Positions 1-64,000 of a stretch of 64,000 nt of DNA are shown here, one piece after another. The stretch is from Leifsonia sp. SCN 70-46 (GTDB taxonomy: Bacteria; Actinomycetota; Actinomycetes; Actinomycetales; Microbacteriaceae), in contig MEFY01000002.1 of the NCBI GenBank assembly GCA_001725325.1, forward strand, positions 1,243,559-1,307,558. The letters run 5' to 3'. The notes below the pieces were generated by a model, which was not told where the DNA came from, did no database searches, and was given only the letters and a program-made list of their open reading frames with translations. The first letter of the stretch is position 1. Each line of letters starts with the position of its first letter. Made by a program: the position numbers and the translations under genes.

Positions 1-173
1 ACGCGCCACCAGGGCTGGTCCGACCCGTAGTGCGCCATGACGGTGCCGACCGCACGCGCAGCGCGGGAGCCGATGGCGGCCGCGACGTCGCTGTACGCCA
101 TGACCCTGCCCTCGGGGATGGACTCGACGACCGCGAGCACAGCGGAGATGAAGTCCGGGGCCGGACTACGCAC
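1..173 (-). CDS. Alkyltransferase-like / MGMT-family DNA-binding protein (partial, 3' end outside window)
   Basis: Only the first 57 codons lie in the window, read from a GTG at 173 that overlaps the stop of the GNAT gene by 8 bp. The translation begins near V-R-S-P-A-P-D-F-I and continues through SIPEGRVMAYSDVAAAIGS and AVGTVMAHYG. This matches the helix-turn-helix DNA-binding domain of O6-methylguanine methyltransferases and the alkyltransferase-like proteins that recruit excision repair. The active-site PCHR/PWHR region is not fully visible, because the sequence stops soon after a PWWRV segment. It therefore cannot be decided whether the protein is an active transferase or the Cys-less ATL form; the PWW sequence favours ATL. 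It is probably cotranscribed with the upstream acetyltransferase. Confidence 0.75.
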   Translation of the reverse strand, partial: MRSPAPDFISAVLAVVESIPEGRVMAYSDVAAAIGSRAARAVGTVMAHYGSDQPWWR

Positions 174-624
174 TGAGCTTGAGCTCGCCGATGCTCTCGC
201 CGTACTGGGTCTCGCCCACGATGCTGAAGCCCACGCGCAGGAAGAACTGCTCGGGGCCGTCCTCTCCGGGCTCCCAGATGGCCGTGAGGCGCTCGAAGCC
301 GCGGCTGCGGGCCTCGTCGGCGAGGGCCCACACGGCGAACTTGCCGACACCCGTGCCCTGGGCATCCGACGCGACGGTCACGCGCCAGACGCAGCTGCGG
401 AACTCGGGCTGCAGGGCCTCCGGGTCGAAGTTGCCGCGGATGAACCCCACGACCTTGTCGCCCTCGAGCACGACCCGCGGCCACGACGTGACGGGGTTGA
501 GGAAGCTGTCGGCGATGGCGTAGGAGGGAGGCGTGACGAACTGCTCCTGCCCGCGGCGCAGCGTCAGATTGTTCGCCGCGACGATGGTCTTGGCGGACAG
601 TTCTTCGAGTCGCAGTTCAGCCAT
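166..624 (-). CDS. GNAT family N-acetyltransferase
   Basis: 152 aa, the usual size of a single GNAT domain. The acetyl-CoA-binding motif A is visible as VASDAQGTGVGKFAVWAL, following the strand that ends in the CVWRVTV segment. The C-terminal strand-loop (FFLRVGFSIVGE) also fits the family. The substrate cannot be told; small-molecule acetylation or detoxification is typical. The ATG at 624 faces icd across a 95-bp divergent intergenic region that carries a 24-bp palindrome. The downstream partner is an alkyltransferase-like gene that overlaps it by 8 bp, so the two are likely one transcript. Confidence 0.8.
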   Translation of the reverse strand: MAELRLEELSAKTIVAANNLTLRRGQEQFVTPPSYAIADSFLNPVTSWPRVVLEGDKVVGFIRGNFDPEALQPEFRSCVWRVTVASDAQGTGVGKFAVWALADEARSRGFERLTAIWEPGEDGPEQFFLRVGFSIVGETQYGESIGELKLSA

Positions 625-647
625 GCGAACAGCGTAACAGCACCCAA

Positions 648-671
648 AAGTATCTCGATATCGAGATACTT
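648..671. promoter_or_regulatory. 24-bp perfect palindrome (operator candidate) between GNAT gene and icd
   Basis: The half-site AAGTATCTCGAT is followed directly by its exact reverse complement. It lies 49 bp upstream of the chosen icd start and 24 bp upstream of the divergent GNAT start, where it could regulate both. A perfect 12+12 palindrome with no spacer is typical of sites for dimeric regulators of the PadR, MarR or TetR type. The cognate regulator is not identified in the window. Confidence 0.6.
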
Positions 672-719
672 CGATGAGCGAGTATGCTGTTCTCGGCCCA
701 AAAGACTAAGGAGTTCAGC

Positions 720-1934
720 TTGCCCAAGATCAAGGTAGAAGGCACCGTCGTCGAGCTCGACGGCGACGAGATGACGCGCATCATCTGGCAGAAGATCAAG
801 GACACCCTGATCCACCCGTACCTCGACATCAACCTCGAGTACTACGACCTCGGCATCGAGCACCGCGACGCGACCGACGACCAGGTCACGATCGACGCGG
901 CCCACGCCATCCAGAAGCACGGCGTCGGCGTCAAGTGCGCGACGATCACGCCCGACGAGGCGCGCGTCGAGGAGTTCGGCCTCAAGAAGATGTGGAAGAG
1001 CCCGAACGGCACCATCCGCAACATCCTCGGCGGCGTCATCTTCCGCGAGCCGATCATCATCTCGAACATCCCGCGCCTGGTGCCCGGATGGAACAAGCCC
1101 ATCATCATCGGCCGCCACGCGTTCGGCGACCAGTACCGGGCCACCGACTTCCGCTTCGCGGGCGCGGGCAAGCTCGAGGTGAGCTTCACGCCGGAGGACG
1201 GTTCCGAGCCCCTCAAGTTCGAGGTCTTCCAGGCGCCCGGCGACGGCGTCGCCCAGGTGCAGTACAACCTCGACGAGTCGATCCAGGACTTCGCGCGCGC
1301 CTCGCTCAACTACGGCCTCTCGCGCAACTACCCCGTGTACCTCTCCACGAAGAACACCATCCTCAAGGCGTACGACGGCCGCTTCAAGGACATCTTCGAG
1401 GAGATCTTCGTCACGGAGTTCAAGGAGAAGTTCGACGCCGCCGGCCTGACCTACGAGCACCGCCTCATCGACGACATGGTCGCCTCGGCCATGAAGTGGG
1501 AGGGCGGCTACGTCTGGGCGTGCAAGAACTACGACGGCGACGTGCAGTCCGACACCGTCGCCCAGGGCTTCGGCTCGCTCGGCCTCATGACCTCTGTGCT
1601 CTCCGTGCCGGACGGCTCGGTCGTCGAGGCGGAGGCCGCGCACGGCACGGTCACGCGCCACTACCGCCAGCACCAGCAGGGCAAGCCCACGTCGACCAAC
1701 CCCATCGCGTCGATCTACGCGTGGACCCGTGGCCTGTCGCACCGCGCAAAGCTCGACAACAACCCCGAGCTCGCGACGTTCGCCGAGACCCTCGAGGATG
1801 TCGTCATCAAGTCGGTCGAGGCCGGGCACATGACGAAGGACCTCGCGCTCCTCGTCGGCCCCGACCAGAAGTGGGAGACCACCGAGGAGTTCCTCGACAC
1901 GCTCGACAAGAACCTCGCGGCCAGGCTCGCCTAG
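720..1934 (+). CDS. icd: NADP-dependent isocitrate dehydrogenase
   Basis: Catalyses oxidative decarboxylation of isocitrate to 2-oxoglutarate in the TCA cycle, making NADPH. The 404-aa product is of the homodimeric, eukaryotic-like IDH type. It begins [19 protein letters not shown] and contains the substrate-binding stretch [12 protein letters not shown] and the conserved [12 protein letters not shown] near residue 300. I chose the TTG at 720 because AAGGAG (708-713) sits 6 bp before it and the family N-terminus starts here. An in-frame ATG at 684 would add 12 unconserved residues and places the ribosome-binding site inside the gene. A 24-bp palindrome lies upstream and a strong terminator follows. 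Confidence 0.95.
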
Positions 1935-1944
1935 CCACGAGACG

Positions 1945-1978
1945 ACGAGAGCCCCGGGCGGATGCCCGGGGCTCTCGT
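1945..1978. terminator. Bidirectional terminator between icd and hsp20
   Basis: A 15-bp perfect stem (ACGAGAGCCCCGGGC with its complement) closes a 4-nt loop. It lies 10 bp after the icd stop and 11 bp before the end of the convergent hsp20 gene. There is no long U-tract, as is common for actinobacterial hairpins. Confidence 0.75.
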
Positions 1979-1989
1979 GTTCGGGGGGA

Positions 1990-2403
1990 CTACTCCGCGG
2001 CGACCTCGGGGGCCGCGGCGACGCCGGCGACGACGACCTTGCGCGGCTTGGCCTTCTCGGCGACGGGGAGGGTCACGGTGAGCACGCCGTCGCGGTAGTC
2101 CGCGGCGATGTTCTCGGTGTCGATGCTCTCGCCGAGGCGCAGCTTGCGCACGACGGCGCCCGACTGGCGCTCGCGGGAGAGCCACGTCGCGCCCTCGACG
2201 GAGGGCGCGGTGCGCTGCGCGCGCACCGTGAGGATGCGGCCGTCCACGTCCACATCGATGGAGCCGGCGTCGACGCCGGGCAGGTCGACGGAGAGCACGA
2301 CGTTCTCGTCGGTGCGGTACAGGTCGACGGCGGCGAGGCGCGTGGACGAGGGGGTGAAGGCGACGCGGCGGGCGTCGCGGTAGGGCGCGTAGGCGACAGT
2401 CAT
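1990..2403 (-). CDS. hsp20: Hsp20/alpha-crystallin family small heat shock protein
   Basis: A 137-aa ATP-independent holdase. The alpha-crystallin domain runs from about residue 25 (VDLYRTDENVVLSVDLPGV) to about 125. It includes the DGRILTVRAQR strand and the A-x-x-x-x-GVLTVTLP signature (YRDGVLTVTLPVAEK). The N-terminus is short and there is a C-terminal Ala/Val-rich tail. A HAIR-like operator lies directly upstream (2428-2448), so HspR-mediated heat-shock repression is likely. The gene is monocistronic, ending against the icd terminator. Confidence 0.93.
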   Translation of the reverse strand: MTVAYAPYRDARRVAFTPSSTRLAAVDLYRTDENVVLSVDLPGVDAGSIDVDVDGRILTVRAQRTAPSVEGATWLSRERQSGAVVRKLRLGESIDTENIAADYRDGVLTVTLPVAEKAKPRKVVVAGVAAAPEVAAE

Positions 2404-2427
2404 GATTACTCCAGCTATGGTCTGAAA

Positions 2428-2448
2428 CTTGAGCCGGTATGACTCAAC
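2428..2448. promoter_or_regulatory. HAIR (HspR-associated inverted repeat) operator of hsp20
   Basis: On the plus strand it reads CTTGAGC, then 7 bases, then ACTCAAC. The HspR consensus is CTTGAGT-N7-ACTCAAG, so 12 of 14 arm positions match with the exact 7-bp spacer. It lies 25 bp upstream of the hsp20 ATG, where a bound repressor would cover the promoter. Confidence 0.8.
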
Positions 2449-2522
2449 TCATGAAGTGTAAGCAGACGTGTGCCCCGGATATGTCCCTGTTCGCCCCAGG
2501 CTTAGCGGGCGGCGATGCCGGG

Positions 2523-3113
2523 TCAGGCCTTGTCGCGCTGGGGGTAGATCGTCACGCCCCGGGAGAGGTCGTCGACGAAGCCGGCGATCTTGCGCGCCCG
2601 AGTCTCCGCGCGCTTCACGTTGCCGATGCGGAACAGCACGGCGAACCGGTTCTGCGAGTTCAGCGTCTCGAAGAACGCTGCCGCCGCGGGGTTCGCGTCG
2701 AGCGCCGCACGCAGGTCGTCGGGCACGGGGTTGCCCTTCTGGCGGTACGCCGCATCCCACCGCCCGTCGGCCTTCGCCCTGTCGACCTCGAGCTGCCCGC
2801 CCTCGCGCATGCGGCCCTCGGCGATGAGCTTCTCGACGTACTCGCGGTTGACCTGCGACCACGTGCTGCGCGCGCGGCGCGGGCTGTACGCCTGCAGGAA
2901 GTAGTCGTCGTCGAGGCCGTTGCGCTGCCCGTCGATCCATCCGAAGCACAGCGCGACCTGCAGCGAGTCGGCGACGAGGATGCCCGGCTTCGCCGACCCT
3001 GTCTTCCGCACGCGCAGCCGAACGCCCACGGGGCTCGGGGAGCCCTCGAGGTAGCGCTCCCACTCGAGGATGTCGTCGAGCTCGAGGATGGGCTTGTCGG
3101 AGACCGCGGCCAT
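2523..3113 (-). CDS. YdeI/OmpD-associated family protein
   Basis: 196 aa. The layout matches the YdeI family: a start of the form KPILELDDILEWERYLEG, then the conserved CFGWIDGQRNGLDDDYFLQ core and YSPRRARSTWSQVN, and a C-terminal region with FFETLNSQNRFAVLFRIGNVKRAETRARKI. Members are small cytoplasmic proteins implicated in resistance to antimicrobial peptides or bacteriocins in some species, but the molecular activity is not established. The gene stands alone, between the hsp20 promoter and a repeat-rich spacer. The ATG at 3113 agrees with the family N-terminus. Confidence 0.8.
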   Translation of the reverse strand: MAAVSDKPILELDDILEWERYLEGSPSPVGVRLRVRKTGSAKPGILVADSLQVALCFGWIDGQRNGLDDDYFLQAYSPRRARSTWSQVNREYVEKLIAEGRMREGGQLEVDRAKADGRWDAAYRQKGNPVPDDLRAALDANPAAAAFFETLNSQNRFAVLFRIGNVKRAETRARKIAGFVDDLSRGVTIYPQRDKA

Positions 3114-3132
3114 CCCGTCAGGCTACCGGCCC

Positions 3133-3285
3133 GCCCCTCGTGTCTCGCAGATTTCCCTGTGTCTCGCTAATCTGCTCGACTCGTGGAACTCTGCGAGACA
3201 CGAGGGGCACGCGAGGGGCGCGCGACGGGCACGCGACGGGCACGCGACGGGCACGCGGCGGGTACACGAGGGGTAGACGACGGGC
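3133..3285. repeat. 19-bp inverted repeat followed by a short tandem repeat array
   Basis: The arms 3133-3151 and 3190-3208 (GCCCCTCGTGTCTCGCAGA and its exact complement) enclose a 38-base loop. From about 3201 to 3285 there follow roughly eight tandem copies of a 10-11 base unit of the form GCGACGGGCAC. No open reading frame is credible here. It may act as a terminator or be a slippage-prone intergenic repeat; nothing else is visible between the two flanking minus-strand genes. Confidence 0.6.
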
Positions 3286-3288
3286 AGG

Positions 3289-4833
3289 TCAGTAGCCCGA
3301 GAAGTAGTCCGCGTGCACGCGGCGGGCGCCCTGCGACCGCAGGGCGCGGCGCAGGTCGTTCACGAGCGCGGGCGGCCCGGAGACGAACGCCCTGCGCGTC
3401 GCCGCGTCGGGCACCGCGGATGCCAGGCGCTCACCCGTGACGCGTCCCTCGCCGCCGTACACCCAGCCCGCGGGCAGCGTGCCGGGCTCCGGTCCGTACA
3501 GCACGACGCGCGCGCCCGAGCGCTCGAGCAGCTCGCGGTAGGGGAGCGGGCCCGTGGCGCTCGTGGCGTACACGAGCACGACGTCGCGCTTCTCGCCGCG
3601 CTCGACGGCGTGGGCGAGCTGGCTCGCGAAGGGCGTGATGCCGATGCCGCCCGCGACGAGCAGCAGGGGCTTCGCGACATCCCGGGGCAGAGCGAAGTCG
3701 CCGCCCACGCTCGTGCCGTGCACGACAGCACCGGGCTCGAGGGCCAGGAGTGCGTGCTTGAAGCTGCTCGCCTTCGTGGGCATCGTGATGGCGAACGTGA
3801 GGGGGCCGGTCTCGCTCGGCGCTGACGCTATCGAGAAGTAGCGCCGCCGGCCGCGGAAGTCGACCTTGGTGTGCGGGATCGTGAGCTCCATGTACTGGCC
3901 CGGGAGGAAGCGCACGCGGCGGGCGGGCTGGAACGCGAGCTCCCACGTCGTGTCGTTGAGCTGGGTCTTGCCGAGGTAGGTGAGCCGGATGCCCCGGCGC
4001 TGGCCCACGAGGAACGCGAGCAGGTTGCCGACGAGCAGGGCGAACTGCGGCGTGTTCGACACGAGGCCCACGCTGAACGGGATGGTCGTCAGGAGCGCCA
4101 CGATGCCCGCCTCGAGGAGCTGCTGCCAGCGGCGCGGCGGGAGGGTGAGGGGCTCGCTGAGCATGAAGCCCGCGAAGAACACTGCGGGGGAGGAGAGGAA
4201 GAACGTCGACACGGCGTCGAGCGGCGGGAAGCCCGCCACGAGGTTGCGCACGACGACCGCCGCGAGGCCGACGAGCACGAAGACGACGCCCAGGGTCAGC
4301 CGCTGGGTGCGGTACAGGATGAGCAGCGCGCCGAGTGCGACGGGCACGAGCAGGTAGGGCGTCCCGACCCACCACTGCGCGAAGGGCGCTCCGCCGATGC
4401 CCGCGTAGGCGAGCAGCCCGACGACGAACACGCCCACGGCCGCGGGGTTGAAGATGTGGCGGCCGCGCACGGCCACGAGGTACTTGGAGATGCTCGCGAG
4501 CACGCCCGCCGCAGCGATCCAGAGCAGGCCGAGGTCGAGGCTCGGCGGGATGATGAAGAAGATCAGGAGCGCCGTGATGTGCGACGACTCGTAGTGCGGC
4601 TCGACGCGCAGCACACGCGAGATCGCGAAGTTCGACGCGTTCGTCGCGACGATCGCGACGGCCGCGGACGCGACCATGGCGAGCGGGTCGGTGAGCCCGA
4701 TGAGGTTGAGCGACGGCACGAGGAACGTGAGCAGCGACAGCACGAACGCGATGACGGCGATGCCGATGAGGCTGAGCAGCACCGTGCGGTACATCGTCAC
4801 CCTGCCGGTGCTGCGGTCGAGCCACTGCTTCAT
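3289..4833 (-). CDS. RnfD/NqrB-like membrane domain fused to FAD/NAD(P) oxidoreductase
   Basis: 514 aa. The N-terminal ~270 residues carry about ten hydrophobic segments with an RnfD/NqrB-like stretch near SSHITALLIFFIIPP and a DAVSTFFLSSP motif. The latter resembles the SGATxxT region that receives covalent FMN in NqrB/RnfD. The C-terminal ~230 residues are a ferredoxin-reductase-type module. It has RYFSIASAPSE (FAD-binding RxYS), a glycine-rich NAD(P) site GGIGITPFASQL, and a FVSGPPALVNDL end. The ATG overlaps the ApbE stop as ATGA. With ApbE and an FMN-binding lipoprotein next door, it probably moves electrons from cytosolic NAD(P)H across the membrane to extracytoplasmic flavin. Confidence 0.85.
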   Translation of the reverse strand: MKQWLDRSTGRVTMYRTVLLSLIGIAVIAFVLSLLTFLVPSLNLIGLTDPLAMVASAAVAIVATNASNFAISRVLRVEPHYESSHITALLIFFIIPPSLDLGLLWIAAAGVLASISKYLVAVRGRHIFNPAAVGVFVVGLLAYAGIGGAPFAQWWVGTPYLLVPVALGALLILYRTQRLTLGVVFVLVGLAAVVVRNLVAGFPPLDAVSTFFLSSPAVFFAGFMLSEPLTLPPRRWQQLLEAGIVALLTTIPFSVGLVSNTPQFALLVGNLLAFLVGQRRGIRLTYLGKTQLNDTTWELAFQPARRVRFLPGQYMELTIPHTKVDFRGRRRYFSIASAPSETGPLTFAITMPTKASSFKHALLALEPGAVVHGTSVGGDFALPRDVAKPLLLVAGGIGITPFASQLAHAVERGEKRDVVLVYATSATGPLPYRELLERSGARVVLYGPEPGTLPAGWVYGGEGRVTGERLASAVPDAATRRAFVSGPPALVNDLRRALRSQGARRVHADYFSGY

Positions 4834-5690
4834 GTGAACAACTCCCCGTCGAAGGATGGCGAGAACTCTACTCGCCCGGTCGAGAACATGCGTACGTATG
4901 AGAAGTCGAACTCCGCGGCCAGCCGGTCGGGGCTCGCGAAGAACAGCGCGGTCGAGAGCCCGTCGGCCTCGAGGGCGGTGGGCGCGATCGCCCACGTCGC
5001 GATGACGTCGTTCGTCGGCAGGCCCGTCGTCGCGTCGATCACGTGGTGCAGGCCGGCGCCCCAGCGGCGCCGGTTCGTCGCCGACGAGCAGATGGCGCCG
5101 TCGCGCACGAGCGCGATCCCGATGGCCTTGGTGGTGTCGAGGGGATGCTCGAGCCCCACCCTCATCGTCGCAGCGCCCCGCTGTCGGATGTCCCCGCTGC
5201 CGTCGACGATGTACTCCTCGTGGCCTGCCGCGTCGAGCATCCCGGCCACGATGTCGACGAGGTAGCCCTTGCCGGCGGCACCCACGTCGAGCGTCACGGG
5301 GCGGACCGTGCTGAGCGCCGACCCGTCCCACGCGATCGCGTCCTCCCACGCGGGCACCGTCGTGCGGGTCCCGCTCGGGCGCAGCGAGTACGCGCGGTCG
5401 TAGCCGAGCTCCTCGAGCGCTCGCCCGACGAGCGGGGTCATGGCCCCGTCCGTCGCCGCGTAGAGCCGGCGGTAGATGTCGAACAGCGCGGGGGCCTCGT
5501 CAGGGAAGGGCCAGACGCCGGGCTCGCGCGCGATGCGGGCGACGAGCGAGTCGTCGCGGAAGCGCGACCAGGTCAGGTCGAAGCGCGCGATGCGCTCGTG
5601 GATCGCGGCCTCGAGCTCGGCCGCGATCGGCACGGCGCTGTCGATCTCCCAGCCCGTGCCGATCGCCTCGAAGGCGAGCCTATGCAGCAG
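4830..5690 (-). CDS. apbE: FAD:protein FMN transferase (ApbE family)
   Basis: Transfers FMN from FAD onto Ser/Thr of partner flavoproteins. Family motifs are clear: a FEAIGTGWEIDS start segment, RFRDDSLVARI, DVGAAGKGYLVDIVA, VDGSGDIRQRG and HHVIDATTGLP. The N-terminal FEAIGTG segment lies upstream of the first conventional start (GTG at 5633). No in-frame ATG, GTG or TTG precedes it after the neighbour's stop. I therefore propose a CTG start at 5690, six bases after an AAGG, overlapping the FMN-binding lipoprotein gene. The start is uncertain; the function is not. Its likely substrates are the two flanking genes. Confidence 0.85.
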   Translation of the reverse strand: MLHRLAFEAIGTGWEIDSAVPIAAELEAAIHERIARFDLTWSRFRDDSLVARIAREPGVWPFPDEAPALFDIYRRLYAATDGAMTPLVGRALEELGYDRAYSLRPSGTRTTVPAWEDAIAWDGSALSTVRPVTLDVGAAGKGYLVDIVAGMLDAAGHEEYIVDGSGDIRQRGAATMRVGLEHPLDTTKAIGIALVRDGAICSSATNRRRWGAGLHHVIDATTGLPTNDVIATWAIAPTALEADGLSTALFFASPDRLAAEFDFSYVRMFSTGRVEFSPSFDGELFT

Positions 5691-6126
5691 CGTCGGCCTT
5701 GATGAGCTCGACCGCCTTGTTGAAGCCGCCGCTCGTGAGCGACGAGCCGCCGACCTTGTCGACCTTGATCTCGTCGATGTTCTTGCCCACGACCACGCCC
5801 GCGATGCCGTCGGCGAACTCGCCCTGGTGCTGCTTGGCCTGCGGGTCGGTCGCGTGGCCGGTGACCTCGACGGCCGTGATGACGTTGTCGGCGAGGGTGA
5901 TCGTGACGTCGACGGTCTCCGTGCCGCTCGGCGCGGAGTAGTCCGCGCTCTCGGTGTAGGTGCCGTCGGCGTAGGTGCCCGAGGTGGTCGTGCCGGTGTC
6001 GGTCGTGCCCGAGTCGGTGGTGCCCGAACCGGTGTCGGTCGTGGCGGCGGGGGTGGAGCATCCGGCCAGGGCGCCGACGAGGGCGAGGCCGCCGATCACG
6101 GCGGTTGCGGTGGTGGACGTGCGCAT
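5680..6126 (-). CDS. FMN-binding domain lipoprotein
   Basis: 148 aa. A signal peptide ends in the lipobox LVGALAGC (Cys about residue 21), followed by a Thr/Gly/Ser-rich linker and an FMN-binding domain. The near-C-terminal VGGSSLTS corresponds to the SGAT-S/T-TS motif where ApbE attaches FMN. The product should sit on the outer face of the membrane and carry covalent FMN. It is the first gene of the cassette; AGGAG precedes the ATG at 6126. Thr-Gly-Thr repeats make the linker low-complexity. Confidence 0.88.
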   Translation of the reverse strand: MRTSTTATAVIGGLALVGALAGCSTPAATTDTGSGTTDSGTTDTGTTTSGTYADGTYTESADYSAPSGTETVDVTITLADNVITAVEVTGHATDPQAKQHQGEFADGIAGVVVGKNIDEIKVDKVGGSSLTSGGFNKAVELIKADAAA

Positions 6127-6321
6127 GGGGCTCCTTGCTCGGGAAACGGTTGTCGATACAAGCATGTCGTATCGGGTGTCCGAATCCTTGGGCCTGGCTG
6201 GGTGTTCGCCCTGAATGGATTTCTGGTTCTACCCCCACACGGGGGACATTCCGGGTTATGGTCGAAAGTGCGCAGGCCCGAACTGCCTCCCGGTAACCAC
6301 CTTTCACGAGAAGGAAATCCA

Positions 6322-9300
6322 GTGAGATCAACGAACGGGCGCACTCTGCTGCGCCGTCCCATCAGAACATTCCTTGCCGTCGCCGCTGGCGCGGCGGTGG
6401 TCGCGACGGGGCTCATCGCGGCCCCCGCGAACGCCGCGTCGCCAGCGGGTGGAGCTTTCCAGAACGGCGGCCAGACGAGCTTCGAACCGGGGCGGTACAT
6501 CGTCACGCTCGTCGACGACTCCGTGGCCACCTACGACGGCGGCATCCCCGGATACCCGGGCACCCAGCCCGACGAGGGCGACCAGCTCAACGCGCGCAGC
6601 GCGCCCGTCGCCGACTACAGCGACTACCTCTCCGACAAGCAGCAGGCCGTGGCGGATGCCGCGGGCGTCTCCATCGACGTCTCGTACACCCTGGCCCTCA
6701 ACGCCTTCTCGGCAGACCTCTCCTCGGCGCAGGCCGCGCAGCTCGTCGCCGACCGCGACGTGCTCGCGGTGACCCCGGACGAGATCAAGCACATCACCGC
6801 GACCCCCTCGACGTCCTTCCTCGGGCTCGACGGCCCCGGCGGGGTGTGGGAGTCGATCGGCGGAGCCGACCAGGCCGGGGACGGCGTGGTCCTCGGCGTG
6901 CTCGACACGGGCATCGCGCCCGAGAACCCGGCGTTCGCGGGCGACCCCCTCGCGGGATCGTCCAACCCGAGCACCGACGGCACGACCATCACTTTCGCCA
7001 AGGGCGACGGCGGCACGTTCCACGGCGTGTGCGAGGCCGGTGAGCAGTTCACCGCGGACGACTGCTCGACGAAGATCATCGGCGCGCGCTACTACCTCGA
7101 CGGCTTCGGCGCAGCCAACATCGGCGACACCTCGACCGGCCCCGGCGAGTTCGTCTCGCCGCGCGACGGCGACGGGCACGGATCGCACACCTCGAGCACG
7201 GCGGCCGGCAACGTCGCGACTCCCGCGAGCGTGGGCGGCATCGACTTCGGCACCATCACGGGCGTCGCGCCCGCGGCCAAGATCGCCGTGTACAAGGTGT
7301 GCTGGTCGGGCCCCGACCCGTCGGTGCAGACGGACGACGGATGCTCGACGACCGACCTGCTCTCGGGCATCAACCAGGCCGTGGCCGACGGCGTCGACGT
7401 CATCAACTACTCGATCGGCGGCGGAGCGGCGCAGACCACGTACTCCGCGACGGACGACGCCTTCCTCGGCGCCGCCTCCGCGGGCATCTTCGTCGCCGCC
7501 TCGGCGGGCAACGACGGCCCCGGCGCCTCCACCCTCGACAACGCGTCGCCGTGGATCACGACCGTCGCGGCCTCGACGATCCCCAGCTACGAGGCGACGG
7601 CCACGCTCGGCGACGGGCAGGCCTTCGCGGGCGCGTCGATCACCGTGAACATGGACCCGGAGGCGGAGCCGCTCACGGCGCCGCTGGTGAACTCGACGGC
7701 GGTCGCCGTCGAAGGCGCGGACGCGGCCCTGTGCGCGCCCGACTCCCTCACCGACGCCGCCGCCGGGAAGATCGTCGTGTGCGACCGCGGCACGTACGGC
7801 CGGGTGGCCAAGTCGGCGGAGGTCGCCCGGGTGGGCGGCGTCGGCATGATCCTCGTCAACGTCACCCCCGGCTCGATCGACACCGACTTCCACTCCGTGC
7901 CGACCGTGCACCTCGACTCGACCTACAACGAGGCCGTGCACACGTACGCGGCCACGGAGGGCGCGACCGCGACGTTCACGACGGGCAACTCGACGAGCTA
8001 CTCGCCGCCGACCCCGCAGATCGCGGGCTTCTCGTCGCGCGGCCCCGTGCTCGCCGACGGCAGCGACCTGCTCAAGCCCGATATCGCGGCGCCCGGCGTC
8101 TCGATCCTCGCGGCGGGACCGAACCAGGAGGGCGGCGAGCCGACCTACGAGTTCCTGAGCGGCACGTCGATGGCGGCCCCGCACATCGCGGGCCTCGCCG
8201 CGCTCTACCTCGGTGAGCGGCCCAACGCCACCCCCGCCGAGATCAAGTCGGCGATGATGACGACGGCATACGACACGCTGGATGCCGACGGCAACACCGT
8301 CACCGACCCCTTCGCGCAGGGTGCCGGCCACGTCGACCCGACGCGGTTCTTCGAGCCGGGCCTGCTGTACCTCAACGGCAAGCTCGACTGGTACGCCTAC
8401 CTGCAGGGCCTCGGCTACGACGCGGGGGTGGAGCCGATCGACGGCAGCAACCTCAACCTCGCGTCGATCTCGATCGGAGCCCTCACCGCGCCGGAGACCG
8501 TCACGCGCACCGTGACCTCCACGCAGGCGGGCACGTTCGACGCGAGCGTCGAGGGCCTCGACGGCATCGACGCGACCGTCGAGCCCGCGCAGCTCACGTT
8601 CGGCGCGGCGGGGGAGTCGCAGACGTTCACCGTGACGTTCTCGCGCACCTCCGCACCGCTCGACGAGTTCACGACGGGCTCGCTCACGTGGACCTCGGGC
8701 GACACCACAGTCCGCAGCCCCATCGCCGTGCAGCCCGTCACGATCGTCGCGCCCGCGTCGGTCGAGGGCGAGGGCGTCACGGGCTCGGTGTCGGTGGAGG
8801 TCACGCCGGGCGGCGACGGGGAGATCCCGCTGTCGACGTCGGGCCTCTCCGCGGGCACCCTGCTCGGCCACGACACCGGGGTGACCGGTGACGGCGCCAC
8901 GTACACGACCGTCGTGCCCGAGGGCGCCGAGTTCGCGAGGTTCGACCTCGACGCGCTCGACGACACCACCGACCTCGACCTGACCGTGTACCTGCTCGAC
9001 GGCGACGGCAACCCCGTCGCGGGCTGGCAGTCGGCGACGGGCTCGGCCGACGAGCGCGTCGACCTGGCGTTCCCCGAGGCCGGCACCTACCAGGTGCTCG
9101 TCGACGTGTTCAGCGCCCCCGACGGCGTGACGTGGGATGCGACGGCCACCGCCGTCGTGCCGGGCGGCGCGCCGCTCGTGCTCGACCCCGCCGTGCTCAC
9201 GGCGACGCAGGGCGTGCCCACGAGCTACACGGCCTCGTGGGCGGACCTCGCGCCGAACAGCACCTACCTCGGCGTCGTGAACTACGGCGACACCGGTGCG

Positions 9301-9891
9301 ACGACCGTCGTGCAGGTGACGACGGGCGACGCCGTGGAGCCGGGCACGCCGCTCAACACGAGCCCGCCGACGATCTCGGGCACGCCGCAGGTGGGCAAGA
9401 AGCTCACCGCGTCGCCGGGGGAGTGGGACACCGAGGGCCTCACCTTCGCGTACCAGTGGCAGGCGGACGGCGCCGACATCGCGGGAGCGACCTCGGCGAC
9501 CTACAAGGTCCGTCCCGCCGACCAGGGCAAGAGCCTCACGGTCGTCGTGACGGCCACGAAGGGCGACCTGCCCCCGGGCACCGCGACCTCGGAGGCCGTG
9601 GTCGTGAAGTACTCCTCCACAGTCAAGGCCTCGCTGAGCCGGTCGGTGTACTTCTCCTGGCAGTCGTCGACCGCGACGATCACGGTCGACAGCCCCGCCG
9701 AGGCCGCTCCCACGGGGACCGTGACGCTCACGGTCGCCGGCAAGACGGTCACGGGCGCGCTGTCGAACGGGGTGGTGAAGCTGCAGCTGCCGAAGGTGGG
9801 CTCGGGCATCCACGCCGTCAAGGTCGCCTACAGCGGTGACGCGACGACGACGCCGAGCTCGACCACGAAGGTGATCTGGGTGGTCTTCTAG
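6322..9891 (+). CDS. Secreted subtilisin-like serine protease (S8) with PA and Ig-like domains
   Basis: 1189 aa from a GTG with GAGAAGGAAA just upstream. A signal peptide (RR near residue 10, cleavage about PANA-AS) is followed by an I9-type propeptide (GRYIVTLVDDS). The S8 catalytic domain has Asp about 195 (LGVLDTGIAPEN), His about 286 (DGDGHGSHT) and Ser about 616 (SGTSMAAPHIAG). A PA domain is inserted between His and Ser (CAPDSLTDAAAGKIVVCDRG). The C-terminal half carries fibronectin-like modules, an AYQWQADGADIAGAT repeat typical of Actinobacteria, and a final Ig-like domain. It has no sortase motif, so release into the medium is likely. It is monocistronic with its own terminator. Confidence 0.93.
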   Translation: MRSTNGRTLLRRPIRTFLAVAAGAAVVATGLIAAPANAASPAGGAFQNGGQTSFEPGRYIVTLVDDSVATYDGGIPGYPGTQPDEGDQLNARSAPVADYSDYLSDKQQAVADAAGVSIDVSYTLALNAFSADLSSAQAAQLVADRDVLAVTPDEIKHITATPSTSFLGLDGPGGVWESIGGADQAGDGVVLGVLDTGIAPENPAFAGDPLAGSSNPSTDGTTITFAKGDGGTFHGVCEAGEQFTADDCSTKIIGARYYLDGFGAANIGDTSTGPGEFVSPRDGDGHGSHTSSTAAGNVATPASVGGIDFGTITGVAPAAKIAVYKVCWSGPDPSVQTDDGCSTTDLLSGINQAVADGVDVINYSIGGGAAQTTYSATDDAFLGAASAGIFVAASAGNDGPGASTLDNASPWITTVAASTIPSYEATATLGDGQAFAGASITVNMDPEAEPLTAPLVNSTAVAVEGADAALCAPDSLTDAAAGKIVVCDRGTYGRVAKSAEVARVGGVGMILVNVTPGSIDTDFHSVPTVHLDSTYNEAVHTYAATEGATATFTTGNSTSYSPPTPQIAGFSSRGPVLADGSDLLKPDIAAPGVSILAAGPNQEGGEPTYEFLSGTSMAAPHIAGLAALYLGERPNATPAEIKSAMMTTAYDTLDADGNTVTDPFAQGAGHVDPTRFFEPGLLYLNGKLDWYAYLQGLGYDAGVEPIDGSNLNLASISIGALTAPETVTRTVTSTQAGTFDASVEGLDGIDATVEPAQLTFGAAGESQTFTVTFSRTSAPLDEFTTGSLTWTSGDTTVRSPIAVQPVTIVAPASVEGEGVTGSVSVEVTPGGDGEIPLSTSGLSAGTLLGHDTGVTGDGATYTTVVPEGAEFARFDLDALDDTTDLDLTVYLLDGDGNPVAGWQSATGSADERVDLAFPEAGTYQVLVDVFSAPDGVTWDATATAVVPGGAPLVLDPAVLTATQGVPTSYTASWADLAPNSTYLGVVNYGDTGATTVVQVTTGDAVEPGTPLNTSPPTISGTPQVGKKLTASPGEWDTEGLTFAYQWQADGADIAGATSATYKVRPADQGKSLTVVVTATKGDLPPGTATSEAVVVKYSSTVKASLSRSVYFSWQSSTATITVDSPAEAAPTGTVTLTVAGKTVTGALSNGVVKLQLPKVGSGIHAVKVAYSGDATTTPSSTTKVIWVVF

Positions 9892-9901
9892 CCCCCGTCG
9901 C

Positions 9902-9965
9902 GAGCGGCGGGTTCTCCGCGGCCCGGGCCATGACGGCCCCCACGGCCGCGGGGAACCCGCCGCTC
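9902..9965 (+). terminator. Terminator of the subtilase gene
   Basis: Twenty-two-base arms (9902-9923 and 9944-9965), beginning GAGCGGCGGG and ending CCCGCCGCTC, pair with one mismatch or wobble around a 20-nt loop. It starts 10 bp after the protease stop codon. Confidence 0.7.
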
Positions 9966-10013
9966 CTCCCTATGTAACGGCCATGTAAACGTGCGAGAAA
10001 CTCCTTGCCAAGA

Positions 10014-10040
10014 GTTTGTTCGTAAGGTTTACTAACAAAC
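10014..10040 (+). promoter_or_regulatory. 27-bp operator overlapping the start of the ROK regulator gene
   Basis: An inverted repeat with arms GTTTGTTCGTAAG and, read from the other side, GTTTGTTAGTAAA (11 of 13 matching). It ends one base before the ATG at 10041. Its position would block transcription or ribosome access, and no Shine-Dalgarno sequence is evident. It is well placed for autoregulation by the ROK protein, whose relatives bind AT-rich palindromes of similar form. Confidence 0.65.
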
Positions 10041-11174
10041 ATGACGACGGGGTTCACGACCGGCCGGGCACTGCGCCCCACGACGAAGGTGCTGCCCGAG
10101 CACGCCCGTGGCCACAACCGCTCCCTCGTGCTGCAGACGCTCTACCGTGCCGGCCAGCAGAGTCGGGCGGACATCGCCCGCGAGACGGGCCTTACCCGCG
10201 TCACGGTGTCCGACCTCGTCGCAGAGCTCATCGCCGAGGGGCTCGTCGTCGAGACCGGCCAGCGCGAGGATGCCCGCCCCGGCAAGCCCGCGACGCTCCT
10301 CGACCTCGACCGCACGTCGTTCCAGATCCTCGGCATCGACCTGAGCGAGTACGCGATCTTCCGCGGCGCCGTGCTCGACCTCGACGGCCAGATCCTGCAC
10401 CGCGCCGAGCTGCCCCTCGCCGGCGCCACGGGCAAGGATGCGACGGCCCTCGTCATCCGCCTCGCGGAGTCCCTGCTCGCCCAGGCGACGCTGCCGGTGC
10501 TCGGCCTCGGCGTCGGATCCCCCGGCATCGTCGACCTCGCGGGCGTCGTGCTCTCGGCACCGAACCTCGGGTGGGTCGGGGAGGACCTGCAGGGCATCCT
10601 CGCCACACGCTTCGCGCTGCCGGTGGTCGTCGCCAACGACGCCAACGCCGCGGCGCTCGCCGAGCACAGCTTCGGCGACGCGGACAGCGACATGATGCTC
10701 GTCAAGGTCGGCCACGGTGTCGGCGCGGGCCTCCTGCTCGACGGCGTGCCCCTCTTCGGCAGCCGCTTCGCCGCCGGGGAGATCGGCCACGTCGTCGTCG
10801 GCACCGACGGCGGCCTCGAGTGCGTGTGCGGCAAGCACGGCTGCCTCGAGACCTGGCTGTCGACCCCGCGGCTCGAGAAGGCGATCGCCGCCGACCCGCA
10901 GTCCCGGGACGAGATCGTGACGGAGGCCGGGCAGCGCCTCGGCATCGCCCTCGCCCCCGTCGTCGGAGCGCTCAACCTCGCCGAGGTCGTGCTGAGCGGT
11001 CCGACAGAACTACTTGATGGCCCGCTCGCCCGAGCGACCATCGACACGCTCCGCTCGCGCACGATGGCCGAATTCCACGGCGATCTCACGCTGCGGATGA
11101 CAACGCTCGGCGAGGACATCGTCATGCGCGGCGCTGCCGTGATGGTCCTCTCTGCGCAACTCGGGGTCTCGTAA
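10041..11174 (+). CDS. ROK family transcriptional regulator (NagC-like)
   Basis: 377 aa. An N-terminal winged helix-turn-helix (GHNRSLVLQTLYRAGQQSRADIARETGLTRV, about residues 28-60) is followed by a ROK sugar-kinase-like domain. The domain has GVGSPGIVDLAG, NDANAAALAEHSFG and the zinc site C-V-C-G-K-H-G-C-L-E. The ligand is inferred to be an N-acetylglucosamine derivative, because the operon that starts 50 bp downstream encodes GlcNAc uptake and catabolism. A palindrome at the ATG suggests that it represses itself. Confidence 0.88.
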   Translation: MTTGFTTGRALRPTTKVLPEHARGHNRSLVLQTLYRAGQQSRADIARETGLTRVTVSDLVAELIAEGLVVETGQREDARPGKPATLLDLDRTSFQILGIDLSEYAIFRGAVLDLDGQILHRAELPLAGATGKDATALVIRLAESLLAQATLPVLGLGVGSPGIVDLAGVVLSAPNLGWVGEDLQGILATRFALPVVVANDANAAALAEHSFGDADSDMMLVKVGHGVGAGLLLDGVPLFGSRFAAGEIGHVVVGTDGGLECVCGKHGCLETWLSTPRLEKAIAADPQSRDEIVTEAGQRLGIALAPVVGALNLAEVVLSGPTELLDGPLARATIDTLRSRTMAEFHGDLTLRMTTLGEDIVMRGAAVMVLSAQLGVS

Positions 11175-11224
11175 CCCCACGGCACCACCCTTGCACCATC
11201 CCCCATCCATAGAAGGAAGACACA

Positions 11225-12520
11225 ATGAAGCGAAAGATCGGACTGGTCGCAGCCGCGACCGCCGCACTCGTCGTTCTCGCCGGGTGCTCCACCACGCCGG
11301 CTCCTGCAGAGGAGTCGGCCGACGGCCAGAACATCACCCTCTGGCTCATGGGCGGTGACACCCCGGATGCGCTGCGCGACTACCTTAAGACCGAGTACGC
11401 GGACGCAACCGGGGGCACCCTTACCATCGAGCAGCAGGACTGGTCGGACGCTCTCTCGAAGCTGACCACCGCGCTGCCCGATGCCGAGAATACTCCGGAC
11501 GTGACCGAGATCGGGAACACCTGGTCGCCCACGTTCACCACGGTGGGCGCGTTCTCCGACATCACCGACATGTACGACGAGCTCGGCGGCAGCAAGCTGC
11601 TGCAGTCGTTCGTCGATGTCGGCGCCGTCGACGGTGCCAACTACGCCCTGCCGTACTACTTCGGCTCGCGCTACATCTTCTACCGCAAGGACATCTGGGC
11701 CGCTGCCGGCCTCGAGGTCCCGAAGACGCTCGCCGAGTTCAACGAGGATGCGGCCAAGCTCAAGACCGCCACGCAGTCCGGCTTCTACATCGGCGGCGAG
11801 GACTGGCGCAACGGCATCTCGTGGATCTTCGCCAACGGCGGAGAGCTCGCGGTCAAGGACGGCGACACCTGGAAGTCGAGCCTCTCCGACGCCAAGACGG
11901 TCGAGGGCCTGACGCAGCTGCAGAAGCTGTTCGCCGACGCCTCGCTCGCCCCGGCCACCGAGGCTGACAGCACCCCGTGGGTCAACATCAACAACAACGC
12001 CGCGACGGGTGCGCCCGAGGCCGCGACGATCATCGCTCCCGGATGGGCGCACTGGTCGATCGGCGACCTCACGCCCGACCCCAAGGACAGCACGAAGACC
12101 GTCGCGACGTGGAACGACGCGACCTTCGGCAACTTCGTCCTCCCGGGTGTCGACGGTGGCGCAGCCCCCGTCTTCGCCGGTGGCTCCAACATCGCGATCT
12201 CGGCGGCCAGCAAGAACCAGGCCGGCGCCCGCGAGCTCATGAAGATCATCTTCTCCGAGGAGTACCAGAACATGCTCGGCGCGAACGGCCTCGGCCCGGC
12301 GAACACGGACTACACGTCCTCGCTCGGCGACGACCAGTTCGCCAAGGCCCTCGCTGAGTCGGCCAAGGACTCGAAGCTCACCCCCGCCGCTCCCGGCTGG
12401 GCCGCTGTCGAGGGCTCGGGCCTGCTCGAGGAGTTCTTCGGCAAGGTGAACGCCGGTGGCGACATCAAGGCGCTCGCCAAGGAGTACGACGAGAAGATCG
12501 ACGCCCTGATCAACGGCTAG
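11225..12520 (+). CDS. ABC transporter substrate-binding lipoprotein for amino sugar / chito-oligosaccharide
   Basis: 431 aa. The signal peptide ends in the lipobox LVVLAGC (Cys about residue 21). The family-1 solute-binding fold is indicated by ITLWLMGGD near the N-terminus, YYFGSRYIFYRKDIWAAAG and FAGGSNIAISAASKNQ. It captures sugar outside the membrane and passes it to the two permeases that follow. The specificity for GlcNAc or chitobiose is inferred from nagB, nagA and the kinase in the same cluster. AAGGAAG precedes the ATG. A hairpin separates it from the permease genes, which usually raises expression of the binding protein over the permeases. Confidence 0.9.
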   Translation: MKRKIGLVAAATAALVVLAGCSTTPAPAEESADGQNITLWLMGGDTPDALRDYLKTEYADATGGTLTIEQQDWSDALSKLTTALPDAENTPDVTEIGNTWSPTFTTVGAFSDITDMYDELGGSKLLQSFVDVGAVDGANYALPYYFGSRYIFYRKDIWAAAGLEVPKTLAEFNEDAAKLKTATQSGFYIGGEDWRNGISWIFANGGELAVKDGDTWKSSLSDAKTVEGLTQLQKLFADASLAPATEADSTPWVNINNNAATGAPEAATIIAPGWAHWSIGDLTPDPKDSTKTVATWNDATFGNFVLPGVDGGAAPVFAGGSNIAISAASKNQAGARELMKIIFSEEYQNMLGANGLGPANTDYTSSLGDDQFAKALAESAKDSKLTPAAPGWAAVEGSGLLEEFFGKVNAGGDIKALAKEYDEKIDALING

Positions 12521-12535
12521 TACCCCTGTAGTACC

Positions 12536-12569
12536 CCGGCTGGGCGGCGTGCCAGCGCCGCCCAGCCGG
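12536..12569 (+). terminator. Intercistronic hairpin after the binding-protein gene
   Basis: A 14-bp perfect stem (CCGGCTGGGCGGCG and complement) with the 6-nt loop TGCCAG begins 16 bp after the stop codon. It lies between the binding-protein and permease genes. In such operons these hairpins partly terminate transcription or protect the upstream mRNA. Confidence 0.7.
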
Positions 12570-12611
12570 AACCCCCACCTCTTCCCCCACCTGCCGAAAG
12601 GAGGCCCCGTC

Positions 12612-13523
12612 ATGTCCGCGATCAGCCCCGTCCGCCGCCGCGGCCTCCGCGCCCCGCACTTCCTGCTCATCCCCTCGATCGTCATCCTCGTGCTCGGCAT
12701 GGGCTACCCGATGATCTGGCAGGTCGTCACCTCGTTCCAGAAGTTCGGCCTGCAGCAGCAGTTCGGCAAGCCCGCCGACTTCGTGTGGTTCGACAACTAC
12801 ATCAAGCTCGCGACGGATCCCCAGCTGTGGGTCGTCGTCGCCAAGTCCCTCGCCTTCTGCGTCATCACGGCGTTCATCACGCTCGTCGTCGGCACGCTGC
12901 TCGCCCTGCTCATGACCGCGGTCACGAAGACCGCCCGCCTCATCCTGCAGATCGCGCTCCTGCTCGCGTGGGCCATGCCCGTCGTCTCAGCCATGACCGT
13001 GTGGATCTGGCTCTTCGACCGCCGCCGCGGCGCCATCAACTACCTGCTCGACATGATCCCGGGCGTCGAGATGAACCGGTTCGACTGGCTCTCCACGCCC
13101 CTGACGTTCCTGCTCGTCGCGTGCATCATCGTCGTCTGGATGAGCGTGCCCTTCGTCGCCTTCTCGCTCTACGCGGGCCTCACCCAGGTCTCCGAGGAGG
13201 TCATGGAGGCCGCCCAGCTCGACGGGGCGAACGGCTGGCAGCGGTTCTGGGGCATCATCGCCCCGATGATCCGCCCGGTCATCTCGATCGTGCTGCTGCT
13301 GCAGCTCATCTGGGATCTGCGCGTCTTCACGCAGATCAAGCTCCTGCAGGATGCCGGTTCGAAGTCGGGCGACTACGACCTGCTCGGCACCTACATCTAC
13401 AAGCTCGGCACGAGCGCCCAGGACTTCGGGATGGCGTCGGCCGTCTCCATCCTCGTGCTCGCCATCACGATCGCCCTGAGCTGGTTCTACATCCGCTCGC
13501 TGCTCAAGGAGGACGAGGCATGA
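12612..13523 (+). CDS. Sugar ABC transporter permease (MalF type)
   Basis: 303 aa with six predicted transmembrane segments, the first near APHFLLIPSIVILVLGMG. The EAA loop that contacts the ATPase reads EEVMEAAQLDGANGWQRFWG near residue 195. The ATG at 12612 follows AAAGGAGG; an upstream in-frame start would add 21 residues before the ribosome-binding site. It forms a heterodimer with the next permease, overlapping its start as ATGA. No ATPase gene is present in the cluster; a shared MsiK-type ATPase elsewhere is the usual actinobacterial solution. Confidence 0.9.
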   Translation: MSAISPVRRRGLRAPHFLLIPSIVILVLGMGYPMIWQVVTSFQKFGLQQQFGKPADFVWFDNYIKLATDPQLWVVVAKSLAFCVITAFITLVVGTLLALLMTAVTKTARLILQIALLLAWAMPVVSAMTVWIWLFDRRRGAINYLLDMIPGVEMNRFDWLSTPLTFLLVACIIVVWMSVPFVAFSLYAGLTQVSEEVMEAAQLDGANGWQRFWGIIAPMIRPVISIVLLLQLIWDLRVFTQIKLLQDAGSKSGDYDLLGTYIYKLGTSAQDFGMASAVSILVLAITIALSWFYIRSLLKEDEA

Positions 13524-14359
13524 ACCGCCTGCGCCCCTCGAAGGTGCTCTGGAGCATCCTCGCCATCGTCGTGGCCGCCCTATGGGCGTTCCCCGTCTAC
13601 TGGATGGTGAGCTCGTCGTTCATCCCGACCGCCGTGCTGCAGTCGTTCATCCCGACGTTCTTCCCGACCAACCCCACCCTGAGCAACTTCACCGGGGCCG
13701 TGGCCGACGGCTCGTTCTGGAGCGCGCTCGGCATGAGCGTCGCCGTGACCCTCACGGTCGTGGTGTTCTGCATCCTGTTCGCGTTCCTCGCCGCGATCGC
13801 GATCAGCCGGTTCCGGTTCCGCGGCCGCCGCAGCTTCCTCATCGCCGTGCTCATCGTGCAGATGCTACCCGCGGAGGGGCTGTTCATCGCGCAGTACAAG
13901 ATGGTCGCGAGCGTGCACCTGCTCGACACCGTCATCGGCGTGAGCGTCATCTACATCGCGGCCGTCGTGCCCTTCACGGTGTGGATGCTGCGCGGCTTCG
14001 TCGCGGGCATCCCGGCCGACCTCGAGGAGGCGGCCATGGTCGACGGCCTCAGCAGGTTCGGCGCGTTCATGCGCATCACCTTCCCGCTGCTCGCGCCGGG
14101 CCTCGTCGCGTCGGGCGTCTACGCCTTCCTGCAGGCGTGGAACGAGTTCACGGTCGCCCTCGTGCTGCTGCCCTCCGAGGCCGCGCAGACCCTGCCGCTG
14201 TGGCTGCGCGGGTTCGTGCAGGCGTCGGCGACGCGCGAGACCGACTGGGGCCAGGTCATGGCCGCGTCGACGCTCGTCGCCGTGCCCGTCATCATCTTCT
14301 TCCTCATCGTGCAGGGCCGTCTCACGTCGGGGCTCGTGAGCGGGGCGGTGAAGGGATGA
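13520..14359 (+). CDS. Sugar ABC transporter permease (MalG type)
   Basis: 279 aa, six transmembrane segments, with the EAA motif LEEAAMVDGLSRFGAFMRIT near residue 180. The start ATG overlaps the stop of the first permease by 4 bp, and its own stop overlaps the ROK kinase start as ATGA. It is the second half of the importer pore for the amino sugar. Confidence 0.9.
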   Translation: MNRLRPSKVLWSILAIVVAALWAFPVYWMVSSSFIPTAVLQSFIPTFFPTNPTLSNFTGAVADGSFWSALGMSVAVTLTVVVFCILFAFLAAIAISRFRFRGRRSFLIAVLIVQMLPAEGLFIAQYKMVASVHLLDTVIGVSVIYIAAVVPFTVWMLRGFVAGIPADLEEAAMVDGLSRFGAFMRITFPLLAPGLVASGVYAFLQAWNEFTVALVLLPSEAAQTLPLWLRGFVQASATRETDWGQVMAASTLVAVPVIIFFLIVQGRLTSGLVSGAVKG

Positions 14360-15282
14360 CCCTCCTCACCACGGGCACGCTCCGGGTCGGGATCGATATC
14401 GGAGGGACGAAGACCGACGCCGTCGCGATCACCGCGTCGGGGGAGGTCGTCGAGCAGCTGCGCCTGCCCACGGGCTTCGGGCCGGATGCCGTGCTCGAGA
14501 CCGCGATCGCCGCCGTGACCCAGCTCTCCGAGCTCACCCACACCGACGTCGCCGGCTTCTCGTCGATCGGCATCGGCATCCCCGGGGCCGTCGACGCGTC
14601 GACGGGCCGCGTCACGCACGCCGTGAACCTCGGGCTCGAGGGCCTCGAGCTCGGCGCGGAGCTCACGCGCCGCCTCGGCCGCCCCGTGCGGATCGACAAC
14701 GACGTGAACGCCGCGGCCCTCGGCGCGTTCCACCTGCTCGACAAGCAGGACACCCACTCCATGGCCTACCTCAACCTCGGCACGGGCCTCGCGGCGGGCA
14801 TCGTCATCGAGGGCAGGGTGTGGCGCGGGGCGCGCGGCACCGCGGGCGAGATCGGCCACATCCCCGTCGACCCGCACGGGCCCGAGTGCCCGTGCGGCCA
14901 GCGCGGCTGCCTCGAGATGCTCGCCTCCGGCTCCGCCATCGCCCGGCAGTGGCCCACCGACGACCCCAAGCCCGCGCGCGCCCTGTTCGCGGCCGCCGAG
15001 GCGGGCGACCCTCGCGCCGTCGAGGTGCGCCAGCGCTTCGTCGACAGCGTCGCGGCGGCCGTGAGGATCCTCGTGCTCACCGTCGACGTCGACAGCGTCG
15101 TCATCGGGGGAGGCCTGTCGTCCCTCGGCCCCGTGCTCCTCGACGACGTGCGCGCGGTCCTGGCATCGTGGGAGTCGGTCTCGCCCTTCCTCGCCTCCAC
15201 GGCGCTGAGCTCGCGCGTCGCCATCGTCCCCGTCGAGTTCCCCGCCGCGGCAGTCGGCGCAGCACTGGTAGGAGTGGCCTAG
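14356..15282 (+). CDS. ROK family sugar kinase, probable N-acetylglucosamine kinase
   Basis: 308 aa. The ATP-binding motif GIDIGGTKTDAVAI is at residues 12-25. The substrate and catalytic stretch RIDNDVNAAALGAF holds the catalytic Asp. The ROK zinc motif ECPCGQRGCLEM is near residue 180 and VVIGGGLSSLGPVL near 255. Unlike the regulator at 10041 it has no DNA-binding domain, so it is an enzyme. Lying directly before nagB, it most likely phosphorylates imported GlcNAc (or glucosamine) to the 6-phosphate. Glucose cannot be excluded. Confidence 0.85.
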   Translation: MTLLTTGTLRVGIDIGGTKTDAVAITASGEVVEQLRLPTGFGPDAVLETAIAAVTQLSELTHTDVAGFSSIGIGIPGAVDASTGRVTHAVNLGLEGLELGAELTRRLGRPVRIDNDVNAAALGAFHLLDKQDTHSMAYLNLGTGLAAGIVIEGRVWRGARGTAGEIGHIPVDPHGPECPCGQRGCLEMLASGSAIARQWPTDDPKPARALFAAAEAGDPRAVEVRQRFVDSVAAAVRILVLTVDVDSVVIGGGLSSLGPVLLDDVRAVLASWESVSPFLASTALSSRVAIVPVEFPAAAVGAALVGVA

Positions 15283-16052
15283 TGGCCGAGGTCGTCATCG
15301 TCGGGTCTGCGGAGGACGCGGGGCAGGTCGCCGCGGACGCCATCGAGCACCTCGTGCGCGCCAACCCGCGCGCGGTGCTGGGGCTCGCGACCGGTTCCAC
15401 GCCCCTCACGACCTGGCGGGCCCTCGCGGCGCGCGGCCTCGACCTCTCGCAGGTGCGGGGGTTCGCGCTCGACGAGTACGTGGGGCTGCCGGCCGGGCAT
15501 CCCGAGTCGTACCGCTCGGTCATCACGCGCGAGGTCGTCGAGCCGCTGGGCCTCACCCCGGAGCTCGTGCGCGTGCCCGCCGACAGTGGACCCATCGAGA
15601 CCGCGGGCGCCGACTACGAGGCCGCGATCGAGGCGGCGGGCGGTGTCGACCTGCAGATCCTGGGCATCGGCCGCACGGGCCACATCGGCTTCAACGAGCC
15701 CGGCTCGTCGTTCGCCTCGCTCACGCGCGTCAAGACCCTCACGGAGCAGACGCGTATCGACAACGCGCGCTTCTTCGACTCGCCCGAGGATGTGCCGCGC
15801 CACTGCGTCACGCAGGGCCTCGGCACCATCCTGCGCGCGCGCCATCTCGTGCTGCTCGCCTTCGGCGCCGCCAAGGCCGCGGCGCTCGCGGGCGCCGTCG
15901 AGGGACCGCTCACCGCGTCGCTGCCCGGCTCGGCGATCCAGCTGCACCCGCGCGTGACCGTCATCGTCGACGAGGCTGCCGCCTCCGAGCTGCAGCACGC
16001 CGACTACTACCGCTACGCGTGGGAGCACCGCCTCCCGTGGGAGCGCCTCTAG
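15282..16052 (+). CDS. nagB: Glucosamine-6-phosphate deaminase
   Basis: 256 aa, GTG start overlapping the kinase stop by one base (TAGTG). It converts glucosamine-6-phosphate to fructose-6-phosphate and ammonia. Motifs are ATGSTPLTTWRAL near residue 35, FALDEYVGLPAGHPESY with the catalytic Asp-Glu, and GIGRTGHIGFNEPGS with the catalytic His. VTQGLGTILRARHLVLLAFG completes the fold. It is the last gene of the amino-sugar operon. It converges on nagA, with about 108 bp between them that hold nothing recognisable. Confidence 0.93.
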   Translation: MAEVVIVGSAEDAGQVAADAIEHLVRANPRAVLGLATGSTPLTTWRALAARGLDLSQVRGFALDEYVGLPAGHPESYRSVITREVVEPLGLTPELVRVPADSGPIETAGADYEAAIEAAGGVDLQILGIGRTGHIGFNEPGSSFASLTRVKTLTEQTRIDNARFFDSPEDVPRHCVTQGLGTILRARHLVLLAFGAAKAAALAGAVEGPLTASLPGSAIQLHPRVTVIVDEAAASELQHADYYRYAWEHRLPWERL

Positions 16053-16160
16053 CCCCGTCCCGCATCCTGCGCGCAGGTGGGCGAGATGGGCGGAACGTTC
16101 CGTGAAGCTCGCCACTCGGGCCGCAGCTCGCGGCCGGGTCTCGACGAGCCCGACCGGCGA

Positions 16161-17294
16161 CTAGAGCAGCGCGCCGTCCGCCCACACCTGTGTGACGTGC
16201 CACGCGTGGTCGAGCACGACGGCGTCGGCGGCGCGGCCCGCGGCCAGCAGCCCGTGCCGGTCGTCGATCCCGAGCGCCCGCGCGGGGGTGAGCGTGAGCG
16301 CCGCGACAGCGTCGACGGGGGCGATGCCCGCCTCGGAGACGGCCATGCGCAGCGCCGCATCCTGGGTCAGGGTCGATCCGGCGATCGTGGTCGTGCCGCG
16401 CAGCATCGCGAGCCCGTTGCGCACCGCGACGGTGAGGTCGCCGAGCGTGTAGTCGCCGTCGGCCGAGCCGGCCGCCGCCATGGCGTCGGTGACGAGCGCG
16501 ATACGTCCGGGCGCCTGCACGAACGCGAGGTGGGCGATGCGAGGATGCACGTGCTTGCCGTCGAGGATGAGCTCGAGCGTCACGCGCTCGTCGTCAAAGG
16601 CCGCGACCACGGGCCCGGGAGCGCGGTGGTGGATGCCCGGCATGGCGTTGAACGCGTGGGTGAGGATGCGCGCGCCCGCGTCGAACGCGCGCTTCGCGGT
16701 GTCCGCGTCGGCGACGGTGTGGCCCACGCCGACCGCGACGCCGGACTCCACGAGCACCTGCACGGCCTCGAGCGCGTTGGGCAGCTCGGGCGCGAGGGTG
16801 AGCTGGCGCAGCGTGCCGCGCGCGGCCTCGAGCAGCCGCTCGACGACGGCGGGCGTGGGCTCGAGCAGGTGCTGGGGGCTGTGCGCGCCGCGGTTGTCGG
16901 GGGAGAGGAACGGCCCCTCGAGGTGGGAGCCGAGGATGAGCGGGTCGCCCGCGGCCACGTCGGCGATCATGCCGAGCTGCTCGACGAGCGCATCGACGGG
17001 GTTGGCCACGAGGCTCACGACGGAGCGCGTCGTGCCGTGGGACCGGTGGGTCGCGAGGGCGGCGCGCAGGTCGTCCGCGCTGTCGTCGTAGGCGTGGCCG
17101 CCGCCGCCGTGACCGTGCAGGTCGATGAAGCCCGGCACGAGCCAGTGTCCGCCCACGTCGACGCTCTCGTCCGCGGCCGGGTGCTGCGGGCCGCTGCCGG
17201 TCGCCGTGATGGTGCCGTCGGCGACGAGCATCCAGAAGTCGTCGACCTGGCCGTGCGCGTCCAGCTTCCGGGCCGAGTGGAAGAGGATGCTCAC
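16161..17294 (-). CDS. nagA: N-acetylglucosamine-6-phosphate deacetylase
   Basis: 377 aa, GTG start. It removes acetate from GlcNAc-6-phosphate to feed nagB. Amidohydrolase motifs are PGFIDLHGHGGGGHAYDD, the metal-binding Glu in GSHLEGPFLSPD, and the ligand histidines in VGVGHTVADAD and ILTHAFNAMPGIHH. The catalytic Asp is in LVTDAMAAAGS. It lies on the strand opposite nagB, so it has its own promoter although it belongs to the same pathway. Confidence 0.94.
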   Translation of the reverse strand: MSILFHSARKLDAHGQVDDFWMLVADGTITATGSGPQHPAADESVDVGGHWLVPGFIDLHGHGGGGHAYDDSADDLRAALATHRSHGTTRSVVSLVANPVDALVEQLGMIADVAAGDPLILGSHLEGPFLSPDNRGAHSPQHLLEPTPAVVERLLEAARGTLRQLTLAPELPNALEAVQVLVESGVAVGVGHTVADADTAKRAFDAGARILTHAFNAMPGIHHRAPGPVVAAFDDERVTLELILDGKHVHPRIAHLAFVQAPGRIALVTDAMAAAGSADGDYTLGDLTVAVRNGLAMLRGTTTIAGSTLTQDAALRMAVSEAGIAPVDAVAALTLTPARALGIDDRHGLLAAGRAADAVVLDHAWHVTQVWADGALL

Positions 17295-17299
17295 GGCGC

Positions 17300-19222
17300 T
17301 CAGCCTATCGAGCGCGCGGCCTGCAGCCGGGAGAACGCGACCATGGCGAGGCCGCTCAGGATGAGCAGGAGCGCGACGAGCGGCGGCTCGGGCTCGGGTG
17401 CCGTGCTTCCCGTGTCGGGCAGGAGCGGCACGGCCTCGAGGGCGCCCATGTCGATGATGTTGATGATGCGCGCGAAGCCGCGCTGGTCGGTCGCCGGGTA
17501 CAGGACGATCGCCGGGTTGCCGGCATCGATGACGGGGCTGCCGGGGGCGGGCAGGAGGGTCTTCGTCGATCCGCCGTTGTTCGCGAGCGTCCCGAGCTTC
17601 GGGTCGACGCCCGTGAGGTTGCCGGTGCCCGCGGCCAGCGCGGCATCGGTCACTGCATCCGTGGTGCCGATGAGGCTCCAGTCGATGATCGCCTGGCTTC
17701 CGGCCGTGGCCTCGATATCGGTCGCGGTGTTCTTTGCGACGATCGTGTGGCTCAGCAGGAACCGCACGGTGTCGGGCGACTGGATCGAGATGCCGCTCGG
17801 GCCGGTGCCCGTGTTGTCGGCGATGGTCGAGTGCGCGAAGACGTACACGGTGGGTTCGCCATTGCCCACGAGCGCGATGCCGCCGCTGCCGGCGGTGCCG
17901 ATGTTGCCCGCGATTGTCGTGCTCTCGAAAGCGATGACGCTCGAGGCCGAGGACTGCCCGGTGTCGATCGAGAACACCGCTGCACCGTCGTCGCCCGTGT
18001 TGTTAGAGATCGTCGAGTCCTTCACGGAGATGACCGGCTCAGTGGCGCTCCCGGTCGTCGTCCACGTGTAGATCGCGAGGCCGGCGCCCTGAGGCGCGGA
18101 GTTGCCGTCGATGGTGGTGCGGGTGATCTCCACGCCCTCGACAGGAGCGTTGAACCCCACCTGTGAGAGGTGGATACCGCCGCCCGCATCGTCCGCGGAG
18201 TTGCCGCTCACGACGGAGTCAGTGAGGGAGAACTTCGCGGTCGCGCCCAGGACGGCGGCCACGTAGATGCCGCCGCCGAGCCCACTTCCGCCACTCGAGG
18301 CGGTGTTGCCCGTGATGCGCGAGTTGGTGACGGCGACGGTGCCGCCGTTCACGAGGGTCGGCTGCATACCGGCACCGCCGAGGGAGAAGTTGTCGGTGAA
18401 GTCGGAGTCGTCGATGGTGACGGTGGCGCCGTCGGAGTAGAGGTTGAGCCCGCCGACCGCGGCTGACGCAGTCGGGTTGTTGCCGTCGAAGATGCAGCGC
18501 CTGATGTCGACGGTGGCGCCGTTGCCGGAGTAGAACCCGGCGCCGCCGCTCGCGTTGTGGCTGAAGTTGTTGTCGGTCAGGGTCACGGCGGAGCCTGCGA
18601 GGAAGTTGCCGTCGAGGCCTATCTCGTTGTCGTCGGACGTCGAGCCCGAGACTGAGATCGTCTGCGAGCCGGCCATGTCGATATGGATGCCGGCGAAGTC
18701 GTTGCGCAGGAAGGTCGAATCGGTCACCGTGAGGTCGCCGTCGACGATGTGGAGGCCGTCGCCACCGTTGTCGACCGAGTCCACGCCGATGATGGTGAGA
18801 TCGGAGTACTGGGAGACGATGCCGTTGTCGGGGAAGCCCGAGATGGTGAGGCGCGCGATCTCGATGTCCCAGCCCGGCAGCGTGCTCGCCTCGAAGCCTG
18901 AGCCCGCCCCCAGGAGGCTGCCGTCGATCGTGAGATCGGCCCTGTCCGGGCCGACGATCGTGATGTCGTCGGAGATGAGCGGCAGCGGGGTGGCGAGTGA
19001 GATGACCCACGGCGCGGCTCCCGACAGCGCAAACGTGATGACGTCGGCACCGGGGGTCGCGTTGGCGAGGGCGATGGCGTCGCGCAGCGTGTCGGGTCCG
19101 GCGTCGGCCGTGTCCATGACCGGGATCACCGTCGCCGACGCGGGCGCCGCGACCACGAGCACCCCGCCGAGACCCAGTCCGAGCGCGACGAGGCCCGCGA
19201 GGCTGCGGCGCAGAGCGGGCAT
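17300..19222 (-). CDS. Secreted right-handed beta-helix protein with LPXTG-like C-terminal anchor
   Basis: 640 aa. A signal peptide (GLVALGLGLGGVLVVAAPASA) precedes a long parallel beta-helix region. It starts with DAGPDTLRDAIALANATPGAD (the CSLREA-type opening) and contains many N-G-G / D-N-x-G turns. The C-terminus has LLPDTGS, a hydrophobic stretch and a short basic tail, so sortase anchoring to the wall is likely. Beta-helix proteins of this sort often bind or cleave polysaccharides, but no catalytic residues are recognisable. It lies between nagA and purU with no clear functional link. Confidence 0.8.
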   Translation of the reverse strand: MPALRRSLAGLVALGLGLGGVLVVAAPASATVIPVMDTADAGPDTLRDAIALANATPGADVITFALSGAAPWVISLATPLPLISDDITIVGPDRADLTIDGSLLGAGSGFEASTLPGWDIEIARLTISGFPDNGIVSQYSDLTIIGVDSVDNGGDGLHIVDGDLTVTDSTFLRNDFAGIHIDMAGSQTISVSGSTSDDNEIGLDGNFLAGSAVTLTDNNFSHNASGGAGFYSGNGATVDIRRCIFDGNNPTASAAVGGLNLYSDGATVTIDDSDFTDNFSLGGAGMQPTLVNGGTVAVTNSRITGNTASSGGSGLGGGIYVAAVLGATAKFSLTDSVVSGNSADDAGGGIHLSQVGFNAPVEGVEITRTTIDGNSAPQGAGLAIYTWTTTGSATEPVISVKDSTISNNTGDDGAAVFSIDTGQSSASSVIAFESTTIAGNIGTAGSGGIALVGNGEPTVYVFAHSTIADNTGTGPSGISIQSPDTVRFLLSHTIVAKNTATDIEATAGSQAIIDWSLIGTTDAVTDAALAAGTGNLTGVDPKLGTLANNGGSTKTLLPAPGSPVIDAGNPAIVLYPATDQRGFARIINIIDMGALEAVPLLPDTGSTAPEPEPPLVALLLILSGLAMVAFSRLQAARSIG

Positions 19223-19291
19223 GGGGCGTCCCTGGGTACGGGGGAGGTGGTAGCTCAGTGTACTGGCGCGGCGGGCGCGCGGGCATCCTCG

Positions 19292-20140
19292 TTACTTGAA
19301 GATGATGGTGCGCTCGCCGTCGAGCAGCACGCGGTTCTCGGCGAACCACTTCACGGCCTGCGTGAGCGTGCGCGACTCCTCGTCCTGGCCGATGGCCACG
19401 AGCTCCTGCCAGCTGCGCGAGTGGTCGACGCGCACGACGTTCTGCTCGATGATGGGGCCCTCGTCGAGGTCGCTCGTGACGAAGTGCGCCGTGGCCCCGA
19501 TGAGCTTCACGCCGCGCGCGTGCGCCTGCTTGTAGGGGTTGGCGCCCTTGAAGCCCGGCAGGAACGAGTGGTGGATGTTGATGGCCCTGCCCTCGAGCGC
19601 CGCGCACAGCTCGGGCGAGAGGATCTGCATGTACCGGGCGAGCACGACGAGCTCGATGTCGTGCTCCTCGACGACCTCGAGCACGCGCTGCTCGAACGCG
19701 AGCTTCTGGCCCGGGCTCGTGACCGGGTGCGTCTCGAACGGCACGTCGTAGAACGACGCGAGCCCCTCGAGGTCGGAGTGGTTCGAGAGCACGAGCGGCA
19801 GGTCGACCGAGAGCTGGCCGGCGCGCTGGCGGTAGAGGATGTCGTTGAGGCAGTGCCCGGCCTTCGACACGAGCACGAGCGTGCGCAACGGGCGGCCGAC
19901 CACGTCGAGCTGCCACTCCATGACGTACTTCTCGGTGACGGGGGCGAGCGCCGCCTCGAAGGCCTCGCGGGATGCCGACGACTCCACCTGCAGGCGCATG
20001 AAGAAGCGCCCCGTGTCGTCCGACGAGAACTGCTGCGACTCGGTGATGTTGCCCTCGGCCTGCACGATCGCACCGCTGATGGCGTGGACGATGCCCGGAC
20101 GGTCCTCGCAGACGAGGGTGAGGATCCAGTGCGTGGTCAC
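19292..20140 (-). CDS. purU: Formyltetrahydrofolate deformylase
   Basis: 282 aa from a GTG at 20140. It releases formate from 10-formyl-THF, balancing one-carbon units and supplying formate for PurT. An N-terminal ACT domain (LVCEDRPGIVHAISGAIV) precedes the formyltransferase domain with VLARYMQILSPELC, INIHHSFLPGFKGANPY and DLDEGPIIEQ, which include the catalytic Asn/His/Asp set. No ribosome-binding site is evident. The gene is divergent from the MFS gene with only 30 bp between starts, so leaderless transcription is plausible. It belongs with glyA-folD functionally. Confidence 0.93.
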   Translation of the reverse strand: MTTHWILTLVCEDRPGIVHAISGAIVQAEGNITESQQFSSDDTGRFFMRLQVESSASREAFEAALAPVTEKYVMEWQLDVVGRPLRTLVLVSKAGHCLNDILYRQRAGQLSVDLPLVLSNHSDLEGLASFYDVPFETHPVTSPGQKLAFEQRVLEVVEEHDIELVVLARYMQILSPELCAALEGRAINIHHSFLPGFKGANPYKQAHARGVKLIGATAHFVTSDLDEGPIIEQNVVRVDHSRSWQELVAIGQDEESRTLTQAVKWFAENRVLLDGERTIIFK

Positions 20141-20170
20141 GCTTAAAGAGTAGGGCTTAGGCTGAACCAG

Positions 20171-21373
20171 ATGAGCCAGGGCACCACCTCCAGCAAGCCG
20201 TTCCCCTGGACGGGGCTGTTCGTGCTCTCCGCCCTCATCTTCACGTCGGTCACGAGCGAGTTCCTGCCCACCGGCCTGCTGCCCGACATCGCGCGCGACC
20301 TCGACGTGAGCGAGTCGCAGGTCGGCCTGCTCATCACCGTCTTCGCCGCGACGGTCGTCGTGTCGGCGGCGCCGCTCACGGCGCTCACGCGGCGCTTCCC
20401 GCGCAAGTACCTCGTCATCGTCGTGCTCTTCGTCTTCATCGTCGCGAACGTGCTCGCGGCGCTCGCTCCGACGTACGAGCTGCTCGCCGGCGCGCGGATC
20501 CTCGGCGGCCTCGCCCACGGGCTGTTCTGGGCCGTCGTGGGCGGCTACACGGGCTACCTCGTGCCGAAGAAGCAGCTCGGCCGGGCCGTGGCCATCACGG
20601 CGGGCGGCGGCACCGCCGCGTTCATCCTCGGCGTCCCCGTCGGCACGGCGCTCGGCCACGCCGTCGGCTGGCGCCTCGCCTTCGCCGCGATAGCGGTCAT
20701 CATCCTCGCGCTCACGATCGTCGCGGCCCGCCTGCTGCCGCACGTGGACAACACCGTGACGCTCTCCACGGGCGAGATCGGGCTGCCGCTGCGCAAGGAC
20801 CGGTCGATCCCGAGTGTCGTGCTCGTGTGCCTCACGGTCATCCTCATCATGCTCGGGCACAACATCTTCTACACGTACATCGCGCCCTTCCTCATCTCGC
20901 CCGTGGGCGTGGACGCCTCGGCCATCGCGGGCGTGCTCTTCCTGTACGGCGGGGCCGGCGCCATCGGGCTCGCGCTCGCGGGCGTGCTAGCGGACAGGTT
21001 CCCGCGCGCCGGGCTCGTCGGCGCCATCGCCCTCGTGGCGCTCGCCGTGCTCGTGATCGCGCTCTTCCCCACGCAGCCCGTCATCGTCATCGGCACCATG
21101 GTGGTGTGGAGCATCGCGTTCGGCGGCGCCCCGGCCATGCTGCAGACGAGGATGCTCCAGGTCGCGTCCGCGCGCATCCGCGATGTCGCGTCCGCCTACC
21201 TCACGACCTCGTTCAACATCGCCATCGGCGGCGGGGCCGCGATCGGCGCGCTCCTGCTCGACCGCACGAGCATCCTCGTGCTGCCGTTCGTCGACGTGGC
21301 GATCACCCTCGCCGCCATCGTCGTGTTCCTCGTGGGCGACGCCATCGTGACGCGGAGGTTGCGCGCCCGCTAG
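20171..21373 (+). CDS. MFS transporter (DHA1 drug/sugar efflux type)
   Basis: 400 aa with twelve predicted transmembrane segments. The DHA1 features include TSEFLPTGLLPDIARDLDVSESQVGLLIT at the N-terminus (AraJ/chloramphenicol-exporter style), the motif-A-like TRRFPRKYLVIVV loop, and GGLAHGLFWAVVGGY (motif C region). The substrate is unknown; efflux of drugs or sugars is usual. It ends in a 4-base tail-to-tail overlap with the hexosaminidase gene. Confidence 0.85.
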   Translation: MSQGTTSSKPFPWTGLFVLSALIFTSVTSEFLPTGLLPDIARDLDVSESQVGLLITVFAATVVVSAAPLTALTRRFPRKYLVIVVLFVFIVANVLAALAPTYELLAGARILGGLAHGLFWAVVGGYTGYLVPKKQLGRAVAITAGGGTAAFILGVPVGTALGHAVGWRLAFAAIAVIILALTIVAARLLPHVDNTVTLSTGEIGLPLRKDRSIPSVVLVCLTVILIMLGHNIFYTYIAPFLISPVGVDASAIAGVLFLYGGAGAIGLALAGVLADRFPRAGLVGAIALVALAVLVIALFPTQPVIVIGTMVVWSIAFGGAPAMLQTRMLQVASARIRDVASAYLTTSFNIAIGGGAAIGALLLDRTSILVLPFVDVAITLAAIVVFLVGDAIVTRRLRAR

Positions 21374-22743
21374 TGCGTTCCGGGGAATCCCAGGTAGTGG
21401 TTGATCCCCCGCGAGTCGAGGAACGCCACGAACGCGTCGAGCTTCGGCGAGAACTCGGCGAAGTCGCGCTCGCGACGCGGCGACCAGGCGATCTCGGCGA
21501 TCGACGCGATCCGGGGGAACGCCATGTACTCGACGTCCTGGATGTCGGCGAGCGTCTCGGTCCACATCGGCGCCTCGACGCCGAGCAGCTGCTCCTCGCC
21601 GACGCCCGGCACGATGTCGGCCGGGTCCCACTCGTACGACTGCGGGATCGACGTCGGCCCCGCCCACTGCAGCCCGAGCTCGGTGAGCGCGTCGTACTTC
21701 TGGTCGAGATAGGCGACGTTGGCGGGCGACATGATCACCCTGCCGCCCTGCTGCACGAACGACAGGGTGTGCTCGGCGGCGCCGTCCTGCGGCGTGGTGT
21801 AGCTCCAGTACTGGCCGACGGTGCCGGCGGGCAGCTCGCCGCTGCGGCCCATCTCGTGCCACCCGATGAGCGTCTTGCCGTACGCCGCGGCGATGGCCGT
21901 CGCGCGGCCGATGAAGTAGAGGAAGTCGTCGTCCGTGGTCGAGAGCGACTCGTCGCCGCCGAGGTGCAGGTACGGGCCCGGGGTCATCGCGGCGACCTCG
22001 CGCACGACGTCGTCCACGAACTCGTAGGTCTTCTCGCTGCGGATGGCGAGCGAGCTGAAGCCCACCTCGATGCCCTCGTACGGCTCCACGGGGATGTCGC
22101 TCAGCTCGGGGTAGGCCACCGACGCCGCGTTCGTGTGGCCGGGCATGTCGATCTCGGGCACGACCGTGATGAAGCGGGATGCCGCGTACTCGACGATCTC
22201 GGCGTACTGCTGCTTCGTGTAGAAGCCGCCGCCGCGCCCGCCGATCTCGGTGGTCGCACCGGCCCTCGTGAGCTCGGGCCACGAGTCGATCTGGAGGCGC
22301 CAGCCCTGGTCGTCGGTGAGGTGCAGGTGCAGGTAGCTGAACTTGAGCAGCGCGATGTCGTCGATGTAGCGCTTGACGTCCTCGACGCCGAAGAAGTGGC
22401 GGGCGACGTCGAGCATGGCACCGCGGTAGGCGAAGCGGGGGGCGTCCTCGATGCTCACGAAGGGCACGCGGCCGTCGACCGTGAGCTGCAGGAGGGTCTG
22501 GCGCGCGTGGAAGACACCGGCGTCGTCGGACGCGGCGATGCGGATGCCCGCGCCGTCGACCTCGAGCGTGTAGCCCTCCGCGGCGATCGAGGCGTCGGTG
22601 GCGACCTCGGGCTCCGCGAGATCTCGCCACCCGTCGTGCACCGCGAGGGAGACGGGGGAGGGGATCACTGTCGGCACGGCCTCATCCTTCACTGGTGCGC
22701 ATCCCGCGAGCAGCACGACGAGCGCTACGAGCAGCAGCCTCAT
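21370..22743 (-). CDS. GH20 beta-N-acetylhexosaminidase lipoprotein
   Basis: 457 aa. A lipoprotein signal (LLLVALVVLLAGC) is followed by a GH20 N-terminal domain and a TIM barrel. Landmarks are YRGAMLDVARHFF, LHLTDDQGWRLQI, EIDMPGHTNAA and the catalytic Asp-Glu pair in HLGGDESLST near residue 270. It trims terminal GlcNAc from chito-oligosaccharides outside the cell. This supplies substrate to the amino-sugar ABC importer encoded 10 kb upstream. The promoter region carries an imperfect palindrome at 22761-22775. Confidence 0.93.
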   Translation of the reverse strand: MRLLLVALVVLLAGCAPVKDEAVPTVIPSPVSLAVHDGWRDLAEPEVATDASIAAEGYTLEVDGAGIRIAASDDAGVFHARQTLLQLTVDGRVPFVSIEDAPRFAYRGAMLDVARHFFGVEDVKRYIDDIALLKFSYLHLHLTDDQGWRLQIDSWPELTRAGATTEIGGRGGGFYTKQQYAEIVEYAASRFITVVPEIDMPGHTNAASVAYPELSDIPVEPYEGIEVGFSSLAIRSEKTYEFVDDVVREVAAMTPGPYLHLGGDESLSTTDDDFLYFIGRATAIAAAYGKTLIGWHEMGRSGELPAGTVGQYWSYTTPQDGAAEHTLSFVQQGGRVIMSPANVAYLDQKYDALTELGLQWAGPTSIPQSYEWDPADIVPGVGEEQLLGVEAPMWTETLADIQDVEYMAFPRIASIAEIAWSPRRERDFAEFSPKLDAFVAFLDSRGINHYLGFPGTH

Positions 22744-22760
22744 CGCCGCCTCCGGGGTTT

Positions 22761-22775
22761 GTCAGGAGTCCTAAC
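22761..22775 (-). promoter_or_regulatory. Palindromic operator candidate upstream of the hexosaminidase gene
   Basis: On the minus strand GTTAGGA-C-TCCTGAC: two 7-base arms matching at 6 of 7 positions, 18 bp upstream of the ATG. It could be a ROK-regulator site, but it does not match the operator at 10014-10040, so the regulator is unknown. Confidence 0.4.
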
Positions 22776-22814
22776 TAATTGCTGTGCCCATTCTGCCAGA
22801 TACACTGTTCCTGT

Positions 22815-22886
22815 CGCGACTGGCGTTGAGATGGGCAACCATCGGGGAGCGGCAATCTCCACCTCAGTGGGCCGTACGCCTGGGCC
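22815..22886 (+). promoter_or_regulatory. ZTP riboswitch (pfl motif) upstream of glyA
   Basis: The conserved 5' half CGCGACUGGCG, a small hairpin AUGGGCAACCAU followed by CGGGGAGC, and the conserved 3' element GCCGUACGCCUGGGC are in the order and spacing of the pfl RNA. CUGGCG and CGCC can pair across. It lies 49 bp before glyA. ZTP accumulates when 10-formyl-THF is short, and the riboswitch then turns on one-carbon genes such as glyA and folD, exactly the two genes that follow. Confidence 0.9.
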
Positions 22887-22934
22887 CACCGGATACCGTT
22901 AGTCCTATCCGCCGAGTGTGTTGAGGAGCGTCCC

Positions 22935-24218
22935 ATGTCCGGTTTCACCGCCCCCCTGTCCGAGGTCGATCCCGAGATCGCCGCCGTGCTCGAGCAGGAG
23001 CTCGGCCGCCAGCGCGGAACCCTCGAGATGATCGCCTCCGAGAACTTCGTGCCGCGCGCCGTGCTCGAGGCCCAGGGCTCCGTGCTCACCAACAAGTACG
23101 CCGAGGGATACCCGGGCCGCCGCTACTACGGCGGCTGCGAGTTCGTCGACGTCGCCGAGTCGCTCGCCATCTCGCGCGCGAAGGAGCTCTTCGGCGCCGC
23201 CTATGCGAACGTGCAGCCGCACTCGGGCGCCTCCGCCAACGCCGCCGTGCTCTCGGCGATCGCCGAGCCCGGCGACCGCATCCTGGGCCTCGAGCTCGCG
23301 CACGGCGGCCACCTCACGCACGGCATGAAGCTCAACTTCTCCGGCAAGCTCTACGAGGCACATGCCTACGGCGTCGACCCCGAGACGTTCCTCGTCGACA
23401 TGGACGTCGTGCGCGCCAAGGCCCTCGAGGTCAAGCCGCACGTGCTCATCGCCGGCTGGTCGGCCTACCCCCGCCAGCTCGACTTCGCGGCGTTCCGCGC
23501 GATCGCCGACGAGGTGGGCGCCAAGCTGTGGGTCGACATGGCGCACTTCGCGGGCCTCGTGGCCGCGGGCCTGCACCCGTCGCCCGTTCCCTTCGCCGAC
23601 GTCACGAGCTCGACCGTGCACAAGACGATCGGCGGACCCCGCTCGGGCTTCATCCTCACCAACGACCTCGAGCTGCAGAAGAAGATCAACTCCAACGTCT
23701 TCCCCGGCCAGCAGGGCGGTCCCCTCATGCACGTCATCGCGGCCAAGGCGACGGCGTTCAAGCTCGCGGGCGAGCCCGAGTTCAAAGACCGCCAGGAGCG
23801 CACGCTGCGCGGCGCGCGCATCCTCGCCGAGCGCCTCACCGCGGCAGACGCGACCGGCGCCGGCATCGACGTGCTCACGGGCGGCACCGACGTGCACCTC
23901 GTGCTCGTCGACCTGCGTAACGCCGCGATCCACGGCCAGGACGCTGAGGACGTGCTGCACTCCGTGGGCATCACGGTCAACCGCAACTCCGTGCCGTTCG
24001 ACCCGCGCCCGCCGATGACCCCGTCGGGTGTGCGCATCGGCACGCCCGCGCTCGCGACGCGCGGCTTCGGCGACGCCGAGTTCACGGAGGTCGCCGACAT
24101 CATCGCGCTCGCCCTGCAGCCGAACCCGGATGTCGCGGCCCTCCGCCAGCGCGTGCTCACCCTCGCCGACGGCTTCCCGCTCTACCCGGGCCTCACGTCG
24201 CCGGGGTCCTGGAACTGA
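22935..24218 (+). CDS. glyA: Serine hydroxymethyltransferase
   Basis: 427 aa. It interconverts serine plus THF and glycine plus 5,10-methylene-THF with PLP. Motifs are [53 protein letters not shown] and the PLP-lysine segment [16 protein letters not shown] near residue 235. TTGAGGAGCG provides the ribosome-binding site. Its stop overlaps the folD start as TGATG. It is controlled by the ZTP riboswitch upstream. Confidence 0.97.
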
Positions 24219-25093
24219 TGACGGCGACAGTCCTCGACGGCGTCGCGACCGCGTCCGCCGTGAAGGCCGAGCTGGCCGACCGCATCACCGCCCTCAAGGC
24301 GCGCGGCATCACGCCCGGGCTCGGCACGCTCCTGGTGGGCGACGACCCCGGATCGATCTCGTACGTCGCGGGCAAGCACCGCGACTGCGCCGAGGTGGGC
24401 ATCGAGTCGATCCGCGTCGACCTGCCCGCCGATGCCACGAGCGAGCAGATCGAGGAGGCCATCCGCGGCCTCAACGCGAACCCCGCGGTCACGGGCTACA
24501 TCATCCAGCTGCCGCTGCCCGAGGGCCATGACGAGAACGCCATGCTCGAGCTCATGGACCCCGACAAGGATGCCGACGGCCTCCACCCCACGAACCTCGG
24601 CCGCCTCGTGCTCGGGGTCGGCGGGCAGATCGACTCGCCGCTGCCGTGCACCCCGGCGGGGATCGTGGAGATGCTGCAGCGCTACGACGTGCCCATCGCG
24701 GGCCGCCACGTCGTCGTCATCGGGCGCGGGCTCACGGTCGGGCGTCCGCTCGGCCTGCTGCTCACGCGCAAGGGCCTCGACGCGACGGTGACCCTCACGC
24801 ACTCGCGCACGCAGGACCTCGAGTCGTACGTGCGCCGCGCGGACATCCTCGTCGCCGCGGTCGGCGTCGCGGGCCTCGTGAAGCCCGAGTGGGTCAAGCC
24901 CGGGGCCGCCGTGCTCGACGTGGGCATCACGCGCGTCGTGAACCCCGAGACGGGCAAGGCGCGTCTCGTGGGCGACGTCGACCCCGCGGCCGGCGAGGTG
25001 GCGGGGTACCTGTCGCCCGTGCCGGGCGGCGTGGGGCCGATGACGCGCGCGATGCTCCTCAAGAACGTGGTCGACGCGGCCGAGCGCGGCTAG
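24218..25093 (+). CDS. folD: Bifunctional methylene-THF dehydrogenase / methenyl-THF cyclohydrolase
   Basis: 291 aa. It converts 5,10-methylene-THF to 10-formyl-THF in two steps, using NADP. The catalytic Lys is in [15 protein letters not shown], the folate site in [12 protein letters not shown], and the nucleotide site is [13 protein letters not shown]. The C-terminal [14 protein letters not shown] matches the family end. The ATG overlaps the glyA stop by one base, so the two genes are coupled and share the ZTP riboswitch. Confidence 0.96.
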
Positions 25094-25821
25094 ACGCCCG
25101 CCGGGTTCAGCTCGCACGCGTTGGGCTGGCCGACGACGCTCGTCGCCCAGCGCTCGGCGTTGGTGCTGAGCGAGCGCGCGAGCGGCGTGACGACGACCGT
25201 GCAGTCGCTGATCTGCGTGTAGCGCGGGTCGAGCACGTCGGTGCCCGCCTCCGTCGCGATGCCGAAGCCGTACGTGATGGTGCCCCAGCCCTCCGCGGAG
25301 TCGGGCGAGCCGCCCGCGGGCACGGGGGTGACGGCGCGGATCGTCGCGGGCACGAGGGCCTGCACGCTCGCGCAGTACGCCTGGAACGGCGTGTAGTCGC
25401 CCTGGTACACGGCGGTTCCGGCCATGCTCACGACGACCTGCCCCGTGGGGGCCCAGCGCTTGCCTCCCGTCGAGGTGTCGGTGACCGTGATGGTGCTCAC
25501 GAGGTAGTCGGGCGACGTGAACCGGCCGCGCCAGCCGTCGCACTCCTCGTCGAGCTGGGCCACGACGGCATCCTCGTCGTCGATGTCGGGCACGGGCGCG
25601 TAGACGACCTGCTCGACGCGCGCGGTCGCGCCGACGGGCGAGGTGATCGTCGCGGAGAGGGTGAAGAGGATGTCGCCCGCCACGGGCTCGGGGCTCACCG
25701 AGAAGGTGGGCGTGGGCGACGGCGACAGGGTCGGCGTGCTCGTGAGCGTGGGGACGGGCATGACCCCGCAGCCGGCCAGGGCGAGCACGGCGAGCGGGGC
25801 GACGACGTGAATGAGCCTCAT
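25090..25821 (-). CDS. Putative lipoprotein of unknown function
   Basis: 243 aa. A clear lipoprotein signal ([13 protein letters not shown]) is followed by a Pro/Thr/Ser linker and a domain of unknown function. The domain has several cysteines (ECDGWRG, AYCASVQ, SDCTVVV, NACEL) that could form disulfides outside the membrane. The ATG at 25821 was chosen over upstream starts because the signal peptide begins there. It overlaps the end of folD by 4 bp, tail to tail. No enzymatic motif was recognised. Confidence 0.7.
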
Positions 25822-25849
25822 GGGGCGACGATACCAATACGCTTGTCGT

Positions 25850-25937
25850 GTGAGTGCGAGGAAGCGGTTCCCCTGGGCGAGGCTCTGGGCAGGCATCGGC
25901 ACGCTCGTGGCCGTCGTCCTGGCCGTGGCGTTCGTGC

Positions 25938-25954
<17 letters not shown>
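25850..25954 (+). CDS. Small single-pass membrane protein (34 aa)
   Basis: A short frame from a GTG, 28 bp downstream of the divergent lipoprotein start. A basic N-terminus (SARKRFPWARLW) precedes one hydrophobic helix (GIGTLVAVVLAVAFVLKVLV) that runs to the stop. There is no Shine-Dalgarno sequence; ATACCAATAC lies upstream, so leaderless expression is possible. Positive-inside topology and composition look like a real membrane miniprotein. It could also be chance; the end overlaps the convergent galK by 17 bp. Confidence 0.45.
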
Positions 25955-27036
<1,082 letters not shown>

Positions 27037-27044
<8 letters not shown>

Positions 27045-28125
27045 GTGCTATCCCTTCCCGGATGAACTGCGCGGCGTGCTCCGGGGGGATGTCGCCGATC
27101 CATGCCCCCATCGCGCTCTCCGAGCCCGCGAGGTACTTCAGCTTAGATTCCGCGCGCCGCGGCGACGTCACCTGCAGCATGAGCCTGATGTCGTCGCGCG
27201 AGTCTACGACGGGCGCCTGGTGCCACGCCGCGATGTACGGGGTGGGGGTGCCGTAGAGGGCGTCGATGCCGCGCAGCAGCCGCAGGTAGAGGCCCGCGAG
27301 CTCGTCGCGCTCTGCGCCGTGCGTCGCGGCGAAGTCGGGGATGTGGCGGTGCGGCAGCATGTGCACCTCGAGGGGCCAGCGCGCCGCGAACGGCACGTAG
27401 GCGGTCCAGTGCTCGCCCGACAGCACGACGCGCTCCGAGCCGCGCTCGAACTCGAGGATGTCTGCGAACAGGTTCGGCCCGTACTCCTCGATCGACGCGA
27501 TGAGCCGCTGCGTGCGCGGGGTCACGTAGGGGTAGCTGTAGATCTGCCCGTGCGGGTGGTGGAGCGTGACGCCGATCGCCTCGCCGCGGTTCTCGAACAC
27601 GAACACCTGTCGCACGCCGGGCAGCGCGGAGAGGATGCCCGTGCGGTCGGCCCACGCCTCGATGACCGTGCGCGCGCGCGACTCGCTCAGCGACCCGAAC
27701 GACCCCTCGTGCTCGGGGCTGAAGCACACCACTTCGCACCGGCCGTGCGAGGGCGCCGTGCGACCGAGGCCGAGCCCGGAGAGGTCGAGCCCGCCGAGCG
27801 CGGGGCCGAACGACGGCGACCGGTTCTCGAACACGGCGACGTCGTAGTTGCTCGGCACCTCCGACGGGTTGGCGGGCGTCGCGGGCGCGAGGGGATCCTG
27901 GTCGGCGGGCGGGAGGAACGCGCGGTTCTGCCGCGCGGCGGCTATCGAGATCCACTCGCCCGTGAGGGGATCCTGCCGCATGGTCGCGGTCTCGGGGCGC
28001 GGGTCGAGGTGGCGTTCGTCGACGGCGCGCTCGGCGGGCAGCGCGCTGTCGGCGTCGTCGTAGTAGACGAGCTCGCGCCCGTCGGCGAGCGTCGTGGCGT
28101 GCTTGGTGATCCCGGCCGTGAGCAT
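27037..28125 (-). CDS. galT: Galactose-1-phosphate uridylyltransferase
   Basis: 362 aa. It exchanges UMP between UDP-glucose and galactose-1-phosphate. The HIT-like active site HHPHGQIYSYPYVTP near residue 170 carries the nucleophilic His. MRQDPLTGEWISIAAARQNR and NYDVAVFENRSPSF are family hallmarks, and EVHMLPHRHIPDF matches the metal site. The ATG at 28125 lies 18 bp from the start of the divergent DeoR-type regulator, so both promoters overlap. Confidence 0.94.
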
Positions 28126-28190
28126 GGCATTACGATAACGAAAGTGGAGGTTTCGAATACGAAGGAATTCGTAAGCGCAGAGCCCCGCCG
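28126..28190. promoter_or_regulatory. Divergent galT/DeoR-regulator promoter region with repeated TACGA-type half sites
   Basis: Only 18 bp separate the two starts. The stretch includes TTACGA (28130-28135) and its complement TCGTAA downstream, AACGAAA paired with TTTCGAA, and TACGA direct repeats. Such clustered half-sites are usual for DeoR-family repressors, here probably the product of the rightward gene. The operator appears to extend into its coding start. Confidence 0.45.
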
Positions 28191-28947
28191 CCGCCTGCTC
28201 GCGCGGCTCGTCGCCGAGCGCGGATTCGTGCGCGTCGCCGACGCGAGCCTCGAGCTCGGGGTGAGCGAGGTGACCGTGCGCGGCGACCTCACGGCGCTCG
28301 AGGCCGCGGGCTCGGTCGTGCGCGTGCACGGCGGCGCGATGCCGGTCGCGACGGGCGCCGAGGCATCCCTCGAGTCGTCCCTCGACAGGGATGCCGCGGC
28401 CAAGCGCTCGATCGGCGCGGCGGCCGCGCGGCTCGTCGCCTCGGGGGACGCGGTGTACGTCGACGCCGGCAGCACGTCGATGGCGCTCGCGCACGCCCTC
28501 GTCGAGCGGCACGACCTGCGCGACGTGACCGTGGTCACGAGCGGGCTCACGATCGCCCTCGCGCTCGAGGCCGCCGGGCCGCGGTTCACGATCGTCGTCA
28601 CGGGCGGCACGCTGCGCCCGCTGCAGCACTCCCTCGTGAGCCCGTTCGCCGTCCCTATGCTCGACGCCCTGCGCCTCGACACGGCGTTCATCGGCTGCAA
28701 CGGCGTGCACGCGCAGCACGGCGTCACCAACGTGAACCTGCCCGAGGCCGAGATCAAGACGAGGGTGCTGGGCCGTGCGCAGCGCGGGGTCATCCTCGCC
28801 GACGGCTCGAAGGTCGGCGCGACCGAGGTGGCCGTCATCGCGGAGGTCGGCGCGTTCGACACGCTCGTGACGGCGGGGGATGCCCCCGCCGACGCCCTCG
28901 CGGCCCTCCGGTCGACCGGTCTGACGGTCGATAGGGTTGACGCGTGA
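28144..28947 (+). CDS. DeoR/GlpR family transcriptional regulator of galactose genes
   Basis: 267 aa from a GTG at 28144, apparently leaderless. The N-terminal DeoR helix-turn-helix reads RRRLLARLVAERGFVRVADASLELGVSEVTVRGDL, followed by VRVHGGAMP. The C-terminal sugar-phosphate sensor domain has VYVDAGSTSMALAHAL, VVTSGLTIALAL and FIGCNGV. It is divergent from galT-galK and overlaps galM as GTGA, so it probably represses the local galactose genes and responds to a sugar phosphate. Confidence 0.87.
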   Translation: MEVSNTKEFVSAEPRRRLLARLVAERGFVRVADASLELGVSEVTVRGDLTALEAAGSVVRVHGGAMPVATGAEASLESSLDRDAAAKRSIGAAAARLVASGDAVYVDAGSTSMALAHALVERHDLRDVTVVTSGLTIALALEAAGPRFTIVVTGGTLRPLQHSLVSPFAVPMLDALRLDTAFIGCNGVHAQHGVTNVNLPEAEIKTRVLGRAQRGVILADGSKVGATEVAVIAEVGAFDTLVTAGDAPADALAALRSTGLTVDRVDA

Positions 28948-29870
28948 CCCACGAGCCCACCGGACTTCAGCTCACCCTCGTCCGCGGCGGTGCCACTGCC
29001 GTCATCACGGAGGTCGCCGCCTCGCTGCGCGCGTTCTCGGTGGGCGGGGTCGACGTCGTGCAGCAGTATCCGGAGCACACCGCGCCGCCGTTCGCGTCGG
29101 GCATCATCCTCGTGCCGTGGCCCAACCGCACCGACGGCGGGCGCTGGACGCTCGACGGCGCGACCCAGCAGCTCGACATCACCGAGCCCGCGAAGAACAA
29201 CGCCATCCACGGCCTGCTGCGCTTCGTGGGCTACCGGGTCGTCGAGCAGTACGGCGCGGCGGTTACCCTCGCGGCGTCGGTGTTCCCGCAGCACGGCTAC
29301 CCGTTCCACCTCGAGACGACCGTGCGCTACGAGCTCGTCGACGGCGGACTCGAGGTCACGCAGACCGTGCACAACGTGTCGGAGGCCGCGGCGCCCGTCG
29401 GGCTCGGCGCCCACCCGTTCCTCACCGTCGGCGACGTCGACACCGACGACCTGACCCTCACCCTCCACGCGTCCACCTACGTCGCCGTGGACGCCCGGCT
29501 CATCCCCACCGCCGAGCTGCCCGTCGACGGCACTCCGTACGACCTGCGCGCGGGCCGTCGCATCCGCGACCTCGAGCTCGACACCGCCTACACCGACCTC
29601 GCCCCCGTCGACGGTGTCGTCGCGACGCTCACCGCGCCCGACGGCCGCACCGTGAGCCTCGCGCAGGACGACAACCACCCCTACGCGCAGGCGTTCATCG
29701 CCCGCAGCTACCCCAAGGCGGACGGCCCGGGCACGGCCGTCGCGCTCGAGCCCATGACCGCGGCGCCCGACGCGCTCAACTCGGGCCGCGGCCTGCGCTG
29801 GGTCGAGCCCGGCGCGACGTGGAGCGTCGGCTGGGGCATCCGGTACGCTGGGTTCAACGAAGGGGAGTAG
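28944..29870 (+). CDS. galM: Aldose 1-epimerase (galactose mutarotase-like)
   Basis: 308 aa, GTG start overlapping the regulator stop. It equilibrates alpha and beta anomers of galactose or glucose. Family motifs are SGIILVPWPNRTDGGRW, AIHGLLRF (catalytic His region), GLGAHPFLTVG (second His) and ALEPMTAAPDALN, which holds the catalytic Glu. The last codons and the stop (GGGGAGTAG) coincide with the conserved 5' element of the Mn2+ riboswitch that follows. Confidence 0.87.
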   Translation: MTHEPTGLQLTLVRGGATAVITEVAASLRAFSVGGVDVVQQYPEHTAPPFASGIILVPWPNRTDGGRWTLDGATQQLDITEPAKNNAIHGLLRFVGYRVVEQYGAAVTLAASVFPQHGYPFHLETTVRYELVDGGLEVTQTVHNVSEAAAPVGLGAHPFLTVGDVDTDDLTLTLHASTYVAVDARLIPTAELPVDGTPYDLRAGRRIRDLELDTAYTDLAPVDGVVATLTAPDGRTVSLAQDDNHPYAQAFIARSYPKADGPGTAVALEPMTAAPDALNSGRGLRWVEPGATWSVGWGIRYAGFNEGE

Positions 29871-29990
29871 TTCCCGACGCGCCCCTCGCGGGCGCGATGG
29901 CGTGAGACATCGACATACTGGCCCGTCACGATGACGGGCCCGGTGCTCCACCGGCAGCCTTCTGCTGGCGAACGAGACCTTCGGCCAGGA
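29860..29990 (+). promoter_or_regulatory. yybP-ykoY Mn2+ riboswitch upstream of the ferritin-like/VIT exporter
   Basis: Conserved parts appear in order: AGGGGAGUAG at 29861-29870, AUCGACAUACUGGCCCGU near 29910, a CCCGG-containing helix, and GGCGAACGAGACC near 29967-29979. CCUUCGG at 29978-29984 is complementary to CCGAAGG at 30034-30040, which contains the Shine-Dalgarno sequence. This suggests translational control by metal. The 5' element overlaps the galM stop codon. Confidence 0.85.
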
Positions 29991-30046
29991 CACAGTCCGG
30001 CCGAGGTCGTCATGCCTTCCGGCCGGATCCGAACCGAAGGATCACC

Positions 30047-31099
30047 ATGGCCGCACCCACCAGCCCCGACCTGCGCCGCTGGCGCCGCCACCTCGCCGCC
30101 GAGCGTGCGGAGGCCGCCGTCTACCGCGACCTCGCCGCGCGGCGCACGGGGGAGGAGCGCGACATCCTGCTCGCCCTCGCCGACGCGGAGGGCCGTCACG
30201 AGCAGCACTGGCTCGACCTCCTGGGCGACCAGGTCGGTCGGCCGCGACGGGACGCCCGCACCGCCGTGCTCGGATTCCTCGCGCGCCGCTTCGGCTCGGT
30301 GTTCGTGCTCGCCCTCGCGCAGCGCGCGGAGACGCGCTCGCCCTACGACGCCGACCGCGACGCCACCGACACCATGGCGGCGGACGAGCGCATCCACGCC
30401 GAGGTCGTGCGCGCCCTCGCGGCGCGCGGCCGCCAGCGGCTCTCGGGCACGTTCCGCGCCGCCGTGTTCGGCGCCAACGACGGCCTCGTCTCCAACCTCG
30501 CGCTCGTGCTGGGCGTGAGCGCCTCGGGCATCGACAACCACATCGTGCTGCTCACGGGGGTCGCGGGCCTGCTCGCGGGGGCGCTCTCCATGGGCGCCGG
30601 CGAGTTCGTGTCTGTGCGGTCGCAGCGCGAGCTGCTGGATGCGACGACGCCCAACTCGGCCGGCAGCGAATCCCTCGCCGCGCTCGACGTCAACGCCAAC
30701 GAGCTCGCCCTCGTCTACCGCGCGCGCGGCATGTCGGTCGCGGAGGCTGAGTCGCACGCCGCCGAGATCATCTCCGGGCGCGCGACGATGCCGACGCCGT
30801 CCACCGACGACCACGAGAGCGTCGGGACCGCCCTCGGGGCGGCGGTCTCGAGCTTCCTGTTCTTCGCGTCGGGCGCGATCATCCCGGTGCTGCCGTACCT
30901 GTTCGGGGCGCAGGGGATCAGCGCCGTCATCATCGCCGCCGTGCTCGTGGGTGTCGCCCTCCTCGGCACGGGGTCGATCGTCGGACTGCTCTCGGGCACC
31001 TCGCCGCTCACGCGCGCGCTGCGCCAGCTCGCGATCGGCTACGGCGCCGCGACCGCCACGTACCTGCTCGGCCTCCTGTTCGGCGTCTCGGCGGGCTAG
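30047..31099 (+). CDS. Ferritin-like domain / VIT family Fe2+/Mn2+ transporter (MbfA-like)
   Basis: 350 aa. The N-terminal ~140 residues are a ferritin-like helical domain with Glu/His ligands (AERAEAAVYRDLA, ADAEGRHEQHWLDLLG, ADERIHAEVVRAL). The C-terminal part is a VIT1/CCC1 domain with five transmembrane helices, opening FGANDGLVSNLALVLGV and containing SMGAGEFVSVRSQRE. Such fusions export Fe2+ or Mn2+. Control by a Mn2+ riboswitch directly upstream favours manganese. The ATG follows CCGAAGGATCACC. Confidence 0.9.
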   Translation: MAAPTSPDLRRWRRHLAAERAEAAVYRDLAARRTGEERDILLALADAEGRHEQHWLDLLGDQVGRPRRDARTAVLGFLARRFGSVFVLALAQRAETRSPYDADRDATDTMAADERIHAEVVRALAARGRQRLSGTFRAAVFGANDGLVSNLALVLGVSASGIDNHIVLLTGVAGLLAGALSMGAGEFVSVRSQRELLDATTPNSAGSESLAALDVNANELALVYRARGMSVAEAESHAAEIISGRATMPTPSTDDHESVGTALGAAVSSFLFFASGAIIPVLPYLFGAQGISAVIIAAVLVGVALLGTGSIVGLLSGTSPLTRALRQLAIGYGAATATYLLGLLFGVSAG

Positions 31100-31112
31100 C
31101 GCCCGGCCGTTC

Positions 31113-31293
31113 GCCCCGAATCGGGCCTATCCGCTCCCCTTTAACCCCGGTTCGGGGCAACCCGGCGCCAAGTTGCGTCATTCGGTCGGCGAGGATGCCC
31201 GCCGCCGACCATTCGGCGCAACGCGGTGCGGCCCGGCGCGGGTTGCCCCGAATCGGGCTTATCCCCTCCCCATAGCCCCGGTTCGGGGCAACC
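31113..31293. repeat. Compound palindromic repeat (two ~50-bp copies around a central inverted repeat)
   Basis: Copy 1 (31113-31162) and copy 2 (31245-31293) both run GCCCCGAATCGGGC, then YTATCC, a C-rich stretch, and CCCCGGTTCGGGGCAACC. Each can fold as a hairpin through GCCCCGAA/TTCGGGGC. Between them TTGCG..GGTCGGCG and CGCCGACC..CGCAA form a further inverted repeat. The whole block is nearly symmetric. It resembles a REP-like intergenic element; no gene is visible. Confidence 0.65.
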
Positions 31294-31344
31294 GGCCAAG
31301 GCCGGGATGCCCAGGTGCGAGCCGCGGCGACGGATACTGGAGAC

Positions 31345-31743
31345 ATGATCTCCACCGAGCTCGCCCGCGCGCTGCGCGACTCCGGACTCGTGTGGCACCC
31401 GCGCGCGGGCGACGCCTTCCGCATCGACAGGATCGAGGCCGACGAGGAGCTGTTCATCCTCAGCGACATGACGGTCGAGGCGCACGAGTTCAGCACCGGC
31501 ACGGTGCTCGGGTTCAACGGCACCACCGAGTGGGCGCTGGACTCCGTGGCGATCGACGAGGCGCTGTGGCATCCGCACGAGCACCAGCTGCGCGAGGCGC
31601 TCGGCCCGGCCTTCGTGTCGCTCGCGCCGGGGTTCACGGTCACGGCCGTCATCGACGGCGAGACGGCGGCCGTCACGGCCGGAACGGCGGCGGACGCGTA
31701 CGCGAAGGCGCTGCTGCGCATCCTCGACTCCCTCGTCGCCTGA
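31345..31743 (+). CDS. Conserved hypothetical protein
   Basis: 132 aa, ATG preceded by GGAG. There is no signal peptide and no transmembrane segment. The sequence (ARALRDSGLVWHPRAGDAF, ILSDMTVEAHEF, VALWHPHEHQLREALG-like stretches) resembles small actinobacterial proteins that are sometimes labelled pilus assembly CpaE-like. I see no P-loop or receiver motif to support that name. It stands alone between two repeat-rich or promoter-rich spacers. Confidence 0.6.
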   Translation: MISTELARALRDSGLVWHPRAGDAFRIDRIEADEELFILSDMTVEAHEFSTGTVLGFNGTTEWALDSVAIDEALWHPHEHQLREALGPAFVSLAPGFTVTAVIDGETAAVTAGTAADAYAKALLRILDSLVA

Positions 31744-31908
31744 CCCCCGTAGTGGGGCGCGGGCGCCGCGTCATAGCGGGCCGGTAGCGTCGTCTCTTCC
31801 TGTGCGAGGCACACGGTGCCCCGGGGGACTCAGTAACAGCCAGAACGTCATTTCTGGTAGCGACCGCTTTCGGCGCGCCGCTGACTCGACCCAGGAGCAC
31901 TACCCATC

Positions 31909-32550
31909 ATGACCTCGCACTCCCTCGCCAAGGCCAAGCGCCGCCGGTTCACCCCGATCGCGCTCACCACCGGTGTCGTCGCCGCCGCACTGCTCTCCGT
32001 GAGCATGACGGGCACGCTCTCGGGCTTCGTGGCGAGCATCAACAACCCGACCAACACCACCGCGACCGGCGCCCTCATCATGCAGGAGCAGAACGCGGCG
32101 GGCACCGTCACGTGCCTGAGCACCGACGGCGGCAGCATCTCGACCAACACCGCGACGTGCGCCACGATCAACAAGCTGGGCGGCAGCACGACGATGATCC
32201 CCGGTCAGACGATCACGACCAACATCACGATCAAGAACACGGGGACCGTCAACGCGGGCTCGTTCACGCTCACGCCGTCGGCCTGCACGCAGTCGGCGGC
32301 CGCATCGCCCTCGGGCACCGCGACCGACCTGTGCACGCAGCTGCAGCTCGTCGTCACGCAGGGTGCGACCACCGTCTACTCGGGGACGGCCGCGGGCTTC
32401 GTCACGGGCGGTGCGCGCACGATCGCGGGTCCGCCCGCGGCCGGGGTGTCGCTGCCCTTCACGTTCGCGGTGACCCTGCCGGCCGCCGCCGGCAACACCT
32501 ACCAGAACCTGCAGGCGTCCGTCCCGCTGCTCTGGACGTTCACGAGCTAG
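31909..32550 (+). CDS. Secreted fibre-like protein with SipW-cognate signal peptide (TasA/camelysin-like)
   Basis: 213 aa. The N-terminus (basic residues, ALTTGVVAAALLSVSMTGTLSGFVASI) has the long hydrophobic segment and downstream pattern of signal peptides cut by SipW-type peptidases. The rest is a Thr/Ser/Asn-rich beta-sandwich with GQTITTNITIKNTGT. Two cysteine pairs are likely (VTCLST, ATCATI; SACTQS, DLCTQL). The next gene encodes an ER-type signal peptidase, which supports the assignment. It may form a surface layer or fibre. CAGGAG lies upstream. Confidence 0.7.
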   Translation: MTSHSLAKAKRRRFTPIALTTGVVAAALLSVSMTGTLSGFVASINNPTNTTATGALIMQEQNAAGTVTCLSTDGGSISTNTATCATINKLGGSTTMIPGQTITTNITIKNTGTVNAGSFTLTPSACTQSAAASPSGTATDLCTQLQLVVTQGATTVYSGTAAGFVTGGARTIAGPPAAGVSLPFTFAVTLPAAAGNTYQNLQASVPLLWTFTS

Positions 32551-32620
32551 GTTCGGAGATCGTCCCCACCGCGGTTGCTCGATCCCGCCGCCGTGGGGCG
32601 CCACCCGACCGGTCAGAACC

Positions 32621-33580
32621 ATGACGAACGCCGACGCGACACCCGCGCCGTCCACCGCGGGCGGCAGCGTCCAGGTGGGATGGCGCGGGGCACACCGCCC
32701 CGGCCGTCGCCGCATCCGCACCAGCACCCTCGCGATGTGGGGGTGGATGGCCCTCGCCGCAGGCGTGGTCATCGCCGCGCTCGCCTTCCACGCGGGCGGC
32801 GGGCGCTGGTTCATCATCGAGACGCCGTCCATGGGCGAGGCCGCGCCCGTCGGCACGCTCGTCCTCACCCAGCCGGCAGCGGTCTCCGACCTCGCGGTCG
32901 GCGACATCATCTCCTTCCACCCTCCGACAGCACCGGACGGGGTCTACACGCACCGCATCGTCGCCCTCGAGAGCGGCGAGGTGCAGACGGAGGGCGACAT
33001 CAACGGCGTCAGAGATCCGTGGACGCTGTCGGGTGGTGACCTCATCGGAAAGACCACGGCGGTGCTGCCGGGGGTGGGCTGGCTCATCCGCTGCCTCCCC
33101 TGGCTGTTCCTCGGCGGGCTGGGCGTGTGGATCATCACCCGGTTCATCCGCACGGCCACGCGACGGGTGTCGTGGCTCATCCTCGGCTGGTCGCTCGTCG
33201 CCTCGATCACGGGCTTCGTCGTGCGGCCGTTCGTCGGGGTCGCGGTGCTCACGTCGAAGGTCACCGATGAGGGCGCGGTCGCGAACCTCGTCTCGACGGG
33301 GCTCCTGCCCATCCGTGTGCAGGCGGTGGGCGGGTCCTACCTCGAGCTGGTCCCCGGCCAGGTCGGCACGATCACGGTGCCGACGCTCGCGGAGTCGGGC
33401 ACGTACAAGCTCGTGACCAACCTCGACCTCGACCTGTGGGGCTGGGTGGCGATGGGTCTCGTGTGCGCGATCCCGCTGCTGTGGTGCCTCATCGTGGGGC
33501 TCCCGCCGGACGGCCCGGATGAGGCGGCGCGCCCCGCGCGCGAGCGCCCGCGTGCACTCACCGCGAGGACGGCCTCGTGA
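32621..33580 (+). CDS. Signal peptidase I, ER/SipW type
   Basis: 319 aa. An N-terminal transmembrane helix (LAMWGWMALAAGVVIAAL) is followed by the S26B active site: Ser70 in IETPSMGEAAPVGTLVL and a His in place of Lys in VYTHRIVAL (His111). Then come EGDINGVRDPW and further membrane segments. The Ser-His dyad marks the archaeal/ER/SipW class, which processes dedicated cargo. The fibre-like protein upstream and the LamG protein downstream (GTGA overlap) are the probable substrates. Confidence 0.88.
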   Translation: MTNADATPAPSTAGGSVQVGWRGAHRPGRRRIRTSTLAMWGWMALAAGVVIAALAFHAGGGRWFIIETPSMGEAAPVGTLVLTQPAAVSDLAVGDIISFHPPTAPDGVYTHRIVALESGEVQTEGDINGVRDPWTLSGGDLIGKTTAVLPGVGWLIRCLPWLFLGGLGVWIITRFIRTATRRVSWLILGWSLVASITGFVVRPFVGVAVLTSKVTDEGAVANLVSTGLLPIRVQAVGGSYLELVPGQVGTITVPTLAESGTYKLVTNLDLDLWGWVAMGLVCAIPLLWCLIVGLPPDGPDEAARPARERPRALTARTAS

Positions 33581-34428
33581 GGCCTCGGGCGGCGCTCGTC
33601 GCCGTGAGCATCCTCGCCCTAGCCGGAGTCGCCCTCGGCGCCCAGGCCGTGCCCTCGAGCTCGGCCGCCTATCTCGCACGCGTCACGAACTCGATCAACA
33701 CGACGGCCACGGCGCCGTACTTCACGTGCGCGGGCGCCACCAACGCGACAGCCGAGCGCGCCGGGGCGATCTTCGTCTTCCCGCTCAACGAGAACGGCAT
33801 CAGCTACCTGCTGGGCGCCACCGACCAGTCGGGGCACGCGAACGGGACCTACCGCGGCGCCTTCGCGACGAGCACGACGACCCCGCTCGCGTGCCCGCGC
33901 GACGCGGGCGGCGCCTACGTGCTCAACGGCTCGTCGAGCTACGTCACGAGCCCCACGCAGCTGGCCAACCCCACGACCTTCTCGGCGGAGGTGTGGTTCA
34001 AGACCACGGTCGCGAGCGGCAAGCTCATCGGCTTCGGCAACAGCAACAACGGCACGTCGAGCCAGTTCGACCGGCACATCTACCTCTCCACCACCGGCCA
34101 GCTCGTCTTCGGCGTCTACAACGGCGGCACCAACGTCATCACGAGCCCGCTCGCGTACACCAACGGCGCGTGGCACCACGTCGTCGCGACGATGTCGCCG
34201 TCCGCGGGCATGTCCCTCTACGTCGACGGCGCGCTCGTGGCCTCCAGCGCGACGTTCACGGTGCCGGAGAACACGACGGGCTACTGGCGCGTGGGCTACG
34301 ACAGCCTGAGCGGGTGGCCGAGCACGGGCACGAACTACTACTTCACGGGCCAGATGCGCTGGGCCGCCGCCTACTCGATAGCGCTCACCCCCGCGCAGGT
34401 CGCCGCGCACTACAACGCCGGGCGGTAG
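33577..34428 (+). CDS. Secreted LamG/concanavalin-A-like domain protein
   Basis: 283 aa. The signal peptide (AALVAVSILALAGVALGAQA) is followed by a SAAYLARVTNSINTTATAPYFTC segment like that of SipW-dependent proteins. A LamG-like jelly roll spans about residues 110-275, with FSAEVWFKTT, HIYLSTTGQLVFGVYNGG, GAWHHVVATMS and LYVDGALVASS. It probably binds carbohydrate or protein outside the cell. The GTG overlaps the signal peptidase stop, so the three genes act as one secretion and assembly cassette. Confidence 0.85.
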   Translation: MRPRAALVAVSILALAGVALGAQAVPSSSAAYLARVTNSINTTATAPYFTCAGATNATAERAGAIFVFPLNENGISYLLGATDQSGHANGTYRGAFATSTTTPLACPRDAGGAYVLNGSSSYVTSPTQLANPTTFSAEVWFKTTVASGKLIGFGNSNNGTSSQFDRHIYLSTTGQLVFGVYNGGTNVITSPLAYTNGAWHHVVATMSPSAGMSLYVDGALVASSATFTVPENTTGYWRVGYDSLSGWPSTGTNYYFTGQMRWAAAYSIALTPAQVAAHYNAGR

Positions 34429-34441
34429 CGCCCCGCCCCTA

Positions 34442-34528
34442 TGCCGACAGTTGCGGAGGATGGCGCGCCGCAGGGCCGTGGTGCGGGCCGGCCTCGGCGG
34501 CGTGCCATCCTCCGCAACTGTGTCGGCA
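34442..34528. repeat. Long inverted repeat (23-bp arms with a 2-nt bulge)
   Basis: The left arm TGCCGACAGTTGCGGAGGAT (extending GGC) pairs with the right arm at 34504-34528, which differs only by an inserted GT. The loop is 39 bases. It lies 13 bp after the LamG gene, so it could act as a terminator, but the arm length and bulge look more like a dispersed palindromic element. Confidence 0.6.
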
Positions 34529-34604
34529 GGGGGCGGGCGGGGGATTCGGCGGCCCGTCGCCGGGCGTTCACGCGGGGTTCGCCGGGGTACAGCACACTCG
34601 GGGA

Positions 34605-34907
34605 ATGCTCGCGATGACAGGGACGCTGCGGTTCGACTCCGTGTACGCCCTCGACGTGCTCGCGCGGCGCCTGTGCGCGTACCACTCGGTGCGCGTCTCC
34701 GACCGCGAGCGGGTGGTGCTCGTGCCGCCCATCGGGTCGTTCCTCGTCGACTGGGATGCCACGGGCGTGCGCCTGCACGTCGTCGCCCCCGCGCAGCGCG
34801 ACCTCGACGAGCTCATGGCCCAGCTCGACGCCGAGGTGCGCAAGGTGGGCGCCCTCGCGTCCATCGCGTGGACCCCCTCAGTGGTGGTGCCGGCGCCGCT
34901 GCGCTAG
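34605..34907 (+). CDS. Small conserved protein (DUF2218-like)
   Basis: 100 aa. The pattern LDVLARRLCAYHSVRVSDRER, VPPIGSFLVDWDATGVRLHVVAP and LDELMAQLDAEVRKVGAL follows the alternating strand-helix layout of DUF2218 proteins of about 100 aa. Their function is unknown. A second in-frame ATG at 34614 is an alternative start. It is followed closely by glycerate kinase. Confidence 0.55.
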   Translation: MLAMTGTLRFDSVYALDVLARRLCAYHSVRVSDRERVVLVPPIGSFLVDWDATGVRLHVVAPAQRDLDELMAQLDAEVRKVGALASIAWTPSVVVPAPLR

Positions 34908-34923
34908 ACCCTACGCTGTGGGC

Positions 34924-35991
34924 ATGCCCACCGTGGTCATCGCCCCCGACTCGTTCAAGGGGAGCCTGCGCGCCGTCGAGGTCGCGCGCGCGATAGCGGA
35001 GGGATGGCACGCCGTGCGCCCGGGCGACGAGCTCGTGCTCCTGCCCCAGGCGGACGGCGGCGAGGGCACCCTCGACGCCGTGGAGGCATCGGTGCCGGGC
35101 TCGGTGCGGCGCTCCGCGGGGAGCGTCACAGGCCCCGACGGCCGGCCCACGCCGGGCGAGTGGCTGCTGCTGCCCGACGGCACGGGGGTCGTCGAGCTCG
35201 CGCAGTCGAGCGGCCTGCCCCTCATGGCGAGGCCCGACCCGCTCGGCGCCACGACGCGCGGCCTCGGCGAGGTCGTGCGCGCGGCGCTCGCCGCGGGCGT
35301 CGACGAGCTCGTGGTGGGCCTCGGCGGCTCCGCCTCGACCGACGGGGGAGTGGGGGCGCTCAGCGCCCTCGGGCTGCGGTTCCTCGACGCGCGCGGGAAC
35401 GAGACGCGCATCCTCGCCGACATCGCGGAGGTCGACGGCGAGCTGCCGGCCGTGCCGCTGCGCGGCGTGACCCTGCTCACGGATGTCACGTCGCCCCTGC
35501 TCGGGCCCTCGGGCGCCGCGGCAGTCTTCGGCCCGCAGAAGGGCGCGACGCCCGCCCAGGTCGGGCAGCTCGAGGCCGGGCTCGAGCGCTTCGCACGGCT
35601 GCTCGGGGGTGACCCGTCCGCGCCCGGATCCGGGGCGGCGGGCGGCACCGCCTACGGCCTCTCGGTGGCGTGGGGAGCGCGCATCCTGCTCGGGGCCGAC
35701 CGCATCGCGCGGCACAGCGGGCTGCTCGAGGCGGTCGAGCGCGCGGATGTCGTGCTCACGGGCGAGGGGCGCTTCGACGCGCAGTCGCGCTCGGGCAAGG
35801 TCGTGGGGCGCGTGCTCGCGCTCGGGCATCCTCGCACAGGGGTGATCGCGGGGCAGGTCTCGGCCGACCCCGGGGTGTGGCGCGCGTCGCTCGCCGACCT
35901 CGCGGGGTCGGCGGCGGCGGCGATGGCCGAGCCCGCGGCGTGGCTACGGGGTGCCGGAGCCCTCGCGGCGCACCAGCTCAGCCCTCGGTAG
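34924..35991 (+). CDS. Glycerate kinase
   Basis: 355 aa. It phosphorylates D-glycerate. The family opening is TVVIAPDSFKGSLRAVEVA, with PQADGGEGTLDA near residue 40, VGLGGSASTDGGVGALSALG near 130, and GAAGGTAYGLSVAWGA near 235. TACGCT lies 7 bp before the ATG with no ribosome-binding site, so a leaderless transcript is likely. It overlaps the convergent FMN reductase gene by 14 bp. Confidence 0.92.
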   Translation: MPTVVIAPDSFKGSLRAVEVARAIAEGWHAVRPGDELVLLPQADGGEGTLDAVEASVPGSVRRSAGSVTGPDGRPTPGEWLLLPDGTGVVELAQSSGLPLMARPDPLGATTRGLGEVVRAALAAGVDELVVGLGGSASTDGGVGALSALGLRFLDARGNETRILADIAEVDGELPAVPLRGVTLLTDVTSPLLGPSGAAAVFGPQKGATPAQVGQLEAGLERFARLLGGDPSAPGSGAAGGTAYGLSVAWGARILLGADRIARHSGLLEAVERADVVLTGEGRFDAQSRSGKVVGRVLALGHPRTGVIAGQVSADPGVWRASLADLAGSAAAAMAEPAAWLRGAGALAAHQLSPR

Positions 35992-36586
35992 AGACGTCCT
36001 CGCCCGCGAGGGTGCGCTCGATGGTCTCCTTCTCGACGAGGCTCGAGCGCACGAGCGGCAGGGCGCGCTCGATGGCCTTCTCGATGCGCTCCGCGAGCTG
36101 AGGATCGGAGATCCTGTAGTCGGTGAAATCGCTGTCGTGCGCGTAGACGCCCACGGGCAGCGCGAGGGACTGGAAGAAGCTGAACAGCGGCCGCAGCTGG
36201 TGCTCGATGATGAGGGCGTGGCGCTCGCTGCCGCCCGTCGCGGCGAGCAGCACGGGGGTGTCGACGAGCGCGTACTGGTCGACGAAGTCGAAGAGGTACT
36301 TGAAGAGGCCCGTGAACGATGCCCGGTACACGGGCGTGGCGACGACGAGCAGGTCGGCGTCCTCGATGCGCTGCAGCTCGGCCTCGGCCTCTGCGGGGAG
36401 CTGGTCGCGCGTGAGCGCGCCCGCCAGGTGCGGGCCGAGCTCGTTGAGCGCGATGAGGTGGTAGTCGATGGGCAGCACCCGCCCGAACGCCTCGGAGATC
36501 GCCTCGACGAGGGCGGTCGTGCGCGACGGGGCCGTGAGGCTGCCCGACACGGCGACGACGCGGACGGGGCGGGATGCGGTGGTCAT
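35978..36586 (-). CDS. NADPH-dependent FMN reductase (MsuE-like)
   Basis: 202 aa. A flavodoxin-like fold with VVAVSGSLTAPSRTTALVEAI at the N-terminus (FMN phosphate site) and ADLLVVATPVYRASFTGLFKYLFDFVD (residues about 78-105). It provides reduced FMN to flavin monooxygenases, and one of the LLM type is encoded 1.4 kb away. It is divergent from the MetY-like gene, with a 98-bp intergenic region holding a 21-bp inverted repeat. Confidence 0.87.
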   Translation of the reverse strand: MTTASRPVRVVAVSGSLTAPSRTTALVEAISEAFGRVLPIDYHLIALNELGPHLAGALTRDQLPAEAEAELQRIEDADLLVVATPVYRASFTGLFKYLFDFVDQYALVDTPVLLAATGGSERHALIIEHQLRPLFSFFQSLALPVGVYAHDSDFTDYRISDPQLAERIEKAIERALPLVRSSLVEKETIERTLAGEDVSTEG

Positions 36587-36628
36587 CCCCCGAGCGTAGG
36601 CACGGGCGCCCGCGGGCCGCCCCAGGAT

Positions 36629-36649
36629 GACGAACTATTGCGGTTCGTC
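36629..36649. promoter_or_regulatory. Inverted repeat in the FMN reductase / MetY divergent promoter region
   Basis: Arms GACGAAC and GTTCGTC (7 bp, perfect) with a 7-bp spacer TATTGCG, centred between the two divergent starts. This is a plausible operator for a sulfur-responsive regulator; no regulator gene is adjacent. Confidence 0.45.
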
Positions 36650-36684
36650 AAGCGCTTGGGCACTCGACATGGCACCCTGTCGGA

Positions 36685-37965
36685 ATGACAGGCTTCGCCA
36701 CGCGCCAGCTGCACGCGGGTGAGCGCCCCGACTCCGGGGTCACGCCGCGCGCACTGCCGATCTACCTCACCGCGGGCTTCGTCATGGACGACTTCGACCA
36801 CGCGGTCGACCACTTCTCGACGGGCGACGGCTACTCGTACACGCGCGTCGCCAACCCGACCACGGAGGCCGTGGAGCAGCGCATCGCCGACCTCGAGGGC
36901 GGCGCCGAGGCCGTGCTCGTCGGCAGCGGCCAGGCCGCCGTCGCGATCACGCTCCTGGGGCTCGTGGGCGCTGGCCAGCACATCGTCTCGGCAGCCCAGA
37001 TCTACGAGGGCACGCGCGGCCTGCTGCTCGACAACCTCACGCGGCACGGCATCGAGACCGACTTCGTCGACGACGCCAACAACCCCGACGCGTGGGAGGC
37101 GGCGATCCGACCCGAGACGCGCGTGCTGTTCGCGGAGTCGATCCCCAACCCGCGCAACGAGGTGCTCGACATCGAGGCGGTCGCGTCCGTCGCCCGTCGG
37201 CACGGCATCCCGCTCGTCGTCGACTCCACCCTCGCGACCCCGTACCTCGTGCGGCCCCTCGAGCACGGCGCCGACGTCGTCATCCACTCGGCCAGCAAGT
37301 TCTTCGCGGGCCACGGCGCGGTGCTCGGCGGCGTCATCGTCGACAACGGCGCGTTCGACGTGACGAGCACGCTCTTCCCGCACCTCACCGCCCCGTCGCG
37401 CACGGGAGCGCCGAGCTTCGCGCAGCGCCTCGGAGGCCGCGCGCGCATCGGCTACCTTCGCGAGGTCATGGGCCTGCGCTTCGGGCCGACCCTCTCGCCG
37501 TTCAACGCCTTCCTCATCGGCCAGGGCATCGAGACCCTCTCGCTGCGCGTCGAGCGCCAGTCGGCTAACGCCCTCGGTGTGGCGCGCTGGCTCGCGGCGC
37601 AGCCCGAGGTGCACTCCGTCGACTACTCCGGCCTCGACGACAACCCGTACCACGCGCTCGCGCAGCGCTACCTGCCGAACGGGCAGGGCTCCGTCTTCTC
37701 GTTCACGCTCCGGGGCGGCACGGCGGCCGCGGGCGCGTTCATCGACGCGCTCGAGGTCTTCACGCACATGACGCACCTGGGCGACGTGCGGTCGCTCATC
37801 CTGCACCTCGCGACGACGAGCCACAACCAGCGCAGCCCCGAGCAGCTCGAGCGCGCGGGCATCCAGGCCGGCAGCATCCGCCTCTCGATCGGCATCGAAG
37901 ACCTGCCCGACCTCCTCGCCGACCTCGACCGGGGGCTCGCCGCCGTGCGAGCCTTGAGCGTATGA
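36685..37965 (+). CDS. O-acetylhomoserine sulfhydrylase-like PLP enzyme (MetY family)
   Basis: 426 aa, the length of MetY rather than shorter MetB/MetZ enzymes. FATRQLHAGERPDSG opens the protein, YTRVANPTTEAVEQRIADLEGG follows, and VIHSASKFFAGHGAVLGG near residue 210 carries the PLP lysine. LGDVRSLILHLATTSHNQRS is the C-terminal family signature. It should form homocysteine or a related thiol from an O-acylated homoserine and sulfide. The neighbouring flavin monooxygenase and FMN reductase suggest use of sulfur released from organosulfur compounds. Confidence 0.88.
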   Translation: MTGFATRQLHAGERPDSGVTPRALPIYLTAGFVMDDFDHAVDHFSTGDGYSYTRVANPTTEAVEQRIADLEGGAEAVLVGSGQAAVAITLLGLVGAGQHIVSAAQIYEGTRGLLLDNLTRHGIETDFVDDANNPDAWEAAIRPETRVLFAESIPNPRNEVLDIEAVASVARRHGIPLVVDSTLATPYLVRPLEHGADVVIHSASKFFAGHGAVLGGVIVDNGAFDVTSTLFPHLTAPSRTGAPSFAQRLGGRARIGYLREVMGLRFGPTLSPFNAFLIGQGIETLSLRVERQSANALGVARWLAAQPEVHSVDYSGLDDNPYHALAQRYLPNGQGSVFSFTLRGGTAAAGAFIDALEVFTHMTHLGDVRSLILHLATTSHNQRSPEQLERAGIQAGSIRLSIGIEDLPDLLADLDRGLAAVRALSV

Positions 37966-39272
37966 CTCGGCAGCAGCACCTCGGCTGGTTCCTCGCCCGC
38001 GGCTTCGGGCCGCAGGGCTGGGGCCACCCCTACCTCGACTGGAACTACGACTGGACGTCGCCCGCGATCTACCAGCAGGCGGCGCGCGAGCTCGAGCAGG
38101 CCGGCATCGACCTGCTGATCATCGAGGATGCCCCCTCCATGGGCACGGCGTCGACCATCGACCTGCGCATCCGCCAGGCCTTCGGCGGGCCCAAGTTCGA
38201 CCCGCTCCTGCTCGCGCCCTACCTCTTCGCGGCGACCCAGCACCTCGGGGTCGCGCCGACGGTCAACCCCGCGGCCTACCTGCCGTACACGGCGGCGCGG
38301 CAGTTCGCGACCCTCCAGCACCTGAGCGCGCACCGCCTCGGCCTCAACGTCGTCACCGACACGGGCAGCGCGCGCCACTTCGGCGACGCCCCCTCGCTCG
38401 GCCACGACGCCGCGTACGACCGCGCGGAGGAGTGGCTCGGCGGCATCCGCGACCTATGGCGAAGCTGGAAGCCGGGAGCGCTGCAGGCCTCGGGCGACCG
38501 CTACGCCGACGGCTCGAAGCTCGAGACCGTGCAGCACCGCGGCGAGTACTTCGCGTTCGACGGGCCGCTCAACGCCATCCCGTTCACCGACGGCGAGCCC
38601 GCGATCGTGTCGCCGGGCGGCTCGGGCCGCGGCCTCGGGTTCGCGGGCGCGAACTCCGACGTGCAGCTCGCCCTCGCCCCGCTCGACCCCGACAGCATCC
38701 GCGCCTACCGGGCGAAGATCCACGCGGCCGCCGTCGAGCGCGGCCGCCGTCCGAGCGACATCAAGATCCTCTTCGCGATCCAGCCCGTGATCGTGAACAG
38801 CGCGGAGGAGGCCGACCGTCTCGTCGCGGCGTCCGCGAACCCGGATGACGCCGCCGTGCGGTACATCGCCGAGAAGCAGTCGAGCGACCTCGAGACCGAC
38901 CTCACGTCGCTCGACTTCGACAAGCCGCTCGACCTCTCGGTGTTCGGCGACCACGTCTCGCAGGGCAGCATCAACCGTCTCCTCGGCGGATACGACCCGG
39001 AGACGACCCCGCTGCGCGCCATGCTCGCGAAGCAGGCCAAGCTCGGCAGGCTGGGGCAGGGCGGCTTCGTCGGCACGGCAGAGGAGCTCGCGAACGTCAT
39101 CGAGGAGCTCGGCGACTCGGCCGACAACGACGGCGTGCTGCTGTGGGGCGACCTCCACCCCGTCACGGTGCACCGGATGCTCGACGAGCTCGTGCCCATC
39201 CTGCGTCGCCGGGGCATCCTGCGCACGGGCTATCCGGCCGGCGGGCTGAACGCGGCGCTCTCCGAGTTCTAG
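37962..39272 (+). CDS. FMN-dependent monooxygenase, NtaA/SnaA/DszA family
   Basis: 436 aa. A bacterial-luciferase-type TIM barrel of the NtaA/SnaA/DszA branch: LGWFLARGFGPQGWGHP at the N-terminus, FDPLLLAPYLFAATQHLGVAPTVNP, RLGLNVVTDTGSARHFG and YDRAEEWLGGIRDLW. It needs FMNH2 from a separate reductase, such as the one at 35978. The substrate is not determinable; desulfonation or organosulfur oxidation fits the context. The ATG overlaps the MetY stop. Confidence 0.86.
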   Translation: MTRQQHLGWFLARGFGPQGWGHPYLDWNYDWTSPAIYQQAARELEQAGIDLLIIEDAPSMGTASTIDLRIRQAFGGPKFDPLLLAPYLFAATQHLGVAPTVNPAAYLPYTAARQFATLQHLSAHRLGLNVVTDTGSARHFGDAPSLGHDAAYDRAEEWLGGIRDLWRSWKPGALQASGDRYADGSKLETVQHRGEYFAFDGPLNAIPFTDGEPAIVSPGGSGRGLGFAGANSDVQLALAPLDPDSIRAYRAKIHAAAVERGRRPSDIKILFAIQPVIVNSAEEADRLVAASANPDDAAVRYIAEKQSSDLETDLTSLDFDKPLDLSVFGDHVSQGSINRLLGGYDPETTPLRAMLAKQAKLGRLGQGGFVGTAEELANVIEELGDSADNDGVLLWGDLHPVTVHRMLDELVPILRRRGILRTGYPAGGLNAALSEF

Positions 39273-40060
39273 TGAGGCTCGCCGTCTTCGGCCTCGGCCG
39301 CATGGGAGCGCCGATCGCGCGCACCCTGGCGGAGCGCTGGGACGTCGTCGCCTACGACCCCGTGCACGCGCCGGGCGACCCCGTCGCGCTCGCCGCGGGC
39401 GTCGACGCGCTCGTGACCGTGCTCCCCGGGGCGGCCGAGGTGCGGCGGCTCGGCGCCGTGCTCGCGGCGCTGCGGCCCGACGCCCTGTGGCTCGACCTCA
39501 CGAGCGGCGATCCGCGGGTCTACGCGGAGCTCGGGCATCCTCGCACCGTGGGGGCGCCCATGGCGGGCGGGCCGGGCCGGCCGCTCACGTTCTTCGTCGG
39601 GGGCGCCGATGCGCTCGCCGACGAGCTGCTCGACGCGCTCGGCACGCGGGACCCCATCGGCCCCGGGGCGGGCGACGGGCAGACCGCGAAGCTCATCACC
39701 AACCTGCTGTGGTTCGGCCAGGTCGTCGCCGTCACCGAGGCGCTGCTGCTCGGGCAGGCGCTCGGCCTCGATCCGCGCGACCTGCGCCGCACCCTCGCGA
39801 CGGGCGCGGCGTCGAGCGCGTTCGTCGACGACTACCTCGACCGCCTGCTCGACGGCGACTACGCGGCGAGCTTCGGACTCGACCGCGTCGTCGAGGAGCT
39901 CGACACCCTCGCGTCGCTCGCGCACGCGGAGGGCGTGCCGTTCGAGCTCTCGCAGACCGTCGTGCGCCTGCACCGCGAGGCCCTCGAGCGCTTCGGCGCC
40001 GTCGACGGCGAGATGCTCGCCGCGAAGCTGCTCCAGGAACGCGCGGCCCGACGCGCCTAG
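39272..40060 (+). CDS. Beta-hydroxyacid dehydrogenase family protein (3-hydroxyisobutyrate dehydrogenase-like)
   Basis: 262 aa, GTG start sharing one base with the previous stop (TAGTG). A Rossmann motif FGLGRMGAPIARTL is at the N-terminus, APMAGGPGRPLTFFVGG corresponds to the substrate loop, and GDGQTAKLITNLLWFGQVVAVTEALLL holds the catalytic Lys. The protein is somewhat shorter than the usual ~290 aa. The substrate is unknown. Confidence 0.82.
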   Translation: MRLAVFGLGRMGAPIARTLAERWDVVAYDPVHAPGDPVALAAGVDALVTVLPGAAEVRRLGAVLAALRPDALWLDLTSGDPRVYAELGHPRTVGAPMAGGPGRPLTFFVGGADALADELLDALGTRDPIGPGAGDGQTAKLITNLLWFGQVVAVTEALLLGQALGLDPRDLRRTLATGAASSAFVDDYLDRLLDGDYAASFGLDRVVEELDTLASLAHAEGVPFELSQTVVRLHREALERFGAVDGEMLAAKLLQERAARRA

Positions 40061-40069
40061 GCTGGTCGC

Positions 40070-40954
40070 ATGCTCCCCACCAGCATCCCGAGCCCCGACC
40101 CGATCCTGTCGCAGTTCCAGCTCGGCCCGCTCACCATCCACACCTACGCCCTGTGCATCCTCGCGGGCATCCTCGCGGCCGTCGTCATCACGCAGCGCAG
40201 GCTCTCGGCGCGCGGCGGCACGAGGGGCATGGTGCTGGATGTCATCATCTGGGCCGTGCCGCTGGGCATCGTCGGGGCGCGGTTCTACCACGTGCTCACG
40301 CACGGCGGCGACTACTTCTACCCGGGCGCGAACCTGTGGGACGTGTTCGCCATCTGGGACGGCGGCAACGCGCTGTACGGCTCGCTCATCGGCGGCGCGG
40401 TCGGTGCGTACATCGGCTGCCGCCGGGTGGGCATCAGGCTGTGGTCGTTCGCGGATGCCCTGGCCCCGGCCATGCTCGTCGCGCAGGCCGTCGGCCGCCT
40501 CGGCAACTGGTTCAACCACGAGCTCTTCGGGCTGCCCACGACGCTGCCCTGGGGGCTGGAGATCCTCCCGACCGACGCGATGTTCCCGCCGGGCCTGCCG
40601 GCCGGCACGCTCTTCCACCCGCTCTTCCTCTACGAGATGATCTGGAACCTCGTGGGCGTCGGCATCATCCTGCTGCTCGAGCGCCGGCTCTCCCTGCGCT
40701 GGGGCAAGGCGTTCGCGCTGTACCTGATCTGGTACGGCCTCGGCCGCAGCTGGCTCGAGGCGATCAGGATCGACCCGACGAGCGACGCCTTCCTGGGCAT
40801 CCCCGCCAACATCTGGGCCTCGTTCGTCGCGATAGCGCTCGGCGTCGTGCTGTACGTGGTCCAGGCGCGGCGGCACCCCGAGCCCGAGACGTCGATCTAC
40901 CTGCCCGGCCGCGAGCCCGCGGTCGTGGAGGAGCAGGAGAAGGCTACGGCGTGA
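40070..40954 (+). CDS. lgt: Phosphatidylglycerol-prolipoprotein diacylglyceryl transferase
   Basis: 294 aa, seven transmembrane segments. It attaches diacylglycerol to the lipobox Cys of prolipoproteins, several of which are encoded in this window. Conserved elements are GPLTIHTYALCILAG, the GARFYHVLTH segment, GGNALYGSLIGGAVG and the signature GRLGNWFNHELFGLPT with the invariant Arg-Asn-His. HPLFLYEMIWNL and RSWLEAIRIDP complete the family pattern. It overlaps the convergent membrane protein gene by 11 bp. Confidence 0.96.
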   Translation: MLPTSIPSPDPILSQFQLGPLTIHTYALCILAGILAAVVITQRRLSARGGTRGMVLDVIIWAVPLGIVGARFYHVLTHGGDYFYPGANLWDVFAIWDGGNALYGSLIGGAVGAYIGCRRVGIRLWSFADALAPAMLVAQAVGRLGNWFNHELFGLPTTLPWGLEILPTDAMFPPGLPAGTLFHPLFLYEMIWNLVGVGIILLLERRLSLRWGKAFALYLIWYGLGRSWLEAIRIDPTSDAFLGIPANIWASFVAIALGVVLYVVQARRHPEPETSIYLPGREPAVVEEQEKATA

Positions 40955-41573
40955 CGGCGACGGGGCGCTTCGCCCTCGCGGCCTCCGCCACGGCGATCGT
41001 GCCCGCGCGGTCGAAGGCGGCCTGCAGGCCGAACATCGCGTAGCCCACGCGCACGATGAGCGGCGACGGGAACGGCTGCACGTCGACGGCGATGCCGAAC
41101 CGCGCGTGCCCCTCGACCGACGTGAAGTCGACGACCTCGACGGAGCCCAGCTCGCTCCACGGCATGACGAACAGCTCGCGCGGGTTCGGGCCGGCCGACC
41201 ACGCGGCCATGCCGCGGTCGGTGATGACGGCGGGAACCCACTTGTCGGCGACGTCGACCGTGAGATCCCTGCGGTGCAGGTACATGGGCAGGTCGGGGGC
41301 GAGGCTCGGCTCGCGGCGGGCGAGGAAGACGAGCGCCTCGGGGTGCATGCGCTGGATGCGGATGAGGCCTATGCCGTTCCAGATCCCCTGGCCGCCGAGG
41401 CCCAGCAGGATCGCGACGACGGCGATGACGGCGAGGAGCGGACCGAACCCCGTGTCCGACGAGGGGGTGCGCATGAGCAGGAAGACGGTGACCGCGATGC
41501 CCGCGGCGGCCGCGACCGCACCCACCAGGGTGATGAACGCCCTGCTCACGAAACGGGAGCGTGCAGCCTGCAT
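40944..41573 (-). CDS. Hypothetical membrane protein
   Basis: 209 aa. Two N-terminal transmembrane segments (FITLVGAVAAAAGIAVTVFLLM and LLAVIAVVAILLGLGGQGI) are followed by a cytoplasmic domain of about 140 residues. The domain has ITDRGMAAWSAG and FVMPWSELGSVEVVDFTS, reminiscent of bacterial PH-like membrane proteins. No enzymatic motif is visible. It is divergent from the phosphoesterase operon. Confidence 0.65.
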   Translation of the reverse strand: MQAARSRFVSRAFITLVGAVAAAAGIAVTVFLLMRTPSSDTGFGPLLAVIAVVAILLGLGGQGIWNGIGLIRIQRMHPEALVFLARREPSLAPDLPMYLHRRDLTVDVADKWVPAVITDRGMAAWSAGPNPRELFVMPWSELGSVEVVDFTSVEGHARFGIAVDVQPFPSPLIVRVGYAMFGLQAAFDRAGTIAVAEAARAKRPVAVTP

Positions 41574-41686
41574 GGTCCGAGCGTAGCGATCCTCAGGTGT
41601 GTCGCCGCGCCAGACACGTGCTCCAGTTCTGGGGGCACGGCGGGGGCCACCGCTATCCTCGGATCACCCGAGCCGATGAGGATGCC

Positions 41687-43474
41687 GTGCCCAGACTCTC
41701 CCGACGCCAGTTCATCACCGCCGTGAGCGCACTCGCGGCGGCGACGGCACTGCCCAGGGATGCCCTCGCGCAGGCTCTCGCACAGGACGTGGCACCCGCG
41801 GTCGAGGCGCCCAGCACGCTCGGGCGCACCATCCTCCTGGGCCCGAAGGCCTCCGGACAGTACCGCACTCTCGTCGCGGGCGCGGGGGAGCCGTACCTGC
41901 CGCGCTTCGACGTGCTCGGGCGCGCAGCATCCGCCGACCGTGCCGCCTCGCGCCGCTCGCTGCTCTACCTCGGCCACCTCTCCGACCTGCACATCATCGA
42001 CGCGCAGTCGCCCGGCCGCATCGAGCCCATGATCGTGCAGGACCACTCGGCGTGGGGCTCGGCGTTCCACCCGCAGGACCCCCTCACCGTACACGTGACC
42101 TCGGCGATGGTGAAGTCGATATCCGACCTGCGCTACAGCCCCGTCACGGGCGCTCCCATGGGCGCCGCGATCGTCACGGGCGACAGCGCCGACATGCACT
42201 CGCACCACGAGCTGCGCTGGTTCATCGACATCATGGACGGCGTCGAGGTGCAGCCCACGAGCGGCTCCGGCGACACCTTCGAGGGCGTGCAGGCGTGGCC
42301 CGAGGCCGTGTGGGCGTACCGGCCGGGCGACCCGTCGGGCGGCGACTTCGGCGACTACGGCTTCCCGGCGCTGCCCGACCTGCTCGCGCAGGCCATCACG
42401 GGCTCCATCACGCCGACGGGCCTGCCGGCGCCCTGGTACAGCGTCTACGGCAACCACGAGACGCTCCTCCTCGGCACCTTCGACCTCGACTCGCAGCTGC
42501 GCTCGCTCGCGGTAGGCGGCCGCAAGTCGTACACGCTCGAGGCGACCGCGTCGATGGCCCTCACGGGCTACGCGGCGACCGCGAGCGCGGCCCAGCGCGC
42601 GCTCGACGCCGCAGCGATCCAGGCGGGCCTGCGCCCGGGCTTCAAGGCCATCACCCCCGACCCGACGCGCGACCTGTTCACACGCGCCGAGTTCATGGAG
42701 CAGCACTTCGACACCCAGAAGGATCCGGGCCCCGTCGGGCACGGCTTCACGCAGCACAACCTCGACACGGGCGAGACGTGGTGGAAGGCCGAGCTCTCGC
42801 CGTTCATCCGCGCCTTCGGGCTCGACACCTGCAACCAGGTCGCGGGGCCCGACGGCGCCGTTCCCGACGACCAGTTCCAGTGGCTCAAGGGTGAGCTCGA
42901 GGCCGCGCAGCGCGATAACAAGCTCGTCTTCATCTTCAGCCACCACAACAGCGACACCCTCGAGAACCGCGCCCAGCGCCCGTGGCAGAACGAGGTGCTG
43001 CACGGCGCCGAGGAGTTCGTCGACCTGCTCCTGCAGTACCCGGTCGTGGTGGCGTGGCTCAACGGGCACACCCACCTGAACCAGATCCTCGCCCACAAGA
43101 CCGGCTCGAGCGGCTTCTGGGAGATCACGACGGCGTCGTGCATCGACTTCCCCCAGCAGCAGCAGGTCGTCGAGCTCGTCGACAACCGCGACGGCACCCT
43201 CTCGCTCTTCACGACGGTCGTCGACCATGCCGCAGACCCGGTGCCGGGCGCGAGCGGCAGCTACCTCGACCTCGCGTCGCGCAGCCGCGAGCTCGCCGCC
43301 AACGACTGGGCCGAGACGCCCGTCATGCGCCGCGGATCGCCCCTCGACCGCAACACCGAGCTGCTCCTCCCGGCACCGTTCGACCTCGAGCGCATCACCG
43401 ACGCCGCCCTCGAGAAGCAGCACCTGGCCGAGAGAGCCCAGCTCCTCAAGCACGAGAGCAGGCTCGCAGGATGA
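41687..43474 (+). CDS. TIGR03767-type secreted metallophosphoesterase
   Basis: 595 aa from a GTG preceded by GAGG. A Tat-type signal (LSRRQFITAVSALAAATALP) directs export. Calcineurin-like metal motifs appear in order: GHLSDLHIID (D-x-H), VTGDSADMHSHHE, VYGNHETLL, a distal FSHHNSDT and NGHTHLN. The actinobacterial family TIGR03767 (PPA1498) matches the size and layout. The physiological phosphoester is unknown. Its stop overlaps the start of the small lipoprotein gene (ATGA). Confidence 0.87.
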   Translation: MPRLSRRQFITAVSALAAATALPRDALAQALAQDVAPAVEAPSTLGRTILLGPKASGQYRTLVAGAGEPYLPRFDVLGRAASADRAASRRSLLYLGHLSDLHIIDAQSPGRIEPMIVQDHSAWGSAFHPQDPLTVHVTSAMVKSISDLRYSPVTGAPMGAAIVTGDSADMHSHHELRWFIDIMDGVEVQPTSGSGDTFEGVQAWPEAVWAYRPGDPSGGDFGDYGFPALPDLLAQAITGSITPTGLPAPWYSVYGNHETLLLGTFDLDSQLRSLAVGGRKSYTLEATASMALTGYAATASAAQRALDAAAIQAGLRPGFKAITPDPTRDLFTRAEFMEQHFDTQKDPGPVGHGFTQHNLDTGETWWKAELSPFIRAFGLDTCNQVAGPDGAVPDDQFQWLKGELEAAQRDNKLVFIFSHHNSDTLENRAQRPWQNEVLHGAEEFVDLLLQYPVVVAWLNGHTHLNQILAHKTGSSGFWEITTASCIDFPQQQQVVELVDNRDGTLSLFTTVVDHAADPVPGASGSYLDLASRSRELAANDWAETPVMRRGSPLDRNTELLLPAPFDLERITDAALEKQHLAERAQLLKHESRLAG

Positions 43475-43806
43475 CCCGGCGCATCATCCCCGTCGCGCTC
43501 GCCGTGCTCGCCCTGTCCGGCTGCTCCCAGGTGTCCGCCCTCGCACCGGTCGGCGGCGACGACGTCTCCGAGGTCAGGTTCGCCACGATCGACGTGCTCC
43601 TCTCCTCGCACGTGGAGGTGCTGGAGGCGCCGACCTGCTCGCTCGACGGCGACACCATCACGTGCACGGGCACCACGATGGACGGCGACGCGATCGCGTC
43701 GACGTCGGGCACGACGCTCAACTCCACCCTCGAGGTGACGGTCGGCGGCGCGAGCATCTTCAGCGGCACGCTCGGCAGCGTGCTCGACGCGGGAGCCGAG
43801 GGATGA
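43471..43806 (+). CDS. Small lipoprotein
   Basis: 111 aa. Signal and lipobox VALAVLALSGC, then a compact domain with one cysteine pair (APTCSLDGDTITCTGTT), reminiscent of DUF4333-like or similar exported domains. It is translationally coupled to the phosphoesterase before it and to the membrane protein after it (both ATGA). This suggests a functional link at the cell surface. Confidence 0.65.
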   Translation: MTRRIIPVALAVLALSGCSQVSALAPVGGDDVSEVRFATIDVLLSSHVEVLEAPTCSLDGDTITCTGTTMDGDAIASTSGTTLNSTLEVTVGGASIFSGTLGSVLDAGAEG

Positions 43807-44321
43807 GGCGCGCGCTGCAGTTCGGCGCGGTCATCCTCGTGAACGCCGCGCTCCAGGCCCTCATCGCCTGGGTCGACCAGCCCACGCCCTCGATCGGGCT
43901 CGCGGTCGTCTCGGGCATCATCCTCGTCACGGCGAGCTGGCTCGTGTGGTGGATCGCGGGCGGAGCCCGCGGCACGGGGTGGGCGCTCTTCGCGCTCGTG
44001 CTCGCGGCAGGGGTCGTGACGGCGGCGGCGGGGCTGCTGTTCCCGCCCGCGGTGCCGGTGGTCGTGGCCGCCGCGTGCGCCGTGCTCGGGTCCGGCGGGG
44101 TGCGCGCCGCGGGGCGCACGTTCCGGGATCATCCGGTGCGGGCCATCCTGCTCGCCCTGTTGACGATCGTGTTCGTGGTCGTCACGTGGGCGCTCACCGC
44201 GCTCTCGGGCCTGCTCATCGGCGGCGTGGCGAACAGCGTGCTCGTGTGGCTGTGGGTGGGCGTTTTCGGCGCCCTCTTCGCCGTGGGCTGGACCCGCCTG
44301 GGCGGTGCAGCGAAGAGCTAG
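43803..44321 (+). CDS. Hypothetical multi-pass membrane protein
   Basis: 172 aa with five or six hydrophobic segments (FGAVILVNAALQALIAW, GLAVVSGIILVTASWLVWW, GWALFALVLAAGVVTAAAGLL, VPVVVAAACAVLG, ILLALLTIVFVVVTWAL, VLVWLWVGVFGALFA). No known family was recognised. It is the third gene of the phosphoesterase-lipoprotein unit and ends tail to tail with the next gene. Confidence 0.65.
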   Translation: MRRALQFGAVILVNAALQALIAWVDQPTPSIGLAVVSGIILVTASWLVWWIAGGARGTGWALFALVLAAGVVTAAAGLLFPPAVPVVVAAACAVLGSGGVRAAGRTFRDHPVRAILLALLTIVFVVVTWALTALSGLLIGGVANSVLVWLWVGVFGALFAVGWTRLGGAAKS

Positions 44322-44746
44322 CGCACCACCGCGGGCACCGCGAGGATGGCGATCGCCGAGATGGCGGTGCCGGCGAGATAGAGGCCGATGCCGCCGCGGA
44401 TCGTTATCGACTTCTGGCGCTCCGCGACCGGCACGGGCCACGCCAGCACGGGGCAGCCCGACCAGCCGAACCCGGCGATGCCGAGGAACGTGAACGCGGA
44501 GCCGACCCACCACGCGACCTCGGCGGGCAGGGGCAGGTCGGTGGGGCGCCAGCCCTGCGAGAGGAGGCCTGCGAGCGGGATGCCGATCGCGATGATCGAG
44601 GCGGCGAACCAGATGGTGCCGGTGAAGTCGATGCGCCGCAGCTCGGCGACGGTGCTCTCCTCCTGCTCCCAGTCCTCGCGGCTGTCGCGGGTGCCCTTGG
44701 TGTTGATGGTGTAGTCCGTGTCGAGGACATCGTGCGTCGTACTCAT
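44318..44746 (-). CDS. Hypothetical membrane protein
   Basis: 142 aa. The acidic soluble N-terminus (about 45 residues) is followed by three hydrophobic segments, near IWFAASIIAIGIPLAGLL, WVGSAFTFLGIAGFGW and GLYLAGTAISAIAILAV. It is divergent from the SnoaL-like gene; no motif indicates a function. Confidence 0.6.
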   Translation of the reverse strand: MSTTHDVLDTDYTINTKGTRDSREDWEQEESTVAELRRIDFTGTIWFAASIIAIGIPLAGLLSQGWRPTDLPLPAEVAWWVGSAFTFLGIAGFGWSGCPVLAWPVPVAERQKSITIRGGIGLYLAGTAISAIAILAVPAVVR

Positions 44747-44806
44747 GGTTCCGGTCTACGCCTTTGTGGGTGACGTCTCAACCTCTTGCGCGCGCATACT
44801 GAATGC

Positions 44807-45172
44807 ATGACAGATCTCGCCGACCTCGTCACCCGCAACCTCCTCGAGGTCTTCAACCAGCGGGATGACGCGACCCGCCGCTCCGCCGCGGCCGAGCTGT
44901 GGACGCCGGACATCCGCTTCTCCGACCACGACGGTGTCGCGGCTGGCACCGACGCCGTCGACGAGAAGGTGGAACAGCTGCAGGCCCGCACCCCCGGCTT
45001 CGAGTTCCGGGTCGCCGGCCCCGTGCACGAGGTGCAGGAGCTCGCGACCCTCGACTGGGACTACGGCCCCGCGGGGGAGGAGCCCGTCGTCTCGGGCACC
45101 GACGTCGTGCTCGTGCGCGACGGCCGCATAGCGGCGCTGTACACGTACCTGACGAAGACGCCGACTAGCTAG
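44807..45172 (+). CDS. SnoaL-like (NTF2-fold) domain protein
   Basis: 121 aa. The layout (LLEVFNQRDDATRRSAAAELWTPDIRFSDHDG, FEFRVAGPVHEVQELATLDWDYGP, DVVLVRDGRIAALYTYL) is that of a single NTF2-like alpha+beta barrel with a DH pair in the pocket. The ligand or reaction is unknown. TACTGAAT just upstream of the ATG and the absence of a ribosome-binding site suggest a leaderless transcript. Confidence 0.7.
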   Translation: MTDLADLVTRNLLEVFNQRDDATRRSAAAELWTPDIRFSDHDGVAAGTDAVDEKVEQLQARTPGFEFRVAGPVHEVQELATLDWDYGPAGEEPVVSGTDVVLVRDGRIAALYTYLTKTPTS

Positions 45173-45758
45173 TCTTCGCGAGCCACAGCTCGCGCACGCG
45201 GTCGACGCGCTCGTCGGGGCTGAGCTTCTCGAGCTCGACGTTCATGAACCGCACGGTGGGCCGCCAGCCGTGCACGCCCGGCAGGGCGTCGGCGAGGAAG
45301 TCGCGGAACGCGCGCTGCCGGTGACGCCCGCCCTCGCCCGGGAAGAGCGGGGGCTTCGGCCGGGCGAATCCGCCGCCACGCGGCTTGTGTCCGAGGGCGA
45401 CGGCGCGCGACCCCCACTGCTCGACGTCGAAGCCCACGTCGAGGTCGTCGTAGAAGCCGAGCGTCGTGAGCCGCTCGCTCGTGAAGTGCTGGTCCTCGTC
45501 GAACTCGACCACGCCGTTGCTGCCGTCGGCGTGCGTGAGGATGACGTCGAGCTGGCGCCGCTCGCGCGGCGGCACGACGTCGGGATGCTCGAGCCCCGTC
45601 AACGCCGCGTAGACACCCCTCGCGAGCTCCCACCGCTCGCCGAGCTCAGCGCGCCCGGGGCGGACGAGCCACGGGGGAGCCGCCTGCGTCGAGACCGTCG
45701 CCTCGCCCGCGAGCGCGGTCGTCAGCGCGGCGACGAAGGCGAGCTCATCCTGTCTCAA
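45165..45758 (-). CDS. Conserved hypothetical protein, possible endonuclease fold
   Basis: 197 aa from a TTG that overlaps the stop of the upstream SGNH gene (TTGA). RRQLDVILTHADGSNGVVEFDEDQHFTSERLTTL looks like a PD-(D/E)XK-type or plant homing-nuclease-like core (D, then E-x-D with a downstream basic residue). This is only a resemblance by eye. It is coupled to the esterase gene. It could instead be an uncharacterised actinobacterial DUF. Confidence 0.55.
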   Translation of the reverse strand: MRQDELAFVAALTTALAGEATVSTQAAPPWLVRPGRAELGERWELARGVYAALTGLEHPDVVPPRERRQLDVILTHADGSNGVVEFDEDQHFTSERLTTLGFYDDLDVGFDVEQWGSRAVALGHKPRGGGFARPKPPLFPGEGGRHRQRAFRDFLADALPGVHGWRPTVRFMNVELEKLSPDERVDRVRELWLAKTS

Positions 45759-46441
45759 CGGTCAAGCTGCCCGGCGATGGCGTCGGCGACTGCGCGCATG
45801 CCCGCCGCGTTCGGGTGGAACGACGACGACAGCCGCAGCAGCCCCCGGTAGTCGTTGACCCACGGCTCCGCGGAGCCGAGCGCGTGCTCGCGGCTGACCG
45901 CCACGGTCTCCATGCCCGTGCGCGCGTACGCCTCGCCCACGGCGTGCTGCAGCTCGGCGAACTGGGTGAGCTGCGCCGACGTGAACAGCCCCGGCCGAGT
46001 CTCCGCCCCGAACAGCGGCAGGTACTCGACGAGCAGGATGCGCGCGCGGGGCGCCCTCCGCCGCGCGCCCTCCACGACCGCCCGTAGCCCGTCGGCCGTG
46101 CGGGCGATGTCCGCGTCCGACGGCACGGGGATGTCCTTGCGCAGCAGGTTCGCGAGAGCGAACGTCGCCGGGCGCCCCTCGAACGTCGCGGTGAGCGCGG
46201 CATTGATCACCGCACCCAGGTATCCGAGGTCGTTGCCGCCCGCGGTGATCGTCACGAGGTCGGCATCCTCGGGGATGCGCTCCACCGGCAGCTGCGCCGT
46301 CGTCGTGCCCGACTTGGTGAGGTCGACGAGCCGCGCGCCCAGCATCTCGGCGAGCACGTGCGGGTAGTTGGCCCGCCGCGGCAGCCCGGGGCCTGCGGCG
46401 AAGGAGCTGCCGAGCGCGGCGATGACGGTCATGTGCTCCAT
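45755..46441 (-). CDS. SGNH/GDSL-type hydrolase
   Basis: 228 aa. SGNH blocks are present: block I IAALGSSFAAGPGL (nucleophilic Ser), block III ITAGGNDLGYLG, block V FHPNAAGMRAVADAI with the catalytic Asp/His region. It hydrolyses esters of lipid or carbohydrate; no signal peptide is visible. ATG at 46441; a second ATG at 46432 with GGAG 3 bp before it is an alternative. A strong palindrome lies 35-61 bp upstream. Confidence 0.83.
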   Translation of the reverse strand: MEHMTVIAALGSSFAAGPGLPRRANYPHVLAEMLGARLVDLTKSGTTTAQLPVERIPEDADLVTITAGGNDLGYLGAVINAALTATFEGRPATFALANLLRKDIPVPSDADIARTADGLRAVVEGARRRAPRARILLVEYLPLFGAETRPGLFTSAQLTQFAELQHAVGEAYARTGMETVAVSREHALGSAEPWVNDYRGLLRLSSSFHPNAAGMRAVADAIAGQLDR

Positions 46442-46475
46442 CGTGCCACCCGGGGCTCCGTGATGTACCCGCGCG

Positions 46476-46502
46476 CGATGTATGCCTTGGAGGCATACAT
46501 CG
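46476..46502. promoter_or_regulatory. Perfect 11-bp inverted repeat upstream of the SGNH hydrolase gene
   Basis: CGATGTATGCC and GGCATACATCG flank a 5-bp spacer TTGGA. The TGTATGCC/GGCATACA core resembles GntR-family operators. It sits between the lpd stop and the SGNH start, both on the minus strand. Terminator function for lpd is the other possibility, but there is no U-tract. Confidence 0.55.
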
Positions 46503-46539
46503 GCGAGGCGGAGGTCGGGTGGATGGCCCGGTGACGCTG

Positions 46540-47923
<1,384 letters not shown>

Positions 47924-47940
<17 letters not shown>

Positions 47941-48934
47941 GGGTCTTCTCCTGGTGGGTGGATCGGATGCGCTCGGCGCGCGTCTCGGTGGAACGGAAGG
48001 TGTGGCGGTAGGCGAGCGGAGAGACCCCGAGCTGGGCGGCGAGGTGGTTCCGCAGGGACGTGGCCGTCGCGTAGCCCACGGTCGTCGCGATGGTGTCGAT
48101 GCCGAGGTCGGTCGTCTCGAGAAGGCCGCGGGCCACGGCGAGCCGCTGTTGAGTGAGCCAGCGACGCGGAGCCAGCCCCGTCTCGGCCTGGAAGCGCCGC
48201 GAGAAGGTGCGCTCGCTCATGTGGGCGTGGCTCGCGAGGTCGCCTACCGTGATGGTCTCGCCCAGCCGACCCAGGGCCCACTCGCGCGCACTGCTCGTCG
48301 ACACATCGGGCGCGTCCGGCACGGGACGCTCGATGAACTGCGCCTGCCCTCCGTCGCGGTGCGGGGCGACGACGCAGCGTCGAGCTACGCGGTTCGCGAC
48401 CTCTGCGCCATGGTCCTTGCGGATCAGGTAGAGGCACAGGTCGATCCCCGATGCGGCGCCGGCCGACGTCATCACGTCTCCGGAGTCGACGAAGAGCACA
48501 TCCTCGTCGAGGTCCACGTGGGGGTACCACTTCTGGAAGAGCGGTGCGCACTGCCAGTGCGTCGTGGCGGTCGCATTGTCGAGCATCCCGGCCGCGGCGA
48601 GGGTGAAGCCTCCCGTGCAGATGGAGACGACGCGCGTGCCCGGGCGGATGAGGTCGAGCGCGGTGCGCATCGCGGGGCTCAACTCGCGCGCGAGGTAGGT
48701 GGGGTCGACCGGGGCGATGATGACGGTGTCTGCCTCCGCGAGCACGGCGGTGGGGCTACCGGGCGTCACGGAGAAACCGGCATTGGTCGCGATGGCCTCG
48801 CCCGAGGGGGTGCACAGGTCGACGACATAGGCGCCGTCGGCGGCGCCGAACAGGCGCGCCGGAATGCCGAGCTCGAACGGGTAGGCCCCGTCTTGTGCGA
48901 GGACAACCACGCGATGCGGTCGTGAGTCATTCAT
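47924..48934 (-). CDS. GlxA-family AraC-type transcriptional regulator
   Basis: 336 aa. The N-terminal DJ-1/PfpI-like domain (about residues 8-190) has [22 protein letters not shown] and [20 protein letters not shown], with a Cys in the nucleophile-elbow position. The C-terminal AraC DNA-binding domain has two helix-turn-helix units ([60 protein letters not shown]). It is divergent from the quinone oxidoreductase gene, which is its probable target. Both share a 70-bp promoter region with a short inverted repeat. Confidence 0.88.
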
Positions 48935-48953
48935 GGCCTAAACATATCGAAAC

Positions 48954-48969
48954 ATGACGTTCCTGTCAT
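48954..48969. promoter_or_regulatory. Short inverted repeat in the GlxA-type regulator / oxidoreductase divergent promoter
   Basis: ATGAC and GTCAT flank GTTCCT, placed between the two divergent starts (48934 and 49005). It is a candidate regulator site; the arms are short, so chance cannot be ruled out. Confidence 0.3.
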
Positions 48970-49004
48970 TGGCGGCAGCGTATGCCCTTCTTAGCGTTGA
49001 TGTC

Positions 49005-49940
49005 ATGAGCGAGATGATGCGTGCCGCGGTCCAGGACGAACTCGGGGGCCCCGAGGTGCTCCACATCGGCGAGCGAGAGGTTCCGACGCCGTCGATCGGC
49101 GAGGTGCTGATCAGGGTGCATGCCGCGGGCGTGAACCCGGCCGACATGATGAACCGTCGTACCGGGATCTTCAGCGGCCAGCCGCCGTTCGTGCTCGGAT
49201 GGGACGTCTCGGGCGAGATCGTCGCGGTCGGGCCCGGTGTCACGCTGTTCGCCCCGGGCGACGAGGTCTTCGGCCTGCTGCCTTTCCCTCGCGGCGGCGG
49301 TGCCTATGCCGAGTATGTCGTCGGGCCCACTCGCGCATTCGTGCGCAAGCCGGAGCTCCTCGACCATGTGCAGGCGGCCTCGCTGCCCCTTGCCGGACTG
49401 ACCGCGTGGCAGATGCTCGTGGAGACCGCTGCCGTCGAGCCGGGGCAGCGCGTCCTCATCACGGGAGCCGCGGGAGGAGTCGGGCACCTCGCCGTGCAGA
49501 TCGCGAAGGCACGGGGCGCTCACGTGATCGCCCTGACCTCTTCGCGATACGCGGACCACGTGCGCGCACTGGGCGCCGACGAGATCATCGACCACGCCAC
49601 CACCGACTTCGTCGCCCTGTTGGGCGACCTCGACATCGTGTTCGAGGTGCTGGGCGAGGACTACCCCGTGCGAGCCCTGGGTGTTCTGCGCCGAGGCGGG
49701 ATGCTCGTCTCGACGCTCCCGCAGAGCCTCGCATCCGCGGCTCAACTCGCCACTGAGCTGGGGATCAGGGTCAAGGGGGTGTTCGTCGAGTCCGATCGGC
49801 TGGGCCTCAACGCGCTCGTCGACCTCGTGCAGCAGGGCTCTCTCCTCCCTACCATCGCCGCCACCTACCCCCTCGAGTCGGCCGCTTCGGCGCACGCGAC
49901 GAAGCACGGCCCGGGGAAGGTCGTTCTGCGCGTCAGCTGA
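49005..49940 (+). CDS. Zinc-less MDR quinone oxidoreductase
   Basis: 311 aa. An N-terminal GroES-like domain (EVLIRVHAAGVNPADMMNRRTG; PFVLGWDVSGEIVAVGPGV) and a Rossmann domain with VLITGAAGGVGHLAVQIAKARGAHVIAL. The zinc ligands of alcohol dehydrogenases are absent. It reduces quinones or enones with NADPH. The ATG at 49005 fits the family start; an ATG at 48954 would add 17 residues and remove most of the promoter space. It is followed by a SnoaL-like gene. Confidence 0.9.
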   Translation: MSEMMRAAVQDELGGPEVLHIGEREVPTPSIGEVLIRVHAAGVNPADMMNRRTGIFSGQPPFVLGWDVSGEIVAVGPGVTLFAPGDEVFGLLPFPRGGGAYAEYVVGPTRAFVRKPELLDHVQAASLPLAGLTAWQMLVETAAVEPGQRVLITGAAGGVGHLAVQIAKARGAHVIALTSSRYADHVRALGADEIIDHATTDFVALLGDLDIVFEVLGEDYPVRALGVLRRGGMLVSTLPQSLASAAQLATELGIRVKGVFVESDRLGLNALVDLVQQGSLLPTIAATYPLESAASAHATKHGPGKVVLRVS

Positions 49941-49963
49941 ACACCCCAATGAAAGGAATACCC

Positions 49964-50644
49964 ATGACCACCTCAGCAGAAGCCAAGACCATCGTCACGG
50001 CGGCGGTGTCCCGCCTGTTCGGGCAAAAGGACGCTTCGGCCATCGACGAGTACTTCGGACCCGTCTACGTGCAGCACTCCGCGCTCGGCGTCGACGGCCT
50101 CGAGGGCGTGCGCACGCTGGTAGCGAGCCTCCCCGCGAATTTCGCCTACGAGCTCGTCCGCGTCATCGCAGACGGCGACCTCGTCGTCACCCACGGCCTG
50201 TACTTCGGATTCGGACCCGCCCCCGTCGTCGGCTTCGACGTGTGGCGTGTCGACGGTGCGGGCCGCATCGTGGAGCATTGGGACGCGCTCGCCCCGGCCT
50301 CCGGGCCCGATCCGCGCGCCGCCGTCGACGGACCGACGGAACCGCAGCAGGCGGAGTCGGGCGAGCAGAACCGCGCGCTCGTGCTCGGCGACCTCGAGTC
50401 GGCCGCCGATCTCGTGCAGCACGCGCCTGCCTACGCGATGGCGCCCGGCGCGACGACGAACGTCGTCGTCCGGCAGTCGATCGCCGAAGGGGACCTGGTA
50501 TTCACCCGCGCCGCTGGTGAGGTCGGGGGCGCGGCTGCGATCCTCAACGACCTGTGGCGGATCGAGAACGGCGCTGCGGTCGAGCACTGGACACTCGTCG
50601 CGCCGGTGCCCGCAACACTCCCTCACGACAACGGCGTGTTCTGA
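49964..50644 (+). CDS. SnoaL-like protein with two tandem NTF2-fold domains
   Basis: 226 aa. Two similar halves each end in a W-R-(V/I)-x-x-G-x-(I/A)-V-E-H-W motif: VWRVDGAGRIVEHWDALAP near residue 100 and LWRIENGAAVEHWTLVAP near residue 210. This indicates an internal duplication of a SnoaL-like polyketide-cyclase fold. AAAGGAA precedes the ATG. It lies 23 bp after the oxidoreductase gene and is probably cotranscribed. It is the last chromosomal gene before the island. Confidence 0.8.
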   Translation: MTTSAEAKTIVTAAVSRLFGQKDASAIDEYFGPVYVQHSALGVDGLEGVRTLVASLPANFAYELVRVIADGDLVVTHGLYFGFGPAPVVGFDVWRVDGAGRIVEHWDALAPASGPDPRAAVDGPTEPQQAESGEQNRALVLGDLESAADLVQHAPAYAMAPGATTNVVVRQSIAEGDLVFTRAAGEVGGAAAILNDLWRIENGAAVEHWTLVAPVPATLPHDNGVF

Positions 50645-50649
50645 CCCGC

Positions 50650-50691
50650 CGCGAATGGTCGGTCGCTCGCCGCACCGACCGGCCATTCGCG
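50650..50691 (+). terminator. Terminator after the SnoaL-like gene
   Basis: A 16-bp stem (CGCGAATGGTCGGTCG with its complement, one G-U wobble) and a 10-nt loop, starting 5 bp after the stop codon. Confidence 0.7.
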
Positions 50692-50898
50692 AGGGCCTAG
50701 ACAGTGAGCCCGGTGGAGCTCGACTCCCCTACTGAGCCGCCGGCCCAGTGCGCGGTGGTCCGTATGTATGGCGCTCGGCAAGGGCGCACTGGTCCGGACT
50801 GCTCAGCGGGGCCCACGAAGTTCTTCTACTCCGGGCCCACAGCGAGATGCAGCGAGCCGGGGGAGTGCTGAGTGCGGCGGAACGCGCTACATCTCCCT
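50692..50898. other. Non-coding spacer before the island's left attachment site
   Basis: No credible gene was found on either strand. Short GC-rich repeats around GGGCCCAC and TGAGCCCGGTGG occur. Part of it vaguely resembles tRNA 3' arms but does not fold as one. It joins the SnoaL terminator to attL. Confidence 0.4.
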
Positions 50899-50939
50899 GT
50901 GGGCCCGGTGGGGCTCGAACCCACGACCCGCGGATTAAA
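50899..50939. repeat. attL: 41-bp duplicate of the tRNA-Lys 3' half
   Basis: The 41 bases are identical to 62793-62833, which lie within the intact tRNA-Lys gene. They comprise the acceptor 3' strand, the T arm and the variable region up to the anticodon-loop side (beginning GTGGGCCCGGTGGGGCTCGA and ending GCGGATTAAA). This is the hallmark of site-specific integration into a tRNA gene. Confidence 0.92.
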
Positions 50940-51038
50940 TGATCGATAGGTGGGGTCTCACTAGTACCTGTATGGTCTCAAAAACCCCGGAAAATCAACG
51001 ATCTCGACGGTTTCGATCAACACGTTGCAACACGGTTC

Positions 51039-51069
51039 TGTGGGCAAATGTGGGCAAAATGTGGGCACG
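51039..51069. repeat. Left-end integrase arm-site candidates (three TGTGGGCAAA-type direct repeats)
   Basis: Three consecutive copies of TGTGGGCA separated by 2-3 A residues. The last 21 bases (51049-51069) are identical to 62704-62724 at the other island end. Direct repeats near both att sites are typical arm-type binding sites for tyrosine integrases. Confidence 0.65.
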
Positions 51070-51078
51070 CGGGACTGG

Positions 51079-52227
51079 CTAGTGAAGGCGTAGGGTGAGC
51101 CGCGCAACCATCTCTGTGGCCAGTTCCTCAGCGCCTTCCATGATCGCGGCCGCGTGCACGCTGTCCTCAATGGGGGTGTCGATCTCCGAAGGTCCGAACG
51201 CGCGCATCGATGCGCTCGTGCGCTGACCAACAATCGCGGCGTCACCCACTGTGAGCATGGAAAGCGGTCCTATCGAGACTGTCGGTACATACCTCTCAGC
51301 GTCTGGCAGATCCAATCGCATGAGAATGCGAACCAGAGCGGCAATCCGCTCCGTCGCGTCGGACACGTCGAACACGCTTCCGAGGCCGTCACGTGGCAGG
51401 GACAACCATCCGCTTCTCTGGCCTGATCGTGTAACGAGCAGCCCAGTGTCGTTGTCACGTCGTTCGGTGAGCCTCGTGGCGACCATGTTTGGACCATTCT
51501 GAACGTCGAGCGCGGCCGTTGCTGGGAAGAGGCCGCCGTCGCGGCCCACCTTCGCGAGGCTGCGCTCGAGCCCAGACAAAACGCTTGCCTGCACTAGAGC
51601 AGAAACTGTCGGTATCAGGTGCAGCTCGACGAGCGTATGGAAGCTCCGGAGCACACCACTATCAATGTCGCGAAGGCGAAGCGGCTCCTCTGAAACTTCC
51701 GCTCGGCGCCAGTCAAGGTTCCGCGGTTGCGTCGTTGTGGCCGGCAAAGGGGCCGTCCGGGCTCCGGGGAAATCGGGAGCGGAAGTCGGCTTGCTGCGCC
51801 CTGGTTGGACACCGGCCAACAACGCTCGCGCGGCGGCGTCACCTTCTTTGCCGACTAGGTCGATGTACACGACTGCGCCCAGCAGCCCCGCAGCATCAAA
51901 GTTGTCAACGCGGACGGGAACAAGGCGACGCTCGGTGCCGGTCGGATCAAGGGCGAAGGCGGCCGCCCACTCGGATCGTACGAAATCGCTTGCGACCGCG
52001 GATCTGGACATTACGAGAAGAATTCTACCTGCGGAGGCTGCTGCTCTATCCATCTCGACTACGAAGTTGCTACCTGGCCGGAAGTCCCAGGCCTGTATCA
52101 CCACCTTGTACCCGGCTTGCTCGAGTTGCCACGCAATCCACTCGGCCCATGCGACGTCAGCGCCTGTGTAACTGATGAAGAAGTCCGCTGGGTCGCTCAT
52201 CTCAGCTTGCGGACTCACAGTAGGCAC
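51079..52227 (-). CDS. TIR-domain protein
   Basis: 382 aa. The N-terminal TIR domain (about residues 15-140) starts FFISYTGADVAWAEWIAW, continues GYKVVIQAWDFRPGSNFVVEMD, and has the conserved Glu in ASDFVRSEWAAAFA (Glu86), the position of the NADase Glu in catalytic TIRs. The remaining ~230 residues are an unrecognised domain, possibly a sensor. TIR proteins in bacterial islands commonly deplete NAD+ or make cyclic ADP-ribose signals during phage defence. GTG start at 52227; ATG at 52200 is an alternative. The start overlaps the upstream partner gene. Confidence 0.85.
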   Translation of the reverse strand: MPTVSPQAEMSDPADFFISYTGADVAWAEWIAWQLEQAGYKVVIQAWDFRPGSNFVVEMDRAAASAGRILLVMSRSAVASDFVRSEWAAAFALDPTGTERRLVPVRVDNFDAAGLLGAVVYIDLVGKEGDAAARALLAGVQPGRSKPTSAPDFPGARTAPLPATTTQPRNLDWRRAEVSEEPLRLRDIDSGVLRSFHTLVELHLIPTVSALVQASVLSGLERSLAKVGRDGGLFPATAALDVQNGPNMVATRLTERRDNDTGLLVTRSGQRSGWLSLPRDGLGSVFDVSDATERIAALVRILMRLDLPDAERYVPTVSIGPLSMLTVGDAAIVGQRTSASMRAFGPSEIDTPIEDSVHAAAIMEGAEELATEMVARLTLRLH

Positions 52228-52718
52228 GGAAGGTAGCGGGCCGTCGCTTCATCGCCGAGCGTCCCCTGTTTCCTGAGGGGCAGAATCAGGGCATCGCCCT
52301 CCTCGTCGATGGTCAATGAGACCCGTGCTTTGCTAGGCCAGTTTTCTGCCTTCCCGGTAGGGAGGTGCCCTGCACTCAGAACTTCCACAGATCTGATAGA
52401 CGTACGCAAGATGACCCAAACCCTGGCGTCCAACGTGAGTTGACCACGTTCGGACGGTGCGGAGAAGGTTGCTCGAATCAGTCGCCTCTCGGTGAAGAGT
52501 ACAACCGACCCTTCCACGATGGGATCGTCGTCCACCCAACCGGAAACGTACTGAATCGTCTCCTCATCTCTCATAACAGCGACGATTCGCGCCAGCAGTT
52601 CGCTCGCCCAGCCGTGGAGCGCCGCTGGGTCGATGTGCTCCCAAGCCGAACCGCCTCCCAAAATTCTCAAGCCGTTCGTGATCTCGCTCGACAAATCGCG
52701 AGCTCGCGTGGGGTCCAT
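52215..52718 (-). CDS. Hypothetical protein partnered with the TIR protein
   Basis: 167 aa. Helical N-terminal half (LSSEITNGLRILGGGSAWEH) and a beta-rich second half: IVEGSVVLFTERRLIRATFSA, LTLDARVWVILRTSIRSVEVL and KARVSLTIDEEGDALILPL. The second half has the look of a bacterial PH-like domain. It overlaps the TIR gene by 13 bp and has its own promoter region with an inverted repeat. It may be the sensor or inhibitor of the TIR protein; this is an inference from position only. Confidence 0.6.
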   Translation of the reverse strand: MDPTRARDLSSEITNGLRILGGGSAWEHIDPAALHGWASELLARIVAVMRDEETIQYVSGWVDDDPIVEGSVVLFTERRLIRATFSAPSERGQLTLDARVWVILRTSIRSVEVLSAGHLPTGKAENWPSKARVSLTIDEEGDALILPLRKQGTLGDEATARYLPCLL

Positions 52719-52730
52719 GGGTTGACCCTA

Positions 52731-52748
52731 TTTGTCCGGCATGACAAA
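52731..52748. promoter_or_regulatory. Inverted repeat at the promoter of the TIR operon
   Basis: TTTGTC and GACAAA (perfect 6-bp arms) around CGGCAT, 13 bp upstream of the ATG at 52718. TAGGGT lies 6 bp before that ATG on the minus strand, so the transcript may be leaderless and the repeat would lie over the promoter. From here to 52899 no gene is seen. Confidence 0.45.
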
Positions 52749-52899
52749 CGGAACTTGTTCTGGGTTCAGCGATCGTGGACCTCGCGTCATGTGTGGATTG
52801 GCGGGGATTCCGCGCCCTGTAGTCGTGGGCATGAGAGCCCGGGAAGTGTTTCGACCCGCCGTGACGATCGCGGCGAAATCTCCGGTGGTCTGAGGCGGT

Positions 52900-53499
52900 C
52901 TACTCGAGCGTCGGAATGGGCTCGAAGCCATTGAGAAACTCATCGACAGACATGACGCGCACATTCTGAAATAGCTCGGGCAGCTTCCCCACGGTAGCGA
53001 GGGATGCCAAGTACTCGCGATTTCGTCTTGCTCTCTCCAGCATGCTCGGATGGCAGACTACGAGTCCATATCTTCCGAGCACGCTCGCGTTGAGTATGTC
53101 GCCCAGTACGTGCTTTGCAGATCCGCTAAAGATGACCTCAACCGCAACAAGGCATCGCGGATTTGGATTCGGAATCAGTCCCTCGAACCAACCTCGCAAT
53201 TCGGGCGACATCTGATCATCGGAGAAATCGCCGTGTCCGGGGCTCGTGTTGAAAGGCCCCAACGCGATGTCCACGCGGGGCGCATATCTCAGGGCGTTCC
53301 GACTTAGCCCATCTGACCCTGCGGACGACACCCACTCCAGACGAACGTCTGGATGTCCAGCGTTCAGGAGCAGCCTCGCGCGAGCCTGGAATTGCGCAGC
53401 TGATACTTCCGGGTCGCTGTGCCACGTCACATTCACATCCTGCCTGACACGCGTGCAGAGAGCGTGTCGGACGCCCGGCGTATCGTCGGTGTCAGCCAT
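52900..53499 (-). CDS. Hypothetical protein with PD-(D/E)XK nuclease-like core
   Basis: 199 aa. APRVDIALGPFN (Asp77), then RCLVAVEVIFSGSAKHVLGD (Glu121, Lys129) and LNASVLGRYGLVVCHP follow the D...E-x-V...K spacing and strand-helix order of restriction-endonuclease-fold proteins. No DNA-binding domain or methyltransferase partner is seen. It lies between the TIR operon and a tiny Ser/Lys-rich gene divergent from it. It could be a stand-alone nuclease effector or a helper of unknown function. Confidence 0.6.
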   Translation of the reverse strand: MADTDDTPGVRHALCTRVRQDVNVTWHSDPEVSAAQFQARARLLLNAGHPDVRLEWVSSAGSDGLSRNALRYAPRVDIALGPFNTSPGHGDFSDDQMSPELRGWFEGLIPNPNPRCLVAVEVIFSGSAKHVLGDILNASVLGRYGLVVCHPSMLERARRNREYLASLATVGKLPELFQNVRVMSVDEFLNGFEPIPTLE

Positions 53500-53532
53500 T
53501 CAGGTGGCCGATCAGGAAAGGAGGGGATGCCC

Positions 53533-53643
53533 ATGGCTAAGCCGTCGAAGTCCGCTCTATCCAAGGCTGGAAGCACTCTCGCATCATCGAGTTCTTCCAA
53601 GTCGTCCAAGTCCCAGGCCGCGTCAACACTCGGTAAGGGCTGA
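53533..53643 (+). CDS. Tiny Ser/Lys-rich protein (36 aa)
   Basis: AAAGGAGGGG immediately upstream is one of the strongest Shine-Dalgarno sequences in the window. The product is MAKPSKSALSKAGSTLASSS followed by SSKSSKSQAASTLGKG. Two similar blocks (KAGSTLAS and QAASTLGK) are separated by Ser/Lys repeats. I recall very short proteins of this composition in many bacterial islands, function unknown; a profile search should confirm this. An ATG at 53527 is an alternative start, but too close to the ribosome-binding site. Confidence 0.65.
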   Translation: MAKPSKSALSKAGSTLASSSSSKSSKSQAASTLGKG

Positions 53644-53707
53644 TCGATTGGGTGCGCGTCGCTGATGCGGCGGCGCGCACCACCGGAGATCCCGTGACTG
53701 CTCAGAG

Positions 53708-54370
53708 TCAGGCAGAAGCTTCCTTAGAACGGAGGTCTCGCGGTCGCGGCGCGGGCAAATCCCAACCGCCTGAGGTCAGGTAGGCGTGAAGCCGCGATCG
53801 CTCGGCCTCGATGGCGGCGATCCGTTGCTGATACGACTCGACAACGTCGAGTATCCCGACCAAGTGGCTGGCTTCATGGTGGACTTGGATCATGGCAGCG
53901 AGCCGGTCCAACTCGGCGTCGAGCGCGTTCAGATTGCCCAGGGCTTCAAGTTCGAGGCGTGCGTAGCGTTCGTTAACGGTGGTGGGCAGGTACGTGACCC
54001 CGGTGTCAGCGGACAGCCAGGCATCAAACTGGAGGGCTGTCATGCCGCGGAATGCGTCGCTGAGGCCTGTCAGGTCGATCTCCGAATCGGGAGAGGCCAT
54101 CGGAGCCAGCAAGTAGCTTGGGGGCACCTCTAGAGCCATCGCTATGTTGAGCAGCTGGGCGACATCGAGATTGACCTTCCTGCCAGATTCGATGTTCTCG
54201 ATGATCGATTCCGTCACCGATGCGCCTTTGATCAATTCCGCAAGGTCGCGGGTCGTGCGGATGCCGCGTTCCTTCCGTCGGGGTCGACCATCCGGGAGCC
54301 GATTCCGTTCCCAAGCCGGATGGCCCAGGTGGACGGATGGTGACCCCGCAGGAGGTCGCCTGCCGACCAC
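53708..54370 (-). CDS. XRE-family helix-turn-helix protein with C-terminal helical domain
   Basis: 220 aa. The HTH lies about residues 38-90: RTTRDLAELIKGASVTESIIENIESGRKVNLDVAQLLNIAMALEVPPSYLL. A ~120-residue C-terminal region is predicted to be largely helical (VNERYARLELEALGNLNALDAELDRLAAMIQVHHEASHL; VVESYQQRIAAIEAERSRLHAYL), suggesting oligomerisation. The first ~30 residues from the ATG at 54370 are poorly conserved-looking, so the true start may be internal. It is divergent from the replication-relaxation gene and may control it. Confidence 0.7.
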   Translation of the reverse strand: MVGRRPPAGSPSVHLGHPAWERNRLPDGRPRRKERGIRTTRDLAELIKGASVTESIIENIESGRKVNLDVAQLLNIAMALEVPPSYLLAPMASPDSEIDLTGLSDAFRGMTALQFDAWLSADTGVTYLPTTVNERYARLELEALGNLNALDAELDRLAAMIQVHHEASHLVGILDVVESYQQRIAAIEAERSRLHAYLTSGGWDLPAPRPRDLRSKEASA

Positions 54371-54626
54371 CTCAGGGGGCCATTCCGTTGCCTTTCAAGG
54401 GGTCGCGGGCTCGCCCCTTTAACAGGAGAGAACAGGAATGAACAGAACAGAAGCAGTACGCGCGGGGCGCGAGGAGGCAGAGGCTCGGAGTTCGAGAGTG
54501 TCGGGTATCCGGAGTCGCGAACTGACGGACTTCGGAAGTTCCGCAATCACAGAGATCCGGCCGGTCGACGGGATGCTCGGCCTCACGATTATGAGTCGTG
54601 CGCTCCTCGCGGGGGCTCACTCGGGG
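54371..54626. other. Purine-rich non-coding region between the XRE gene and the structured hairpins
   Basis: Contains a small hairpin (AAGGGG/CCCCTT, 54397-54419) and several GAACAG direct repeats around 54430-54460. A rightward frame from 54438 exists, but its composition and its path through the hairpins below make it unlikely to be coding. No other gene was found. Confidence 0.4.
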
Positions 54627-54667
54627 CATCCCGCAGTACGTCCCGCATCGGGATGTAGTGCGGGATG
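54627..54667. repeat. Near-perfect 19-bp hairpin
   Basis: CATCCCGCA-G-TACG-TCCCG pairs with its complement across the loop CAT, with a single G/G mismatch and one wobble. It is the first of two strong structures in the region upstream of the replication-relaxation gene. Confidence 0.75.
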
Positions 54668-54676
54668 GGCAATGCC

Positions 54677-54797
54677 CTGTTCTTCCCTGTCCCACCGCCA
54701 GTCCCCGGCGGGGCCGGCTTCCCAACCTCCCGCACTCCGCAAGCTACTTCCGGGAGGTTGGGAAGTGAAGGACTGGAGGTGGAACAGGGAAGAACAG
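54677..54797. other. Very long branched hairpin (structured RNA or replication/transfer origin candidate)
   Basis: Three nested paired blocks: 54677-54696 with 54778-54797 (20 bp, one mismatch), 54698-54704 with 54770-54776 (7 bp), and 54718-54732 with 54751-54765 (15 bp). A side hairpin CCGGC-GGG-GCCGG lies at 54705-54717. The total is about 42 paired bases per side. It ends 41 bp before the replication-relaxation ATG. Possible roles are a cruciform origin, an oriT or single-strand origin, or a stable leader/ncRNA. Confidence 0.7.
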
Positions 54798-54838
54798 AAA
54801 AGAGAAGAACAAGAGATCAAGAGCGAAAGAGGCGACGG

Positions 54839-55495
54839 ATGCTGCAACTGACGAGTCGGGATGAAGCGATGCTCGACTGGATGAACGTGGTCAGACTGGC
54901 CGACGTCGACGCGATCCGGTGGGCGCTCTCCGCCTACCAGGAAGACCACGACGGCCCGGTGAGCGTGCGCCGCGCGAACCACTGGATCGCGCGGATGGCG
55001 GAGCTTGGGTACCTCGGGCGAGTGCGACCGGTGTATCGCGATCGGCAGATCGTTTGGCCAACGCACCAGTCATCGGGTCGATCACGGCCGCGCCTCTTTC
55101 GGCAGACGATGCGCCACGAGCTGGCAGTGGCATCTATTTCCGCCCGCTACTTGGCCGCTGGATACGCCTGGGCGCGCGACAGCCGTCCCGGAGCTATTTC
55201 ATCTCATCAGGCAGACGGCGTCGCCTTACTGCCTAACGGTCATGAACTTGTCGAGGTCGAACTCACTTCAAAGACTGCCGTTAGGTACTCGGGCATAATG
55301 CGAGATCATGCCGGACGACTTGGTCGGGGGGATGTGTTAAAGGTCTGTTATTTCACAACAGAGGAGGTAGGTCGAACTGTCAAACGCGAGGCTGATCAGT
55401 TTCTGTTCCGAGACGTAAGACCGCTACTTGTCGTTCGCCCAGTACTAGATCTTTACGGCCCGCCAGCAATCGGCGCCTTCGATCTGCAATCCTGA
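54839..55495 (+). CDS. Replication-relaxation family protein
   Basis: 218 aa. An N-terminal winged-helix region (LTSRDEAMLDWMNVVRLADVDAIRWAL) and VRRANHWIARMAELGYLGRVR precede a nuclease-like core. The core reads HQADGVALLPNG, then HELVEVELTSKTAVRYSGIM, giving D126...E139/E141...K145. This is the pattern of actinobacterial replication-relaxation proteins found on plasmids and integrative elements. GAGG lies 6 bp before the ATG. The adjacent long hairpins would be a natural DNA target. The exact biochemical role of the family is not established. Confidence 0.78.
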   Translation: MLQLTSRDEAMLDWMNVVRLADVDAIRWALSAYQEDHDGPVSVRRANHWIARMAELGYLGRVRPVYRDRQIVWPTHQSSGRSRPRLFRQTMRHELAVASISARYLAAGYAWARDSRPGAISSHQADGVALLPNGHELVEVELTSKTAVRYSGIMRDHAGRLGRGDVLKVCYFTTEEVGRTVKREADQFLFRDVRPLLVVRPVLDLYGPPAIGAFDLQS

Positions 55496-55554
55496 ACACT
55501 CCTACGTCGGTGCCTGCGGTCTCGAACGATCCTCAAACACTAGGATCGTGACTC

Positions 55555-56322
55555 ATGGCGCGAAGATGGCTGACGGGGTGGCGGATCATCCTGGCCGTCG
55601 TAGCCCTCGTCGTCGGCACAGGGAAAGCTCTTGTGGACATAGGAGTACTTAACTCCAAGCCCGGATACGGCAGTTTGGTGATTATTGGCGGCGGAATCGT
55701 CGTCTTTGTAGATGCCATTGGTCGAATCATCATCGCGAACCATCAACATAAGTCATCGACCATGCAGGCCGACCTTGACAAGGCGGTACAGTCCACACTT
55801 AAGACGGTCTCCGAAGCAACGGGGCTTGACGTGTGGTCCCTCGGTGGCAGCGTGTTCGTACCAAGGAAAGCAGGCCTTGCGCGGCGGACGTTGATCCTTG
55901 ACCGAGTAGCGCGTGTGAGACTTTCAGACTCGCCGCAGGCTACCGCTGTGAAATGGACGCCCGGTAAGGGCGTGGTTGGGCAAGTGTGGGAGGAGCGTCG
56001 AGCAAAGTATCAGAGTTGGCGGAAGATCGCGGAGCGCTATACGGCCGACCAGCTAACGCCGGAGTCGTTTGACAGGATCCGAGAGGAAACACGTTCTGGA
56101 TTCACGTTTGCGGAGTTCCGCGGAATTGTCGAAAAGTACGCAGAGATCAGGGCGGTCCCTATCTGGGACACGGCCCAAAAGACGGTTATAGGCGTTTTTT
56201 CGATAGACGTTTCAATGACGGACAAGCATCCGAGTCTAGGAAATTGCCTCGCGAGTCAACAAGCCAAGGAAACCGCTGAAAGAGGAGCGGCAGTGCTATC
56301 CAATGTCCTTCGCAAGCGTTAA
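55555..56322 (+). CDS. Membrane protein with GAF-like sensor domain
   Basis: 255 aa. Two N-terminal transmembrane segments (WRIILAVVALVVGTGKALVDIG and GYGSLVIIGGGIVVFVDAIGRIII) precede a cytosolic domain. It starts LDKAVQSTLKTVSEATGLDVW and contains VKWTPGKGVVGQVWEERR and AVPIWDTAQKTVIGVFSIDVS. The G-K-G-V-V-G-x-V-W and V-I-G-V-x-S-I-D elements are typical of GAF domains that bind small ligands. It has no output domain. TAGGAT 9 bp before the ATG suggests a leaderless promoter. It is followed 27 bp on by a 57-aa gene. Confidence 0.7.
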   Translation: MARRWLTGWRIILAVVALVVGTGKALVDIGVLNSKPGYGSLVIIGGGIVVFVDAIGRIIIANHQHKSSTMQADLDKAVQSTLKTVSEATGLDVWSLGGSVFVPRKAGLARRTLILDRVARVRLSDSPQATAVKWTPGKGVVGQVWEERRAKYQSWRKIAERYTADQLTPESFDRIREETRSGFTFAEFRGIVEKYAEIRAVPIWDTAQKTVIGVFSIDVSMTDKHPSLGNCLASQQAKETAERGAAVLSNVLRKR

Positions 56323-56349
56323 TCTCTCAGTATTGGAAAAGGAGGAGAA

Positions 56350-56523
56350 ATGAGCTCAGCATCGTCTGCACCGCGCCTCTCCCAGGCCCAGCTACGGGAC
56401 CTCTTCTACTCAAATATGAGAGCAATGAATCCAAGTCAGGATCTCGCTCGAGCTATCGATCGAGCCGAGGCGCGGGAAGCGCCTTCGGAATCTCCAAACG
56501 TTCAGGCCGAGTCCTCTAAGTAG
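56350..56523 (+). CDS. Small hypothetical protein (57 aa)
   Basis: GGAGGAG sits 2-3 bp before the ATG, 27 bp after the GAF-like gene, so it is probably cotranscribed. The product (LSQAQLRDLFYSNMRAMNPS, then DLARAIDRAEAREAPSE) is charged, probably helical and without signal or membrane segment. No family was recognised. It ends 7 bp from the end of the convergent protease gene. Confidence 0.55.
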   Translation: MSSASSAPRLSQAQLRDLFYSNMRAMNPSQDLARAIDRAEAREAPSESPNVQAESSK

Positions 56524-56530
56524 CTAAGTC

Positions 56531-56935
56531 TCAGGTGCCTTCGGGTCTGCGTCTCAATGGAGTCAGCGTCGTTAAATCCGCACGAGCATCAAATCTGACG
56601 ACAAACTGATCGAAGAACCCTCGCAGTCCAAGGACCGCGTGGTGATCCCAATCCTCCGTGAACCCGACATCACATGTCCAAGTGTATTTCTCGACTCGGA
56701 GCTCGACAGGCATCACATGACTGAAGTACTGGTTTCCTGCGATCTTGAAAATCTGAGGCTTCGCTTGAGTCAAGTCGAGCCCAAGTAGGTCGGCCCAGTC
56801 TTTCGACACGCGCGTCTTGCCAGCACCGCTGTCCGCGAGGCCCCAAAACTTTCGGGTGGGTAGGTCTGCGAAGGCAACGTGAACGAACGGCCTCCGCGTC
56901 ATTTGGGGAGGGATCACTTGGAAGTCGTACTTCAA
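56531..56935 (-). CDS. Retropepsin-like aspartic protease
   Basis: 134 aa. FWGLADSGAGKTRVSKDW has the D-S-G-A active-site motif (Asp35), and DHHAVLGLRGFFDQFVVRFD is the second hallmark (I/V-L-G-x-x-F), giving a single-lobe retroviral-type protease that would dimerise. I chose the TTG at 56935 because it overlaps the previous stop (TTGA) with GGAGGA about 10 bp upstream. A TTG at 56974 is an alternative. It is the last gene of the eight-gene operon; its substrate is probably another product of the operon. Confidence 0.72.
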   Translation of the reverse strand: MKYDFQVIPPQMTRRPFVHVAFADLPTRKFWGLADSGAGKTRVSKDWADLLGLDLTQAKPQIFKIAGNQYFSHVMPVELRVEKYTWTCDVGFTEDWDHHAVLGLRGFFDQFVVRFDARADLTTLTPLRRRPEGT

Positions 56936-57441
56936 TCGCCGACATCCTCCGACGGTCGCTCGGTCGGTATCCAAAAGACTGTTGCGTCGCTCTCCCCGAG
57001 GAGCTCATGGAGTTTGAACAGACTGGTGGCTGTCCGGAGAAGATGGCCGTCGGCCACGGCGGCCCATTCGCCCTTGTGGCGCTGGAGTTCAGTCGAGGCC
57101 TTTGCCGTCAATGACAGCCCATCCGTTCCTTCAGCTAGACCGGGTAGGTCGCGAACCCGCTCAGGCACGATCAGCTCGGATGGCGAGATCTTGTCGTCCC
57201 CCCAGACCAAAGTAAATTTCAGGCGAAGAAGGGCGTCTTGAACACTCGCTAGTCCGATTTCGTCCGACCTAAGGCCGGTCGCTCTCGCGACCAAGGATGC
57301 GGCCTCGACCCGTCGGTCCTGAACGACGACCTCGAGACGGCTGGCATCACCCTCCGGCATTGCAGCCGCTGCTTCCTCCAAAGACTCAGTGCTCAGAGGG
57401 ATCTCGTTGCCATTCCTCAGCTTCATTTGCGCGACGGTCAT
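56932..57441 (-). CDS. Hypothetical protein (169 aa) of the QueC-like operon
   Basis: The ATG overlaps the previous stop as ATGA and GGGAGGA lies upstream. The N-terminal ~50 residues (KLRNGNEIPLSTESLEEAAAAMPEG, LEVVVQDRRVEAASLVARATG) look like a small alpha/beta unit. The remainder carries LRLKFTLVWGDDKISPSELIVPERVRDLPGL and DATVFWIPTERPSED. No family was recognised. It sits between the SagB-like and protease genes and could be the protease substrate. Confidence 0.6.
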   Translation of the reverse strand: MTVAQMKLRNGNEIPLSTESLEEAAAAMPEGDASRLEVVVQDRRVEAASLVARATGLRSDEIGLASVQDALLRLKFTLVWGDDKISPSELIVPERVRDLPGLAEGTDGLSLTAKASTELQRHKGEWAAVADGHLLRTATSLFKLHELLGESDATVFWIPTERPSEDVGD

Positions 57442-58175
57442 GCCGGTATCCTCCCACCCAGCGCGAGGGCACCGAGTATGGCGGACGGCCACGATTCGGA
57501 GGGTTCCTGCGTTATAGAGACGCTCCCCAAGATCGTGGAACTGTGGCCCAAAGCAGTTGCAAGGAGATGTGCGAGCCCGAGAAACACGCCAGCGTCGCGC
57601 CAAAGAAGACTTTCGCCGCCCGGGTAGCGATCACTCGTTAGACGGGGTTCGCTTGCCGCAAAAAGGACCGCCGCCGGCTGCCAGCCATTGCCCAGCGCGT
57701 CCAAGGCGTCGGACATAAAACGAGTGCCGTCAGGCACCTGCACTTCGTCCACACCTCCCGTGCCTCGTCGGTACCAACCGGAATGCATGGCATCGCAGCT
57801 ATTCACGAAAATTAATGGCTCGATACTGTGCACCCCCCCGGCCGATGGAAAAAGCCTTGACCTCCACCAGCGTCCAGCTGCATCCTGCTGCTGCGATCGT
57901 GTTCGCGCGAGAAGGTCGAGCAAAGCCACCACCGAATCGCGATCGATCGGGCCCCCTTCAATGATTGAGTTTCTTTTCTCAAGGACGTCAGAGAGCTTGC
58001 CCAGCTCTGGCCGGGCTTCGTCTATCTGGACGACATCTCCAACCTTCTCCAGTCGATCGATCCAGTGTGAGCGACTGAATCCAAGCGGCTCAAAGGAATC
58101 TGCGTTGACGGGGCGCACCTGGGTCGCCGCAAGGAGCGAGTGGTTGAAAGGCGGATCTGAGGCTCGAGAGCTCAT
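57438..58175 (-). CDS. SagB/nitroreductase-like protein
   Basis: 245 aa. RSRLFPSAGGVHSIEPLIFV, SGWYRRGTGG and the late LLWRDAGVFLGLAHLLATALG match the SagB/ThcOx branch of the nitroreductase fold (P-S-A-G-x-x-H-x-x-E, G-x-Y, and E/D-A-G-x-x-x-x-x-L-x-x-x-A-L-G). Such enzymes use FMN to oxidise azolines or reduce small substrates. The usual glutamate of EAGH is an Asp here. ATGA overlaps on both sides bind it to the QueC-like gene and the 169-aa gene. Confidence 0.68.
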   Translation of the reverse strand: MSSRASDPPFNHSLLAATQVRPVNADSFEPLGFSRSHWIDRLEKVGDVVQIDEARPELGKLSDVLEKRNSIIEGGPIDRDSVVALLDLLARTRSQQQDAAGRWWRSRLFPSAGGVHSIEPLIFVNSCDAMHSGWYRRGTGGVDEVQVPDGTRFMSDALDALGNGWQPAAVLFAASEPRLTSDRYPGGESLLWRDAGVFLGLAHLLATALGHSSTILGSVSITQEPSESWPSAILGALALGGRIPA

Positions 58176-58807
58176 CTCAATCGACTCAACTCACTAAGTA
58201 CTTGATCGCGTTTGTAGCAGCCGGGGCACTCCCCACATGGAAGATTGCTGGTGTGGCAGGAATGTGTCCAGGCAAGGAGAGAGTCGGGAATTCCACTCCA
58301 CTTAACGAGATCGACAGTGCTCATGTTTATCGCCGGAGCGGCAACTGACAAGTTGCCCTCCTGCGCATGGAGAAGTATGTTCAATGCTTGGTAGAAGGGT
58401 GCGCCGCCATCTTTGTGGCGGTCGCCGTCTCCGAGCACCGAGCCGGTAAGAATGTCGACATTCGCGTCACGCGACTCGGAGTTCGCGTGCACAACCGCCC
58501 ACGCGGCAGCGGAGGTGACGAGCATTTGATTGCGAAATGGCCACCACTCGGGACTCGGCCAATGCTGAGGAATGTCTTGGCCCGATAGAAGGCCGCCAGC
58601 CGTGGCGGAGTGATCGATGCGAATCGCCGCGTGGTCGATTAGAAGGCCTCGAGCGACTGCTTGTGCGGCCCTTCCTTCGGCCTCTGCAGACCTCTGGCCG
58701 TAATCGATGAAAAGCGTATTCGTGGGGCGCAGCTTGAAAGCCAGCGCGGAACTGTCGACGCCGCCGGATAGGAGAAGGAGCGTCCTTCGAGTATCGCGGT
58801 CCGTCAA
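58172..58807 (-). CDS. QueC-like (7-cyano-7-deazaguanine synthase family) protein
   Basis: 211 aa from a TTG at 58807 that overlaps the previous stop (TTGA). Motifs in order: PP-loop LLLLSGGVDSSALAF (residues 10-24), FIDYGQRSAEAEG, WPFRNQMLVTSAAAWAV, ILTGSVLGDGD and TWxHSC-type WTHSCHTSNLPCGECPGCYKR, with four zinc ligands Cys184, 191, 194 and 197. All active-site landmarks of QueC are kept. No folE/queD/queE genes are nearby, so tRNA queuosine synthesis is unlikely to be its role. QueC homologues serve defence in Qat and type IV CBASS. A longer start at ATG 58849 is possible. Confidence 0.85.
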   Translation of the reverse strand: MTDRDTRRTLLLLSGGVDSSALAFKLRPTNTLFIDYGQRSAEAEGRAAQAVARGLLIDHAAIRIDHSATAGGLLSGQDIPQHWPSPEWWPFRNQMLVTSAAAWAVVHANSESRDANVDILTGSVLGDGDRHKDGGAPFYQALNILLHAQEGNLSVAAPAINMSTVDLVKWSGIPDSLLAWTHSCHTSNLPCGECPGCYKRDQVLSELSRLR

Positions 58808-60060
58808 GTGATCCAGCCCGGTACTGGTCGGAGGCCCATGCCCGCCCATACAGCCCGATAACAGGCGGTGGAGAGGTCGCGGTGGAGCTCGACTCGGGTG
58901 CCGGCCATCATCTTTATGCCGTCCGAATTCACCGACGTACCGAACCCGACCACCGGAATGCCGTGTCGCACTGCCCAACCGACTTCGAATACCGTGCCCG
59001 GATCGCCATGATCCAAAAGGGCGATAACGGCGTCACATTCAAGAAGACCATCAAGGTCCTTCTGAGCGACTTCGAGTCCGCCGTGACCGACTTTATGCAC
59101 TGGTGACCAGACGTCAGCGCCGAGGCTGTACAGCTCATCCCGGACGGATTCAACGAGCCATCTTTCGGAAACGCTGAAGAACGGAGCGGCTAGGTAGATG
59201 CGCGGGCTAGTGGGGTCCACGGGACGAGGGAGGGAGCCGTAGTGGCCGGATAAGACATCAATCGGGACGGCCGGGCTCTTTGTGGAACACCAATGGGCTG
59301 CCGCCGCAGACCCCGTTCGTGCCGCTTCGACCAGGTCAGCACCCTTATCAATCGCGTGCGCAAGACCCGCCGAGAAGGTGTCGCCGCTTCCGATGGGCCA
59401 GACTCGGGCCGTCGGATGCGCGCCGACGAAGTCGTGGCGAATCGCACCCTGCCCGTCCCTGCTACTCACAATGCATCCTGCGGCGCCACGTTTTGTGACT
59501 ACACCTGACACATTCGCATTCAGCTCGAGAACTCTTGACGACGCCTCAAGAACGTCACCCCGCTCGCCTATCTTCCGTATCTCGGTGCTATTGGCGACCA
59601 TAATCACGCGCGCATCCGCGAACGATTTGAGGTTAACGGGCTCAGCGTCTCGAGGACGTTGTGGATCGAAGATGACCGTCTCTGCGTCCACATGAACGCC
59701 AGACAGCGGAGCTTCTATTAGACCGAAGACTAAGGCGGTTCTATCCCCGGCGACTATCTCCTGGTCTTCTAGGAGCCGGGAATTGGGCCCATTCACCGCG
59801 GGGGTGCTTATAGGGGTGATGTAGCGAAACGCTACCGGTTCGGATCGGCGCGGGTTGTCCGCCGCTAGCTCGACCTTGAGGGACCAAGCTACAACCGCAG
59901 CTTCGTCCAACAGTTCTTCGTCTGTGTCAAGCACTGTATGCAGCACAGGGGGTTCGTCGCGGCCCGAGAGAGCCGCTGCCGCGCGCATGCCCGATCCGCG
60001 AAGCTCATGCGAGTCCGGCACCACGACGATCTCGCCGTACGTGCCGCCTACGACGATCAT
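58804..60060 (-). CDS. PfkB-type kinase fused to nucleoside 2-deoxyribosyltransferase
   Basis: 418 aa. Residues 1-285 resemble ribokinase/PfkB: MIVVGGTYGEIVVV, GSGMRAAAALSG, ANSTEIRKIGE, VVTKRGAAGCIVSS, and WPIGSGDTFSAGLAHAI with catalytic Asp227. Residues 287-418 are a nucleoside 2-deoxyribosyltransferase: RIYLAAPFFSVSERWL, then LLDHGDPGTVFEVGWAVRHG with the catalytic Glu. Together they could transfer a base to a deoxyribose and phosphorylate the nucleoside. ATGA and TTGA overlaps join it to both neighbours. The fusion is unusual. Confidence 0.8.
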   Translation of the reverse strand: MIVVGGTYGEIVVVPDSHELRGSGMRAAAALSGRDEPPVLHTVLDTDEELLDEAAVVAWSLKVELAADNPRRSEPVAFRYITPISTPAVNGPNSRLLEDQEIVAGDRTALVFGLIEAPLSGVHVDAETVIFDPQRPRDAEPVNLKSFADARVIMVANSTEIRKIGERGDVLEASSRVLELNANVSGVVTKRGAAGCIVSSRDGQGAIRHDFVGAHPTARVWPIGSGDTFSAGLAHAIDKGADLVEAARTGSAAAAHWCSTKSPAVPIDVLSGHYGSLPRPVDPTSPRIYLAAPFFSVSERWLVESVRDELYSLGADVWSPVHKVGHGGLEVAQKDLDGLLECDAVIALLDHGDPGTVFEVGWAVRHGIPVVGFGTSVNSDGIKMMAGTRVELHRDLSTACYRAVWAGMGLRPVPGWIT

Positions 60061-60392
60061 CTCTGGTGGACGTCGACAGTCACGGAACCGCCAGCGATGT
60101 CCACTACTACCGCTTCGTACTCAACGCCGTCCGCGAGACAACGTCGCAGTCGAGCGATGTCTCGCGTGATGGCGCCGACGGTCTCCCCGGACAGCAGCGT
60201 CGCGATGACCGCGCGAGGGGTGTCTATTGCGACCACATCGAGCAGCTCGCCAAGAGTGAGCTCCGCGACTATGTCGGGGGTGGGAGATCCAAGAACCGTC
60301 TGGAACTGTTGAGGACATGCGTCGTCCTCGCCGCCCCCCGCGCCGCCCAGTGAAGAGCTTGGGCGAGTAACGCTCGGATCGCTGCCGCTCAT
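60057..60392 (-). CDS. Hypothetical protein (111 aa) of the QueC-like operon
   Basis: GGAGGGTTGAAC precedes the ATG. A flexible Ser/Gly/Pro/Asp-rich N-terminus of about 35 residues (beginning MSGSDPSV) is followed by VAELTLGELLDVVAIDTPRAV, ITRDIARLRRCLADGVEYEAVVV and a final VTVDVHQR strand. No family was recognised. A flexible tail with Gly at position 3 makes it one candidate acceptor for a QueC-like modifying enzyme; this is conjecture. Its stop overlaps the kinase-transferase start as ATGA. Confidence 0.6.
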   Translation of the reverse strand: MSGSDPSVTRPSSSLGGAGGGEDDACPQQFQTVLGSPTPDIVAELTLGELLDVVAIDTPRAVIATLLSGETVGAITRDIARLRRCLADGVEYEAVVVDIAGGSVTVDVHQR

Positions 60393-60424
60393 GTTCAACC
60401 CTCCTTCGAGATCCTGATGCGAGG

Positions 60425-61276
60425 TTATACCGATATCGAGAGTTTGGAGGGCTCCGTCTGGGTATCTCTCACGTCCCACACCGGTAAGAGTGTCTCGGAG
60501 TAATTTCGCACGCCAAGGATGTCATGCGCGTCGCGTTCCGATCGTGCCATTCGACTCCAAATGCACGCGTCGAGCATGGCGGCCCTGAGTCCGGCGTGTG
60601 CAGCCCACTGCAGAAAGGCGTTCTCGAATTCGAGGTAGTCTCGCGGGAGAACCCAGTCAGGATCGAATACCCCAGCGACCGTGCCAGCACGAGCTATGTG
60701 AATGTCGATGATCGCGACTTGATCACTTGATCGATTGTTGCGTACCACCCAGCTCGCGGTCTTCGGCCCGACTCCGACGATTCTCGTTAGCCAATCGCGG
60801 AGTTCAACGTCGTCGGCCGGAGCCTCGTTGTCCCGTAGATGGTCGATGCCTGCAACGATCCGAGCCGCACGCTGACGTGGAAAGCGGTACCGACGCTGGC
60901 GCCCACGCACGGATAGCGGCACGAGAAGCAGCTCCTCAACCTGTTCTGGAGTCCAACGGCCACTGTCAGCGAAGACTCCTTCGGCTCGCAGCTGTTCGAA
61001 CGCAGCATTGCCAAGTTCAAAAGGCACACCGAACCCGCCCAGGAGACAAACACCCAACTCCTCGAGCAGGGAGCCTCCCAACTTGAAGCTGGCGGGAGCT
61101 TCAACTGCAGATGCAGCCGACTCCCAAAAAGCAGCCGAGCCCAGTTGCCAGGCCAGGCCCGCCCAGTATTGACGTGGCGTGTTCGATCGGGTGCTCGGGG
61201 CAATCGACCGCAACTCGCCCCGGAGTGAGTTATGAGCCGGGGTCTGCATTGTCAGGCGGGGTGCTGTGATCGTCAT
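60425..61276 (-). CDS. 8-oxoguanine DNA glycosylase (OGG)-fold protein
   Basis: 283 aa. The helix-hairpin-helix ELRDWLTRIVGVGPKTASWV carries the lysine of OGG-type bifunctional glycosylases (Lys172), followed by the catalytic Asp191 in AIIDIHIARAG. The N-terminal ~110 residues lack an obvious OGG N-domain, and the C-terminal end (HAGLRAAMLDACIWSRM) differs from housekeeping enzymes. OGG-fold proteins are known ancillary members of type IV CBASS. Its ATG overlaps the XRE regulator stop (ATGA); a 32-bp gap follows it. Confidence 0.8.
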   Translation of the reverse strand: MTITAPRLTMQTPAHNSLRGELRSIAPSTRSNTPRQYWAGLAWQLGSAAFWESAASAVEAPASFKLGGSLLEELGVCLLGGFGVPFELGNAAFEQLRAEGVFADSGRWTPEQVEELLLVPLSVRGRQRRYRFPRQRAARIVAGIDHLRDNEAPADDVELRDWLTRIVGVGPKTASWVVRNNRSSDQVAIIDIHIARAGTVAGVFDPDWVLPRDYLEFENAFLQWAAHAGLRAAMLDACIWSRMARSERDAHDILGVRNYSETLLPVWDVRDTQTEPSKLSISV

Positions 61277-61539
61277 TCGAGTGTGTCCGCTCTCTTGTCG
61301 ACGGGGGTGACTAGTTGGTCGAGCGTGATGCCCACCGCGTGCGCGATCAGGGCGACGGTGTACAAGCCCGGGTTCGAGACCCGCCCCGTTTCGATGCTGC
61401 GAATGGAGTCGAGGCTCACCCCGCTTTGACGGGCTAGATCAGCGCCGCTCATCCCGAGCGAAGTACGTCGCTCCGCGAGTGACGCACCCACGGCCTTGCC
61501 AAATGCGAGCTCCGCTACCGTAGCGGGCTTGCGACTCAT
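61273..61539 (-). CDS. XRE-family regulator heading the QueC-like operon
   Basis: 88 aa. The HTH reads GASLAERRTSLGMSGADLARQSGVSLDSIRSIETGRVSNPGLYTVALIAHAVGITLDQLV, the standard phage-repressor-like five helices. The ATG at 61539 has no ribosome-binding site but lies 6 bp after a consensus TATAAT, so a leaderless mRNA is likely. A 14-bp palindrome covers the -10 box, suggesting autorepression of the whole operon. Confidence 0.82.
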   Translation of the reverse strand: MSRKPATVAELAFGKAVGASLAERRTSLGMSGADLARQSGVSLDSIRSIETGRVSNPGLYTVALIAHAVGITLDQLVTPVDKRADTLE

Positions 61540-61545
61540 GCGTTT

Positions 61546-61560
61546 ATTATACATGTATAA
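61546..61560 (-). promoter_or_regulatory. Leaderless promoter and palindromic operator of the eight-gene operon
   Basis: TATAAT (minus strand, 61551-61546) is separated by 6 bases from the ATG at 61539. The perfect palindrome TTATACATGTATAA (61547-61560) overlaps it. It is AT-rich, in sharp contrast to its surroundings. The repressor is probably the XRE protein encoded immediately downstream. Confidence 0.7.
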
Positions 61561-61597
61561 AAATAGAAGTTGATTCTCGGGTTCTCGGTGAACTTGA

Positions 61598-62785
61598 ATG
61601 GATGGGAGGGGGTGCATCATCGGCAGCGTCACCCCCTACGACACATTGACCGGTCGGCGGTACCGGGTCCGTTACCGCCTGCCTGACAACTCCCAGACCG
61701 ACAAGCGCGGTTTCAAGACGAAGCGTGAGGCCGAGCTCTTCCTCGCCAATATCGACGTCGCGAAATCGCGCGGCGAGTTTGTCTCCGCTAGCCAGTCACG
61801 CATCACCGTAGGGGAGTGGGCGGAGCAATGGCTCGCCACCCAGGTGCAGCTGAAGCCGTCGACGCGCAACGGCTATGAGTCGATCGTGCGGTCGGCGATC
61901 ATTCCTAAGTGGGGCACCACCCCACTCGCTGGCCTAAGCCACGCAGGTATCCAGAAGTGGCTTGCCGAGGTCTCGACGCGGGCTGCGCCGTCGACCACGC
62001 GCAGCTACCATCGCGTGCTCAGCATCATGCTCAAGTACGCGGTGCGCGACGGCCGCATGATCCGCAACCCGGCCGACGGCGTGAAGCTGCCTCGAGTCGT
62101 GCAGCGCAAGCACGGCTACCTGACGCATCCGCAGGTGCACCAGTTTGCCGAGCTCTGCGGCCCCGACGGCGACGTCATCATGTTCCTCGCGTACACGGGT
62201 CTCCGGTGGGGCGAGATGGCAGCGCTCCGCGTGATGGATCTCGACATGCTCCGGCGCCGCGTCAACGTCGACCAGGCGGTCACCGAAGTGGGCAGCGAGC
62301 TCGTCTACGGAACACCGAAGAATCACAGCCGCAGGAGCGTCCCGTTCCCGAGCTTCCTGAGCGAGCTCCTCGCTGCTCGATGCGAGGGGAAGGCGAAGAG
62401 TGATTTCGTCTTCACCGCGCCCGAGGGTGGCCCCATTAGGAACAAGAACTTCCGTGCTCGCCGCTTCGAGCCGGCCATGGCGAAGATGCTCGAACTGCAC
62501 CCCGACCTCGTGCGGCTCGTCCCGCACGACCTTCGTCACACCGCGGCCAGCCTCGCGATCTCGGCGGGCGCCAACGTGAAGGCGGTCCAGAAGATGCTCG
62601 GCCACGCGTCGGCCGCGATGACGCTCGACGTCTACGCCGACCTCTTCGACGATGACCTGGATGCCGTTGGAGAGGCCCTCAGTGCCGTCGGCGCTCCAGA
62701 AGTTGTGGGCAAAATGTGGGCACGGAGCGATATTGAGTCGAAAACGGTGATCCCGATGAAGAAAAAAGCTGACCTGACCAGCTAA
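61598..62785 (+). CDS. int: Tyrosine-type site-specific integrase
   Basis: 395 aa. An AP2-like arm-binding N-terminus (GRRYRVRYRLPDNSQTDKRGF, KREAELFLANID), a SAM-like core-binding domain (RITVGEWAEQWLATQVQLKP) and the catalytic domain. The last has Arg in YTGLRWGEMAALR, Lys in YGTPKNHSRRSVP, His-x-x-Arg in VPHDLRHTAASLAI, His in KMLGHASAAMTL and Tyr in DVYADLF. It catalyses insertion and excision at tRNA-Lys. The ATG at 61598 has no good ribosome-binding site; initiation slightly downstream near IIGSVTPY is possible. The stop lies 8 bp from the tRNA attachment core. Confidence 0.94.
   Translation: MDGRGCIIGSVTPYDTLTGRRYRVRYRLPDNSQTDKRGFKTKREAELFLANIDVAKSRGEFVSASQSRITVGEWAEQWLATQVQLKPSTRNGYESIVRSAIIPKWGTTPLAGLSHAGIQKWLAEVSTRAAPSTTRSYHRVLSIMLKYAVRDGRMIRNPADGVKLPRVVQRKHGYLTHPQVHQFAELCGPDGDVIMFLAYTGLRWGEMAALRVMDLDMLRRRVNVDQAVTEVGSELVYGTPKNHSRRSVPFPSFLSELLAARCEGKAKSDFVFTAPEGGPIRNKNFRARRFEPAMAKMLELHPDLVRLVPHDLRHTAASLAISAGANVKAVQKMLGHASAAMTLDVYADLFDDDLDAVGEALSAVGAPEVVGKMWARSDIESKTVIPMKKKADLTS
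62704..62724. repeat. Right-end copy of the 21-bp arm-site repeat
   Basis: Identical over 21 bases (TGTGGGCAAAATGTGGGCAC plus G) to 51049-51069 at the left end. It lies within the last codons of the integrase gene, 69 bp from the att core. Confidence 0.65.
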
Positions 62786-62790
62786 AAAGA

Positions 62791-62866
62791 TGGTGGGCCC
62801 GGTGGGGCTCGAACCCACGACCCGCGGATTAAAAGTCCGATGCTCTGCCAACTGAGCTACAGGCCC
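62791..62866 (-). tRNA. tRNA-Lys (anticodon UUU)
   Basis: Read on the minus strand: acceptor GGGCCTG pairs with CGGGCCC (one G-U), D arm GCTC-AGTTGGCA-GAGC, anticodon loop CTTTTAA with UUU, T arm GTGGG-TTCGAGC-CCCAC, discriminator A and encoded CCA. It is 76 nt including CCA. Its 3' half is the integration site of the island; the right-hand copy is the intact, functional gene. Confidence 0.96.
62793..62833. repeat. attR: 41-bp core within tRNA-Lys
   Basis: Identical to 50899-50939. The integrase reads towards it from 8 bp away. Because the copy is inside the intact tRNA, integration regenerated a working gene. Confidence 0.92.
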
Positions 62867-63180
62867 TACCCCTCAAGCGTACCGGCGGCCAGGGCCTCTT
62901 CCACTCGGGCGACCTTCGCCGTGAGCTGGTCTGTGTAGCCCGGGCGGATGTCGGCCTTGAGCACGAGGGAGACGCGCGGGCTGAACTCCTGCACGGCGAG
63001 GGTCGCACGGCGCACGACGTCGAAGACCTCATCCCATTCGCCCTCGATCGTGGTGAACATGGCGTCGGTGTGGTTCGGCAGGCCCGAGTCGCGCACCACC
63101 TTCACGGCCGCGGCGACCGCGAGGTGGACGGAACCGGAGGAGTCGGAGGTGCCGGGGGCTACGGAGAACGCGACGAGCAT
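62866..63180 (-). CDS. MTH1187/YkoF-type thiamine-binding family protein
   Basis: 104 aa. [31 protein letters not shown] and [39 protein letters not shown] match the small ferredoxin-like MTH1187 family (PF01910). Members form tetramers and some bind thiamine or hydroxymethylpyrimidine. The ATG at 63180 was chosen because the conserved strand begins there. Its stop touches the 5' end of the tRNA gene. It is divergent from the next gene with 24 bp between. Confidence 0.85.
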
Positions 63181-63204
63181 GCAAGTGAGCGTACCGTTGT
63201 CGTG

Positions 63205-63834
63205 ATGGCCGACGACTTCCACAAGCCCACCCAGTACTCCGGGGACAAGTTCGACGAGTACGAGGGTGGTGAGGACCCTGCCCAGATCTGGCGGGTGGCG
63301 CGCGAGACCGCCCACGCGCTCGTCGACCGGGCACGCGAGACGGAGGATCCCGCCGTCATAGAGCGGCTCGTCGCCTACACCGACGCGAACGGCATCGACG
63401 CGCTCGCCGAGCTGTGGGCACGGTCATCCCCGCGCAGCCTGCCCGGGGCCCTGTGGCGCATCTACCTCATGCGGGTCCTGATCCGGCAGGATCCCGCCGG
63501 CACCTCCCTGCTCTTCCAGCGCGGCCTCGATGTGCTGCCGACCATCGACGCCCTCGTCGCGGGGGCGCCCATGCCGACCGGTCCCGACGAGATCACCGTG
63601 CTCGCCGACCAGATCCTGCGGGGGCTGTTCCGCGGCGACTTCGCCATCGCGCTCGAGCGCGCGGCCTCGTTCGCGCGCATCCTCGCCGCAGGATGCACCA
63701 GCCTCGCCGACGACGAGGAGCCCATCAACCCCGACCGCGCCACCGAGCTCACCACCCGCGCCGACCGCCTGGCCCTCACCGCGGACGAGTTCACCGCGTG
63801 CGCGCGCCTCTACCGCTCGGGCAACCTCGACTGA
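63205..63834 (+). CDS. Conserved hypothetical actinobacterial protein
   Basis: 209 aa, ATG with weak upstream signals (GTG immediately before is in frame). Helical throughout: [65 protein letters not shown] and [18 protein letters not shown]. Proteins like this are present in many Actinobacteria and are sometimes mislabelled as RNA polymerase subunits. I see no such domain. Function unknown. Confidence 0.7.
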
Positions 63835-63868
63835 GGAATACCCCGCGGCGGGCGTGGTTAAACTAGAC

Positions 63869-63950
63869 GTGCCGGGCCGCAGTAACCCCGGGCTCCACTA
63901 ATAGCCGCTTCGAGCGGCCTTGCGCCGAGAGGCGTTCTGCGGCCCGGCAC
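63869..63950 (+). ncRNA. Structured leader RNA candidate closed by a 14-bp helix
   Basis: GTGCCGGGCCGCAG (63869-63882) pairs perfectly with 63937-63950. Inside are GCCGCT-TCG-AGCGGC (63904-63918) and CGCC-GAGA-GGCG, a GNRA tetraloop (63923-63934), with an unpaired conserved-looking AGTAACCCCGGGCTCCACTA stretch. TTAAACT (-10-like) lies 10 bp upstream. Another small hairpin follows (CAAGCCGA/TCGGCTTG, 63970-63985). It looks like a multi-branch cis-regulatory leader of a gene beyond the window. I could not assign it to a known family. Confidence 0.55.
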
Positions 63951-64000
63951 TATCTCGTCGTCAAGAGGGCAAGCCGAATCGGCTTGTGCACCGAATCACA

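Follow-up and report, generated by a model that had tools for sequence, protein, structure and literature searches.

Within the window, as the whole analysed stretch of 64,000 nucleotides is called here, eight minus-strand ORFs occupy positions 56531..61539, all of them open over the intervals listed in Table 1, and adjoin each other through 4-base overlaps with a single 32-bp gap located upstream of the 111-aa gene (hereafter Sub), which is preceded by a strong ribosome site, AAGGAGG. The arrangement of eight coupled genes described in an earlier note on this DNA is thus confirmed. Concerning the gene names proposed there, family searches support the HTH_3, Ogg-HhH, PfkB, NDT and QueC assignments, while the SagB match falls under the cut-off and the retropepsin match is weak; such searches revealed nothing significant for either Sub or the 169-aa protein.

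The operon is housed in an integrative element of 11.9 kb (50899-62833), which had been overlooked, whose two edges are identical 41-bp copies of the end of the tRNA-Lys gene and whose G+C content is 0.60 as compared to 0.71 in the window to its left. In a clustering of ORFs performed without L050 and L081, the integrase ORF of this element groups with similar ORFs from five other loci. Relatedness of a 255-aa protein of the window to a neighbour in locus L021 was also considered and found unconvincing (E 0.004).

Table 1. Features of the operon and of the element that carries it
Feature	Position	Strand	Basis
XRE-family regulator (HTH_3)	61273..61539	-	Pfam HTH_3 1.1e-9; ATGA overlap with OGG start
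OGG-like DNA glycosylase (predicted catalytic Lys172, Asp191)	60425..61276	-	Ogg-HhH 1e-12
111-aa Sub, proposed conjugation substrate	60057..60392	-	family recurrence, N-terminal motif, alignment A4
Sub codons 1-4 (MSGS), proposed acceptor N-terminus, Ser2 after Met removal	60381..60392	-	per-position conservation
PfkB kinase - nucleoside deoxyribosyltransferase (NDT) fusion	58804..60060	-	PfkB 3e-13 and NDT 1e-14, one chain
QueC-like PP-loop/zinc ligase (PF06508 'cluster 4' type), TTG start	58172..58807	-	QueC 8e-21; PADLOC QueC 2.5e-19
SagB/nitroreductase-like protein	57438..58175	-	SagB 1e-8, below NCBIfam cut-off
169-aa protein, accessory module	56932..57441	-	weak DUF5678 similarity, E 0.074
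Retropepsin-like protein (DSG motif), TTG start, accessory module	56531..56935	-	Pfam 9e-4, below cut-off
Site-specific integrase of the element	61598..62785	+	named from sequence reading; adjoins tRNA-Lys
tRNA-Lys, attachment site	62791..62866	-	
Right 41-bp attachment repeat	62793..62833	.	identical to 50899-50939
Left 41-bp attachment repeat	50899..50939	.	identical to 62793..62833

A recurrent five-gene core and a separate module

Among 89 bacterial and archaeal loci found through the PfkB-NDT fusion, including the best 80 of at least 165 confirmed GTDB relatives, Sub is present in 87, the QueC-like protein in 85, the OGG-like protein in 74 (hence lacking in 15/89) and the SagB-like protein in 61, as counted with Sub, QueC, OGG and SagB profiles that were built and iterated on these very loci, with ORF length as the sole criterion of gene calling and with several contigs that stop inside the cassette. 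The GTDB loci are not independent, because many are from Pseudomonas. The order of the core genes is found again in loci from many phyla, which is more than chance would give. The core comprises five genes, encoding the OGG-like protein, Sub, the PfkB-NDT fusion, the QueC-like protein and the SagB-like protein, and the joint occurrence of the QueC-like, fusion, SagB-like and OGG genes in unrelated loci was indeed borne out.

The retropepsin gene behaves differently, as it occurs in only 2/89 loci, the window and L019, where its relative is 29% identical and is adjoined by a relative of the 169-aa protein (E 3e-7). In a scan of 396 sampled Actinomycetota genomes, each represented by no more than a few scored candidates, the retropepsin family was found in 19 (E 1e-6, own genome included) and the fusion in one (E 1e-40); members of the retropepsin family are also present in genomes without a detected fusion, and a plasmid search with the retropepsin gave no match. 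The 169-aa/retropepsin pair is a separate added module, so that an eight-gene unit was rejected and the retropepsin and the 169-aa protein are not supported as members of the core.

This core is a widespread, hardly described gene set. In print, the QueC-fusion pair was found under purine salvage (PMC13329287), as was one gene list that carries no comment on the set. The spread of the core is mobile and patchy, with the full-length fusion in 1/27 genomes of the genus and fusion matches in 18/5426 E. coli, 38 plasmid records and 8 viral contigs. A scan of neighbours covered 296/300 flanking ORFs, apart from those of the window and of nine near-repeat loci, and defence-type genes appear among the first 25 of the many families listed; a Dam-type methylase accompanies OGG in 30 loci. 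This context of islands, plasmids, viral contigs and defence-type neighbours, for which no background control was drawn, is in keeping with a probable anti-phage role of the core.

The candidate substrate, the QueC-like enzyme and the supply of the base

Sub has a Gly/Ser-rich tail (MSGSDPSV...), followed by a small domain in which C26 and C85 are invariant Cys residues, and its N-terminus is strongly conserved although the tail is variable. Among 50 distinct copies, positions 2-4 carry 2.6, 4.0 and 2.5 bits, and about 1 bit is left from position 8 on. An M[SGAT]G start is found in 47/51 copies having a single possible start; when the 5'-most ATG is taken as a rule, the motif begins 61/90 Sub copies, 16/890 other ORFs of at least 200 aa in the same loci and 6/314 ORFs from the remaining four families of the core. 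All of 11 further loci (8 viral contigs, L107 and two from E. coli), some of them near copies of earlier ones, contain Sub with M[SG]G, taken as the first such motif in the ORF, and RefSeq annotation starts both E. coli proteins at MSGSGGGS. Alignment A4 comprises 60 of the 84 copies that have such an M[SGAT]G start; in it, the invariance of M1 and G3 follows from this very choice, whereas C26, G73 and C85 are invariant irrespective of it. The domain gave scattered weak Pfam matches (PUA, S1, OB and KOW types among others) and no solved relative by sequence; it may be HIRAN-like in look. Sub, whose significance had been missed, is the likely conjugation substrate, with a start resembling MGGS of the type IV CBASS CD-NTase and MGTS of QatB (PMC13279940); a point against this is that the exposed residue is mostly Ser as compared to Gly in CBASS. 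A RiPP-like maturation, in which Sub is modified by the SagB-like protein acting as an oxidase on the two invariant Cys residues, would draw on these residues and on the SagB similarity (profile match to CyaGox 5lq4, 3e-19). It is nevertheless highly improbable, given that family searches revealed no YcaO-like protein among the eight operon proteins, that the SagB-like protein is absent from 28/89 loci and that it is the N-terminus which is conserved within a variable tail.

The enzymes of the core retain their predicted active sites. In the QueC-like proteins, the PP-loop, PxRN, the Asp of YPDC and four Cys residues are kept in 82-85 of 85, the fusion has kinase Asp227, NDT Tyr289 and NDT Glu359 in 89/89, and the OGG-like protein, whose best solved match is the 8-oxoguanine DNA glycosylase 9o00, has the catalytic Lys and Asp in 74/74 relatives; the residues singled out beforehand (OGG Lys172 and Asp191, kinase Asp227 and the PP-loop Ser/Asp) are hence conserved. 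The best solved matches of the QueC-like profile are about equal, Cap9 (9nto, 2.9e-16) and QueC (2pg3, 4.4e-16), and in a tree constructed without L035 the QueC-like clade stands apart from two CBASS-type QueC sequences (100/100, with a long-branch warning) and from 16 canonical-type sequences. The canonical YPDC is replaced by HxDG, with His for Tyr in 80/85 proteins, window included, and Asp kept in 85/85. In Cap9 this Tyr stacks on the base and the Asp reads its guanine edge, and since the stacking Tyr is His here, the base may differ. Two complete loci, L055 and L060, lack QueC and have a PurA-like protein in its slot, enzymes of the PurA type being known to couple a purine nucleotide with an amine; their Sub begins with MKGK or has no ATG/GTG/TTG ahead of the Gly run save a TTA-led frame start. 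Relatives of the PurA-like protein on plasmids had no fusion annotated nearby in the two annotated regions inspected, a third region carrying no annotation, and a viral scan with this protein led nowhere. In the class of G041, PADLOC QueC matched 0/369 genomes at a threshold of E 1e-35; as the controls were likewise unmatched, this zero is uninformative.

As to the source of the base, queD-queE adjoin the core in L019 and L021 and are lined up with it in L107, all three being actinobacterial loci from genomes without detected TGT, which points to 7-carboxy-7-deazaguanine (CDG). Having a QueD-type protein but no TGT is not special per se in the genus of L019, because eight further genomes of this genus, irrespective of the core, have a PF01242 protein and lack TGT. 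TGT was not detected in the carrier genomes G000 (the window's own), G027, G028, G029 and G076, which argues that the QueC-like protein is not tied to tRNA use. The earlier statement that no preQ0 pathway gene is present holds for the window; it fails for the relatives with adjoining queD/queE. In the window's genome, too, no QueD, QueE, TGT or Vut_1 was detected, which counts against the proposed use of CDG there. A Vut_1 gene adjoins the core in L012 and L042, and QueE was not found by the first query in carriers L020, L042 and L045, where the profile gave weak radical-SAM matches alone. The surveys covered 28 of about 81 carrier genomes, and absences in them are weak since some are MAGs. 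QueD/QueE of Bacteroidetes were set aside as evidence because those carriers have TGT; Pedobacter L055 has a QueE-like protein and lacks a full QueC. A base other than CDG, such as guanine or a nucleotide from the fusion, could be placed on Sub with QueD/QueE unneeded, as might be argued from the His in place of Tyr, from the genome of the window with its lack of detected CDG genes and from the PurA-like protein in the QueC slot. This appears unlikely in view of the linkage of queD-queE to the core in the absence of detected TGT and of the invariant Asp.

Proposed mechanism and relation to known systems

Taken together, the five-gene core is likely a base-protein conjugation system, probably anti-phage, with a guanine-like base probably being placed by the operon on the terminus of a small partner protein. 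In the proposed scheme, CDG would come from QueD/QueE encoded by the host or the island, as supported by gene linkage in the three relatives, and the QueC-like ligase with ATP would activate the CDG carboxylate for transfer to the N-terminal amine of Sub (Ser2/Gly2, after Met removal), as suggested by the Sub motif, the Cap9 similarity and the conserved active site. The PfkB-NDT fusion might then read or further process the base on the protein in the place of Cap10 (TGT family), because it sits in two archaeal CBASS operons with no TGT gene seen. Speculatively, OGG would tie the system to DNA, with the SagB-like, FRG and Mrr-like proteins as exchangeable output parts and the 169-aa/retropepsin pair as an added module. 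Of the conflict system with base-protein conjugation put forward at the outset, the joining of a base to a protein by the QueC relative thus probably stands, and the protease as a core part is not supported.

In a more elaborate and rather doubtful version, a nucleotide would be built on the protein, with CDG transferred to Sub by the QueC-like enzyme, (deoxy)ribose added by NDT and phosphorylation by the kinase, such that DNA would, with the help of OGG, read the protein-linked nucleotide or take it up; in some Bacteroidetes a PurA-like first step would bring in another purine. If so, the conjugation of bases to proteins would be a chemistry used generally in immunity, in which ligases, partners and base-handling enzymes (TGT or NDT-kinase) can be swapped. 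Alternatively, NDT and the kinase could recover a base or nucleoside in purine/deazapurine salvage, with amidation by the QueC-like enzyme and no protein modified. This is close to the printed reading of PF06508 cluster 4 (PMC13329287), and both fusion domains keep their catalytic residues and belong to families of nucleoside or sugar enzymes (PF05014, PfkB). However, salvage seems quite improbable, as it leaves unexplained Sub with its conserved N-terminus, OGG, the CBASS operons with the fusion and the patchy mobile spread.

Should base-protein conjugation by the core be true, it would add a third case, widely spread, in which both the partner protein and the base-handling enzyme are new. 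It also suggests that bacteria lacking TGT can put their 'queuosine' genes to other uses, perhaps in immunity. Because some E. coli isolates carry the set, as at L207 7808-11421, and CDG is made by E. coli K-12, the identity of the base and the role of the conjugate are directly testable.

OGG is a known partner in type IV CBASS. With this system, for which the linkage of a nucleobase to the end of a protein was reported in 2025 (PMC11996544), the core shares a QueC-family ligase related to Cap9, the OGG partner and a Gly/Ser N-terminus on the partner protein, the MGGS-type start having its counterpart in MSGS of the window's Sub; it differs in having Sub for the CD-NTase, PfkB-NDT for TGT/Cap10 and His for the YPDC Tyr. 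The window locus was rejected as CBASS, since no CD-NTase is found among its eight genes and TGT-family Cap10 has no match in its genome. The boundary drawn earlier on the lack of a CD-NTase holds for the window, but not in general: archaeal loci L036 and L040 each contain QueC, a CD-NTase, the fusion, a Cap17-like effector and an exonuclease (L036: QueC PADLOC 5e-61, CD-NTase PADLOC 3e-99 with N-terminus MSGGGGGSGG; L040: CD-NTase Pfam SMODS 6e-7, OGG PADLOC 1.4e-82), which suggests part exchange between systems. Qat, for which nucleobase-protein conjugation was proposed in 2026 (PMC13279940), shares a QueC-family enzyme and a partner whose tail is disordered and whose N-terminus is conserved. 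The locus was rejected as Qat because QatA KAP NTPase, QatB and QatD TatD nuclease have no matches among the eight proteins; in addition, QatC lost both base-reading residues (PMC13279940), whereas the QueC-like protein, of about 210 aa and without the extensions of QatC, keeps the Asp. Canonical queuosine/archaeosine QueC shares the fold, PP-loop, zinc Cys residues, PxRN and the Asp of YPDC, and differs in YPDC itself, here HxDG, and in its place in the preQ0 pathway. The closest printed type is PF06508 cluster 4, whose SGGxDS, YGQ..E, CHx5CxxCxGCxK and PfkB-PF05014 neighbour are all found with the window's QueC-like protein, although the invariant Glu of YGQ..E follows after 5 residues here and after 6 in print. 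For this cluster, the passages of PMC13329287 seen name the fusion and HTH neighbours and suggest purine salvage, and do not contain Sub, OGG, the SagB-like protein, QueD/E or CBASS links. The core is best read as a putative third, distinct QueC-type system for N-terminal base-protein conjugation.

Operon, mobile element and recurrence of the core

The eight minus-strand ORFs described in the earlier note are real and tightly packed, and are enclosed by an 11.9-kb element that ends in two identical repeats and has a G+C content of 0.60 as compared to 0.71 to its left. The names XRE regulator, OGG-like glycosylase, PfkB-nucleoside deoxyribosyltransferase fusion and QueC-like enzyme are supported by Pfam, PADLOC and NCBIfam, as is that of the SagB-like enzyme with a match below the curated cut-off; the retropepsin-like match is weak, and the 111-aa protein (Sub, the proposed conjugation substrate) and the 169-aa protein have no significant match in these databases. 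The 255-aa protein whose gene lies immediately beyond the operon, in the opposite orientation, exhibits membrane-like stretches by eye and has no match in Pfam or PADLOC.

Coordinates of features in the window and in the compared loci (L-numbers)
Feature	Location	Strand	Remark
Eight-gene operon	56531-61539	-	
41-bp repeats of tRNA-Lys end	50899-50939 and 62793-62833		identical to each other
Integrase ORF of element	61598-62785		
TIR-domain protein	51079-52227	-	end of element opposite operon; TIR_2 1e-33; weaker short-Argonaute-type PADLOC hits
255-aa protein	55555-56322	+	
Dam-type D12 methylase	L014:11237-11989	-	
PurA-like (PF00709) in QueC slot behind fusion	L055:8100-9371	+	Bacteroidetes
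PurA-like (PF00709) in QueC slot behind fusion	L060:8179-9357	+	Bacteroidetes
Haloarchaeal Sub	L013:6916-8001		
Haloarchaeal Sub	L018:7369-8001		
CBASS operon with fusion	L036:1223-6249		Thermoplasmata
CBASS operon with fusion	L040:2352-7707		Thermoplasmata

A tblastn search of plasmids with the fusion returned 38 records, and Proteobacteria, a cyanobacterium and haloarchaea are among the 20 listed. Relatives in GTDB species genomes numbered 165; the best 80 of these, the window and eight plasmid loci make up a set of 89 loci, all with the fusion by construction. Using profiles, Sub was found in 87 of them, the QueC-like enzyme in 85, the OGG-like glycosylase in 74 and the SagB-like enzyme in 61, the 169-aa protein in one and the retropepsin-like protein in two. 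The co-occurrence anticipated earlier thus holds for the QueC-like and SagB-like enzymes with the fusion, but not for the protease, which besides the window recurs solely in L019 (Microbacterium), with a relative of the 169-aa protein beside it. The retropepsin family occurs in 19/396 Actinomycetota genomes; in five short loci examined no core gene lies within 1 to 1.5 kb on either side, and in two of the five a GKWVA-type ORF immediately precedes the gene.

Loci with the full set show the order Sub-fusion-QueC-SagB; OGG either precedes these genes on the same strand or lies behind them in the opposite orientation. In 30 loci, all with OGG opposite the core, OGG is followed by the gene of a Dam-type D12 methylase, which some opposite-strand OGG genes lack. 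Five loci (L033, L045, L049, L050 and L067, two with identical cores) carry one further copy each of Sub and the fusion, and next to these an FRG-domain gene, whose product in L049, the one shown, matches PADLOC PDC-S15. Viral contig L129 also contains a second Sub and fusion. Sub is missing only from L036 and L040, both CBASS operons, and QueC from four loci, of which two (L051 and L076) stop at the fusion and the other two (L055 and L060) hold a PurA-like gene in its place. It is close to certain that the five core genes constitute one functional unit. In L055 and L060, whose PurA-like proteins are 44% identical to each other, this unrelated purine-amine ligase may do the job of the QueC-like enzyme. 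On plasmids of Agrobacterium (L215) and Rhodococcus (L216, followed by a NUDIX hydrolase gene), PurA-like relatives belong to a different operon in which two hypothetical genes precede them, possibly a separate system.

Spread and genomic neighbours

Within the window's genus, 9/27 genomes match the fusion, full-length solely in its own genome, the other eight matches being partial and kinase-type; in sampled Actinomycetota it was found in 1/396 at E 1e-40. A blastn search of 5426 E. coli genomes found matches in 18, with 54% query coverage in the 10 listed. Two E. coli strains have Sub-fusion-QueC-SagB-like, then OGG-Dam reversed and a gene annotated as anti-phage dGTPase. A full-length fusion was present in 8/80 viral-contig loci, each with Sub and QueC. 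In a purely descriptive scan of 296 flanking ORFs, the families shown comprise, among others, methylases, dGTPase-like HD proteins and PtuA-, AriA- and AbiLi-like proteins. Judged solely by context, phage defence is the likely role of the core unit.

In PMC13329287, this QueC type constitutes cluster 4 with PfkB-PF05014 neighbours, and purine salvage is proposed; a passage of PMC12944308 lists, with no further discussion, FRG, Dam, OGG, QueC-type and PfkB genes as parts of a single insertion in Pseudomonas syringae strains, and one of PMC12421847 does no more than mention Qat. No description of the gene set as a system was found in the portions of literature searched, bioRxiv preprints and most subscription papers lying outside that scope.

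Sub and the QueC-like enzyme

Sub consists of a Gly/Ser-rich tail (about 28% G, 18% S) and a compact domain in which two Cys are invariant. Among 51 copies with a single possible start codon, 47 begin with M[SGAT]G, the exceptions being L055, L060, L076 and L091 (MHMSGSG). A blind 5'-most-ATG rule gave this start in 61/90 Sub copies, 16/890 other ORFs and 6/314 ORFs of four other core families; three further rules gave 64, 72 and 81 of 92 copies, the last being the least blind. Conservation peaks at positions 2-4 and is about 1 bit from position 8 onward. All 11 loci outside the profile set contain Sub with an M[SG]G start, in a motif-guided search including some near copies. In the haloarchaeal loci L013 and L018, Sub apparently contains the C-terminal domain more than once, with a much longer tail in L013.

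The QueC-like proteins fall into a single clade (100/100) that excludes both the 16 canonical-type QueC and the CBASS-type pair from L036 and L040, in a tree that took in no QatC and has flagged long branches. The best solved matches of their profile, Cap9 (9nto, 2.9e-16) and QueC (2pg3, 4.4e-16), are practically equal. Nearly invariant are the PP-loop, YGQ, PxRN, four Cys and the Asp of YPDC, whose Tyr is replaced by His in 80/85 proteins; PMC13279940 describes this Tyr as stacking on the base and the Asp as reading the base's Watson-Crick edge. A family-typical GSG-x-L-x-G stretch aligns with Cap9, but the window's protein has AGG there. The N-terminus of Sub is the likely target of the QueC-like enzyme.

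The candidate base, CBASS and Qat

In L019, queD and queE are divergent from the core; in L021 (a Nocardioides MAG) they lie beyond OGG, and L107, of the same genus as L019, has a single row OGG-Sub-fusion-QueC-SagB-QueD-QueE. TGT was undetected in these three genomes, and canonical QueC in those of L019 and L021. In the genus of L019, 10/59 genomes encode a PF01242 protein, and TGT is absent from all nine besides L019's own, one being that of L107. A Vut_1 gene, annotated with queuosine salvage in the L012 record, adjoins the core in L012 and L042. Together, queD-queE beside the core, genomes without detected TGT and the Vut_1 neighbours point to 7-carboxy-7-deazaguanine. Against this base counts the window's own genome, in which QueD, QueE, TGT and Vut_1 were all undetected, so that the earlier reading of no TGT or preQ0 pathway gene extends genome-wide for QueD, QueE and TGT. 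Among 28 carrier genomes surveyed, 24 have QueD-type, 24 QueE (one query), 24 TGT and 14 Vut_1, and hence most could make 7-carboxy-7-deazaguanine anyway. This base is somewhat less likely than the action on Sub.

Two Thermoplasmata contigs place the fusion inside a CBASS operon with a CBASS-type QueC, a Cap17-like effector and an exonuclease. The L036 operon encodes a QueC that matches PADLOC QueC at 5e-61 and a CD-NTase (PADLOC 3e-99) with first start MSGGGGGSGG; that of L040 encodes an OGG-model match (1.4e-82) and a CD-NTase (Pfam SMODS 6e-7) with internal MGGGTPIG, its start being unsure. OGG and the matched PADLOC QueC model we take to be parts of type IV CBASS. No TGT was found among the ORFs scanned in these two short contigs, and the L036 genome has one elsewhere; with CBASS-type QueC and CD-NTase beside it, the fusion can thus stand where Cap10 is expected. 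According to PMC13279940 and PMC11996544, the CD-NTase N-terminus MGGS, modified at Gly2, is a proven QueC-family substrate, and in the former the QatB N-terminus MGTS, with a disordered tail required for defence, is a proposed one. The arrangement of the N-terminal motif in Sub is like that in CBASS CD-NTase and QatB as described in PMC13279940.
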